From a virus: a DNA stretch of 40,757 nt. The DNA is taken from IMG/VR virus record IMGVR_UViG_3300001460_000060, positions 1 through 40,757 of that record, one strand, 5' to 3'. The translations under genes were made by a program, and so were the position numbers. Positions 1-40,757 of this stretch are shown here, piece by piece; position 1 is the first letter of the stretch; every line of letters begins with the position of its first letter. The notes under the pieces were generated by a model. It did no database searches and was not told the origin of the DNA. It worked only from the letters and a program-made list of their open reading frames with translations.

Positions 1-714
1 CCATAATAAAAACCCATGATTTTCTATTGATTCACCAAAGTTTTGTTGAATCAAACTTCCGCTATAAACTACTGGTGTCATCTTATCGTCATTCTTATAA
101 TTTAATGTTTGTCTCTTATGTATATCTCCGCATAAAACAGCATCACAACCCTTGAAATGGGTTAATGTTTCGCTATTATCAAATATATAACCTATATCAG
201 TTGATGCGCCATTAATTGGTGAATGAAAAAGACCATAATACCTTTTATTATTACCATACTTTTTCCTAGCTTCTTCTATGTTTGGTCTTGAATTATCTTC
301 AAATACTGAATAAACACACCATACGATATTATTATCTAATATACATTCAGTATTTTTATAATACCTTATATCTAAATCACTTAATAATTGGACCATAGGT
401 GTTAATGAGTCCATTCTATCTTTATTGTTCTCTAATAAATCGTGATTTCCAGCTATTAAAACTATTGGTGCAATTTTATCTAAGTTTTTCAAAAACCATG
501 TACCTAATAATAACAACTCATTAGATATTGTTATCTTTTGATGTACATAATCACCAGCTATTACAATTCTAACCTCTTCTCTATCATAACTACTAGATAG
601 TTCTTTTATTTTTTTAAGTGTTTTTTTAAATATTTCACCATATTCTTTATGCATCCTATATGTTCTAAGATGTATATCAGCTAAATGAAAAACTATTTTT
701 ATATCTTTACTCAT
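1..714 (-). CDS. Mre11/SbcD-type nuclease (T4 gp47-like), 3' end outside window
   Basis: N-terminal 238 residues of a calcineurin-type metallophosphoesterase; the rest lies beyond the left edge. Seen: the complete two-metal motif series, D13-I-H15, G-D55-Y-V-H58, G-N90-H91-D92, F-H164-S-P and G-D197-I-H199, followed by a SGSLIQQNFGE block typical of SbcD/Mre11. Known family role: with an SMC-like ATPase partner (gp46/Rad50) it processes DNA ends for recombination and helps degrade host DNA. The ATG at 714 overlaps the TGA of the upstream PD-(D/E)XK nuclease gene by 4 nt (ATGA), so the two are translationally coupled. The gp46 partner is expected just off the left edge (inference). The motif set makes the family assignment firm. 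Confidence 0.93.
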   Translation of the reverse strand, partial: MSKDIKIVFHLADIHLRTYRMHKEYGEIFKKTLKKIKELSSSYDREEVRIVIAGDYVHQKITISNELLLLGTWFLKNLDKIAPIVLIAGNHDLLENNKDRMDSLTPMVQLLSDLDIRYYKNTECILDNNIVWCVYSVFEDNSRPNIEEARKKYGNNKRYYGLFHSPINGASTDIGYIFDNSETLTHFKGCDAVLCGDIHKRQTLNYKNDDKMTPVVYSGSLIQQNFGESIENHGFLLW

Positions 715-1664
715 TTACTTAATTTTTTATCTATTGTTTCTTTAATTAGTTTTAGTCTTTTACTTTCTCTTGTTATTTGTAACTTTTTATAATCTAAAAC
801 TTCCTTTATTCTTGGTAGTGGATTCATAGTGAGTACTGTATTTTGAAAATCTCTTGGAACTCTATATTCTGTATAATTACCTTCATTTGTTAAATGTACA
901 ATAATACAACCAAGGAACTTTATATCTTCATATTTCGTACCTTTTAACATATCTAATATTAATCTACCATACGATGGTAGTTGTATCATATAATGTGTTA
1001 GTGCTGTGTCCATATACTCACCAAATGGTGGTAACATTTCTTCTGTATATGCATGTACTAAAAAGTTTTTAGGTTTATTGGTTTTCCAATCTGTAATTAT
1101 AAAACCTAAATTACCTTCTTTATCTAACATTAACCAAACTTTATCTGGTTGACCAGTATAACCTAATTCTGGACTACCTAAAACCATTTCGGTATCCAAT
1201 AAAACTGCACCTCTTCTATGCATTAATCTTATGAAGTCGTGTCCAGCATCAACCATTAAATTACCATGTTTAATCTGTTCATCGTCACATTCAAATATAG
1301 GTTGTCTAACCTCTTTATATGAGTCATACATTTTTAATAGGTCTTTCTCTAAAAAAAAATGTACCCTGGACCCCTTATTATTCGCATATTTAGCAGTTGC
1401 TCTCCATTCTTTTAATAATGAATCTTGATTAATTAAATCTCCATTACACATTTGATATGATTTATCTAATTCTGGAAATTCATTATAAAATTGCTTTATA
1501 ACTGTTGATACACTTGGGTAATCACTCCTCATCTCCCCAAATAAATCTTTCATGTAATATGTATGGGTGTCTTCAACAAATGATAGGTTTAATTCTTCTT
1601 GTCTGGTTTTTACCAGGTCTCTAATTTCTTTACTTATTGTTAATAATTTTTCTTTAGTCTCCAT
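711..1664 (-). CDS. PD-(D/E)XK nuclease, RecB/Cas4/exonuclease-like
   Basis: 317 residues. Seen: the RecB-type motif order, with G98-x3-H102-x3-E106 in a helix, E159, G-x-x-D174 in a YTGQPDKV strand, and D192-W-K194 with following T-N-K. These match the metal-binding E/D-xK core of PD-(D/E)XK nucleases related to RecB, Cas4 and phage exonucleases. Likely role: DNA end resection or host DNA degradation together with the SbcD-like product encoded immediately downstream (4-nt overlap). No Fe-S cluster cysteines of the Cas4 kind were seen. It is the first gene of its leftward operon; promoter-like motifs lie 10-25 nt upstream of the ATG. Substrate specificity cannot be told from sequence alone. 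Confidence 0.85.
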   Translation of the reverse strand: METKEKLLTISKEIRDLVKTRQEELNLSFVEDTHTYYMKDLFGEMRSDYPSVSTVIKQFYNEFPELDKSYQMCNGDLINQDSLLKEWRATAKYANNKGSRVHFFLEKDLLKMYDSYKEVRQPIFECDDEQIKHGNLMVDAGHDFIRLMHRRGAVLLDTEMVLGSPELGYTGQPDKVWLMLDKEGNLGFIITDWKTNKPKNFLVHAYTEEMLPPFGEYMDTALTHYMIQLPSYGRLILDMLKGTKYEDIKFLGCIIVHLTNEGNYTEYRVPRDFQNTVLTMNPLPRIKEVLDYKKLQITRESKRLKLIKETIDKKLSK

Positions 1665-1673
1665 ATATCTTTA

Positions 1674-1689
1674 TATTTATACAAATATA
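1674..1689 (-). promoter_or_regulatory. promoter-like motifs before the PD-(D/E)XK nuclease gene
   Basis: On the minus strand TATATTTG (1682-1689) matches the Bacteroidota -7 box TAnnTTTG. It is followed directly by TATAAATA (1674-1681), the sequence of the T4 late promoter core. No TTG lies exactly 19 nt upstream, so the host-type match is half complete. The ATG follows after 9 nt, which would give a very short leader. Confidence 0.45.
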
Positions 1690-1712
1690 GTAAAATTATC
1701 TTGATATTTATC

Positions 1713-1739
1713 ATATTTATATTATATAATCTTTGTTAA
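1713..1739 (+). promoter_or_regulatory. probable promoter of the plus-strand cassette
   Basis: ATATTTATA at 1713-1721 is in the sense orientation 29 nt before the PAP2 ATG. It is the same motif found upstream of several minus-strand first genes. A TAATCTTTG resembling a relaxed Bacteroidota -7 box follows at about 1727-1735, and a TTG lies near 1701. The region between the divergent nuclease and PAP2 genes (1665-1750) must hold promoters for both directions. Confidence 0.4.
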
Positions 1740-1750
1740 ACTAAACAGAA

Positions 1751-2380
1751 ATGAATAAACAAATAATAATAGAAGCATTAAATAAGTTAGTCTATACTAA
1801 ACGAAAGTTTTTATCAAACGATGAAAAGTTTAGGAAATATTTTAAGGGGTTAAAATTAAACGACTATAAAAATAATCCATTCCCAAAAAATGAATCAAAT
1901 AAAACTAAAAAAGAAGTTGAGTATTTAAAAAAATTAAAACAAAACAAAGAATTTGTTACTACTTCAGATGATATTTTGGGAAGATTTAAAAGTTATTTTA
2001 AAGAAAATAATATTGACTACCCTGTTATGTTGGTAGAAGATTTACTAAATGGGTCTAAAAACTTTATTATGAAACTTAAATATTTTTATAATAGACCTAG
2101 ACCTGCTCAGATAGCAAAAAACCTTAATATTGATTTTGGTATAATAGATTTAAAATCAGCTAAAACACCAGCATACCCATCTGGTCATACAGCACAGTCT
2201 TATTTAATAGCTAATGTTCTAAGTGATTTATATCCAAAACATAAAGATAAATTAATTAAAATATCTGAAGAAATATCTAAAAGCAGAATGGTTGCAAAAG
2301 TACATTTTCCTACAGATATTAAATTTGGTAAAAAAATAGGTATCGATTTATTTAAACAATACAAAAAGAACGGTAACTAA
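1751..2380 (+). CDS. PAP2/vanadium-haloperoxidase-type phosphatase
   Basis: 209 residues. Seen: all three signature motifs of the PAP2/acid phosphatase superfamily: K-x6-R-P (K108/R115-P116, or K110/R117-P118), P143-S-G-H146, and S178-R179-x5-H185-x3-D189. Known family chemistry: phosphomonoester hydrolysis through a phosphohistidine intermediate (the H185 position), on substrates from lipids to nucleotides and polyphosphates. No transmembrane helices or signal peptide are visible, so this is a soluble member acting in the cytoplasm or virion, unlike membrane lipid phosphatases. First of two plus-strand genes in a minus-strand region; the next gene begins 1 nt after its stop, so they form an operon. 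The substrate cannot be deduced. Confidence 0.88.
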   Translation: MNKQIIIEALNKLVYTKRKFLSNDEKFRKYFKGLKLNDYKNNPFPKNESNKTKKEVEYLKKLKQNKEFVTTSDDILGRFKSYFKENNIDYPVMLVEDLLNGSKNFIMKLKYFYNRPRPAQIAKNLNIDFGIIDLKSAKTPAYPSGHTAQSYLIANVLSDLYPKHKDKLIKISEEISKSRMVAKVHFPTDIKFGKKIGIDLFKQYKKNGN

Positions 2381-2381
2381 T

Positions 2382-3074
2382 ATGAAAAAGTATATAAAAC
2401 AAAGGTTGAGAGAAGATTTAGAATACTACCGTTTTGATGGTGAAAAGTTAGGTATAAATGAAAATGATGGTGATTATGGTTATCATGCTGGAGATTTATC
2501 ATACAAATCTGGTATTCTTTCACAAAATACTTTTATTAAAACTTTGAAAAGTCAATTAGGTACAGGTTATTATTTTTTAGGTGATTTAAATGATGCATTA
2601 CAATTGTTTAATATAAAAAAATCTGCTACATCAAAAATTAAAGAGCTAGAAAAAACTAAAGTTTATAAAGTTGATTTTAGTAAATATAAACTACTTAAAC
2701 CTAGCAGTGCTACTGAATTTTATGATAATTTAATTATACCTATGGTAAAGGCTCTTAACCAGTTAAAACCAGATGACCTTAATACTCCAGAAATAATGGA
2801 AGGTATAGTTGATTTAGCTGATTATTATAGAAGTTTTGGTGTTAATATAAGTGATGATAACTTTACTGAAATTGTTTATAGTTATCTTATAGATATGGAA
2901 AATAAAACATCTAAAACTGATGATGTAATTAATACAAGAATACTTAAATCAGCTGGTTTTGAAGGTGTTGATTTAAGAAATACTGAAAAAGATGGTATAA
3001 TTAACGGAAGAGCTGGAGTTGGCTCCGTTATATTCGATATAAAACCTGGTACTGTTGAATTGGTTAAAATCTAA
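2382..3074 (+). CDS. putative ADP-ribosyltransferase-like protein
   Basis: 230 residues with no certain family. Seen: Y-H-A-G-D near residue 34, G-T-G-Y-Y-F-L-G-D-x3-A around residues 60-72, a Y-K-V-D-F strand near residue 95, and a C-terminal block (L-K-S-A-G-F-E-G-V-D ... G-S-V-I-F-D). This order resembles ART-fold domains (H-G/Y, then GxGxYF-x5-A, then GFDG ... VIFD) found in phage polyvalent proteins and bacterial ADP-ribosyltransferase toxins. The N-terminus (MKKYIKQRLRE) is a basic amphipathic helix. It is coupled to the PAP2 gene and its 3' end overlaps the convergent primase gene by 4 nt. T4 encodes host-modifying ADP-ribosyltransferases (Alt, ModA, ModB), so such a role is plausible but unproven. 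Alternative: a related fold without enzyme activity. Confidence 0.5.
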   Translation: MKKYIKQRLREDLEYYRFDGEKLGINENDGDYGYHAGDLSYKSGILSQNTFIKTLKSQLGTGYYFLGDLNDALQLFNIKKSATSKIKELEKTKVYKVDFSKYKLLKPSSATEFYDNLIIPMVKALNQLKPDDLNTPEIMEGIVDLADYYRSFGVNISDDNFTEIVYSYLIDMENKTSKTDDVINTRILKSAGFEGVDLRNTEKDGIINGRAGVGSVIFDIKPGTVELVKI

Positions 3075-4027
3075 TACAACTTACTTTCTGGTATCATATG
3101 TGAAGTTCTTAATAAATTAATAATACCTTTATTACCTTTTCTTTCGTAAATACTAGATGGGTCCTCGTTATAAGGTGGTACACATAATTTTATTTTATTT
3201 TTTAACTTACCTATGTTAAGTGTTTTATATATTTTAATAGCATCATCAAACACTTCACCATCTAAAACTATTACAATTTCAGCGTTTGCCTTTTCATATA
3301 TTTTATTTTTTAACTTATCATGAAGTATTTTACCTAACAATGGGATTGAATTTGGTATACAAATGTGGTCAAATACTCCCTCAACTAAATATAAAGTGCT
3401 ATCCCAATTAATTAAATGTTCATTAAAAATCAATTCCGTCTTTTCGGCAATTGGGTTTAAATATTTAGGTTTTTTCCATTTATCCCATGTTCTAGCTATG
3501 AAATAATTTAAATCATTAAATTCATCATATGATGGTATTATAATTCTAGCATGATACTTACTTAATATGGTGTAACCGATATTATACTTAATTATAATAT
3601 CATTGGATATACCTCTATTCTTAATGTAATTATATGCTAAATTAAAATTATGTTGTTTATTATTCTCTTCTGTTAACTTAACAAAACCTTCTGGTAGCTT
3701 AACGCTAATTCTTTTCTTTTCGAACTTATAATCATCTGAATTTGGTCTAACTAAAAGATACTCTTTGAGAAGTTTATTATTACCATATCTTTTAATTAAT
3801 TTAGGTATATATCCATGCATACCATTTTTGAAACTACATACCCAACATCTAAATATGTTTTTATGGTAATTTATTGATAATTTATGTTTACCATCACCTT
3901 TACCAAATGGTAAACACTTGTCTTCTGCGCATGCTGGACAATCAAACGAAGCTTGACCTGTAGCTTCGTTATGGTCGTGTTCTTGACCTAGAAAATTTTT
4001 AAATATCTGTAATACTATTCTTGACAT
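3071..4027 (-). CDS. DNA primase, DnaG/T4 gp61-like
   Basis: 318 residues. Seen: N-terminal zinc ribbon C30-x2-C33 ... C61-x2-C64 (plus C38), then an RNA-polymerase-like core with YIKNRGI and IGYT blocks and a TOPRIM domain (L-V-E216-G-x-x-D220; V-L-D256-G-E258-x2-D261-D262). Role: makes RNA primers for lagging-strand synthesis with the replicative helicase encoded at 33592-34986. The TOPRIM acidic pair reads D-x-E rather than the usual D-x-D. The start is fixed by a promoter whose -7 box ends only 4 nt before the ATG, which implies a leaderless or nearly leaderless mRNA. Tail-to-tail overlap of 4 nt with the plus-strand cassette. Confidence 0.92.
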   Translation of the reverse strand: MSRIVLQIFKNFLGQEHDHNEATGQASFDCPACAEDKCLPFGKGDGKHKLSINYHKNIFRCWVCSFKNGMHGYIPKLIKRYGNNKLLKEYLLVRPNSDDYKFEKKRISVKLPEGFVKLTEENNKQHNFNLAYNYIKNRGISNDIIIKYNIGYTILSKYHARIIIPSYDEFNDLNYFIARTWDKWKKPKYLNPIAEKTELIFNEHLINWDSTLYLVEGVFDHICIPNSIPLLGKILHDKLKNKIYEKANAEIVIVLDGEVFDDAIKIYKTLNIGKLKNKIKLCVPPYNEDPSSIYERKGNKGIINLLRTSHMIPESKLY

Positions 4028-4031
4028 ATCA

Positions 4032-4061
4032 CAAATATAAACATTTTTTTGTTATAACCAA
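4032..4061 (-). promoter_or_regulatory. Bacteroidota-type promoter of primase, nearly leaderless
   Basis: On the minus strand TTG (4061-4059), exactly 19 nt, then TATATTTG (4039-4032): a full match to the Bacteroidota TTG-N19-TAnnTTTG form. The ATG at 4027 follows after TGAT, so the transcript should begin at or next to the start codon. The promoter lies within and just after the 3' end of the RuvC-like gene. The same TATATTTGTGATATG string occurs before the gene starting at 40734. Confidence 0.75.
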
Positions 4062-4675
4062 AAACCTTGTTTTCTCATGTAACCTCTTACACATGTGTAT
4101 CCATCGGCCATATCAAAACTTTCTTTAGCTATTTTTTTCTTTTTGTCGTAAATCCAAGTAACTTGTGGTTCCAAATCACTTACCTTTTCCAATATAACCT
4201 CTTTTTTATCGATATTGTATGGATATCCACCAAATAAAACAGGTTTTTTCTTTGCTATTTCTTTTTCTGTATATGATTGCCCGTTTCTTTTTGTTTTTCT
4301 AATTTCCATCAAATCTGGAAACCCAAACTTTCGTGCATCATAAGATGATATAAAATCTGGAACAACACCTAGTATTTCATATACTGATTTAGATATCATT
4401 CCATTAAATCTTAGTAAAACACCAACAGTTTTGACATTGTTTGAACCTAGTAGCGGTTCTTCAATAATTACTCTTTCAATACCAATATCTATATATTGTT
4501 TTAAGAATTCTTCAAAAACTCTAACCTTTTCAAATAAAAGTTGTGTTTTGTTATCGGGTAATGGTTTTATTTTAGGGGTTACATGGTGTAACATTTTAAG
4601 CTTACCTTCTTTACCTAAATCATTAAATAACGCTATACCAATTGTTTTAGTTGAGACATCTAGTCCTAGTATCAT
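4052..4675 (-). CDS. RuvC-like Holliday junction resolvase (RNase H fold)
   Basis: 207 residues. Seen: N-terminal G-L-D6-V-S-T-K-T-I-G strand, second acidic motif V-I-I-E72-E73-P, and C-terminal S-F-D188-M-A-D191-G-Y. These are the catalytic carboxylate positions of RuvC-family nucleases with an RNase H fold. Family role: resolves four-way and branched recombination intermediates before packaging. T4 itself uses the unrelated endonuclease VII (gp49), so here a RuvC-type enzyme may fill the slot. It lies directly upstream of primase, whose promoter sits in this gene's 3' end. A TATAAATA is found 30 nt upstream of its ATG. The usual RuvC length is about 160-180 residues; the extra residues are in the middle (about 120-180). 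Confidence 0.8.
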   Translation of the reverse strand: MILGLDVSTKTIGIALFNDLGKEGKLKMLHHVTPKIKPLPDNKTQLLFEKVRVFEEFLKQYIDIGIERVIIEEPLLGSNNVKTVGVLLRFNGMISKSVYEILGVVPDFISSYDARKFGFPDLMEIRKTKRNGQSYTEKEIAKKKPVLFGGYPYNIDKKEVILEKVSDLEPQVTWIYDKKKKIAKESFDMADGYTCVRGYMRKQGFWL

Positions 4676-4705
4676 AGTAAATTATGTTTTTTACAAATTA
4701 ATTAT

Positions 4706-4713
4706 TATTTATA
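4706..4713 (-). promoter_or_regulatory. TATAAATA motif before the RuvC-like gene
   Basis: An exact T4-late-promoter-like octamer in sense orientation on the minus strand, about 30 nt before the ATG at 4675, within the 49-nt gap between the fibre-like and RuvC-like genes. The octamer can arise by chance in such AT-rich DNA, so it is a candidate only. Confidence 0.35.
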
Positions 4714-4724
4714 AAAAGTAAATA

Positions 4725-5921
4725 CTAATACTCAATAGTTATAGCAAATGCTACTAAATCATCAACTGGTTTGTAATATGTTTTGTTTAATTTACCAATC
4801 GCTATTAATGTACCACTATCATCAAATAACCCAATTTCTGTGATTCTAGGTATATCACCTCTACTCCATGTAGGGTTGTTTGAAACTGCAAATTCACCTC
4901 TATCAGCTATACAAGTTATTGATTGAGATACATCAACATTTAAATGGTCAAAGGTTATTGTTGTACCTGTGGCACCAGAAAAACCTAATTTAAAATCACT
5001 AACTATTGTTGGGTCCGTTAGTACTAAGAAACCTTTATCTAAATATGCGATACCAACTGGTGTATCAGCACTTAAACTTAAGTTTGGATTTGTTAATGAG
5101 TTAAACCTTTCTTTACCATTTACACTAAAAGGTTTATTGGTTGCATATCCAGTTGACCAACTTTTTGAGGTATCTCCACCGTTTGGTTTTTTAATGCCGT
5201 CTGAAAATAATAATGACCTATTTGGTCCAAAGTATGCAACATTTAAAGATGTATCTGATACATTAAAATCTTCTGTTTGTAGTGATACGTTTTTATCTTC
5301 GTATGTGCTATAGATAGAATAAGTTGATGCTGTTGTTTGTAAGTTACATTTAATTGTTTTACCATCAATTAATTCTGAATATGTGCTACCGCTTATACCT
5401 AATACTAATATGTTATTTTGTGCTAAACCGCTAAAAGCTGTGTTTGAAAATGTACCTGTAGTACCTGTAAATTTATTAAATTCACCACTAGTTATTGGTA
5501 GTCCAAATGAATAAAATAAATTAACATTTGTATCGGTGTTTAAATCAGTTAAAGTTATTTTATTTTGTGTGATTGAACCTCCACTAAATTTAATAGTTTT
5601 ATACCCTAATAAATTATTTTTACTATTGACGGTTATTGATGCTGGGTTAACAGATTTTTTATCAGTAGCAGCGTTTAATTTTAGTGTACTTCTTAAGACA
5701 TAATTTACACCACCGTTATTGGTATTGTTACCATTATTATCACCAGAAAATTCTGGTACTTGACCTCCAGTCAAACCACTATATACTGCATAATATGCAT
5801 CTGAATCACCTAAACTAAAAGATGTTATTAAGGCATTGTTATTGCTTATTAATTTAGCTCTACCTTCTGGTGTTAGTTTAGCCTTTAATTCTATTGTACT
5901 TGTATTCTTTAAAAATCCCAT
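4725..5921 (-). CDS. tail fibre/collar-like structural protein, paralogue A
   Basis: 398 residues. Seen: an N-terminal motif (L-T-P-E-G-R-A-K-L near residue 16, then F-S-L-G-D-S-D-A-Y-Y) and a C-terminal motif (R-I-T-E-I-G-L-F-D-D-S-G-T-L-I-A-I-G-K-L). The same two motifs frame the next gene upstream, so the pair are paralogues differing in the central Thr/Ser/Gly/Asn-rich part. The 'T-E-I-G-L-F-D ... G' block resembles tail-collar fibre N-domains of Mu/P2-type phages (known family; inferred here). Likely a virion tail-tip or fibre component. Only 2 nt separate it from its paralogue, so they are cotranscribed. Last gene of the long tail operon. Confidence 0.65.
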   Translation of the reverse strand: MGFLKNTSTIELKAKLTPEGRAKLISNNNALITSFSLGDSDAYYAVYSGLTGGQVPEFSGDNNGNNTNNGGVNYVLRSTLKLNAATDKKSVNPASITVNSKNNLLGYKTIKFSGGSITQNKITLTDLNTDTNVNLFYSFGLPITSGEFNKFTGTTGTFSNTAFSGLAQNNILVLGISGSTYSELIDGKTIKCNLQTTASTYSIYSTYEDKNVSLQTEDFNVSDTSLNVAYFGPNRSLLFSDGIKKPNGGDTSKSWSTGYATNKPFSVNGKERFNSLTNPNLSLSADTPVGIAYLDKGFLVLTDPTIVSDFKLGFSGATGTTITFDHLNVDVSQSITCIADRGEFAVSNNPTWSRGDIPRITEIGLFDDSGTLIAIGKLNKTYYKPVDDLVAFAITIEY

Positions 5922-5923
5922 CG

Positions 5924-8092
5924 TTAAAAATCCATAGATAATTCAAATGTTATTGTATTGCCAGCAGATAGTAAAACTGGTTTACTTAATTTACCAATCA
6001 TTACTAATGCGCCAACACTGTCATATATACCAACTTCGGTAACTCTAATATCTGGTTCATTTACACTTGCGTTAGACCTAGTTGGGTTTCCAGTGCTTTT
6101 GAAGTTATCGGCTGATACATCTATTCTAAATGTTGTTTTGTATATACTTGCCCCTATATATGTTTCTAAGTTACCATAAAAGAATTTCTCATCACCAAAT
6201 TGCAAATCATCTGGATTTGAGTTGGTAGCCATGCTTAGTGAATTTATGATACTAAAAGTACTATCTCCAGTAAATTTGGTTTGGTCAATTAAAAAACTGT
6301 TTAAACTAGGCGTTTGTCTTTCTAATAGTTTTGGTTCAATAGTTTCATTAGTACTTACTGTAATAGCTGTATTTGTAAAATCATGAACTTTCCAAGCATC
6401 TGGTAATGGTCTATCTGAAACATCGTCTACTATTTGATATATTACTTTAAATTCTCTAGCAGAAAAACCTTTACCATCATAACCAGCTTTTTCTTCTTTT
6501 CTCATGTATGGTAATAAGTCAATATCATTTAATCTAAATTCAACGTCTTTACTTGCTGAAGTATTGTTACTTATTTTAGTATAGTATTGACAAGGTAATG
6601 TTGTTGTTAACCCTGTGCTAATTGAATTTTCAAATGTGTATGTTAAATACATTGTTTTTTTAGTACCTAATACACCATTTGAAGCACCACTTGCTGATGA
6701 CATAAGATTTGCAGAAAGGTGTGGTAGTGTCCAGTTTCTGTTTGATTTATAAGATGTAGCCGCTACTATTTCATCGTCACTAAATACTACTGTTTTGTAT
6801 TGTGGTAAAACTTTACCTACTACTCTAGCTGTACCATCCACTTTAGTTGGGTCTTCAATTAAATCAACATATTCTACCTTGCTATCACCAATTAATTTAG
6901 TTGAACCAGTTGCAATAAAATCCATACCCATTGTGCTGCCGCTTTCAGTACCAAAATTTCTTCTATGATACATTAAGTCTGGTAAATGTAGTTTTAGTGT
7001 TTTATTGTTTAAACCGTCAATATAAAAATATTCACCATAAAAATTTGATGTAGAATTATTTGTATAATGTAAAATAGATAATGATTTTTTAGTTGAGTCA
7101 ACAATTGATTGACCTGGTTCTGCACATGGGTCACTACCTGTTATTCCACTACTTGAACATTTGTACTCTAAGTATGGGTACTTTTGTCCTAAGTAAGAAT
7201 ATGACCCAAATTTTTCATAACTTTCGTTTGGTGTTGAAACTGTACTATTTACACTTGAACCAGTCATTCCAGCTAAGTTTTCACACCATACATTATTCAT
7301 GTTCCAAACTGGTACATCGGCTGCTGACACCTCACAACAACTAGCAAAAGATAATGTATTTGTGTTCCAGTATGGTGTACTTTCTTGTTCACCGAAACCA
7401 CTATAAACTTCATCGCTTGTGTATATCAACCATTGTGTCTGTGCAGTAGTTGAATTTATATTAGGTAAACTTCTATCTAATACTACGGTATCGTTTAAAT
7501 TAACTGTAGTTGTTTGAGAGTCTATTTTATACCATAACTGCGGTGTTGCTATAGTATTTTGGTTAAGTGTTAAACTACCAGTAGTGTCGTTACTTATTTT
7601 TAAAAGTAAATAATCACCAACTTGATATGTGTGCCCAGTTCCTATAACCAAATCAGTTCCACCTGTTATTGTTGAACCAGATAGTAATCCAGTTGCTTTA
7701 ACATATGTTGAACTGGTATATGTGATGTAGTTATCGTGAGTAGTGTTGGCACTAAAAAACCCTCTTTCGGTGGCTTGATTATTAACAATACCTTTGATTG
7801 TTATTATTTGAGATTGGTTTAATGTATTTAAATTTTGATTACTATTACTATTTGCAGTGATAAAATATTTTAAATCTGGTTGTTTATCTACAGGTCGTAA
7901 AACTTTTGTAGTCGCTGATAATGTAGTATCAGTTGAATAATTATCATAAACATCCTCTCTTAAATAGTTTATTTCTGAATCACCAATTGCCCATGAGGTG
8001 AAATTTAATTTACCTTGGGCTAATTTTTGTCTGCCAGTTTCAGTCAATTTTATATTGACAAAAGCACTTGAATTATTAATTATAAAGCTCAT
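5924..8092 (-). CDS. tail fibre/collar-like structural protein, paralogue B
   Basis: 722 residues. Seen: N-terminal I-K-L-T-E-T-G-R-Q-K-L-A near residue 14 followed by W-A-I-G-D-S-E-I-N-Y, and C-terminal I-R-V-T-E-V-G-I-Y-D ... V-M-I-G-K-L. Both match the 398-residue downstream paralogue. The middle is long, rich in Thr, Ser, Asn and Gly, with a few cysteines around residues 250-325, as in exposed fibre domains. Likely a tail-tip or fibre protein whose conserved ends attach it and whose middle has diversified (inference). A one-mismatch copy of the ATATTTATA motif lies 5-13 nt upstream of the ATG, so it may begin a transcript. No enzymatic motif was seen. Confidence 0.65.
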   Translation of the reverse strand: MSFIINNSSAFVNIKLTETGRQKLAQGKLNFTSWAIGDSEINYLREDVYDNYSTDTTLSATTKVLRPVDKQPDLKYFITANSNSNQNLNTLNQSQIITIKGIVNNQATERGFFSANTTHDNYITYTSSTYVKATGLLSGSTITGGTDLVIGTGHTYQVGDYLLLKISNDTTGSLTLNQNTIATPQLWYKIDSQTTTVNLNDTVVLDRSLPNINSTTAQTQWLIYTSDEVYSGFGEQESTPYWNTNTLSFASCCEVSAADVPVWNMNNVWCENLAGMTGSSVNSTVSTPNESYEKFGSYSYLGQKYPYLEYKCSSSGITGSDPCAEPGQSIVDSTKKSLSILHYTNNSTSNFYGEYFYIDGLNNKTLKLHLPDLMYHRRNFGTESGSTMGMDFIATGSTKLIGDSKVEYVDLIEDPTKVDGTARVVGKVLPQYKTVVFSDDEIVAATSYKSNRNWTLPHLSANLMSSASGASNGVLGTKKTMYLTYTFENSISTGLTTTLPCQYYTKISNNTSASKDVEFRLNDIDLLPYMRKEEKAGYDGKGFSAREFKVIYQIVDDVSDRPLPDAWKVHDFTNTAITVSTNETIEPKLLERQTPSLNSFLIDQTKFTGDSTFSIINSLSMATNSNPDDLQFGDEKFFYGNLETYIGASIYKTTFRIDVSADNFKSTGNPTRSNASVNEPDIRVTEVGIYDSVGALVMIGKLSKPVLLSAGNTITFELSMDF

Positions 8093-8146
8093 GTTTAATA
8101 AATATCTTTTTCTATTATATAATAATAAATACTAAAAAATAAATAA

Positions 8147-10867
8147 TTAGTAAGAATTAATTGCATTTGTTTGAATTGTTATATCAATTATTTCACTGTA
8201 TGCATTGGTCTCAATTAGGTTATTACATATATCTTCATATTTTTTAATATTTTTAACCCTGTAATATTGGATATCCCCTGCTGAACCAACTAAATTTAAC
8301 TTTTTATTGTAACTTGTCGAACCAATAAGATAATCAGTTTTACCAGTGACTATTATATTACTAAAATCCTTATCATCTGAAATTTCTACAATAAATTCAC
8401 CATTAACAGATTGTGGGGATGTTTGTATAGACCAACTTACATCTATTGATGTTGTAGTTATATCACCTTGTGCATCTGTGTTAGATATATAGTACAAATT
8501 TAATATATCGCCAATCACTAAATTTCCGTTTAATATAAGTCTTTTAGAGTTGCTGGTTGATAAATAATAATCTATATTATTGGCTAGTGTTACACCATTT
8601 AATGTTAATACTATATCATTAGAGTTATTTGGTATAACACTTGTATATATCTCGTATTTACCCTGTATTGTGTTGTAATATACATCATTTGATGCTTGGT
8701 TATCAGTTAAACCACTTACAATAGGTGATGTTATATCAAATACATCTAATCTAATACTTGAGCTATTAGCTGGACTATTTAAATACGCATAAGTTATTAT
8801 ATCACCTGGTACTGTAGATGCGCTTAACTTTAATACAGTTGTTAATGTGTTAGAACTTATAATATAATCTAAATTTTTAGCTAATGTTATACCGTTTAAG
8901 GATATTAAATAGTCACTAGTCGCAGTATCTATGTTATATTCTGTTTGTGGTACATTTACTAAAAAACTATTTACAGTAAAAGCATCTAGGATTGGTGATA
9001 ATGTTTGTGATGGATTTAAAAATGGTATTTCAGCCTTAGTGAAGGTTACAAAATGAAAATCCCTATCTTTTTTATATAAACTATAGTTATCGCCAGACTT
9101 ATATTGAGCTGTATTTCTTTTTAATTTCAACAATGATGATATTTCTGTACATATATCATAATTATAATAACCCTTAACTAAATAATCACCATCCACATTT
9201 AAATTAGATACTGGAACAGAAGTTGTAAACGCACTAGTTCCACTAAATTCATTCCAAGTAAAAGCTCTTGATTGATAAACTGATGGTTGTGTAAATACCT
9301 GTAAATCTTTATTGTATTTGTATATTTCAAATAAAAATTCGGTGTTACCTGTTAAACTTTTTGTATTTGCTGTAAAGGTAAACTCTAAATCTATATTAGT
9401 TTGTCCAGTAAGTGGATGTACATTTGTTGAACCACTTGTTAATCCACTAAAATCTAAATCACATGCCACTTCAGTTACACCACTGCAACTACCAGTAAAT
9501 GTAGTACAGTTAATACTTGATTTTTCTATTTTTACGCATGTTGATGTGGTTCCAGAGCAAGTATCTAAAACAAATCCAGTTGGGCATGTAAACCCACTTG
9601 AACCAGCTAAGTCAAATAATTCATTTACTTCGTTTAATGTTGAAAATAACGTAACCGCACTTAATTGCGAGTAGCTTGTAAATCCAGATAATTGTTGAAT
9701 ACTAGTACCGCTATATATTTCACAAGTTAAATTAGCCAAGACACCTCCATCCTTATATTCTAATTCAAATATATTTTTACCAGATTTTAAATCTAATTCC
9801 AATACCCAAAAATGTTGGATTGGTAATGAGAACGAAGTATATGGTGGTTTTAATGTTACTGAATTAGCTGATAAAATTAAATCACCGTTTAATGATATTT
9901 TGAATAGGTCATCGGCACCAACACCAACATAATAAGTACCTGCTGTATTGATATCAATGCAAGATGTAAAACCTATAAATTGATTAAGTATTGCTGGGTT
10001 TGATTTTACACCAGCATTGTTCATTCTACCAGTTGTTGTAGAGCCAGTCCCCCATAATATATTTTTAACTTGGGGTTTATCAAAAAATGGTGAGCCTGGG
10101 CCACCTACTGCCGCTGGTACAACATTTCCAGTAGCGTCTACAACAAAATTAGTACCACTGTAAGGACCAATTTGGTTTGAACTTCCACTAAATTGTAAGG
10201 GCCATGTATAGTTACTGATATTAGGTAAAAATACTGCACCTTCTCTGTCGTATGCCCCACTAACATTACCAGTTACACCACTAATAAATGTTGAACCCGT
10301 TGTTGATGACGTAAAGGTTAATTTTTGACAATCATCGGATGATGGTGTAACTGTAAACCCAGATGGACACTCACAACTTATACAGTCATCGGTTAAATTT
10401 AAATCAGTTGTAACCTGTAACTTAAAGTTATTAAACCCCTTTTGGTTTAAAGTATATTGTGTACCACTAAAACTATATGTATACCCAAGAGTGTTAAAAG
10501 CTGTAACGACTGAACCACTTAAGTTAGCGATTGTTGGTGAAGAACCTGTTACCCCTGTTGATGTAAAGAATGTTGCACTATAAACTAACTCGTCATCTTC
10601 AAGGACCTTTGTCTTCCAGGTTATATTTTCAAAACAAGTCCCAGATAAAACATTTATATCAAAACATTGTGTAGTTGCAGTATAAATATTATTATATGAT
10701 ATCCCACTAATATTACATGTTACTTCAGAGCAATCTACTTTTGATGCTCCCGTCATTTGAAAGAATGGTATTTCATAAATACAAATATCAGAACTTGTAT
10801 TTGGTAGTTTTGTTGTGCTATTCCTTGAGCAACTTCCGTTTGAATTATATATTATGTTTTGGTACAT
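8147..10867 (-). CDS. large cysteine-rich adhesin-like tail protein with PA14-like module
   Basis: 906 residues. Seen in order: a Cys-rich N-terminus; a module at about 166-447 opened and closed by C-P-x-G-F motifs and containing a PA14-like beta fold (W-P-L-Q-F ... N-I-L-W-G ... Y-Y-V-G-V-G-A-D-D-x-F-K-I-S-L-N-G); then two tandem repeats of about 90 residues near 650-790 carrying L-N-G-[IV]-T-L-A-x-N-[IL]-D-Y and G-D-I-[IL]; and a fibronectin-III-like end (about 800-890, V-S-W-S ... Y-Y-R-V). The PA14-like module is duplicated in the 1549-residue neighbour. PA14 and FnIII domains commonly bind carbohydrate or mediate adhesion, so host-surface recognition is inferred. Operon member; 2 nt from the next upstream gene. 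Confidence 0.6.
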   Translation of the reverse strand: MYQNIIYNSNGSCSRNSTTKLPNTSSDICIYEIPFFQMTGASKVDCSEVTCNISGISYNNIYTATTQCFDINVLSGTCFENITWKTKVLEDDELVYSATFFTSTGVTGSSPTIANLSGSVVTAFNTLGYTYSFSGTQYTLNQKGFNNFKLQVTTDLNLTDDCISCECPSGFTVTPSSDDCQKLTFTSSTTGSTFISGVTGNVSGAYDREGAVFLPNISNYTWPLQFSGSSNQIGPYSGTNFVVDATGNVVPAAVGGPGSPFFDKPQVKNILWGTGSTTTGRMNNAGVKSNPAILNQFIGFTSCIDINTAGTYYVGVGADDLFKISLNGDLILSANSVTLKPPYTSFSLPIQHFWVLELDLKSGKNIFELEYKDGGVLANLTCEIYSGTSIQQLSGFTSYSQLSAVTLFSTLNEVNELFDLAGSSGFTCPTGFVLDTCSGTTSTCVKIEKSSINCTTFTGSCSGVTEVACDLDFSGLTSGSTNVHPLTGQTNIDLEFTFTANTKSLTGNTEFLFEIYKYNKDLQVFTQPSVYQSRAFTWNEFSGTSAFTTSVPVSNLNVDGDYLVKGYYNYDICTEISSLLKLKRNTAQYKSGDNYSLYKKDRDFHFVTFTKAEIPFLNPSQTLSPILDAFTVNSFLVNVPQTEYNIDTATSDYLISLNGITLAKNLDYIISSNTLTTVLKLSASTVPGDIITYAYLNSPANSSSIRLDVFDITSPIVSGLTDNQASNDVYYNTIQGKYEIYTSVIPNNSNDIVLTLNGVTLANNIDYYLSTSNSKRLILNGNLVIGDILNLYYISNTDAQGDITTTSIDVSWSIQTSPQSVNGEFIVEISDDKDFSNIIVTGKTDYLIGSTSYNKKLNLVGSAGDIQYYRVKNIKKYEDICNNLIETNAYSEIIDITIQTNAINSY

Positions 10868-10869
10868 AA

Positions 10870-11112
10870 TTAATATGATATTATTATCTCTTTAAAAGTT
10901 TTATCTGAATTAAAAGATAATCCAAAATTTGTAGTTTTATTTAAGTTTTCACTTTCAATTAGTTTTTTATAATTTTGCGTAAAAAATTCAACATTACCTA
11001 ATTTAAAATAATCTTCATACCCAAAATCACTTTCAACTAAATTGTTAAATTGAATATTATCATTGTGTGATTCAATTATATTTGTTGATATATTTTTAAT
11101 AAGTTTTGGCAT
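10870..11112 (-). CDS. small unknown protein in tail operon
   Basis: 80 residues, not recognised. It sits 2 nt upstream of the 906-residue adhesin-like gene and 11 nt downstream of the 1549-residue gene, on the same strand, which supports it as real. The sequence is hydrophilic, rich in Asn, and has no cysteine, membrane segment or known motif. By position it may be a linker or chaperone for its large neighbours (inference only). Confidence 0.6.
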   Translation of the reverse strand: MPKLIKNISTNIIESHNDNIQFNNLVESDFGYEDYFKLGNVEFFTQNYKKLIESENLNKTTNFGLSFNSDKTFKEIIISY

Positions 11113-11123
11113 TTTAATTAAAT

Positions 11124-14100
11124 TTAAGGTGCTATTATTACATCGTTAACGTTATCGACAACTTGGTCTTTTCCAGTAACTTTAACTGTACCTAAAAATG
11201 TAGGATTACAAGTGTTTTGCATTGTCCAAACACCTGTACAAGTCCTAAGTGTTATGGGGTCTTCAGTTGTTGTTAATGTTGTTCCACTAATTATTTTGTT
11301 TGGTCCCAATTTAAAAGTTTCGACGCTAACAGAATTATCTTTTGATATTGCTGAAAATGGAAACTTATCTGATGGGTCCTCACAAAAATAAATATTATTA
11401 GATTTGTATTTAAATTTTTGTTGGTCAAATACTGTGTTTCTATATGTATATGTTGAACTCCATATCGTGGTTGCTGGTACAACTTGTTCTATTAACTCTA
11501 TCCAATAGTTACCAACTGTTTGACCAAAATTATCCATGTCAAAATAATCATAACTTGAACTATCTAGTTTACAATATTTAAGAGCATGATTATTATATCT
11601 ATCATAAAACATTCTAAGTGTTGGATAAGAACTTATCGTTTGTCTGTTTTTAGCATCTATTAATTCAGAACTTATAACAGTTGAAAATTCTTGTACTGTA
11701 TCTATATCGCTTAACTCTGTTGTTAATAAATCATCTAAATTTATACATCCATCATCCCCTGCTTTATTATATACACATTTTTTTTGATTTGGGTCAAATT
11801 TAATATTTGGATAAGGGTTAACACCTTGAAGATATTTGTTTGAATATTTAGTAAAAATATTCTTAATATTAGTGCAACATTCTTGTGTAGTTTCATGACT
11901 AACATTTAAATATGAAGAACCAGAATATACACCAAGTGTGCTGTTGTTTTCTTCAGCAAATAGATAAACTGGATATGAATTATCTGGACAAATTGGTTCC
12001 ATTGAACCTTCTTCCATGTTTCTAGATACAACAGTATTTTTACCAGTATCATCTGGTATTGACCATTCATCACCATCGTATGATGATTTTCTAATATCTA
12101 AATCTATTACTAAATTTGAACTTTGCACTTCTGAAGTTCTATTGTATTCCACTAAAACTTCAGCTGGTGTAAGTTCTACGGTCCATAATTTACTAGCATT
12201 TAAATAATCTTCTGCATAGTTACCCGAATCTGGTATACTGTTTATTGTTACTGGTTCAGAATTTAGTATAGTTCCACTTGTAACGGGACCTCCCCCTAAA
12301 CCACTAGTAGTATTAGGTTTACTTGCTGCAACTCCATTTATATAAAATGTAACACCTGCATTAGCACCGCTACCGTCATAAGTAACTGTTATATGATTCC
12401 ATTGGTTAAAAGTTACAGGTGTATTAGAATATGCATCTAAATAACCTGCTGCTGCTTGTCTTATTTGAAATCTTAAAGCACCACTTAATGATGCACCAGT
12501 ATTCCCTAAACACATGAAAAACCAACCTCTTGGTATGGAAGAATCCCATTTAGAAAAAATAAATTTTATATTTGTTGTTGATTTAGGATATATCCAAGCT
12601 GATATACTCCAAGTATTTGTCCACTGAAAATCAAAATTAGATGAAGGTGTAACTAATAAATCTTCATCCACTCCATCAAATACCAAGCTTCTACAAATTT
12701 CATTATCAAGAGTATATGCTTTACCACAGCTAATCGTTTCAGTATTTTTTATTGACACTAAATCAAAATCTATAAAATCAGATATCTCTGATATATCAGT
12801 ACATTTTAAACTATTTGATGTGGCACTTAATGACAGTTCTACCACTTTTCCAGAATCTTCTTTTATGACTAAAGGAAAATCATCGCAGCAACAAATTTCT
12901 TGTATTTCTTCTCTACTAATTCTATCTATACTAAGACATTGATACGGTGAAGATATTGAAGTGTCTAACCCATAACCAGTTGGACATGAAAATGCGCTAT
13001 TTTGACCTAGTGTATAAACATTACCAATTTGGTTTCTAGTTGAGAATACTGTAACACCAGATAATTCGGTTTCATATCTCATGTTTTTTAATTCATCTTC
13101 ACTAGCATCATATACCTCACAAACAAATCCAGATGAAAATCCACTACTAAAACCTTCAGCTTCAATTATATTCTTACCTTCATAAAGACTTATACCAACT
13201 ACTAAATAAGTTTGTTTAAATCTACTATCTGGAGAATTAGAAAATATATTACTTGGATTAAATACACCATCAATCGAATTAATTGGATGAACAGGTGATG
13301 TTTCACTATTGATTAAATATGAACCATTTAGTTTTATCCTAACTTTTTGGTCAGCAGCAAATCCTATTCTATATACCTTGGTTTCACTTAAATTAAATGT
13401 ATAAGACACCCCTATATATTCATCAGATGGTGTCGAACCAGAATTTGTCCATATTGAACCATTAAAAAGTCTACCAGATACGGTGGTGTTTGTTAGATTA
13501 GTAAATACAGACCCAGATACATCTAAACTAGTCCCTCCCCAAAGTATGTTTGGGTTAAGTTTCAAATTATATAAATTACTTGATGAATTACCAAATTCGC
13601 TAAATTCACCAGAAAATGCGTCTGGAGATGACCAAATTAATGAACCACTACTTGAATATTTGTCACCAAACCCTGTATGATTGATATAATTACCCTTAGA
13701 ATCAACTAAATGGTCAACGTTATAGTAAGGGCCCACCCAAGTGTTTTGTGGCGTACCAGTCCAAAATATGGGCCATTCAAAACTTGTTATGTCTTCAACA
13801 AAGATAGTACCTCTATCTAATGAATGATTTTGCGCTGTAAAATTATTAGGTGTACTAGCCGTATATTCAGTTGTTGCACTTGTACTACCAGTTATTTGAA
13901 TTTTTTCACATGCCGTATGACTTGTTAAGGCTGTATAACTGACTGGACAAGCAAATGGTGTATATGTTTCGTTACACCCTTCGAGTATACAATTATTATC
14001 ATCAACAAAACACCAAACATCATTTTCAACTGCTCTTGCTGGGTTTAAATTTAAATCAACTTCTTTTGTGTTAATAATTAATTTATGATGATTTGATTCG

Positions 14101-15773
14101 TATTCAGTGTTCCTGTATTTTAATTCAAAAAATCTTTTTTCAGTTTTATCTTTAGCTACCCAAGATTTTTTATTATCTATTATTTTTTCTATTTCAAACT
14201 TAGGTGGTTCTGATATAAATTTTTCTACGTTTTCAACCTTATTACATTTCTTGTTTATTTTAATTCTATCTAATAAAATGGAAAAATCTGAACAAGAGTT
14301 ATTAATTTTAATACTAATATTAATACTTTTATCTCTAATTTGTTTTATAGTTTCTCCGCTTATTTTAGTTGAAAACTGTAACCAACAAGATTTTTGGTAC
14401 CAACAATTTAATTTATCTTCTAAAACCTTGTATTCTTTATCTGTTGTTGGTGGTAAATTATCGTTATCACTTATATACCTATTAAAATATATTTCATCAA
14501 ATAATAAACTACTTAACTCTAAGCATTGTGCGGTTGTGTTACTTGTTGATGCGCTATAATCACAACCAGTAAATCCACTTATTAATATACCTGTTTGGCC
14601 TGATGTTGAAGATATATAATCATATAAATTTCCACTTCCTATATTTAAAAGTTTTTCACTGTATACTGTTTCTAACTTATTTGTTTGTGTGTTTAATACT
14701 TCTAATGTGAATTCAGTGTTAAAGTCTTCAAAAACAGAAAGTAATGAGCAGTTTCCACCATCTAAAACGTCTATTTGATTTTGTATGTCTTCTATACTGT
14801 TTTCTATTTCTTTAAACTTAACTTCTTCTTTTTGTAATTTTAATGTTAACTCATTTATTTTAGTTATACTTATATTTTTATCAAATATACTATAATCACA
14901 TGTTCCAATTATTAAATTACCAATACTTTCTTCTTGTTTTAATAATTGTGTTACATTATCACAATTATATAATTTAGTGTCTGTTCCATTTGATGCAAAC
15001 CATAAATTATAAGTATTTGTACCTAATATACTTTCCCAAACTGATAACCCGTTATCTGTTAAACAATAATTTGTTATGTTTGAATTAATCGCAAATGAGT
15101 TTGGTGCGATAGGTCCTTTGTAAAATCCAGATTTTAAATTATCTTTATTAAATGCGGTAGATTGTTCAGATTCAACTGATTTTTTAGTAGATAACTTATC
15201 GTAATAGTTGTTTTTAAAATCTTTTTTATTATCTCTAATGCATTGGACTACATATGGTATATTATAACCTATTTCAGTTTCTATTTGATTATTTAAAAAT
15301 GTTATCTGATTTATTGTATCACCTAATTGTTGGGCTAATGAACTTGAGGTATTCTTTAAATCAATTAATTTTTGACCTCCATTAGCACCAAAAACAGCGT
15401 CTAATATATCGTCACAATCAAATTTAAATAAGTAGTCAAATGAAATATCTAACACACAATTTTCATTATCATCAAATGAAAATAAGACCCCTTCATTAAT
15501 ATTTGGGTTAATTACTATTTTATATGGGTCTTTAGTGTAAAAATCACATTGAGTTGTACCTGTGCCCCATCTACATTTTTGTTCCTCTAAATCAAAAGTA
15601 TAACCTAATGCTTCACAACATGGTTTAGTTTCTATCGTTGATGATATATTTCTTAAATTAGTATCATACAATGACACACTACCGTTGTAGTTTTCTACTA
15701 ATTGCCAATTGTTGTTGGTAATTTCTTCTATATCTAAACAGGATATGTTCTTTTTAAAATCAAAGGGATACAT
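11124..15773 (-). CDS. giant multidomain tail/adhesin protein (coiled coil, PA14-like, LamG-like)
   Basis: 1549 residues. Seen: Cys-rich N-terminus (C-C-E-A-L-G-Y, C-D-F); coiled-coil-like stretches near residues 155-180 and 310-340; a module at about 609-945 with flanking C-P-V-S-Y and C-P-T-G-Y motifs and a PA14-like core (F-E-W-P-I-F-W-T-G, N-I-L-W-G-G, V-Y-R-I-G-F-A-A-D), homologous to the one in the 906-residue protein; a C-C-C-D motif; then a LamG/concanavalin-like domain at about 1025-1225 (L-V-F-D-G-V-D-E, S-I-S-A-W-I-Y-P, W-N-H-I-T-V-T-Y-D-G, F-Y-I-N-G). LamG and PA14 folds often bind glycans, so it is probably a receptor-binding or baseplate-peripheral protein (inference). ATATTTATA lies 15 nt upstream. 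Confidence 0.65.
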   Translation of the reverse strand: MYPFDFKKNISCLDIEEITNNNWQLVENYNGSVSLYDTNLRNISSTIETKPCCEALGYTFDLEEQKCRWGTGTTQCDFYTKDPYKIVINPNINEGVLFSFDDNENCVLDISFDYLFKFDCDDILDAVFGANGGQKLIDLKNTSSSLAQQLGDTINQITFLNNQIETEIGYNIPYVVQCIRDNKKDFKNNYYDKLSTKKSVESEQSTAFNKDNLKSGFYKGPIAPNSFAINSNITNYCLTDNGLSVWESILGTNTYNLWFASNGTDTKLYNCDNVTQLLKQEESIGNLIIGTCDYSIFDKNISITKINELTLKLQKEEVKFKEIENSIEDIQNQIDVLDGGNCSLLSVFEDFNTEFTLEVLNTQTNKLETVYSEKLLNIGSGNLYDYISSTSGQTGILISGFTGCDYSASTSNTTAQCLELSSLLFDEIYFNRYISDNDNLPPTTDKEYKVLEDKLNCWYQKSCWLQFSTKISGETIKQIRDKSINISIKINNSCSDFSILLDRIKINKKCNKVENVEKFISEPPKFEIEKIIDNKKSWVAKDKTEKRFFELKYRNTEYESNHHKLIINTKEVDLNLNPARAVENDVWCFVDDNNCILEGCNETYTPFACPVSYTALTSHTACEKIQITGSTSATTEYTASTPNNFTAQNHSLDRGTIFVEDITSFEWPIFWTGTPQNTWVGPYYNVDHLVDSKGNYINHTGFGDKYSSSGSLIWSSPDAFSGEFSEFGNSSSNLYNLKLNPNILWGGTSLDVSGSVFTNLTNTTVSGRLFNGSIWTNSGSTPSDEYIGVSYTFNLSETKVYRIGFAADQKVRIKLNGSYLINSETSPVHPINSIDGVFNPSNIFSNSPDSRFKQTYLVVGISLYEGKNIIEAEGFSSGFSSGFVCEVYDASEDELKNMRYETELSGVTVFSTRNQIGNVYTLGQNSAFSCPTGYGLDTSISSPYQCLSIDRISREEIQEICCCDDFPLVIKEDSGKVVELSLSATSNSLKCTDISEISDFIDFDLVSIKNTETISCGKAYTLDNEICRSLVFDGVDEDLLVTPSSNFDFQWTNTWSISAWIYPKSTTNIKFIFSKWDSSIPRGWFFMCLGNTGASLSGALRFQIRQAAAGYLDAYSNTPVTFNQWNHITVTYDGSGANAGVTFYINGVAASKPNTTSGLGGGPVTSGTILNSEPVTINSIPDSGNYAEDYLNASKLWTVELTPAEVLVEYNRTSEVQSSNLVIDLDIRKSSYDGDEWSIPDDTGKNTVVSRNMEEGSMEPICPDNSYPVYLFAEENNSTLGVYSGSSYLNVSHETTQECCTNIKNIFTKYSNKYLQGVNPYPNIKFDPNQKKCVYNKAGDDGCINLDDLLTTELSDIDTVQEFSTVISSELIDAKNRQTISSYPTLRMFYDRYNNHALKYCKLDSSSYDYFDMDNFGQTVGNYWIELIEQVVPATTIWSSTYTYRNTVFDQQKFKYKSNNIYFCEDPSDKFPFSAISKDNSVSVETFKLGPNKIISGTTLTTTEDPITLRTCTGVWTMQNTCNPTFLGTVKVTGKDQVVDNVNDVIIAP

Positions 15774-15787
15774 TAATATTTTTTTAT

Positions 15788-15796
15788 TATAAATAT
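15788..15796 (-). promoter_or_regulatory. ATATTTATA motif before the giant tail gene
   Basis: Sense-strand ATATTTATA (as TATATTTATA) 15 nt upstream of the ATG at 15773, in the 53-nt gap after the 913-residue gene. It is the same motif as upstream of gp25, gp6, the exported protein and helicase. No -33 TTG at the right distance was seen. Confidence 0.45.
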
Positions 15797-15826
15797 ACTA
15801 TATTACAATATTTTGTAAATAATAGC

Positions 15827-18568
15827 TTAACCATTTAATTGACTTATTGGTGTTTCACCTGTACATGGTATTTCACCTTTAGCTCTTTGAAAATATAAAG
15901 ATTTCAAATAACTTTGAATTGGTTTTTTTATTATGTCTTTTTTACCTTCTCTAGTAAGTGAACATCCGTAACCTTGTTTACCTGTATATGGGTCGGTTAT
16001 AAATTCTGACGTAGTGTACACGCTTGGGCAAAAACAATCATCAGCTTCATTTACTACTCGTAGACTGTTAGTTTCGTCAACAAATACTATAAAATCTTTT
16101 GTTATTTGAGAAAGTCCACCTAGTGGAGTTGTGATATTTACAACCACGCTAGTAGTTGTGGGTATTTCTGATACCATCCAATTGCAAGCTATTTTGCAAC
16201 CGCAACCATTTATTGTATCAGACTGTCCTTTTCTTGTGTTGCAACAAATATAACCAGCGTTTTTTAATTGAAAATTTATAATTTCTTTTCCATTTGAATT
16301 AAAAGTTATTGATTTGTCATATTCTTCATAAAAAACTGATTTACCGTTAGAAATTTTGTCACAACATTTTCTGGATATAAACGGTGACTCTTTTGTTTGA
16401 TTTGTAAGATTACCATTTATATCATAAACTTTGTAAAACCAAATGTAATGTAAGTCCTTTATATCAAAATTATATGAACTTATCTTATCCAAACACCCTT
16501 TTGATGTACTAATAGAGTCGTCCTCGCATTTAGTTACATCTATAATTAAAGCTTCATCATTTTCTTCTACATCACACCCACAATCCGTTTCTTCTAATAT
16601 AGGACATGGGTCTGTTATTACATCGTTATCTAAAATAATTAAATCGCTTAAATCAAAACCATCTTCACTTTGAACATCTATGTACAAATTACCGTTATAT
16701 CTATTTATCACACCGCTATTATAATTTGTAAATACATTATTTTCTGTATCGCTAACGGTTGTAGATGTTATTGTAAATGGTATAAAATTTGGTATTATAT
16801 TTTCTAATTGGTTTATATATTCTTTACCACCATCATAAGGCCCTACGTGTGGGTTGTTACCTTCTAAGATATATTGTGTCGCACCAATTCCAGCTGTTTC
16901 TCTATACCATTTACCCCCCTTTTGAAAGTACATCGAAGCGGTGTCTCTAAAAAATTTAGGGAACCCTTCTGAATCTATATTGTATAAATCTAAGTCAGTG
17001 TCTAAGTCATTGTTTTCTAGAACAGTTAAAAATAAATCTACATCGATAGGTTCTTTAACTTTGTATATATATTCATTGAAGTTTATTAAACCATCTGGAG
17101 TTCCAATTAATTTAAAGAAAAATTCAATAGCTTTTCTTGTACCTTTTGATTTCCATATAAAAGATGAATTAAGTATTAATCTCCTCCATAGTTCTAGCTC
17201 TGCTTCACCTGCTGTTAACCCTCTGTTGTAACCTGGATACGTTTGAGAATTTAATTTTTCGTAGTTATTTATTAAATCTGTGTCTAATATAGAACTAGTT
17301 AATCCCCAGCCTAATACCCTAGCTAGATATTTTACTAACTGGTCTGGTGTATTATTTTTCTTATCATAAGATACTGAATTGGCGTATGAAATACCATCAA
17401 TGTGTTTTTTTATTTCATCAAATTCTCTACCGTAAATTCTCAGAGTTTTATTTATTTTTTGACTTGAGTCTTCGTCAACTGTTGTACTTGCAGTTGCTAT
17501 AGTATCAAAATCTGATATAGACTCAGCAACTAAGAACCTAACAATTAAATTGGTTTCTAATTCATCTTTTGCATCAGCAATTTCAATTAAATTAGTAACG
17601 TAATTAAGATATTCACCAGTATTAAAATCTATATTGTACCCATCTGATACTGGCCATGTAACAGTTTTTTGTGCGTTTATAATTCTACCTAATTCTGTTT
17701 GTTGTTTTATGTCATATGTAGAACTATATTTTGGTGTTGTTAAACGATTAAGTAAATTATTTTCAAAACCATTTAAAGAGTTAAAGAATTTTTCTACATT
17801 TACAGAATTTGGTTTAATGTGGTATTCTATTTTTTTACTACTATATTTTGTAAATGGGTCTCCATCTACTTTTAAAGTAATAAAATCATTTGTTTCACTT
17901 GTTGCTGCACTAAAACTTAATAATTTGTATTCTGTATTATCCAAAAATACTACATAATCTAAAAAATTTACAGTTAAATTTTTCGTATTGTGTTCAGCAC
18001 TAAAACTATCTATGGTAGAACCATTTTTTAAATAATTTATATTAAAATTATTTCTTATGAAATTTGTGGGTGCATCAAATGTAGATGAATTTGTTACATA
18101 ATCAAAACTATAATTTAAGACTGTGTCACCAACTGTTGATGTACTAGTATTAAACCTATTTGGTGATAAAAATAATGATGCTGGCCAATCGCTTATAATT
18201 TTTTCTAATGATACTCTAATAAATTCTTTTGTTGACCCAAAATAAGCAAAATTGGACAGATTAGCCGTATCTAAATTTAATTTTACAGTTAAATTATCAT
18301 TTATAATACTTTTAGCTTGTGATTCGGTTAGATTTAACGTTTCTAGTGAGAAAAATTGACTGTATTTCTTACTACTGTATAATCTAGTGATTCTACCTCT
18401 ATTGTTTATTGTGGTTACAAAGTTACCAAATGTTGAAATGGAGCTTATACCATCATCACCTTGTACTAATTGATTTCCAACTAAATCATCAGTGAAGTTT
18501 CTATATTCGATTCCATTATCAAAGAATACTCTTTGTGCATAACCAACAACTTTAACTCTATCGCTCAT
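15827..18568 (-). CDS. baseplate protein with P2 gpI-like region and cysteine-rich C-terminus
   Basis: 913 residues. Seen: a central stretch at about 420-510 (L-A-R-V-L-G-W-G-L, A-E-L-E-L-W-R-R-L-I-L-N, W-K-S-K-G-T-R-K-A-I-E-F-F-F) that looks like the core of P2 gpI-type baseplate proteins, where a polar turn 'hrxKGT' precedes a helix. The C-terminal third (about 650-880) has many cysteines, including C-G-C, K-C-C-D, I-C-C-N, C-G-C-K-I-A-C-N-W and C-F-C-P, which suggests disulphides or metal sites. Probable role: baseplate wedge component connecting the gp6-like ring to fibres (inference from position and motif). Four nt separate it from the upstream gene, so it belongs to the same operon. 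Confidence 0.6.
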   Translation of the reverse strand: MSDRVKVVGYAQRVFFDNGIEYRNFTDDLVGNQLVQGDDGISSISTFGNFVTTINNRGRITRLYSSKKYSQFFSLETLNLTESQAKSIINDNLTVKLNLDTANLSNFAYFGSTKEFIRVSLEKIISDWPASLFLSPNRFNTSTSTVGDTVLNYSFDYVTNSSTFDAPTNFIRNNFNINYLKNGSTIDSFSAEHNTKNLTVNFLDYVVFLDNTEYKLLSFSAATSETNDFITLKVDGDPFTKYSSKKIEYHIKPNSVNVEKFFNSLNGFENNLLNRLTTPKYSSTYDIKQQTELGRIINAQKTVTWPVSDGYNIDFNTGEYLNYVTNLIEIADAKDELETNLIVRFLVAESISDFDTIATASTTVDEDSSQKINKTLRIYGREFDEIKKHIDGISYANSVSYDKKNNTPDQLVKYLARVLGWGLTSSILDTDLINNYEKLNSQTYPGYNRGLTAGEAELELWRRLILNSSFIWKSKGTRKAIEFFFKLIGTPDGLINFNEYIYKVKEPIDVDLFLTVLENNDLDTDLDLYNIDSEGFPKFFRDTASMYFQKGGKWYRETAGIGATQYILEGNNPHVGPYDGGKEYINQLENIIPNFIPFTITSTTVSDTENNVFTNYNSGVINRYNGNLYIDVQSEDGFDLSDLIILDNDVITDPCPILEETDCGCDVEENDEALIIDVTKCEDDSISTSKGCLDKISSYNFDIKDLHYIWFYKVYDINGNLTNQTKESPFISRKCCDKISNGKSVFYEEYDKSITFNSNGKEIINFQLKNAGYICCNTRKGQSDTINGCGCKIACNWMVSEIPTTTSVVVNITTPLGGLSQITKDFIVFVDETNSLRVVNEADDCFCPSVYTTSEFITDPYTGKQGYGCSLTREGKKDIIKKPIQSYLKSLYFQRAKGEIPCTGETPISQLNG

Positions 18569-18572
18569 TTAT

Positions 18573-19484
18573 TTAAACATTTGATACGTCATCAAATCCT
18601 TTGGTGAAGTCAGTGTTATTAAGTCTATCTTCTTTAATTTCAAACAAAGGTTTACCATCAAATCTATCTTTAATTTCAAATAGATTAAATTGTTTGTATA
18701 TTTCATTGTTGAAATTATAAATAGTATAGATACCATCTTCAAGACTTTTACTTTGATTTCCGAATAATCCTATTGCTAATGATTCAACATCGTAATCAAC
18801 TAATTCTACTTCTAGCACAAATGGTTCAAAAAATGTATTTTTAATTATAACCTCTTGGTTTGATGACCCTATAAACGGTATTAAATTAGGTTTAACATTT
18901 GAAGGTGAAGACGGTGAAACAGTACAAAAAACGAGTGTTGAATTATCATTAAACCTATATCTAATAGCTTTTTGACTAGTATTTGTTAGATTTTGATTAA
19001 CGGGTTCTGCTCTGTTATTTGATGTAACTATTTTAAATAAGTTTCTAATTTTTTTATTTGTTGATGATGTGTCGGTTGACAAATATTCTATTCTATAACC
19101 AACTAGATTATTATTTTCAAATTTACTTAAAAAAGAACCTATATTTGGGTCTGAAGTATCAAACACAATTCCCTTTATATCGGGGAATGCTGATAGTACA
19201 CCACAGTCAACTATCTTTGTTCTTATTTCACTAGGTTTAAATACTATAGTATATATACCTTTACTAGAAAATGAATCAACAGGTAATTTAAGTGTATACA
19301 AACCTCCAAATGCTTCAAATCCACCTTGAGCATTAGGGTTATTTATTTCTTTAAGATTAGATGAATCTAATTTAAAAACATTAGTGTTTGATGTTTCTCT
19401 GTTTTCTGAATAAAAAACAGTTATATCAACATCTGAAGGTGCTACATCTGCTCCTCTTACATTTCCATAGGTTCCTACACTCAA
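18573..19484 (-). CDS. unknown structural protein of the baseplate operon, TTG start
   Basis: 303 residues, not recognised; beta-rich with no cysteine cluster or membrane segment. The start is a TTG at 19484-19482. An in-frame TAA lies two codons upstream, and the protein contains no internal methionine, so no ATG start is possible. Its position between the gpI-like baseplate gene (4 nt downstream) and other baseplate-block genes suggests a tail or baseplate part (inference). A TATAAATA/ATATTTATT pair lies 24-39 nt upstream in the intergenic gap. Confidence 0.6.
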   Translation of the reverse strand: MSVGTYGNVRGADVAPSDVDITVFYSENRETSNTNVFKLDSSNLKEINNPNAQGGFEAFGGLYTLKLPVDSFSSKGIYTIVFKPSEIRTKIVDCGVLSAFPDIKGIVFDTSDPNIGSFLSKFENNNLVGYRIEYLSTDTSSTNKKIRNLFKIVTSNNRAEPVNQNLTNTSQKAIRYRFNDNSTLVFCTVSPSSPSNVKPNLIPFIGSSNQEVIIKNTFFEPFVLEVELVDYDVESLAIGLFGNQSKSLEDGIYTIYNFNNEIYKQFNLFEIKDRFDGKPLFEIKEDRLNNTDFTKGFDDVSNV

Positions 19485-19507
19485 AACTTATTTTTTTTAG
19501 TTACTAT

Positions 19508-19523
19508 TATTTATAATAAATAT
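19508..19523 (-). promoter_or_regulatory. promoter-like motif before the TTG-start gene
   Basis: On the minus strand ATATTTATT (19523-19515) runs into TATAAATA (19515-19508), ending 23 nt before the TTG start. The 51-nt gap is otherwise AT-only filler. It combines both motif flavours seen elsewhere in the window; AT-richness limits certainty. Confidence 0.35.
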
Positions 19524-19535
19524 TATTATTATAAT

Positions 19536-20435
19536 TTATTTTGTTATATTATAAAAACCATTACCATAATTTACTAAATCTGACATGTTTTTTATTTCTG
19601 ATAGTTGTAAATGATTTTGAAAAATAGTATTTATACCTCTATCGATTAATATATCATTATCAACTGTAGGTGTAAACGTTATTCCAAATAAATATTCTTC
19701 TTTTGTTACGGCAGATAAAACAGTATTTGTATCATTAAAACCTTGTGCTTTATAATAAAACTCAGTTAATGGTATTTCGTAATCAGCAAAGATTGTCCCA
19801 GTTATTGTTCTTGTTATACCACTAAAAGTACTTAATAGCACACCTTGTTGTGGTTCTGGATTATTTAAATTTATTATCTCATTTTTATCCCCATCTGTTA
19901 TGTAATTGATAGGCATTAAATTATTATTGTTCAATACACTTGTTGTTAAATCAAATGGATTACCTAAATAATCATCAAAAACACCCTTATCCATGTCGAA
20001 TAATGGCTGGTATACCATACTGCTATTATAACTAGCCACTTCATCTAACCTATCTTCTGTGTTACCACTTAAATTACCACCTGCTATTTGGTAATCAGAT
20101 TTAACTTTACCTGGATATCTAATATATGGTTTAGATAAATCTTCTGGTACTTGAGTAGTCGCATTTGGTGTGGACATAAACTGAAAAGTATACCCACTTG
20201 AATTTAACTTATCTATTAATACGGTATAATCGACTGGTCTATCATTTTTAGGTATATAATCTAAATTAGTTGATATACCCATATCGTCATACTTATGAGA
20301 AATAAAAACATTTAAATAGAACTCATCAATTGTTAAATCACCATATTTAAGGGTTGTACCACCAGATAAAACTAAATCTGTGTCACCTTTATAAATGTAA
20401 TCATCTAAATATATTTTCCTCTCAATTTTTTTCAT
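19536..20435 (-). CDS. unknown structural protein of the baseplate operon
   Basis: 299 residues, not recognised. Starts MKKIERKIYLDDYIYKG; mixed alpha/beta composition with no signal peptide, membrane helix or enzymatic motif. It begins immediately after the stop of the 281-residue gene upstream (no gap) and is followed by a 51-nt gap, so it is the last gene of the run from 27488. Position in a continuous tail-gene block supports a virion or assembly role (inference). Confidence 0.55.
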   Translation of the reverse strand: MKKIERKIYLDDYIYKGDTDLVLSGGTTLKYGDLTIDEFYLNVFISHKYDDMGISTNLDYIPKNDRPVDYTVLIDKLNSSGYTFQFMSTPNATTQVPEDLSKPYIRYPGKVKSDYQIAGGNLSGNTEDRLDEVASYNSSMVYQPLFDMDKGVFDDYLGNPFDLTTSVLNNNNLMPINYITDGDKNEIINLNNPEPQQGVLLSTFSGITRTITGTIFADYEIPLTEFYYKAQGFNDTNTVLSAVTKEEYLFGITFTPTVDNDILIDRGINTIFQNHLQLSEIKNMSDLVNYGNGFYNITK

Positions 20436-21281
20436 TTATGATACACTTATTTGGTATAAGTCAACTATATATTCAGTTGTATTATTCGTTATATTAGTTG
20501 AATAGGTATTATCTATTTTATATCTATAACCATCAACATATCTAATTAATAAATATTTAGTATGTAATTTACCTGTAAATCCATTATTTGTTTTTGCTAA
20601 TTCATCAATTGTAACGTTTGGGTTATCCGAAGACATCATACCCGTTATTTTACCAGTTTTAGCATTAAATAATGTTGCTTTCATGTATAATTCTTTAGGT
20701 ACTGTAGGTATTACTTCATCCTTAAAATAATACAAATAATACCCCTCTGATGAAATAAATTCATTTTTTAATATATTACCAACTTTAAAATTTAATTTAA
20801 CGTTATTAGGTTGTGGTAATTGACTTACTATTGAGTTTGGTTGTTGTTCTGGTTTAAGAGAAGGAAAAATAGTTTTAAAAAATAATAATCTTTGTGTCGT
20901 TCCAATATCATTATCATAAAAATCCAGTCTTAAGAATGTTTTATTAAATGAATTTTTATTGAGGGAGAAATCTTCAAATTCAAACCCTATATTAGACCAT
21001 TTTGTATTTAAATTATAAACATTATTATCTAATATATTTATTTTATATACTATGTTTTCACATTCATCACTATTATCCAATAAAGGAGTGAATCTTGTTA
21101 CTTCATAGTCAAACGTTTCATTTATTGATTTAGATACTTCAACATCAACGAATTTTGTATCTATCAATTCTTGTTGACCAACAAAATTAATATTCTGGTC
21201 TAAAGACAAACTTATTGTAGTTGCAGTTGTCGCAGATAGAGTCGGTCTTCTTATTGTATATCTTTTAGCATCCATCGTCAC
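20436..21281 (-). CDS. unknown structural protein of the baseplate operon
   Basis: 281 residues, not recognised. Begins MTMDAKRYTIRRPTLSATTATTISL; beta-rich middle, no cysteine cluster. It overlaps the 3' end of the 583-residue gene by 17 nt and directly abuts the 299-residue gene, which implies translational coupling. A second ATG two codons in is an alternative start. Likely baseplate or tail component by context only. Confidence 0.55.
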   Translation of the reverse strand: MTMDAKRYTIRRPTLSATTATTISLSLDQNINFVGQQELIDTKFVDVEVSKSINETFDYEVTRFTPLLDNSDECENIVYKINILDNNVYNLNTKWSNIGFEFEDFSLNKNSFNKTFLRLDFYDNDIGTTQRLLFFKTIFPSLKPEQQPNSIVSQLPQPNNVKLNFKVGNILKNEFISSEGYYLYYFKDEVIPTVPKELYMKATLFNAKTGKITGMMSSDNPNVTIDELAKTNNGFTGKLHTKYLLIRYVDGYRYKIDNTYSTNITNNTTEYIVDLYQISVS

Positions 21282-23016
21282 TAGCTTTTATTCCAAATCT
21301 ATCTGTTATTACACCACCTATTTGGTCTGGTGGGTCAAATGGTGTTGTAGGTGTACCTATTAATGTTCCAGAATAATATAAATCATATTCTGAAAAAGGG
21401 TCTTGTCTCATTGTAATGAAACAAAAGTTTTGATGTATATAATGTGAACCATTTGTAAAAGGATAATCTAATAGTTCTCCACCATCAAAAACACCTATAT
21501 CTAAAAGGTCTCTCCATAAAAATCTACCATCACCTAAATCTTCCGCATAATCTGGTATTCCAATTGTATTAACATCTCCTTGTTCGATAAATGATGAAAA
21601 TTCTCTAATTTTTATTAAATGATGTGGTTTGTACATATAACCTTCTCTTCTAGGACCTTTAGGTGGGGAAGTATAAAAGTTTAACTCCCTATTTTTTGTG
21701 TTGAACCTATGAAATACATCTGTTAATTTTTTCTCAACCAATTCAAATTTATTATATTCAACAATATCACCAAAGAACTCATTAAAGGTTGATGCTGATG
21801 GATTAGTATCTAATTTTATATTACCTTCTATTGGGTCTGAACTGTTATTTACATCATACGTTAATTTCCTTACATTTGATAATTCATCATCTGATATATT
21901 AAGTGTTATTGGTTCTAAATCTAACCCAGATTGAACCTTATGAAACATTGAATTACTATCTGTTTTTACAATAGTAAGATATAATTCACTTAAAGGTCTA
22001 CCTAAATTATCTTTAATTCCACCTACGTTAATATTTTCATTAATAATAAATTGAGCATTTTTGTCATTAAATATCGTATTACTAAAAGCTAAGTTATATA
22101 AATCATAATCACCTTTATTAATCATTATATTCCTAAATATTCTTGCATAATATTCAGACTCTTGACCATTAAGAACTCTTTTGGCTCTACCACTCATTGT
22201 ACCTATTGTAACGTTAGATGGGTCAACACTTATTACAAAGTAATTTTCTTTAAAATCACCATTATCTAACCCTAACCTTTTAACTGTAAAATCACCATTT
22301 AAATCACTATTTGACATACCAGTTAATCTAACTTTATCACCATTAGATAATCCGTGTTTTATAGATGTTGCTAAAGCAACCATTGGTACACCACCTGTGG
22401 TTACTGACTCACTAGAAATAATGAGAAGTCCACCATTTATTGTTTTGTGTAAATAGTCTTTTCTGGCAGGGTAAGTTATTGTTAATTTCCAATTTTCATT
22501 ATCTACGTCAGTTAAACTAAATCTTTTTCTAGTTGGTTCTATTTGGTAGAATTTACAAGGTCTTAACTTTGTTATGTCTCTTTCAAAAAACCCAAACCAA
22601 CCGTCTTTTTCTTCTAATAGTGTTTTATAAGATTCTTCAAATGTTAGTGTTGATGTCCCAAAATTACTTTGTGTGAATGGTTCGTTTTTTAATATAAATT
22701 CATCAAACATGTCTAAACCTAAGCCATTTTCTTGTAATACTTGAGTAGCCCCAAATTCTTGTGGTACAGTATTTCCTTCTGTGTCCATATTCATTAATGG
22801 ATTACTGAAAATTGTGTTTACGGTACCTAATAATCTATATATTGTTGTTTCTTTTCTTTCTTTTTCAAATTCTCTACCAGCATTAACCACATGATTTATA
22901 TCACCAGGTGGTAGTTCTTTCATTTCACCAGAAAGATTAACATTAAAAAATGCATCTTGATTGATATCAAGTTTTGACTTAGTTGAATTTAATTTATGTT
23001 TTATTCTACCTAACAT
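21265..23016 (-). CDS. unknown tail/baseplate protein
   Basis: 583 residues, not recognised. Seen: a basic N-terminus (M-L-G-R-I-K-H-K-L), a middle segment near residues 215-255 with H-G-L-S-N-G-D-K-V-R-L-T-G-M that resembles small beta-barrel inserts common in phage tail proteins, and a Tyr/Phe-rich C-terminal part. The start codon shares one base with the stop of the 1393-residue gene (TAATG), so translation is coupled. Likely structural, of the baseplate periphery, given its neighbours (inference). Confidence 0.55.
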   Translation of the reverse strand: MLGRIKHKLNSTKSKLDINQDAFFNVNLSGEMKELPPGDINHVVNAGREFEKERKETTIYRLLGTVNTIFSNPLMNMDTEGNTVPQEFGATQVLQENGLGLDMFDEFILKNEPFTQSNFGTSTLTFEESYKTLLEEKDGWFGFFERDITKLRPCKFYQIEPTRKRFSLTDVDNENWKLTITYPARKDYLHKTINGGLLIISSESVTTGGVPMVALATSIKHGLSNGDKVRLTGMSNSDLNGDFTVKRLGLDNGDFKENYFVISVDPSNVTIGTMSGRAKRVLNGQESEYYARIFRNIMINKGDYDLYNLAFSNTIFNDKNAQFIINENINVGGIKDNLGRPLSELYLTIVKTDSNSMFHKVQSGLDLEPITLNISDDELSNVRKLTYDVNNSSDPIEGNIKLDTNPSASTFNEFFGDIVEYNKFELVEKKLTDVFHRFNTKNRELNFYTSPPKGPRREGYMYKPHHLIKIREFSSFIEQGDVNTIGIPDYAEDLGDGRFLWRDLLDIGVFDGGELLDYPFTNGSHYIHQNFCFITMRQDPFSEYDLYYSGTLIGTPTTPFDPPDQIGGVITDRFGIKASDDGC

Positions 23017-26000
23017 TATATTGATATTGGTTGTGTTATTTTTTCACAGAATGCACCAGTGTTTCCGTTTATACCTTTTATTCTACATCTTACATCTAAA
23101 CCAGTACTATTTGGTGGGTAAGAAATATATAGTACTGACTTACCTTGCGCTATTAAATTTAATATTGTAAATGAATATACACCAATTGATGGGTTATTTG
23201 TTATTGTTTGATAACTACCTCCAGTCTTAACTTGCCATATAAATTCGTAAGTGTTACCTGGTGCTGGGTTACCTACTGGTGTATCACCCCATCCATCAGT
23301 AGCGATTGCGTCAAGTTTAGTATTAGTTGATGATGTGGTTGTATTCACTAAATTAATTGATAAGTCATTATCTGGCTCCTCAATGTTTATGTTTTCAATT
23401 TTTTCACACCCAGTTCCCTTGTCTTTTATTTTTATTTGTTTAAATCCAATACCTAAATTTAGTATATTGTAACTACCGTTTGAATTGCTAACGGTTTGTA
23501 CTATATTAGTTCCGTTTGAATCTGTATAAGATATATCAACAGAGTTTTCTGATACTACGTTAGAAAATCTTATTTCACCTGTATCGTCACCTTTGCACCC
23601 TATGTTAAGTTTTGTAACTGTATAAGATATATCAATTGGTTCTGATATTGTGAAATTTTGTGTTACGCTATTTCCATTTCCTCCGCTATCAGTAACGGTA
23701 ACTGTATAATTTCCAGTATTTAAACTAGTTAATGCGTTAACGTTATCAGCTAATATATTATTTGACGAATCTTTCCATTCGATATCAAATGGTGCATTAC
23801 CATTTAATATTGTTAAGAAAGCGACACCATTTGAATCACCAAAACAAGATACATCTGAAGTTGATGCTGATATTTGTAAAGATGGTAAATCATTTATATC
23901 TATTTTTCTTTCACAAATAGTACCTAAACTATCTGTAACAGTAACAGTATATGTACTTGGACCTAATGATAAAAAAGTATTTGAGGTGTTATATGTATTT
24001 GAAACAGTACCTCCTGTCAAACCAGTGTTATCATCTACTAATGTTATACTGAAAGGTGCTGTACCATTGAAAATTGAAACTAATATTTCCCCATCATTTG
24101 ATATTGATGTTGTTAATGGTGTTGTTTGTAAAGAGCAATTTACAGCTATTGGACCTGGAACATAAAAAGACCTAGTAGATAACCTATTTAAACTGTCAAT
24201 TACTGTTACATTATATGTGCCAACAAATAAATTACTTATTGTTTGTGTGTCTTGCTGATAGTTTATAATATTATTACTATATTGATTAGGTCCTGTCCAA
24301 GTTACATCATATGGTGCTAAACCGTTTACGATTTGTATATCTATTTCTCCAGTAGGTGTAGGAGTGTTATCATCTTCCTGTGTTACTTGACCTAAAATCA
24401 CAAAATCATTTTCAATCTCTGGTTCGCATTCTGGGAAAAAGTTTTTTAATATTTTATCGTAACTTGTTTTACCTTTATTTAATCCGAAATAGAAATAAAA
24501 AGAACTACTCCTTTCTCCTAATCTATTTTGTGTTTTAAGGTCTCTAAAAACTTCATAGTATTCACCATTATCTTCACCAAAATCAGAACTAGTTATCTTA
24601 TCGAATTTAACGCCTTCAAAATCTGGTAATCCATTCAAATAAGCAAAAGCACCTCTAACAAATTCTGCATCAACATCATCATTATCTATTCTGTTGTTTA
24701 CTGGTGAACCATTTCCTCTTTTTTCATCTAACCCAGCACCTAACTCACAAAATCTTCTTATATTAACGCAGCTGTTTAGATTTGTAAAAATAAATGCAAC
24801 TGGAAAACATCCTATATCTGCGACTAAATATGGGTTGGCATTACTTAAAAAAGTGTCAAACCCAGTTTCAATTATATCGGATGAAAAGTCATTTGGGTCT
24901 TCTCGTTCTGGACTAAGAGATGGTATATTAAATGACGTATCAAGTAAGAAAGGATATATTTTTGGTGTACCTCTCCAGTTACAATCTACCATTGAACCTA
25001 AATTAATTATATCTGTCGCAAAAAACTTATTTCCGCTATGTGATTTTGGTGCATAATAAAAAATGTCATCAAACTTTTTTATTATACCTTCTAAAGTTTT
25101 AACAGTTAAACCACATTGACCTGCACTTGTGTCTTTGTCACATATATTCATTTTATCTTCTATTGGTGAGGATAAAGTACAAGTATCTCTTATGAATGTT
25201 GGTGGTTTTATTGGTCCAAATTGGTTGTTAGTATCATCTATATCACAAAATCTATTTCTGTCATTAGAAATATCAAATTGAAAAGAATATAGTGTTCCAT
25301 TTACCCAATCATTATAAAAATCAAATTGAATAAGATTTAAAGACTCTACTAATAAACGTGCTTGACAATCTAGCCATCCAGCGGATGCATCAATATCATT
25401 TGTTGGGGCTGTATTGTTCCCAACATAGTAAAAACTATAATTTATCGGTGTGTTATTATTATTTGTACAAGCATCAGCAGAAAGTGGGTCTACACCACTT
25501 ACAGAATATTGTGTTGCTTGTAAAGCTACAGGTAATCTTGCAAGTAAACCTATTACATATTTTTCCCCATCGCAATCAAGATATATATATGGTACATAAG
25601 GTATTAAATCACAATTACATGCCGCTGAACATGACCCAAGTTGTCTACATCTTTCTGGTTGTAAACATATATCACAAGGGTCAGCACCAAAAACACTTAT
25701 AATATCTCCAATTATAACTGTAATTATGCATATGGCTCTTAATACCTCATTTATTACTGATAAAACAAAATTTACTACATTTATAATTATATCGTTTATT
25801 AGTCCTACTATTAAAACAAATATATTTAAAAAGACACATATTATAGCAAATAATGGGTTTATATTTATACCTATTTTATTAAACGGAAATTGAAGGGCTG
25901 AACCGCTATCTACATCTTTTATACCAGTGAACTCTTCGACCAAATCATTTGCGTTAGTTTGTTGTATTCTAGGTATATAATTTTTTACAGAATATATTTC

Positions 26001-27197
26001 GTTCCAATATATATCAACAAAACTTTCATCTTTTGTACTTTGGTCAAATGAATAATCTGTTGATGCTTTATTTTCTGGGTTGTTTGGTACTAAATATGCT
26101 CCGTTACTATTTCTTATTTTAATTCTAAATCTAGTTGTGGTTCTAGTTGGTATACCTTTAGTTGGGTCATTTGTTGGTACTAAATCACCTTCTTCAGATG
26201 TTGTAATATAATCTAAATTCATAGGAATTAAATAATTCCATGTACCATCATCATCGATTACTTCACCTCCGTTTATATCAAATCTTTCAATTTCACCATT
26301 TCTAGTTTTTCTTATCATTTCAACTGTTCCAGCACCAGTTGAAAGTTGGTCATGTTCTCCAATTCTAGGTCTTGGTAAACATTTTTTTGTTACTGTATTT
26401 TTACCACTATCCGTAAATATTGAACCTGTAAATAAAGCACTTGGGTTAATACTGAACTGTAAATCAATATCGTTTCTTGTTATACCTACTTCGCATTGGT
26501 CTAAATCACCCCAAAAAGGTTGTACATTAACACTAATTGGTGAAAACTTTTTAAGTTGACTTAGACTTGTGCTATCTAGTCTATTTTTATATTTGCTGGC
26601 TGATTTAAAGTTATTGGCAGTACCACCTTGTGTGATTAATTCATACGGTTTTTGAGACAAAAACCCAATATCTGATATATCAACTTCACAGTGTAGAAAA
26701 TGGGTACCAACTGGTAAACCAAATAACATATAATCACCAGAATTATTTGTTGTGGTTGTAAACTTATAGTATTTTCTATATATTTTTGATAGATTATCGT
26801 TGTCTTGTATTTCTCTTTTTGACGGAAAAGTACCTATAACCGTAAAACAATCATCTTTACCTTTTGAGTTATTTGGTAATAAATTATACGGTATACCATC
26901 TGAATTTGTGTCAGTAACGGTTTCAAATGGGTATAACCCAAATATGTCTGGGTCTAATTTATCCTCTTCATCTATTGGTATAAAAACTGATACTTTCGCA
27001 TTTGGTACACCAACACCGTTGTTAACTATAACTCTACCTACTACAACTCCATAATCTGAACAAAACCTTTTGTAAGCATCATTTTGTGATATTTTTAAAG
27101 AAAGTATCTCTATAAAATCAAATTTTTGATTTATATTGACCTTTAAAAAATTATTATCACCACCAGGTGTTGTTCTTATTCTAATATTATCAGACAT
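23016..27197 (-). CDS. giant tail protein with SprB-like repeats and internal membrane-like segment
   Basis: 1393 residues. Seen in order: a carboxypeptidase-regulatory-like domain (about 48-175; V-V-V-G-R-V-I-V-N-N-G-V-G-V-P-N-A-K-V-S-V-F, then N-N-S-G-D-Y-M-L-F-G-L-P-V-G-T); a long hydrophobic segment at about 442-500 able to form two membrane helices; a cysteine cluster (C-D-I-C-x5-C ... C-S-A-A-C-N-C) just after it; a middle domain of unknown type; and four SprB-like repeats at about 936-1270, each with N-G-x-A-P-[FY] near the start and Y-[NT]-V-T-V-x-D-S near the end, followed by a last beta domain. SprB repeats are known from the Flavobacterium gliding adhesin. Likely a long baseplate-associated host-contact protein (inference). 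Four nt from the small membrane protein gene. Confidence 0.65.
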   Translation of the reverse strand: MSDNIRIRTTPGGDNNFLKVNINQKFDFIEILSLKISQNDAYKRFCSDYGVVVGRVIVNNGVGVPNAKVSVFIPIDEEDKLDPDIFGLYPFETVTDTNSDGIPYNLLPNNSKGKDDCFTVIGTFPSKREIQDNDNLSKIYRKYYKFTTTTNNSGDYMLFGLPVGTHFLHCEVDISDIGFLSQKPYELITQGGTANNFKSASKYKNRLDSTSLSQLKKFSPISVNVQPFWGDLDQCEVGITRNDIDLQFSINPSALFTGSIFTDSGKNTVTKKCLPRPRIGEHDQLSTGAGTVEMIRKTRNGEIERFDINGGEVIDDDGTWNYLIPMNLDYITTSEEGDLVPTNDPTKGIPTRTTTRFRIKIRNSNGAYLVPNNPENKASTDYSFDQSTKDESFVDIYWNEIYSVKNYIPRIQQTNANDLVEEFTGIKDVDSGSALQFPFNKIGININPLFAIICVFLNIFVLIVGLINDIIINVVNFVLSVINEVLRAICIITVIIGDIISVFGADPCDICLQPERCRQLGSCSAACNCDLIPYVPYIYLDCDGEKYVIGLLARLPVALQATQYSVSGVDPLSADACTNNNNTPINYSFYYVGNNTAPTNDIDASAGWLDCQARLLVESLNLIQFDFYNDWVNGTLYSFQFDISNDRNRFCDIDDTNNQFGPIKPPTFIRDTCTLSSPIEDKMNICDKDTSAGQCGLTVKTLEGIIKKFDDIFYYAPKSHSGNKFFATDIINLGSMVDCNWRGTPKIYPFLLDTSFNIPSLSPEREDPNDFSSDIIETGFDTFLSNANPYLVADIGCFPVAFIFTNLNSCVNIRRFCELGAGLDEKRGNGSPVNNRIDNDDVDAEFVRGAFAYLNGLPDFEGVKFDKITSSDFGEDNGEYYEVFRDLKTQNRLGERSSSFYFYFGLNKGKTSYDKILKNFFPECEPEIENDFVILGQVTQEDDNTPTPTGEIDIQIVNGLAPYDVTWTGPNQYSNNIINYQQDTQTISNLFVGTYNVTVIDSLNRLSTRSFYVPGPIAVNCSLQTTPLTTSISNDGEILVSIFNGTAPFSITLVDDNTGLTGGTVSNTYNTSNTFLSLGPSTYTVTVTDSLGTICERKIDINDLPSLQISASTSDVSCFGDSNGVAFLTILNGNAPFDIEWKDSSNNILADNVNALTSLNTGNYTVTVTDSGGNGNSVTQNFTISEPIDISYTVTKLNIGCKGDDTGEIRFSNVVSENSVDISYTDSNGTNIVQTVSNSNGSYNILNLGIGFKQIKIKDKGTGCEKIENINIEEPDNDLSINLVNTTTSSTNTKLDAIATDGWGDTPVGNPAPGNTYEFIWQVKTGGSYQTITNNPSIGVYSFTILNLIAQGKSVLYISYPPNSTGLDVRCRIKGINGNTGAFCEKITQPISI

Positions 27198-27200
27198 TCT

Positions 27201-27488
27201 TTATTGTGAAGAATTTTTTTCTGTTATTATTGGGTCTTTACTTATCATTTTTTTAACCCCTTCCATCATTAATGATGTGTCGATACTTGAATTAAGAAAT
27301 ATCGCTTTAAATAATAAATAAATTGAAAAAGGTATAACAATTATTGTTAATATAACGCTAGTAATCATAAATAATAATGATTTGGTTAAAATAACTAAAA
27401 AACTCTTTGCTAAAGAATTGTCATTTTCATTTAATTTTTCGTTTTGATTACTCGTTGTTTTTTTATTTTTACATTTACTACATCCCAT
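27201..27488 (-). CDS. small membrane protein with N-terminal CxxC
   Basis: 95 residues. Seen: M-G-C3-S-K-C6-K-N-K-K at the N-terminus, a polar linker, then one long hydrophobic stretch at about 28-66 (one long or two short membrane helices, with a proline near residue 53), and a polar tail. It lies 3 nt upstream of the giant SprB-repeat gene, which itself has a membrane-like segment. No known family is recognised. Possible roles: membrane insertion or penetration at infection, or a holin-like function; neither is shown. First gene after the gp6 terminator. Confidence 0.6.
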   Translation of the reverse strand: MGCSKCKNKKTTSNQNEKLNENDNSLAKSFLVILTKSLLFMITSVILTIIVIPFSIYLLFKAIFLNSSIDTSLMMEGVKKMISKDPIITEKNSSQ

Positions 27489-27520
27489 AATTTTATTTTT
27501 TTATTACTATCTTAATAAGT

Positions 27521-27556
27521 AAAAAAAATTAAAAAGTGAAGTTTTATTTACTTCAC
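27521..27556 (-). terminator. intrinsic terminator after the gp6-like gene
   Basis: Minus-strand hairpin with a perfect 7-bp stem GTGAAGT/ACTTCAC (27556-27550 with 27542-27536) and a 7-nt loop, followed by TTTTTAATTTTTTTT. The TAA stop codon of the gp6-like gene straddles the end of the first stem arm and the loop, so the terminator begins inside the coding sequence. Confidence 0.85.
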
Positions 27557-29365
27557 CCTAACAATAACATCTTTTTCTGGAAATTTAATTTCAAACATAC
27601 CTACAGGGTCACCAAATAATGTATATTCACCTAATAAATCTATTTGTCTAGTTTCGTCACTAACATATGGTTGAGGTATTTCGTTAGCTGAATATCTACC
27701 TTCCCCTACTTTATTATATACCCTTAAATCTACAATATTTAATACACCTGGAACGTTATTTATTTGTTCTACTAATTGAGCTATATAAATATTATCGCCC
27801 ATACCCCAGTTTTCTATATTAAAATAATTGATAACATTTGTTATGGTTTCAGATATTATTTCAGATTGTGAAAATTGTTTATCAACAAATAAATCTATTT
27901 CAAACCCTAAATTATATACATTTCCATTTGTAACTTCAATGTAATCATTTAACATTCTATAATCTGATAAGTATGTTGATATATTATCATTAAGCGTACT
28001 TGTTGATTTGGTACTTAATTTACTATTTTCGTCTAGCGTAAGTGTGTAAACAACTACTTTATTTTGTTGTTCGATTACATTATTTCTAAATGGAACTCCA
28101 AATTCACCAGGCATTAATGCTATTCTAGTTTTATAATCTTCTATTGTTACACATCTTTCTTGTGATGAAAAATTATATCTAACTAAGTTTCTAATTTCTT
28201 CGACTGATGGTTCATTTTTTCCACCTAAAGCTGGTAGTGGATTTGTAACAGTAACTGAATTTATAACCTGTTGATTGGTTGTAGCATTTGGACCATTAAC
28301 GTTTAGTATTATATTATTTATATTTTTAAGTGTGTTTGGTCCTATATTAGTGTCGGCTCCACCACCAACTCTATAAGATATAAATAGAGTTTTATTAGGA
28401 CTAAGTGTTAAACCTAGTGAAGTATTATTTATAAAATCTCCTATTCTATTAACAAGCGATTTATTAACATCAAAATCACATAGTGAACTTATATCTTCGG
28501 TTCCACCACCAAAAATAAGTTTACAAAATCCATTGTCGGTGAATTCTTTTATAAATCTTTGGTTAACTCTTTTGAATTTACCAGGTTTTACGGTAGCATT
28601 ATCACTTAATTTAGTGTTGTCTGAGATGAAAACTATATCGTCTACTAGTGCATTTACTTCATACCATCTATCATCTTCGTTAAAAAAATCAGCATTTGTT
28701 GGGTTGGTTGTAAAATCGGTACCTTCTAAAGCTACAACAGAATTTATCGATAATACGTTGTCGTCTGGGAGTATAACTTCTAAAAATGGTTTAACATCTG
28801 AATTGGTTACAATTCTTGATTGTATTTTGGTTACACCATTTATTACTAATTCTCTCTTTGTAAGTGTATAGTTGATAATATTATTATTATTATCAAGATT
28901 TGGGATTACTAACCTATTTGGTACACCCCCTACTGTAAATGGTGATGAAAAATCTATATCTTCACTAGTTTCAAATACTTTTCCAGCTCCACTTATTTGT
29001 GCGCCTCTTACAATAATTGGAGCATAGGATACATCAAATGTATCCCCTAAAACTGGTACTACAACTGAAAAATCTGCAATTGTAACTGATGCTCTTTTGC
29101 CTGGTATTTTCAAACCAAATGTTCTAGCCATTGAGAGAACAGAACTTTTTTCTTGCGCAAAATCTATTTGCGTTTCTTGAAACATCCTGTCAGTATGGAA
29201 TGATAACATATCACCTACGGCAGCGTTTAGTTCCAATAACATCATACCTACAGAAGCATCATTAAAATCGTTAAAAATTGCTGGGTAATACTGTTTTACA
29301 AAACTTATTAATTCTTGCCTTACATCTGCAAAATTCCTACTAAAATAATTGATTTTTTTTGACAT
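27548..29365 (-). CDS. baseplate wedge protein, T4 gp6 / baseplate J-like
   Basis: 605 residues. Seen: the N-terminal signature of gp6-type baseplate wedge proteins (R-x3-L-I-S-F-V-K-Q-Y-Y-P near residue 16, N-D-F-N-D-A-S-V-G-M-M-L-L-E-L-N-A-A-V-G-D-M-L near 32-54, then A-R-T-F-G) and a C-terminal J-like half (P-S-V-E-E-I-R-N-L-V-R-Y-N-F-S-S-Q-E-R-C-V-T-x2-D-Y). Known role: forms the inner baseplate ring with gp25 and gp53/gp7 and controls sheath contraction. gp25-like protein is encoded directly upstream, the classic pairing. A strong terminator closes the unit. The family is clear despite distant sequence. Confidence 0.88.
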   Translation of the reverse strand: MSKKINYFSRNFADVRQELISFVKQYYPAIFNDFNDASVGMMLLELNAAVGDMLSFHTDRMFQETQIDFAQEKSSVLSMARTFGLKIPGKRASVTIADFSVVVPVLGDTFDVSYAPIIVRGAQISGAGKVFETSEDIDFSSPFTVGGVPNRLVIPNLDNNNNIINYTLTKRELVINGVTKIQSRIVTNSDVKPFLEVILPDDNVLSINSVVALEGTDFTTNPTNADFFNEDDRWYEVNALVDDIVFISDNTKLSDNATVKPGKFKRVNQRFIKEFTDNGFCKLIFGGGTEDISSLCDFDVNKSLVNRIGDFINNTSLGLTLSPNKTLFISYRVGGGADTNIGPNTLKNINNIILNVNGPNATTNQQVINSVTVTNPLPALGGKNEPSVEEIRNLVRYNFSSQERCVTIEDYKTRIALMPGEFGVPFRNNVIEQQNKVVVYTLTLDENSKLSTKSTSTLNDNISTYLSDYRMLNDYIEVTNGNVYNLGFEIDLFVDKQFSQSEIISETITNVINYFNIENWGMGDNIYIAQLVEQINNVPGVLNIVDLRVYNKVGEGRYSANEIPQPYVSDETRQIDLLGEYTLFGDPVGMFEIKFPEKDVIVRVK

Positions 29366-29401
29366 GGATAAGTATTTTGATACTAGTATTCTTATATATT
29401 A

Positions 29402-29410
29402 TATAAATAT
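29402..29410 (-). promoter_or_regulatory. ATATTTATA motif before the gp6-like gene
   Basis: Sense-strand TATATTTATA lies about 37 nt before the ATG at 29365, in the 85-nt gap after gp25. It belongs to the recurring motif group described in the findings. No -33 TTG is seen. Confidence 0.45.
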
Positions 29411-29450
29411 AATAATAATTAAAAATTAGAAAAAATACAGTTTTACTTAT

Positions 29451-29840
29451 CTATATTTCAATAATAACGAAATCAGTGTCAGAAAAAACACCATCTGTTA
29501 CAGTATAATCTATTTTAACTACTGCTCTATACTCACTGTTTTCACTAATTTGAACATCTACTTCATTAACCTGTAGATTTGGCATGTATCTTTTGATTAC
29601 ATCATTTAAATGAATTTTTATATCGCTATGTGTTGCTGAATCATTTTGTTCAAAAATGTATCTTAGTAAATCAGTTCCAAAATCTGGTAAGTATAATCTT
29701 TCACCTTTTCTAGTTAAAACTAAATGCATCAAATCAGCTTTTATTGCCTGTTTGTCTGAAGCGTTTAATTTAACGAAATCACCTTTATCGCTTTGCCTAA
29801 AAGGAAACGCTATATTAATAAATGTACCTGGGTCTGCCAT
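29451..29840 (-). CDS. baseplate protein, gp25/gpW lysozyme-like family
   Basis: 129 residues, the usual length for the GPW/gp25 family. Seen: I-N-I-A-F-P-F near residue 8, L-M-H-L-V-L-T-R-K-G-E-R-L-Y-L-P-D-F-G-T-D-L-L-R-Y-I-F at about 37-63 (the hallmark R-x-G-E-R ... P-x-F-G), and a beta-strand end. Role: inner baseplate component that, with gp6, initiates sheath polymerisation. It lies upstream of the gp6-like gene and has its own promoter-like motif 16 nt before the ATG. Confidence 0.92.
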   Translation of the reverse strand: MADPGTFINIAFPFRQSDKGDFVKLNASDKQAIKADLMHLVLTRKGERLYLPDFGTDLLRYIFEQNDSATHSDIKIHLNDVIKRYMPNLQVNEVDVQISENSEYRAVVKIDYTVTDGVFSDTDFVIIEI

Positions 29841-29855
29841 AATTTATCATTTATA

Positions 29856-29864
29856 TATAAATAT
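29856..29864 (-). promoter_or_regulatory. ATATTTATA motif before the gp25-like gene
   Basis: Sense-strand CATATTTATA is 16 nt before the ATG at 29840, between the exported-protein gene (stop at 29868) and gp25. A second late-like TATAAATG lies even closer to the start. Confidence 0.45.
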
Positions 29865-29867
29865 GAT

Positions 29868-30269
29868 TTATTGAAATAAATTTTCCTTTCTTTTTCTTAC
29901 ATACACATCTTTAGGTATCCTTATTATTGTGATAAAATCTTCTTCCATTGTGATTCCGTTTATGATAATAACATTTTTTGTGTTTGGTAAACTTATATAT
30001 GTTTCTAAAACATCTTTATTTATGTCGATAGTATATCTATTTTGTTTAATAATATATTCGACAACAGATTCTTTTTCTGTTTTTAACTTAACACCTAAAA
30101 TTATTTGGCAATTAGATTTATCCCATAGTTCAATCTTTAGATTACCTGGTAGGTCACATATAATTTCGTTATATTGGTCTACATAAAAATTTTTGATAAA
30201 TTTCTTATACGTTTGCCCGTAGGATAAATTTACTAGTAGTAGTAATATTAATGTTTTTATAACTTTCAT
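29868..30269 (-). CDS. small exported protein with Bacteroidota-type signal peptide
   Basis: 133 residues. Seen: a classic signal peptide, M-K-V-I-K then a 10-residue hydrophobic core, then N-L-S-Y-G before Q-T, matching the Bacteroidota habit of cleavage before Gln. The mature part is short beta-strand repeats (I-C-D-L-P-G-N-L-K-I-E-L-W; D-F-I-T-I-I-R-I-P-K-D-V-Y-V), faintly like beta-helical head domains of Bacteroidota adhesins (DUF2807/DUF4097 type; weak). It would be released to the periplasm or cell surface of the infected host. It lies between the gp25 gene and NrdA with its own promoter motif, and a strong terminator lies upstream. Possible superinfection exclusion or envelope modification (inference). 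Confidence 0.6.
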   Translation of the reverse strand: MKVIKTLILLLLVNLSYGQTYKKFIKNFYVDQYNEIICDLPGNLKIELWDKSNCQIILGVKLKTEKESVVEYIIKQNRYTIDINKDVLETYISLPNTKNVIIINGITMEEDFITIIRIPKDVYVRKRKENLFQ

Positions 30270-30288
30270 AAAATTTAATTTTGTGTAA

Positions 30289-30297
30289 TATAAATAT
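30289..30297 (-). promoter_or_regulatory. ATATTTATA motif before the exported-protein gene
   Basis: Sense-strand CATATTTATA lies 20 nt before the ATG at 30269, downstream of the NrdA terminator, so a new transcript must start about here. Confidence 0.45.
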
Positions 30298-30335
30298 GTA
30301 AGATTATTACAAAATTTTATTTTTTATTAAAAATA

Positions 30336-30371
30336 ATAAAAAAAAAAGAAAATTAATTTTCTTTTTTTTTA
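30336..30371 (-). terminator. intrinsic terminator after NrdA
   Basis: A perfect palindrome: runs of A, then GAAAA, loop TTAA, TTTTC and a run of T. The stem is about 14 bp (30339-30352 with 30357-30370) and is T-rich on leaving in either direction. It is placed about 20 nt after the NrdA stop. The stem is AT-rich with a single G-C pair, so its strength rests on length and the U-tract. Confidence 0.7.
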
Positions 30372-30391
30372 TAATGTACCTTAGTGGTGTT

Positions 30392-32563
30392 TTATGCATC
30401 GCAACCACCTTCACAAACAAACATACTATCTTTAGGTTTTTGTGATATCTTCTTTTCGTTAGATGAAGCGGAAAGTTTTTTATTCTTCTCTAATTTTGGT
30501 TGACTACGAGTGTAATATACTCCAGTTTTAAGCCCTTTTTTCCAAGCATATGTCAGTGCAGAACTTATTTTACTATACTTTGCTTCTGCGTGATATACAT
30601 TTAAACTTTGTGATTGGTCAACAAATTTGTTTCTAATTACAGATAAATCTAACAGTTTCTTTTGAGAAATCTCCCAGACTGTTTTGTATCGGTATCTTAT
30701 ATCTTGTGTAATTTCGGATATGTTTTGAATAGAACCTCCGTTGGCAACAACTTTATCACGCATATTATCATCCCATAACCCTAATTCTTCTAACTCGTAA
30801 ACAAGATATTTATTTACAACAAGAAACTCTCCGTCACCTACCATTCTGGTAAAAACATTTGAATCTAATGGTTGAAAACATTCAAATGCACCTAGTAGTA
30901 TTGCAGAACTTGCGGTTGGCATCAATCCAATAAGTAATGAATTTTTCATTGGAATTGGTTCGCCTTGTGGTAAGGGGCTCCATCCTTCAATATAAGTCTC
31001 CCCTTTAGAATATGGTGAACCATCCCAAGCAGGGTAAGAATAACCACTTTCTTGTGCGAGTTTGTGTGATTCTTCTAAAGCTGATTTGTACATAGTTTCA
31101 AATATATCTGCGTTCCATTTCTTAGCTTCATCGGACTCAAAAGAAATATGTCTTTTAGCAAAAAAATCGGCTAAACCTGCAACCCCAATAGCAATGGCTC
31201 TCTGGTCAAGACCTGCATTTTCTGACCATTCGTCAGACCATTTATTTTTATTTATTACTTGGTTTAACGCCCTTACTAATACCTTTGTTGATTTTGATAT
31301 CGATTCTAAATTTATATGTTCTGCTAAATTTATAGATGCTAAGGTACATTGTGGTGTATATTCTGACTTACTAGCTTGCAGTATTTCAATACATAAGTTA
31401 CTCTGGTTAATAATGGAAATATTTGATTGCATATTCCTTTTATTGGCATTATCCTTGAATAAAACATAAGGGGTACCACTCTCTACTTGACTTCGTATAA
31501 TAGCATCCCAAATCTTTTTAGCAGAAACTTCATGTCCTATACCCAACTCAATCGCTTTTTTATATACCGATTTAAACTCTTCACCGCAGCACTTGTATAA
31601 AGGTTTAAGACCTTGTTTTTTTATTTCATTTGGGCAGAAAGTGTAATATGGTTTATTCTCTAACAAACAATTCATGAACACATCATCAATGGTTACCGCA
31701 GTAAACAAGTCCCTTGTTCTGTTTTTTTCTTCTCCGATTGGTAACCTTAATTCTAGGAATGGTAAGATATCCCTATGCCAAGTAGATAAATACAAAGCAC
31801 AAGAACCTGCCCTATTTCCTTGTTTATAAAATCTCATGTGACTTTGAACCATATCCGCAAAACGAACTACACCTGCTGCATTGCCTTTGAAAGAAGAAAC
31901 GATACTTTGTTCACTTCTTAATTTGTCAATACATAACCCTATACCGCTACCTTCTTTAGAGCCATGAGAAATTTTATTTAGGGTTTCATTTATACCTTCA
32001 ATAGAATCTTCTTTCAACATTGTTAAATTACAAGAAATCATTCCATTTCGACCTTCTACTCCACTATTAGATAGAATAGGAGTTGCAAAATTAATTTTCT
32101 TTTGGTACAATTCATTTAGTAATGTATTATACTTAGATTTAGATTCATCTGAATCACCATATAGATGTCTTGCTACTCTCTTATACATCATAGATGGGAT
32201 TTCAATTGGTCTCCCACTATTATCTTTCTTTGAATATTTAAGTAAAAATGTACTCGCAGCAAATGTATCGAATAGAAAATCAACATCCATCATTTCAACG
32301 CCAATTAATTTTGCTTGGCGTGAAATTAAAATTCGACCACCTAAGACAGAGTAATCGGGGTGTTCAATCTGTAAATTAGCTGATTGAAAAGCGATAATCT
32401 CATCAATATCAGTTGTTGTTATCCCATCTTTTATGTGTGGAATAACTCTTTGAAACAACTTGTCTGCATTAGCTTTAAGACCTTTAGATTGTTGTTTTAA
32501 TCTAGTTAAAATTTTGTTTGGTAAGAACTGTTGTGTCTTTCCGTTTCTCTTGGTAATCTTCAT
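30392..32563 (-). CDS. nrdA: class I ribonucleotide reductase, large subunit
   Basis: 723 residues. Reduces ribonucleoside diphosphates to deoxy forms for phage DNA synthesis. Seen: an N-terminal ATP-cone (K-R-N-G-K-T near residue 5 to about 90), active-site cysteines C178 and C406 (the redox pair), N389-L-C391-I-E393 (radical Cys and its Asn/Glu partners), M-P-T-A-S-S at 548-553, radical-transfer tyrosines Y683-Y684, and a C-terminal C717-E-G-G-C721 tail that shuttles reducing power. All catalytic positions are intact. The retained ATP-cone suggests possible dATP/ATP feedback. It lies downstream of NrdB in the helicase-NrdB-NrdA unit and ends at a strong terminator. Confidence 0.97.
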   Translation of the reverse strand: MKITKRNGKTQQFLPNKILTRLKQQSKGLKANADKLFQRVIPHIKDGITTTDIDEIIAFQSANLQIEHPDYSVLGGRILISRQAKLIGVEMMDVDFLFDTFAASTFLLKYSKKDNSGRPIEIPSMMYKRVARHLYGDSDESKSKYNTLLNELYQKKINFATPILSNSGVEGRNGMISCNLTMLKEDSIEGINETLNKISHGSKEGSGIGLCIDKLRSEQSIVSSFKGNAAGVVRFADMVQSHMRFYKQGNRAGSCALYLSTWHRDILPFLELRLPIGEEKNRTRDLFTAVTIDDVFMNCLLENKPYYTFCPNEIKKQGLKPLYKCCGEEFKSVYKKAIELGIGHEVSAKKIWDAIIRSQVESGTPYVLFKDNANKRNMQSNISIINQSNLCIEILQASKSEYTPQCTLASINLAEHINLESISKSTKVLVRALNQVINKNKWSDEWSENAGLDQRAIAIGVAGLADFFAKRHISFESDEAKKWNADIFETMYKSALEESHKLAQESGYSYPAWDGSPYSKGETYIEGWSPLPQGEPIPMKNSLLIGLMPTASSAILLGAFECFQPLDSNVFTRMVGDGEFLVVNKYLVYELEELGLWDDNMRDKVVANGGSIQNISEITQDIRYRYKTVWEISQKKLLDLSVIRNKFVDQSQSLNVYHAEAKYSKISSALTYAWKKGLKTGVYYTRSQPKLEKNKKLSASSNEKKISQKPKDSMFVCEGGCDA

Positions 32564-32612
32564 ATTTTTAAACGTATTTATTTTATTTTTAAATTAATGT
32601 TGATAGAATACA

Positions 32613-33569
32613 CTAAAAGTCATCATCAAATATACCCTCATTAGATGTTGGAATATCAACACGTGTGTATCCACCTCCTGTTCTTCTTTCAAAAAAGTTG
32701 TGTTTAGCTGAAAGACCTATTTTCTTCATAAAATCAAGAGGATTTCTAGTGTTAAAATTAGTTTCTCCTATGAAGTCATTTAATACGATATCAGTAACAA
32801 ATTCAACGTATTCAACCATCATTTCTTTTTTTAATCCTTGCAATCCGTTTGGTAAGCTTTCTTCAACAAATTTTTTCTCTGTTTCGAAACAAGATAATAT
32901 TACTTCTCTAATTCTATCTTTTGATGGTTTGTGCTCATCTTTAATATAGTTCGTGAACATATTTAGAGCAAATTCGTAATGTGAAGTTTCGTCACGTAAA
33001 ATTAATTCATTCATCTCACCTAAACCTTGCATTTTATTTTGACTTCTAAACCAAAATACACCTGCAAATACAGATGAAAATGCAATGCCTTCAACGCATG
33101 CAAATGCTATTAGTTTTTCAGCAAAAGTGCCGCTACTTAACCAATTTTCAGCCCATTCCGCTTTATCTCTTACTGCTTGATTCGTTACCATAGAATTAAA
33201 TAATTCATCTTTTTCTTTATTGTCTTTTATGTAAGTGTCGATAAGTAAGGAGTACCCATTGGCATGAACTTGCTCAATAAACATTTGATGTTGGTAATAA
33301 TACTGAGCCTCAAGTATGTCAACGTTATCAATTACATTGTCACATAAATTTTCAATAACTAACCCATCTGAAATTGTAAAAAATGCAAGTATATTCTTTA
33401 GGTAAAATTTCTCATCAGCTGATAGTGAATCGTAATTGTCTTGAGCGAGGTCTACTTCCTCGGCTACCCAAGTCTGTTTCTCAGCCGCCTTGTAATCGTC
33501 CCACAAATCTTGATTCTTGATTGGGAATATTGAATATCTTTTTTCGGTATCTGAATTTTTTAAATACAT
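32613..33569 (-). CDS. nrdB: class I ribonucleotide reductase, small (radical) subunit
   Basis: 318 residues. Provides the diiron-tyrosyl radical for NrdA. Seen: iron ligands D68 (I-S-D-G), E99 and H102 (I-E-Q-V-H), E160 (V-E-G), E194 and H197 (D-E-T-S-H), with radical tyrosine Y106 four residues after H102. The W-V-A-E-E-V-D-L start and ligand spacing resemble the class Ia form also found in eukaryotes and many Bacteroidota. The C-terminus ends in an acidic D-D-D-F, typical of the tail that docks to NrdA. It is coded just upstream of nrdA and downstream of the replicative helicase. Confidence 0.97.
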   Translation of the reverse strand: MYLKNSDTEKRYSIFPIKNQDLWDDYKAAEKQTWVAEEVDLAQDNYDSLSADEKFYLKNILAFFTISDGLVIENLCDNVIDNVDILEAQYYYQHQMFIEQVHANGYSLLIDTYIKDNKEKDELFNSMVTNQAVRDKAEWAENWLSSGTFAEKLIAFACVEGIAFSSVFAGVFWFRSQNKMQGLGEMNELILRDETSHYEFALNMFTNYIKDEHKPSKDRIREVILSCFETEKKFVEESLPNGLQGLKKEMMVEYVEFVTDIVLNDFIGETNFNTRNPLDFMKKIGLSAKHNFFERRTGGGYTRVDIPTSNEGIFDDDF

Positions 33570-33591
33570 ATTATATTATATTTTTATATTA

Positions 33592-34986
33592 TTATTGTCG
33601 ATTATTATTTCTTTCTGTTATCATTTCTGTAATTCTGTCTTGTTCTCTACCATTTTGTATTATTTTTGCCTCAAAAAACGTATTACCACCCATACTTTCC
33701 TTGTTTATATCAATTACCAAGTTGCCATTATTAAAGGTTATGTCATCGAATACAATACCATCTTTACCGAATCTTGATTTTAAAATAGCCATATTAGCTT
33801 TACCTGTTTCCTTTTGTTCTAAACTTTTGGCAATTGATAAAATAAAATGCCCTATTTGACCTTTTTTGATAGAACCCCCAATCATACTTGAATCAACTGT
33901 TGGGGCATTTATTGAACTTCTATTACCTTGGATAGCTGTCCATCCAGCGATATTTAAATCTGATAACATAGTTTCAAATTGTCTCATTACATTACCCTCT
34001 CCAGCGTATACATCCTTAAATTCTTTTGAGGGTTGAACGCAGTCGATATAATCTAAAAATAGTATGTCTGGTCTAAAACCTGTAGAAATCAATTTTTTTA
34101 TGTACTGCTTTATATGCGGTATAGTCGTGCCGTCACTAGGGAATTTCTTAAGTTTTATTATACCTGGACGTTGTTTCTGTATGTTTGCAGTAACTAAAAC
34201 TTCCTCTCTATTTTCGTTTAACTCATTTAGGGTGTATTTACCATTCATCCAACAAGTTAAATGTTTTCTTTGAATAACTTTAGGGTTGTCCTCAAAAAAT
34301 ACTTGTAGTACATTCTTACCAATATTTTTAGCATGGTTAGCCATTTTAGTCACTAAGGTAGTTTTACCCACACCAAATGGAGCTAAAATAACACCTAACT
34401 CCTCTTTGGCTAACCCACCATCCATGTATCCGTCTAGACCATTGATGCCAGTTGGTATAGGGTCTCTAAAGTCATCGGTCATTACTGATTCTAGGTCACT
34501 AAAAACATCAATACCATCGTCTTTAAGCGAACCAACTTCTAATGCCTTTTTTAAAATATCCTCACATTGTGCGTAATCATCTAAGTTACCATTGTCAATT
34601 ATTTTCTGAATCTTTCTTACTGATTTTTTCAATTCTTGTTGTTTACAAAACTTCATTGAAGTGTCTTGTATTCGGCAAGAATTATTTTGTTCAGCATTCC
34701 TAATTTTTTGGAATTCTTCTTTCTGAAAACCTAAGTCTATTTCATCATTAACATCCCCTAAAATTATCGATTCTAAATCATTTATATCTGGTATTGCTTC
34801 ATATTCGTCATAATTATCTTTTATTTTAGCACATGCAGTTCTTAAGAATATATTTTCAAAATAATTTGGTTTTAGAATGTCTATAATTGACTCTCCGAAC
34901 TTTCTATCTAGTGTCACCTGCTGTATTAACCTATACTGAAAATCCTGCCCTAAATAACCTAAGTTATTTTTGCTTATCATGCCCAT
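33592..34986 (-). CDS. replicative DNA helicase, DnaB/T4 gp41-like
   Basis: 464 residues. Seen: an N-terminal alpha-helical region, then a RecA-type motor with Walker A at A202-P-F-G-V-G-K208-T-T, the Walker B strand I-L-F-L-D-Y-I-D at 308-315, and the Gln sensor motif T-A-I-Q-G-N-R-S at 350-357. Role: 5'-3' hexameric helicase at the phage fork, working with the primase encoded at 3071-4027. A second ATG at codon 3 is an alternative start. ATATTTATA lies 14 nt upstream of the first ATG. The gene heads a unit continuing into nrdB and nrdA. Confidence 0.92.
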   Translation of the reverse strand: MGMISKNNLGYLGQDFQYRLIQQVTLDRKFGESIIDILKPNYFENIFLRTACAKIKDNYDEYEAIPDINDLESIILGDVNDEIDLGFQKEEFQKIRNAEQNNSCRIQDTSMKFCKQQELKKSVRKIQKIIDNGNLDDYAQCEDILKKALEVGSLKDDGIDVFSDLESVMTDDFRDPIPTGINGLDGYMDGGLAKEELGVILAPFGVGKTTLVTKMANHAKNIGKNVLQVFFEDNPKVIQRKHLTCWMNGKYTLNELNENREEVLVTANIQKQRPGIIKLKKFPSDGTTIPHIKQYIKKLISTGFRPDILFLDYIDCVQPSKEFKDVYAGEGNVMRQFETMLSDLNIAGWTAIQGNRSSINAPTVDSSMIGGSIKKGQIGHFILSIAKSLEQKETGKANMAILKSRFGKDGIVFDDITFNNGNLVIDINKESMGGNTFFEAKIIQNGREQDRITEMITERNNNRQ

Positions 34987-34999
34987 TTTTACTGTTTAT

Positions 35000-35008
35000 T
35001 ATAAATAT
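35000..35008 (-). promoter_or_regulatory. ATATTTATA motif before the helicase gene
   Basis: Sense-strand TAATATTTATA is 14 nt before the ATG at 34986. A TTTG lies about 21 nt further upstream, in the 3' end of the preceding gene, so a -33-like element may exist here. Confidence 0.45.
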
Positions 35009-35030
35009 TAAGTAATAACTAAAATTACAT

Positions 35031-35555
35031 TCAAACTTTGTTAAATTTTAAATTGTAACCCTCATATTCGGTTTCGTACTCATCTAAACTAAAGTAGTAT
35101 TCAATCTCACTAATTATCTTAGGAATTATTTTTTTAATATTTACTGCGTACCTAACCTCGGTAGGGAACCAATTACCAGAAAAAATACTTCTAGCAACAA
35201 CTTTTTTATCAACTTTTAATTCGAATGTAAAAATATCTTCATTTTTAAAACTATCTTCACTTTCTTTAGCATAATATCTGAAATACTTATAATTTCTCCA
35301 TATGTAATTTTCGGAAATGTCTTTTAAATAAGATGGGATTAACCCCATTGGTTGAGAACTCATACCAACTAAATTATCCATTAGTTCTTTCATTTCTAAT
35401 GAATTAATAACTTCCTTATTAAAGTGTCGAACGTTAAAATATCTTTGACAAATTATTGGTCTGTTATTTTCTTCTCTTTCTTTTTTCTCGTTAATATACA
35501 ACGTAAATTCAAATCGGTAGTTATCCCAAAAATTGGGTTTTCTTTTTTTGTTCAT
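35031..35555 (-). CDS. unknown protein between helicase and exonuclease genes
   Basis: 174 residues, not recognised. Lys-, Glu-, Tyr- and Phe-rich and cytoplasmic, with no motif, cysteine pair or membrane segment. Blocks F-W-D-N-Y-R-F-E-F and S-G-N-W-F-P-T-E-V-R-Y-A-V look conserved-like but match no family known to me. It begins 15 nt after the exonuclease stop, so it is cotranscribed with the UvsX/exonuclease/helicase replication genes. A replication accessory role is possible (inference). Confidence 0.6.
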   Translation of the reverse strand: MNKKRKPNFWDNYRFEFTLYINEKKEREENNRPIICQRYFNVRHFNKEVINSLEMKELMDNLVGMSSQPMGLIPSYLKDISENYIWRNYKYFRYYAKESEDSFKNEDIFTFELKVDKKVVARSIFSGNWFPTEVRYAVNIKKIIPKIISEIEYYFSLDEYETEYEGYNLKFNKV

Positions 35556-35570
35556 CTGTAAAAAATTAAG

Positions 35571-36623
35571 TTAAATATTATTATTTTTCTCCCTTTCCAT
35601 TAATTTTTTAAAAGGTAATAGATATTCTTTATATCTTGTTTCTCCAATTACTTTATCAATTCCATCTTTTTTTAACATCTTATAAGCGTTCTTTATGCTT
35701 CTATCATCTTCACTTAATTTTGATGTTATTAATTCGTTGAAATTGTATTTTGATTCTTCGGTTAACAAAGGGTTTGATAAATCTATTAAAATTTTATTAA
35801 TTTCATATATTTTTTTCCCTTGTATTCCATCAGTTATTTTGTTTATTATATTATCTAAAGCTTGTAAAGGTTTCTTTTTAGAATCAACTCTACTTTTTTG
35901 AATAACTTTAGCTTTATTAATTATTTCATCAAGTGAAACTTGCTGTTTTTTTAACTCTGGAAAGTGTTTTAATAAAGTACCAACCCCAACTCGTTTTATA
36001 CCCTTAATGCTATCGCTATTGTCCCCACAAAGCATTTTAACAAGTACAACATTTGTATAGTGGTAATCAAAAAAGTATTTAAAGGTGTTTTTATCTACAT
36101 AAGTCTTTAAATCCAAAAGGTAAACCCTAACGTTATCATCTATTAACTGACATAAATCTCTATCGTTAGTTATGACAGTAATATTCTCACTTTTCTTTCT
36201 TAGTTTACAATAATATGCAATAAAATCGTCACTTTCAACTTTATCATCAGTTAATTGTCTAATAAATAACTCTTCTAGATAATTGAATACAACTTTTCTT
36301 TGGTATACTTCTTCTATATCGTCTGGCTTGGTTCCGTTTATATAATCTTTACCCCTTCCACTTTTATAATCTTTATATATTTCCCATCTTAATTTACCAG
36401 AAAATTCACCATCCCAAAATGTATAACAATTGTGGTATAAATTATCATTTAATAATTTCCTTAATACGGTTATAAATTGGTATGTACCACCTATGTGTTC
36501 ACCTTTTGAATTATATTCGTTTCTAGCACCAATAAAACCCCTCTTGTACAATGAATTACCATCGACAAGAAGGGTGTTTTTGATTTTATTTACCAACCTG
36601 TTTTTTGGTGGCAATCTTTTCAT
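35571..36623 (-). CDS. 5'-3' exonuclease / RNase H, FEN family (T4 Rnh-like)
   Basis: 350 residues. Seen: the FEN acidic centre D21 (L-L-V-D-G-N-S), D71 (F-W-D-G-E), E130-S-D-D133, D154-R-D156, and D201-N-S-D204 followed by a helix-turn-helix DNA-binding segment (I-K-G-I-K-R-V-G-V-G-T-L-L). Role: removes RNA primers and flaps from lagging-strand fragments, like T4 RNase H and T5 exonuclease. It lies between UvsX and an unknown gene within the replication block. The C-terminus is Lys-rich. Length fits the T4 enzyme (about 305) with a modest extension. Confidence 0.9.
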   Translation of the reverse strand: MKRLPPKNRLVNKIKNTLLVDGNSLYKRGFIGARNEYNSKGEHIGGTYQFITVLRKLLNDNLYHNCYTFWDGEFSGKLRWEIYKDYKSGRGKDYINGTKPDDIEEVYQRKVVFNYLEELFIRQLTDDKVESDDFIAYYCKLRKKSENITVITNDRDLCQLIDDNVRVYLLDLKTYVDKNTFKYFFDYHYTNVVLVKMLCGDNSDSIKGIKRVGVGTLLKHFPELKKQQVSLDEIINKAKVIQKSRVDSKKKPLQALDNIINKITDGIQGKKIYEINKILIDLSNPLLTEESKYNFNELITSKLSEDDRSIKNAYKMLKKDGIDKVIGETRYKEYLLPFKKLMEREKNNNI

Positions 36624-36650
36624 ATTTAACTTGATTGTAGGGTTAGTGAA

Positions 36651-37748
36651 TTACTGAAAAAGGTCAGCATTGTCAAATGACTGTTCTTCTTTTTCAATCG
36701 AAAAATCATCTAAGTTTGTGTTTAGTTTACCTAAAATATATTTCTTATGAGTTTTCTTGTACTCATCAATTTTTTTAGGATTCCAATAACCATGTGATGT
36801 GGAAGCTAATTTACCATGTTCTTCAATACCATTAACTTGATTTTTTTCACATCTAACTCTTGTTTCTATACCAAATTGATAGGTTTCTCCACCAGATATA
36901 GCTTTTAGTTTACTTGTTGAATGCGATAGTATACCACCAAAATGTACAATTACTCTTGGTGCATAAAAGAATGCTTCACCACCTTTATGTTTAACTACTT
37001 TATTTTCATTATCAAGCCATATTTTTTGAACAACCGCAAAAGTATTTGTATATTTTTTACCCTGTCTTCTTGAAGCTGGAATTCTATGATTTGTTAGTGA
37101 CTTAAATGCTGTTTCCATTGAACCTGCGTTCCATTGATTATTGTTTGATTTAGACATAACAGATTTAAATCCATTTATTGAACCTACTGAATCCCATAGA
37201 AAACATAAATTTCTATCTAAATCACCATTGTCTTGCATATCTAGTAATTCAGTCATTAATCTAGCAACATCTTCTATTATTGGTTCGCTTCTTAACGCTT
37301 TTGTACCTTCTTTACTATTTGAATAATCAACACATTTAAATTTATTCAATAAATCATCCCCATTCATAAATAAGAAATCGCCTTCGTAATCTATTACCTC
37401 ACCTGTGGATTCGTCAATAACTTCTTCAAATTGTACCCCAACATTTTTTGCATGTTCCCATGACCAATTGCCTTCTGTTTCAATAATAACTGGTAAGTCA
37501 CCAATCTTTTGAGCACCAGCAACTGCTTCGTATATAGCTGTTGATTTTCCAGTATTACTATAACCCCTAAAAGACGTAAAGTAACCTCTAGCAAGACCTG
37601 GTATTTTTAAGGCTTCATGGAACGCATCAGATAGCGGAATCCATGTTAAATCTTTTTCTTTTACAACAGTATTAAAACCATTGTCTTTTTTAAATTTACT
37701 TAAATCAAATTTTTTATTTGATATTTTTTTTGGTGGTTTCTTCGCCAT
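36651..37748 (-). CDS. uvsX: recombinase, UvsX/RecA-like
   Basis: 365 residues. Seen: Walker A G62-Y-S-N-T-G-K68-S-T, an E-T-E-G strand near residue 90, Walker B L-C-F-L-W-D186-S, and the G-G-E-A-F-F-Y-A-P-R block near residue 255 corresponding to the L2/ATP cap region of UvsX-type recombinases. Role: strand exchange in recombination-dependent replication and repair, together with gp32. It lies downstream of gp32 across a hairpin terminator, so it is reached by read-through or by its own unseen promoter. The basic N-terminal tail (M-A-K-K-P-P-K-K) is typical of phage recombinases. Confidence 0.88.
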   Translation of the reverse strand: MAKKPPKKISNKKFDLSKFKKDNGFNTVVKEKDLTWIPLSDAFHEALKIPGLARGYFTSFRGYSNTGKSTAIYEAVAGAQKIGDLPVIIETEGNWSWEHAKNVGVQFEEVIDESTGEVIDYEGDFLFMNGDDLLNKFKCVDYSNSKEGTKALRSEPIIEDVARLMTELLDMQDNGDLDRNLCFLWDSVGSINGFKSVMSKSNNNQWNAGSMETAFKSLTNHRIPASRRQGKKYTNTFAVVQKIWLDNENKVVKHKGGEAFFYAPRVIVHFGGILSHSTSKLKAISGGETYQFGIETRVRCEKNQVNGIEEHGKLASTSHGYWNPKKIDEYKKTHKKYILGKLNTNLDDFSIEKEEQSFDNADLFQ

Positions 37749-37765
37749 TTTTATAAAACTTTTTT

Positions 37766-37801
37766 AAAAAAATGATTGAGTGGAAATTAATCCACCCAAT
37801 C
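37766..37801 (-). terminator. intrinsic terminator between gp32 and UvsX
   Basis: Minus-strand hairpin GATTGGGTGGA/TCCACTCAATC, an 11-bp stem (37801-37791 with 37784-37774) with one G-U pair that forms only on the minus-strand RNA, loop TTAATT, then ATTTTTTT. It is placed just after the gp32 stop, so it likely caps the abundant gp32 transcript while letting some polymerase through to uvsX. Confidence 0.9.
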
Positions 37802-37818
37802 TTGTTAAATTAAATTAA

Positions 37819-38733
37819 TTAAAAAGGAAGGTCATCGAAATCATCGTCTTTTTTCTCCAAAGTTTTAGTTTCAGTATTTTTTAAATCTTTGGTAGAACCA
37901 TTTGATAATGTTTCTTTATCTTGTTGACCACCACCCATTGTTAATTCAGAGTCGTAGTCATCGTATTCTTTTGTTTGTTTTGCCTCTTTATCTTCTCTAG
38001 CAACATATTTCTCCTCTTCTTTATCCCACATTGGAGTTTTACCCATTACAATAATTGATAAATAATCATAATTTTTGATTGAGTAAACATCTCTCCATGT
38101 TCTTTCATCGCTTGACCATTTTTCCATTAATTCTGGGTCATCAGAAAGTTTGGTTTTGTTTGGAGCGTAGTTAATAGAATTAATAGCTGGTTTTTTCAAT
38201 TGATTTCTTTTGATTTCAATTTTTAAATCTCTACCATTTTCATAATCTATAATATCTTCACCTGCCGCATTGATTGCTGATAGTATTTTATCTAATGTAC
38301 CAGAGTTATCATATGAATGGTTAAATCTCCAAAATTTAACACCCTCATGTTCTTTGTCTCTGTCAATTATTTTTAATACATACATTTTTCTTGCTGAAAA
38401 CTTTTTAGCTAATTCTCTGTCTGAATCTTTACCAGTTTCAAGTAGCATTTTTCTAGTATCACAGAAAGGGCAATCTTCATCGTTTTCATGTTTGATACAT
38501 GTGAATGTTCTCCATTTTCCTGGTTCAACTTCTTTTTTGTGTGTGTGTACCTCTCCCCAAAATTTTTTATCAGTTACATCATACTTTAATATTCTAATAG
38601 TCTTGGTTACTGAATTAACACCATCTGGTAGATAAGTGTTAAAGTAATTTTTTAAGTCGTAAGTTTTCTTACCTGTGTTGTTTTTTTGAATACCTTTCTT
38701 GTATTCGTCTAAATAATCTAAATAATTTGCCAT
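37819..38733 (-). CDS. single-stranded DNA-binding protein, T4 gp32-like
   Basis: 304 residues. Seen: a basic N-terminal helix (LAST-type K/R region), a zinc-binding site with C79, C88 and C91 plus H63, H65 or H82 (compare T4 gp32 His64, Cys77, Cys87, Cys90), the OB-type core, then a long acidic linker and the extreme tail E-K-K-D-D-D-F-D-D-L-P-F. That tail resembles the D-D-D-I-P-F tip of bacterial SSB rather than the T4 gp32 tail. Role: coats ssDNA at the fork and recruits helicase loader, UvsX and polymerase. A full Bacteroidota promoter lies upstream and a strong terminator lies downstream. Confidence 0.9.
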   Translation of the reverse strand: MANYLDYLDEYKKGIQKNNTGKKTYDLKNYFNTYLPDGVNSVTKTIRILKYDVTDKKFWGEVHTHKKEVEPGKWRTFTCIKHENDEDCPFCDTRKMLLETGKDSDRELAKKFSARKMYVLKIIDRDKEHEGVKFWRFNHSYDNSGTLDKILSAINAAGEDIIDYENGRDLKIEIKRNQLKKPAINSINYAPNKTKLSDDPELMEKWSSDERTWRDVYSIKNYDYLSIIVMGKTPMWDKEEEKYVAREDKEAKQTKEYDDYDSELTMGGGQQDKETLSNGSTKDLKNTETKTLEKKDDDFDDLPF

Positions 38734-38776
38734 TTTAAAATTTTGTGCTTTATGTTATAAAAAAATTATGTGTATA

Positions 38777-38806
38777 CAAATATAGTGCTTTAATATATAA
38801 AAACAA
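38777..38806 (-). promoter_or_regulatory. strong Bacteroidota-type promoter of gp32
   Basis: Minus-strand TTG (38806-38804), 19 nt, TATATTTG (38784-38777): an exact TTG-N19-TAnnTTTG. The expected leader is about 35-40 nt to the ATG at 38733. It uses the host consensus, consistent with an early-type gene. Confidence 0.85.
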
Positions 38807-38836
38807 TAATTAATAAAAAAAAATAAAAAATTATTG
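38804..38836 (-). terminator. possible weak terminator after the acidic repeat protein
   Basis: An 8-bp arm pair CAATAATT/AATTATTG with a long 17-nt loop overlaps the stop codon of the 234-residue gene and is followed by TTTTT. Its second arm contains the TTG of the gp32 promoter. The all-AT stem and large loop make it weak. Confidence 0.35.
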
Positions 38837-39535
38837 TAAATCTATGTCTTCTTCTTCAAATGATGATTTAATATCTGGGTTTGAATAGTCTGAATCAACA
38901 TCATCTTGTGTTAAAACGTATTCTTTTGGTTCTTCCTCTTCTTTATCCATAATATCATATTGACCTTCTTGTGAAGACCAAAAATCGGTTAATTTAACTG
39001 AATATGGATAAGAATCTAATGAACGCATTTCTATTTTTTCATCTGGAGTAGGGGCTCTTTTTTCTAATTCTGTTTCTAAAGAATCTATCTTAGATGAAAT
39101 TTGTTCCATTGATTTTAGCTGATTTTCTAATTTACTAACCATACTTAATAGACTATCTATTTTTTCGTTTGCTTGGTCAGCACTTTGTTTAGCTTCTTCT
39201 GAGCCTTTAACTAATTGAGTTACATCTAACTCAACTGTTTCATCACTTCCAGAATCCATATCCATTTCTTCTGAATCATCTGGAACCATTTCTTCTGAAT
39301 CATCTGGAACCATTTCTTCTGAATCATCTGGACCCATTGTATCTAATTCTTCTGTCTCTTCTTCTTCTCCAGCGTCAAAAAAATCTTCTACCTCCTGGTT
39401 TTCTTCATCTTCATCATCTTGTTCTTCTATGTTACCTAATATTAGGTTATCTGCTTCTGTGTAGAAGTTGTATTCGTGTAGTTTTTTAAATTTTTCAACT
39501 TCTTCGTTGATTAATTTTTTTATTTCCTTTTTCAT
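38831..39535 (-). CDS. acidic protein with tandem repeat and coiled coil, unknown
   Basis: 234 residues. Seen: a basic N-terminus (M-K-K-E-I-K-K-L-I-N-E-E), then an extremely acidic region (about 35-100) with three copies of V-P-D-D-S-E-E-M-type octapeptides, a coiled coil at about 110-165 (S-L-L-S-M-V-S-K-L-E-N-Q-L), and an acidic C-terminus. No family is recognised. Acidic coiled-coil proteins of this sort include phage scaffold/prohead-core and co-activator proteins; neither can be shown. Its ATG overlaps the stop of a 50-residue gene by one base (TAATG), so the two are coupled. Confidence 0.65.
   Translation of the reverse strand: MKKEIKKLINEEVEKFKKLHEYNFYTEADNLILGNIEEQDDEDEENQEVEDFFDAGEEEETEELDTMGPDDSEEMVPDDSEEMVPDDSEEMDMDSGSDETVELDVTQLVKGSEEAKQSADQANEKIDSLLSMVSKLENQLKSMEQISSKIDSLETELEKRAPTPDEKIEMRSLDSYPYSVKLTDFWSSQEGQYDIMDKEEEEPKEYVLTQDDVDSDYSNPDIKSSFEEEDIDLQ
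39262..39333. repeat. 24-bp tandem repeat, three copies, in the acidic gene
   Basis: Three consecutive 24-bp units (39262-39285, 39286-39309, 39310-39333), identical except for the last base of the third. They encode the repeated octapeptide D-D-S-E-E-M-V-P. In-frame units mean copy-number change would alter length without a frameshift. Confidence 0.95.
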
Positions 39536-39687
39536 TACGTTAATAGTTGTCTACCATCTTCAGTTATTATTTTTTTGTTGATTCTTTCAACTATGCTCTT
39601 ATCTTGTTTGATAACAACATCATCATTTTGAGATTCTTCATTATCTAAGAAGGTATCTATTGCTTTTTTTACGTTTTCTTTTTTCAT
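39535..39687 (-). CDS. 50-residue unknown protein
   Basis: A short gene of 50 codons with stop TAA sharing one base with the ATG of the acidic protein downstream (TAATG). Seen: M-K-K-E-N-V-K-K-A-I-D-T-F-L at the start, then an acidic Asp/Asn/Gln stretch, and ending K-K-I-I-T-E-D-G-R-Q-L-L-T. The I-T-E-D-G-R-x-L-L ending reminds me of the tails of small phage virion/core proteins, but no family is assigned. It has a promoter motif 32 nt upstream and follows a terminator, so it starts a transcription unit. Coupling supports it as real. Confidence 0.7.
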   Translation of the reverse strand: MKKENVKKAIDTFLDNEESQNDDVVIKQDKSIVERINKKIITEDGRQLLT

Positions 39688-39718
39688 TGTAATATTATTT
39701 TAATAAACATTATTTATA

Positions 39719-39727
39719 TATAAATAT
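39719..39727 (-). promoter_or_regulatory. ATATTTATA motif before the 50-residue gene
   Basis: Sense-strand TATATTTATA, followed closely by TATAAATA (about 39711-39719), 32 nt before the ATG at 39687 and directly after the terminator of the preceding unit. Position between terminator and gene makes a promoter likely. Confidence 0.5.
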
Positions 39728-39737
39728 AAGAAATTGA

Positions 39738-40139
39738 TTAAAAAATACGATTTATGTCGTATAGATATAAGTTTCTATTTTTTAGTATAATTAACTTATC
39801 TTGATATTCGTCCCAATTTATTTTGATTGATTTGTAATTAATATTACCTAGGTCCATATCACTAGTTTCTTCTATTAATTTATTTAATGCATTTATTGTA
39901 TATATACAAGTACCTTTTTTATGTATTTGTATTGCATCTGGAAATAATCTTTTAAAATTAACTTTTCTATCGGTTTTGTTTATAAATTTAAACGTTACCA
40001 TAAGTTTTGATTCATCATCTAGAATTTTAAAAACAAAGATTCTGTCTTTTGGTATATTAAATTTTTCTTCTAAATATTCTAAAAACCAATCTAATCTTTC
40101 TGGGAAAATAAAAGAGGCTATTAAGGGTTTTCTATTCAT
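39738..40139 (-). CDS. unknown protein
   Basis: 133 residues, not recognised. Soluble, mixed alpha/beta, with F-P-E-R-L-D-W-F-L-E-Y-L-E-E-K-F near residue 12 and a Lys-rich centre; no cysteine pair or motif. Its start overlaps the end of the 200-residue gene by 8 nt, so it is translationally coupled. The hairpin terminator is formed from its last codons. By proximity to gp32 it may act in replication or late transcription (inference). Confidence 0.6.
   Translation of the reverse strand: MNRKPLIASFIFPERLDWFLEYLEEKFNIPKDRIFVFKILDDESKLMVTFKFINKTDRKVNFKRLFPDAIQIHKKGTCIYTINALNKLIEETSDMDLGNINYKSIKINWDEYQDKLIILKNRNLYLYDINRIF
39740..39762 (-). terminator. intrinsic terminator formed by the 3' end of the 133-residue gene
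   Basis: Minus-strand ATACGA-CATAAA-TCGTAT followed by TTTTTT. The six-bp stem (39762-39757 with 39750-39745) lies within the last coding codons and the U-run runs into the TAA stop. Confidence 0.7.
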
Positions 40140-40734
40140 TTTTATCTATAAGGTATAAGAGGGGTATGTATTTTATTTCATCATTAAACATACTTAGTTT
40201 GTTCTTGTACTTTATAAATATATCTTCATGTGTTAAAAATACGTTTGACCATAATTTTATATTATGTATAAATAGTTTTCTGTCACCCCCTATAAAATCG
40301 ATTTGATTTAGGTTAACCCCATAAATTTTATTTTTAGACAAAATATATATCATGAAATCACTGACAAAAGAAATGTTTATGTCCTTTTTTGATTCTAAAT
40401 CAATAAAAAAGTTCTTTAAAAAATCTTTACTGCTTAAGATTAAATCTATAAAAACATACTCATTTTCAAAAATTAATCTTTTATAACAATATTCAACAAA
40501 ATAAAATAAGTCTTCTTCGAATAATGTTCTTCTTTCTGATTTTAAAAATGTCCAAAATAGATTTTCATTTATTTTTCTATTTGTAAATTTAAAATCTTTA
40601 CCACTTTGTTTTATATTTTCTAGACCTATGATAAGTGTAGGTAACTCATTTTTAACTTCATCATATTTTTTGAATATGTTAAAGTGTTTGTTTATTGTTA
40701 CTGTTTCGTGTGATATTATATTACCTATTTTCAT
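40132..40734 (-). CDS. unknown protein, gp32-neighbourhood
   Basis: 200 residues, not recognised. Begins M-K-I-G-N-I-I-S-H; contains L-P-T-L-I-I-G near residue 31, E-N-L-F-W-T-F-L-K-S-E-R-R-T-L-F-E-E-D around 57-75 and I-P-L-L-Y-L-I near the end. Rich in Phe, Lys, Asn and Ile, without membrane helices. T4 encodes helicase-loader gp59 and late co-activator gp33 beside gp32, so one of those jobs is conceivable, but no alignment by eye supports it. Its start is fixed by a TATATTTGTGATATG promoter/start string identical to that of primase, implying a nearly leaderless mRNA. Confidence 0.6.
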   Translation of the reverse strand: MKIGNIISHETVTINKHFNIFKKYDEVKNELPTLIIGLENIKQSGKDFKFTNRKINENLFWTFLKSERRTLFEEDLFYFVEYCYKRLIFENEYVFIDLILSSKDFLKNFFIDLESKKDINISFVSDFMIYILSKNKIYGVNLNQIDFIGGDRKLFIHNIKLWSNVFLTHEDIFIKYKNKLSMFNDEIKYIPLLYLIDKNE

Positions 40735-40746
40735 ATCACAAATATA
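40735..40746 (-). promoter_or_regulatory. Bacteroidota -7 box, nearly leaderless start
   Basis: Minus-strand TATATTTG (40746-40739), then TGAT and ATG: a 15-base string identical to the primase promoter/start. The expected -33 TTG would lie outside the right edge, so only half of the promoter can be checked. Confidence 0.6.
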
Positions 40747-40757
40747 ATAAAATAATT

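Follow-up and report, generated by a model that had tools for sequence, protein, structure and literature searches.

Hydrophobic segments in phage tail proteins are already known, and the route by which contractile phages pass through membranes after the sheath has fired is still being worked out. In T4, post-contraction membrane passage has been proposed to involve the tape measure protein gp29, which carries a hydrophobic stretch (PMC11948020, in excerpt). In phi29, the L-loops of gp9 form a bundle of hydrophobic helices in the knob and exit as a helix barrel, of which the outer surface is hydrophobic and the height is approximately that of a bilayer (as given in parts of PMC6542822). Cis13 belongs to a thylakoid-anchored contractile injection system, where it is attached to the baseplate and penetrates the membrane with its helices (excerpts of PMC8894136). 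In Streptomyces, CisA is a membrane protein that is reported to be required for contraction and not to be part of the particle (PMC12237407). T4 gp7, lastly, is a large protein of the baseplate wedge region with an annotated predicted membrane domain. No description was found in open-licence PMC papers of a separate, conserved membrane partner that is encoded in a baseplate operon and lost together with a hydrophobic helix.

The studied DNA comprises the 40,757 bases of one virus record, all of which is called the window. Its relevant features are the following.

29451..29840, minus strand: gp25-like baseplate wedge protein (PF04965, 1.5e-15; phrog_261, 4.3e-19)
27548..29365, minus strand: gp6-like baseplate wedge protein (phrog_219, 1.8e-14; phrog_10646, 3.7e-14)
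27201..27488, minus strand: small membrane protein of 95 amino acids with the N-terminus MGCSKCK (CxxC), an open reading frame and the proposed partner of the helix
23016..27197, minus strand: giant protein of 1393 amino acids, an open reading frame
25689..25856, minus strand: hydrophobic helix of the giant, residues 448-503, with near-invariant Cys454 and Asn468 (AlphaFold2 and conservation)
25611..25676, minus strand: cysteine cluster of the giant, residues 508-529 (positions read from the sequence)
25329..25877, minus strand: removable module of the giant, approximately residues 441-623, with the helix, a variable tip and the first conserved cysteine region (comparison with loci L164 and L343)

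The gp25-like and gp6-like genes thus lie upstream, followed by the gene of the 95-residue membrane protein and then by the giant. By eye, a gp6-like reading frame is also found upstream of the giant in L164, L343 and further loci inspected. Elsewhere in the window, a 133-residue reading frame with a signal-peptide-like start (MKVIKTLILLLLVNLSYGQ) is located at 29868-30269 on the minus strand, flanked by the gp25-like gene and by what looks, by eye, like a ribonucleotide reductase gene. A 913-residue protein (15827-18568, minus strand) contains a stretch that by eye resembles the gp7/tail protein I region, but its comparison with T4 gp7 by blastp yielded no significant match. A 209-residue reading frame that runs counter to the structural genes (1751-2380, plus strand) carries an RPRP...PSGH motif that, read by eye, we take to be PAP2-phosphatase-like.

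The giant consists of a beta-rich N-terminal part, a membrane-like insertion, a cysteine-containing region and C-terminal Ig/SprB-like repeats. Pfam matches to CarboxypepD_reg (2.6e-6) and SprB (2.8e-5) both stay under the curated cut-offs, and a Hoc-like PHROG (7.2e-9) is confined to the C-terminal repeats. These repeats are also the only part matched, at 27% identity, by positions 516142-516834 of LR756502, a 642-kb uncultured phage. The AlphaFold2 model of residues 1-940, built from 65 sequences, has a mean pLDDT of 80.2 and a pTM of 0.79. Fold searches returned weak CnaB/carboxypeptidase-regulatory and transthyretin-like matches over residues 48-250 and 253-735, with Z scores of approximately 5-7 that are under the safe level of the tool. 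In BFVD, a single structural homologue stands out, the uncharacterized protein A0A8S5LA66 of Myoviridae sp. ctPuP5, for which no function is recorded (Foldseek E 1.6e-77, TM-score 0.73 by query length, 31% identity); the next match has an E-value of 2.0e-4. Three queries with the giant core found no relative in 50,697 phage records, no PHROG was found for the tested parts of six giants, and no PDB chain was found by sequence. Judged by sequence, the phage collection, PHROG and PDB therefore gave no cultured relative. Among GTDB contigs, five loci (L082-L086) are present in metagenome-assembled genomes or single-cell assemblies, the bins of which are assigned to Mycoplasmatota, Bacteroidales, Paludibacteraceae (two) and Prochlorococcus; some of these bins probably represent co-sorted or mis-binned phage and not the host. 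That the hosts belong to Bacteroidota is a guess prompted by large phages described from lakes and gut (PMC9723584, PMC12363816).

To a large extent, the family was sampled from IMG/VR. The first scan gave 82 relatives, a profile scan at least 588 and a scan for a sister clade at least 598; 80 were kept from each, and the latter two sets may overlap. The pooled set contains 204 distinct giants from 322 loci. A match to the tail sheath family PF04984 at E<=0.001 was obtained in 12 of 13 window-clade records, 4 of them over the cut-off (the window's 40.8-kb record is not among them), and in six of nine other records, two of them over the cut-off; the three records lacking it are those of L343 (19 kb), L361 (64 kb) and L362 (134 kb). 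The gp23 family PF07068 was matched in 9 of 13 large window-clade records. The sheath and gp23 matches in large records indicate that these are contractile, T4-like phages.

The initial annotation had drawn attention to some 60 strongly hydrophobic residues in the middle of the giant. This was borne out, as 41 of the 56 residues at positions 448-503 of 1393 are A, V, I, L, M, F, W or C, and four are charged. The highest Kyte–Doolittle (KD) mean over 19 residues is 3.11, a value that none of 2000 shuffles of the protein reaches; the best shuffle comes to 3.05. Since this single-window peak lies barely beyond chance, the case rests on the length of the stretch and on its conservation. In a KD profile of 14 window proteins, only the giant and its 95-residue neighbour exceed 1.6, in agreement with the earlier remark that a membrane-like element is odd in a baseplate region. 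Similarly, an additive insertion scale is negative for only these two of 13 window proteins. At the helix site, approximately 95% of 189 window-clade giants (L164 included) score below 0 on this scale, with a median of -3.57, as do approximately 98% of 193 small proteins. AlphaFold2 predicts one continuous helix of 56 residues (448-503), with a pLDDT of 83-90 for the block of residues 441-500. The helix pair that had been suggested within the giant is therefore not retained; a hairpin is predicted only for one member of the sister clade. Recurring polar positions (447, 451, 454, 458, 461, 465, 468, 473, 476, 480 and 483) fall on one stripe of the helix, which is narrow and made up of Asn, Cys, Lys and Gly.

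The site is conserved throughout the family. In the pooled distinct giants, aligned positions are occupied by Pro438 in 201 of 201, Cys454 in 199 of 200 and Asn468 in 198 of 200. In all 75 distinct homologues of the first set, the hydrophobicity maximum of the protein falls within this segment. Seven rows of that set show a further hydrophobic stretch elsewhere; one of these is artefactual, namely the window row, to which the small protein was appended. In the second set, with 49 distinct new proteins, the segment is the hydrophobicity maximum in 47 of 47 proteins with the site present, the helix-less L164 and the fragment L167 being set aside. The hydrophobic block ranges from 22 to 95 residues (median 43.5, n=180), a spread that fits a spacer or a bundle as well as a bilayer. 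Behind the helix, the region is hypervariable and can be cysteine-rich, basic-aromatic or nearly absent. The cysteine pattern read from the window at the outset is present as C508-x2-C511-x5-C517-x5-C523-x3-C527-x-C529, the last ones (nucleotides 25611-25659) lying just outside a limit set earlier at 25660. As a conserved core, the cluster was rejected for the window's clade: CxxCx1-6C follows the helix in just 20 of 185 homologues, so the spacing is not kept, and conserved cysteines are located elsewhere, e.g., at positions 454, 542, 611, 651, 797 and 924.

The adjacent gene encodes a small membrane protein with a CxxC of its own, as had been noted from the start: it begins with MGCSKCK and has one hydrophobic stretch (KD 2.62) with a proline near its middle. 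The protein resembles an ordinary single-span membrane protein, in most cases with an acidic tail. Among 53 aligned small proteins, two cysteines are invariant, and P49 is present in 90% or more. Leaving aside four distinct giants without room upstream (L061, L079, L301 and L320), 200 of the 204 loci remain, and a Cys-headed membrane reading frame is found upstream of the giant in 199 of them, the exception being L164. A script found the gene in 193 loci; in L168, L240, L285, L321, L327 and L333 it was recovered by reading the frames or by a wider search, and in L285 the reading frames of both the giant and the small protein look interrupted. Per set, the initial counts are 74 of 75 in the first (the miss is L080) and 44 of 47 in the second (misses L157, L160 and L175), these four loci having then been inspected by reading. 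The heads of the 193 small proteins are CxC (166), CxxC (20), CC (4) or a single cysteine (3), two of the latter being misread start codons. The small gene is kept in L240, L321, L327 and L333 even with another reading frame between it and the giant. By eye, these inserts are endonuclease-like (HNH-like or Vsr-like) in L240, L321 and L333, and that of L327 is a different-looking frame; in L157 and L188, endonuclease-like frames, again by eye, lie upstream of the small gene. The pattern is what would be expected if the surroundings of the small gene were a target of homing endonucleases. A matching of lengths between the hydrophobic stretches of the two proteins was set aside, as their correlation is weak (Spearman 0.20). 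L157 and L184, which are on the same contig, have the sole giant of 200 without Cys454, with a methionine in its place, next to a small protein with a single N-terminal cysteine. From this one sequence case, of which relatives were not found, a coupling between Cys454 and the CxC of the small protein is possible.

The helix and the small gene can both be judged in 197 distinct loci, with L086, L167 and L220 left out as fragments that end before the helix. Both are present in 196 of these loci and neither in one, L164. There, a counterpart of window residues approximately 441-623 is missing and the giant directly follows the gp6-like gene, with no small gene in between. L343, on a different contig and 76% identical, also has no small gene and retains a short hydrophobic remnant (KD 1.88) without C454 or N468. 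A profile of the small protein gave no match in L164 or L343; it detects the gene in the controls L157, L188 and L285, and in four of four large window-clade control records at E<=1e-9. As the contigs of L164 and L343 measure 5.7 and 19.5 kb, a copy of the small gene might be located in another part of the genome. A FastTree tree was built from 227 N-terminal sequences, with L362/L363 chosen as the root. In this tree, L164 and L343 group together (1.0) and are nested in a subclade of 16 members that also holds the window (support 0.991), which makes the loss secondary. A single event probably accounts for the joint absence in both loci. The association between helix and small gene has a Fisher value of 0.005 (calculated with 199 and 1), for which the units are sequences and not evolutionary events. 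In L362 and L363, deep relatives with 30-31% identity over the first 375 residues, no comparable helix was seen, nor an interval that could accommodate the small gene, in a region whose equivalence is uncertain. Of the interpretation given in the initial annotation, the membrane-like element stands and the helix pair within the giant falls; a link to the small neighbour stands as an evolutionary one, given that the small gene is adjacent in 199 of 200 loci and that helix and gene are both absent in L164.

The sister clade presents a different arrangement. In 51 of 51 distinct proteins a hydrophobic domain is present at the helix site, and in the same 51 loci the small gene was not seen directly upstream of the giant. 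The script flagged 17 of the 51 loci, of which 16 show a 194-residue internal piece of the gp6-like reading frame; two other flagged frames (L386 and L429) have no CxC head. With the small-protein profile, the best E-values over seven sister-clade records are 0.011, 0.015 and 0.886, and the first two, at 13 bits, cover no more than positions 1-28 of 116 and lie well away from the giant. The helix is therefore not always dependent on an adjacent small gene. Summed over blocks, the hydrophobic domain is longer on average in the sister clade than in the window's clade, with a median of 60 versus 47 residues (ranges 28-105, n=46, and 19-132, n=186). The domain is followed immediately by CxxCxC in each of the 47 complete sequences. 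Of the 50 anchored sequences, the other three are cut off by the end of the contig, and one further sequence has no anchor motif. The cysteine cluster at residues 508-529 of the window's giant is possibly a variant of this CxxCxC, judging by its position. For L369 (165 residues, 44 sequences), two helices of 62 and 33 residues are predicted to form a hairpin, with a mean pLDDT of 75.3 and a pTM of 0.50, and its fold search gave a best E of 0.94. Following this one predicted member, the sister-clade domain may combine in one chain what is split over two genes in the window's clade. Two hydrophobic blocks occur in just 9 of 46 members, so this reading rests on a minority; an independent replacement, or a helix for which no partner is needed, is possible as well. 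In the giants of L405 and L443, a second hydrophobic block of 49-67 residues is present at approximately residues 1006-1077, far downstream of the first.

Altogether, the module is removable, and the joint absence of its helix and the small gene suggests a role of the pair in contacting or piercing a bacterial membrane. The reading favoured here, tentatively and with a confidence that stops somewhat short of probable, is that the membrane activity of this baseplate-region protein resides in the helix and that the helix and the small protein would insert as a pair into a bacterial membrane during infection. For the hydrophobic faces of such a helix, the possible contacts are lipid, further copies of the helix or the small protein, and phi29 gp9 goes through two of these contacts one after the other. 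In an otherwise beta-rich protein, the very long helix with its narrow polar stripe would be an insertion, partnered, presumably by physical contact, by the Cys-headed small membrane protein encoded just upstream. Within the particle, the helices of several baseplate copies, if these are indeed present in multiple copies, would pack on each other or on the small protein. Upon contact with the host, they may enter a membrane of the envelope and anchor the baseplate or line an opening. In part of the sister clade, a second helix within the giant itself may take the place of a separate partner. The full version of this scheme is unlikely to be right in every element: a split device in which the helices of several baseplate copies, each with a small protein, form a polar-lined channel or anchor with hydrophobic walls in the host envelope on attachment, with the partner encoded as a separate gene in one clade and carried in the same chain in part of the sister clade, and with the device discarded in a sublineage. 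The L-loops of phi29 gp9 are similar in that they are a hydrophobic insertion in a tail protein, as in the giant, although phi29 has a short, non-contractile tail. We know of no small membrane partner gene for gp9. Neither gp9 nor gp7 is among the fold matches listed for the giant, and gp9 is not among its listed PHROG matches, an absence from these lists that excludes nothing.

Somewhat less credible, though a serious contender, is a soluble structural bundle, in which the helix would form an oligomeric core within the virion and the small protein a covering subunit, with no membrane involved. T4 gp7 offers a precedent. It carries an annotated membrane domain, reaches a KD of 2.07 in the profile in which T4 gp11 reaches 1.66, scores -2.56 on the additive insertion scale on which the giant scores -4.27, and has solved structures, presumably of baseplates; hydrophobicity is thus no proof of a membrane role. 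The two proteins differ in that the hydrophobic segment of gp7 lies near the C-terminus (886-904). Identity with gp7 found no support, as an hhalign comparison of the giant's profile with a single gp7 sequence gave a Probab of 0.08 (on a scale of 0-100) and an E-value of 0.65 over 20 columns. A continuous helix of 56 residues also exceeds a single bilayer crossing, the hydrophobic length varies widely, and the joint loss would equally fit two subunits of one bundle. However, with 41 of 56 residues hydrophobic and only a narrow polar stripe, nearly all sides of the helix would need cover. The hydrophobicity periodicity peaks at 99 degrees, as for a straight alpha helix (0 of 5000 permutations match), versus 102.9 for a canonical left-handed coiled coil, a comparison of limited resolution. 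Moreover, L164 shows that the module can be removed, and some sister-clade domains read by eye as multi-pass-like, neither of which is favourable to a structural core.

A distinctly improbable alternative is that both proteins reside in the host's inner membrane and tether the baseplate to it while this is being assembled, with the small protein acting as a membrane chaperone that is absent from virions. Its ordinary single-span appearance and, in most cases, acidic tail would suit this role, and contractile systems that need the membrane of their own cell do exist, as Cis13 (PMC8894136) and CisA (PMC12237407) illustrate. CisA resembles the small protein in being a membrane protein partner of a contractile system, and Cis13 differs from the giant in that it anchors to the membrane of the producing cell and does so with a C-terminal triple helix, versus the mid-protein helix at 448-503 of 1393. 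A platform of this kind leaves a difficulty, however, as the released virion still has to hide the helix. That the small protein is a holin or another lysis protein standing in a structural operon by chance, with the helix unrelated, is very hard to credit: it is small, has a hydrophobic span and ends in a charged C-terminus, as a review describes for holins in general (PMC6116005), but its best holin match in the window, phrog_14607, is at chance level (E 0.42), four homologues have no holin family at E<=0.1, no lysin was noticed by eye among the translations beside it, and its gene precedes the giant in 199 of 200 loci and is missing together with the helix in L164 and L343.

The joint loss and the existence of two clades make the link between the helix and the small protein directly testable. 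If the favoured reading of a membrane-inserting pair is true, a membrane module in the baseplate region of a common uncultured group would add a further component to the means by which contractile phages get through bacterial membranes.
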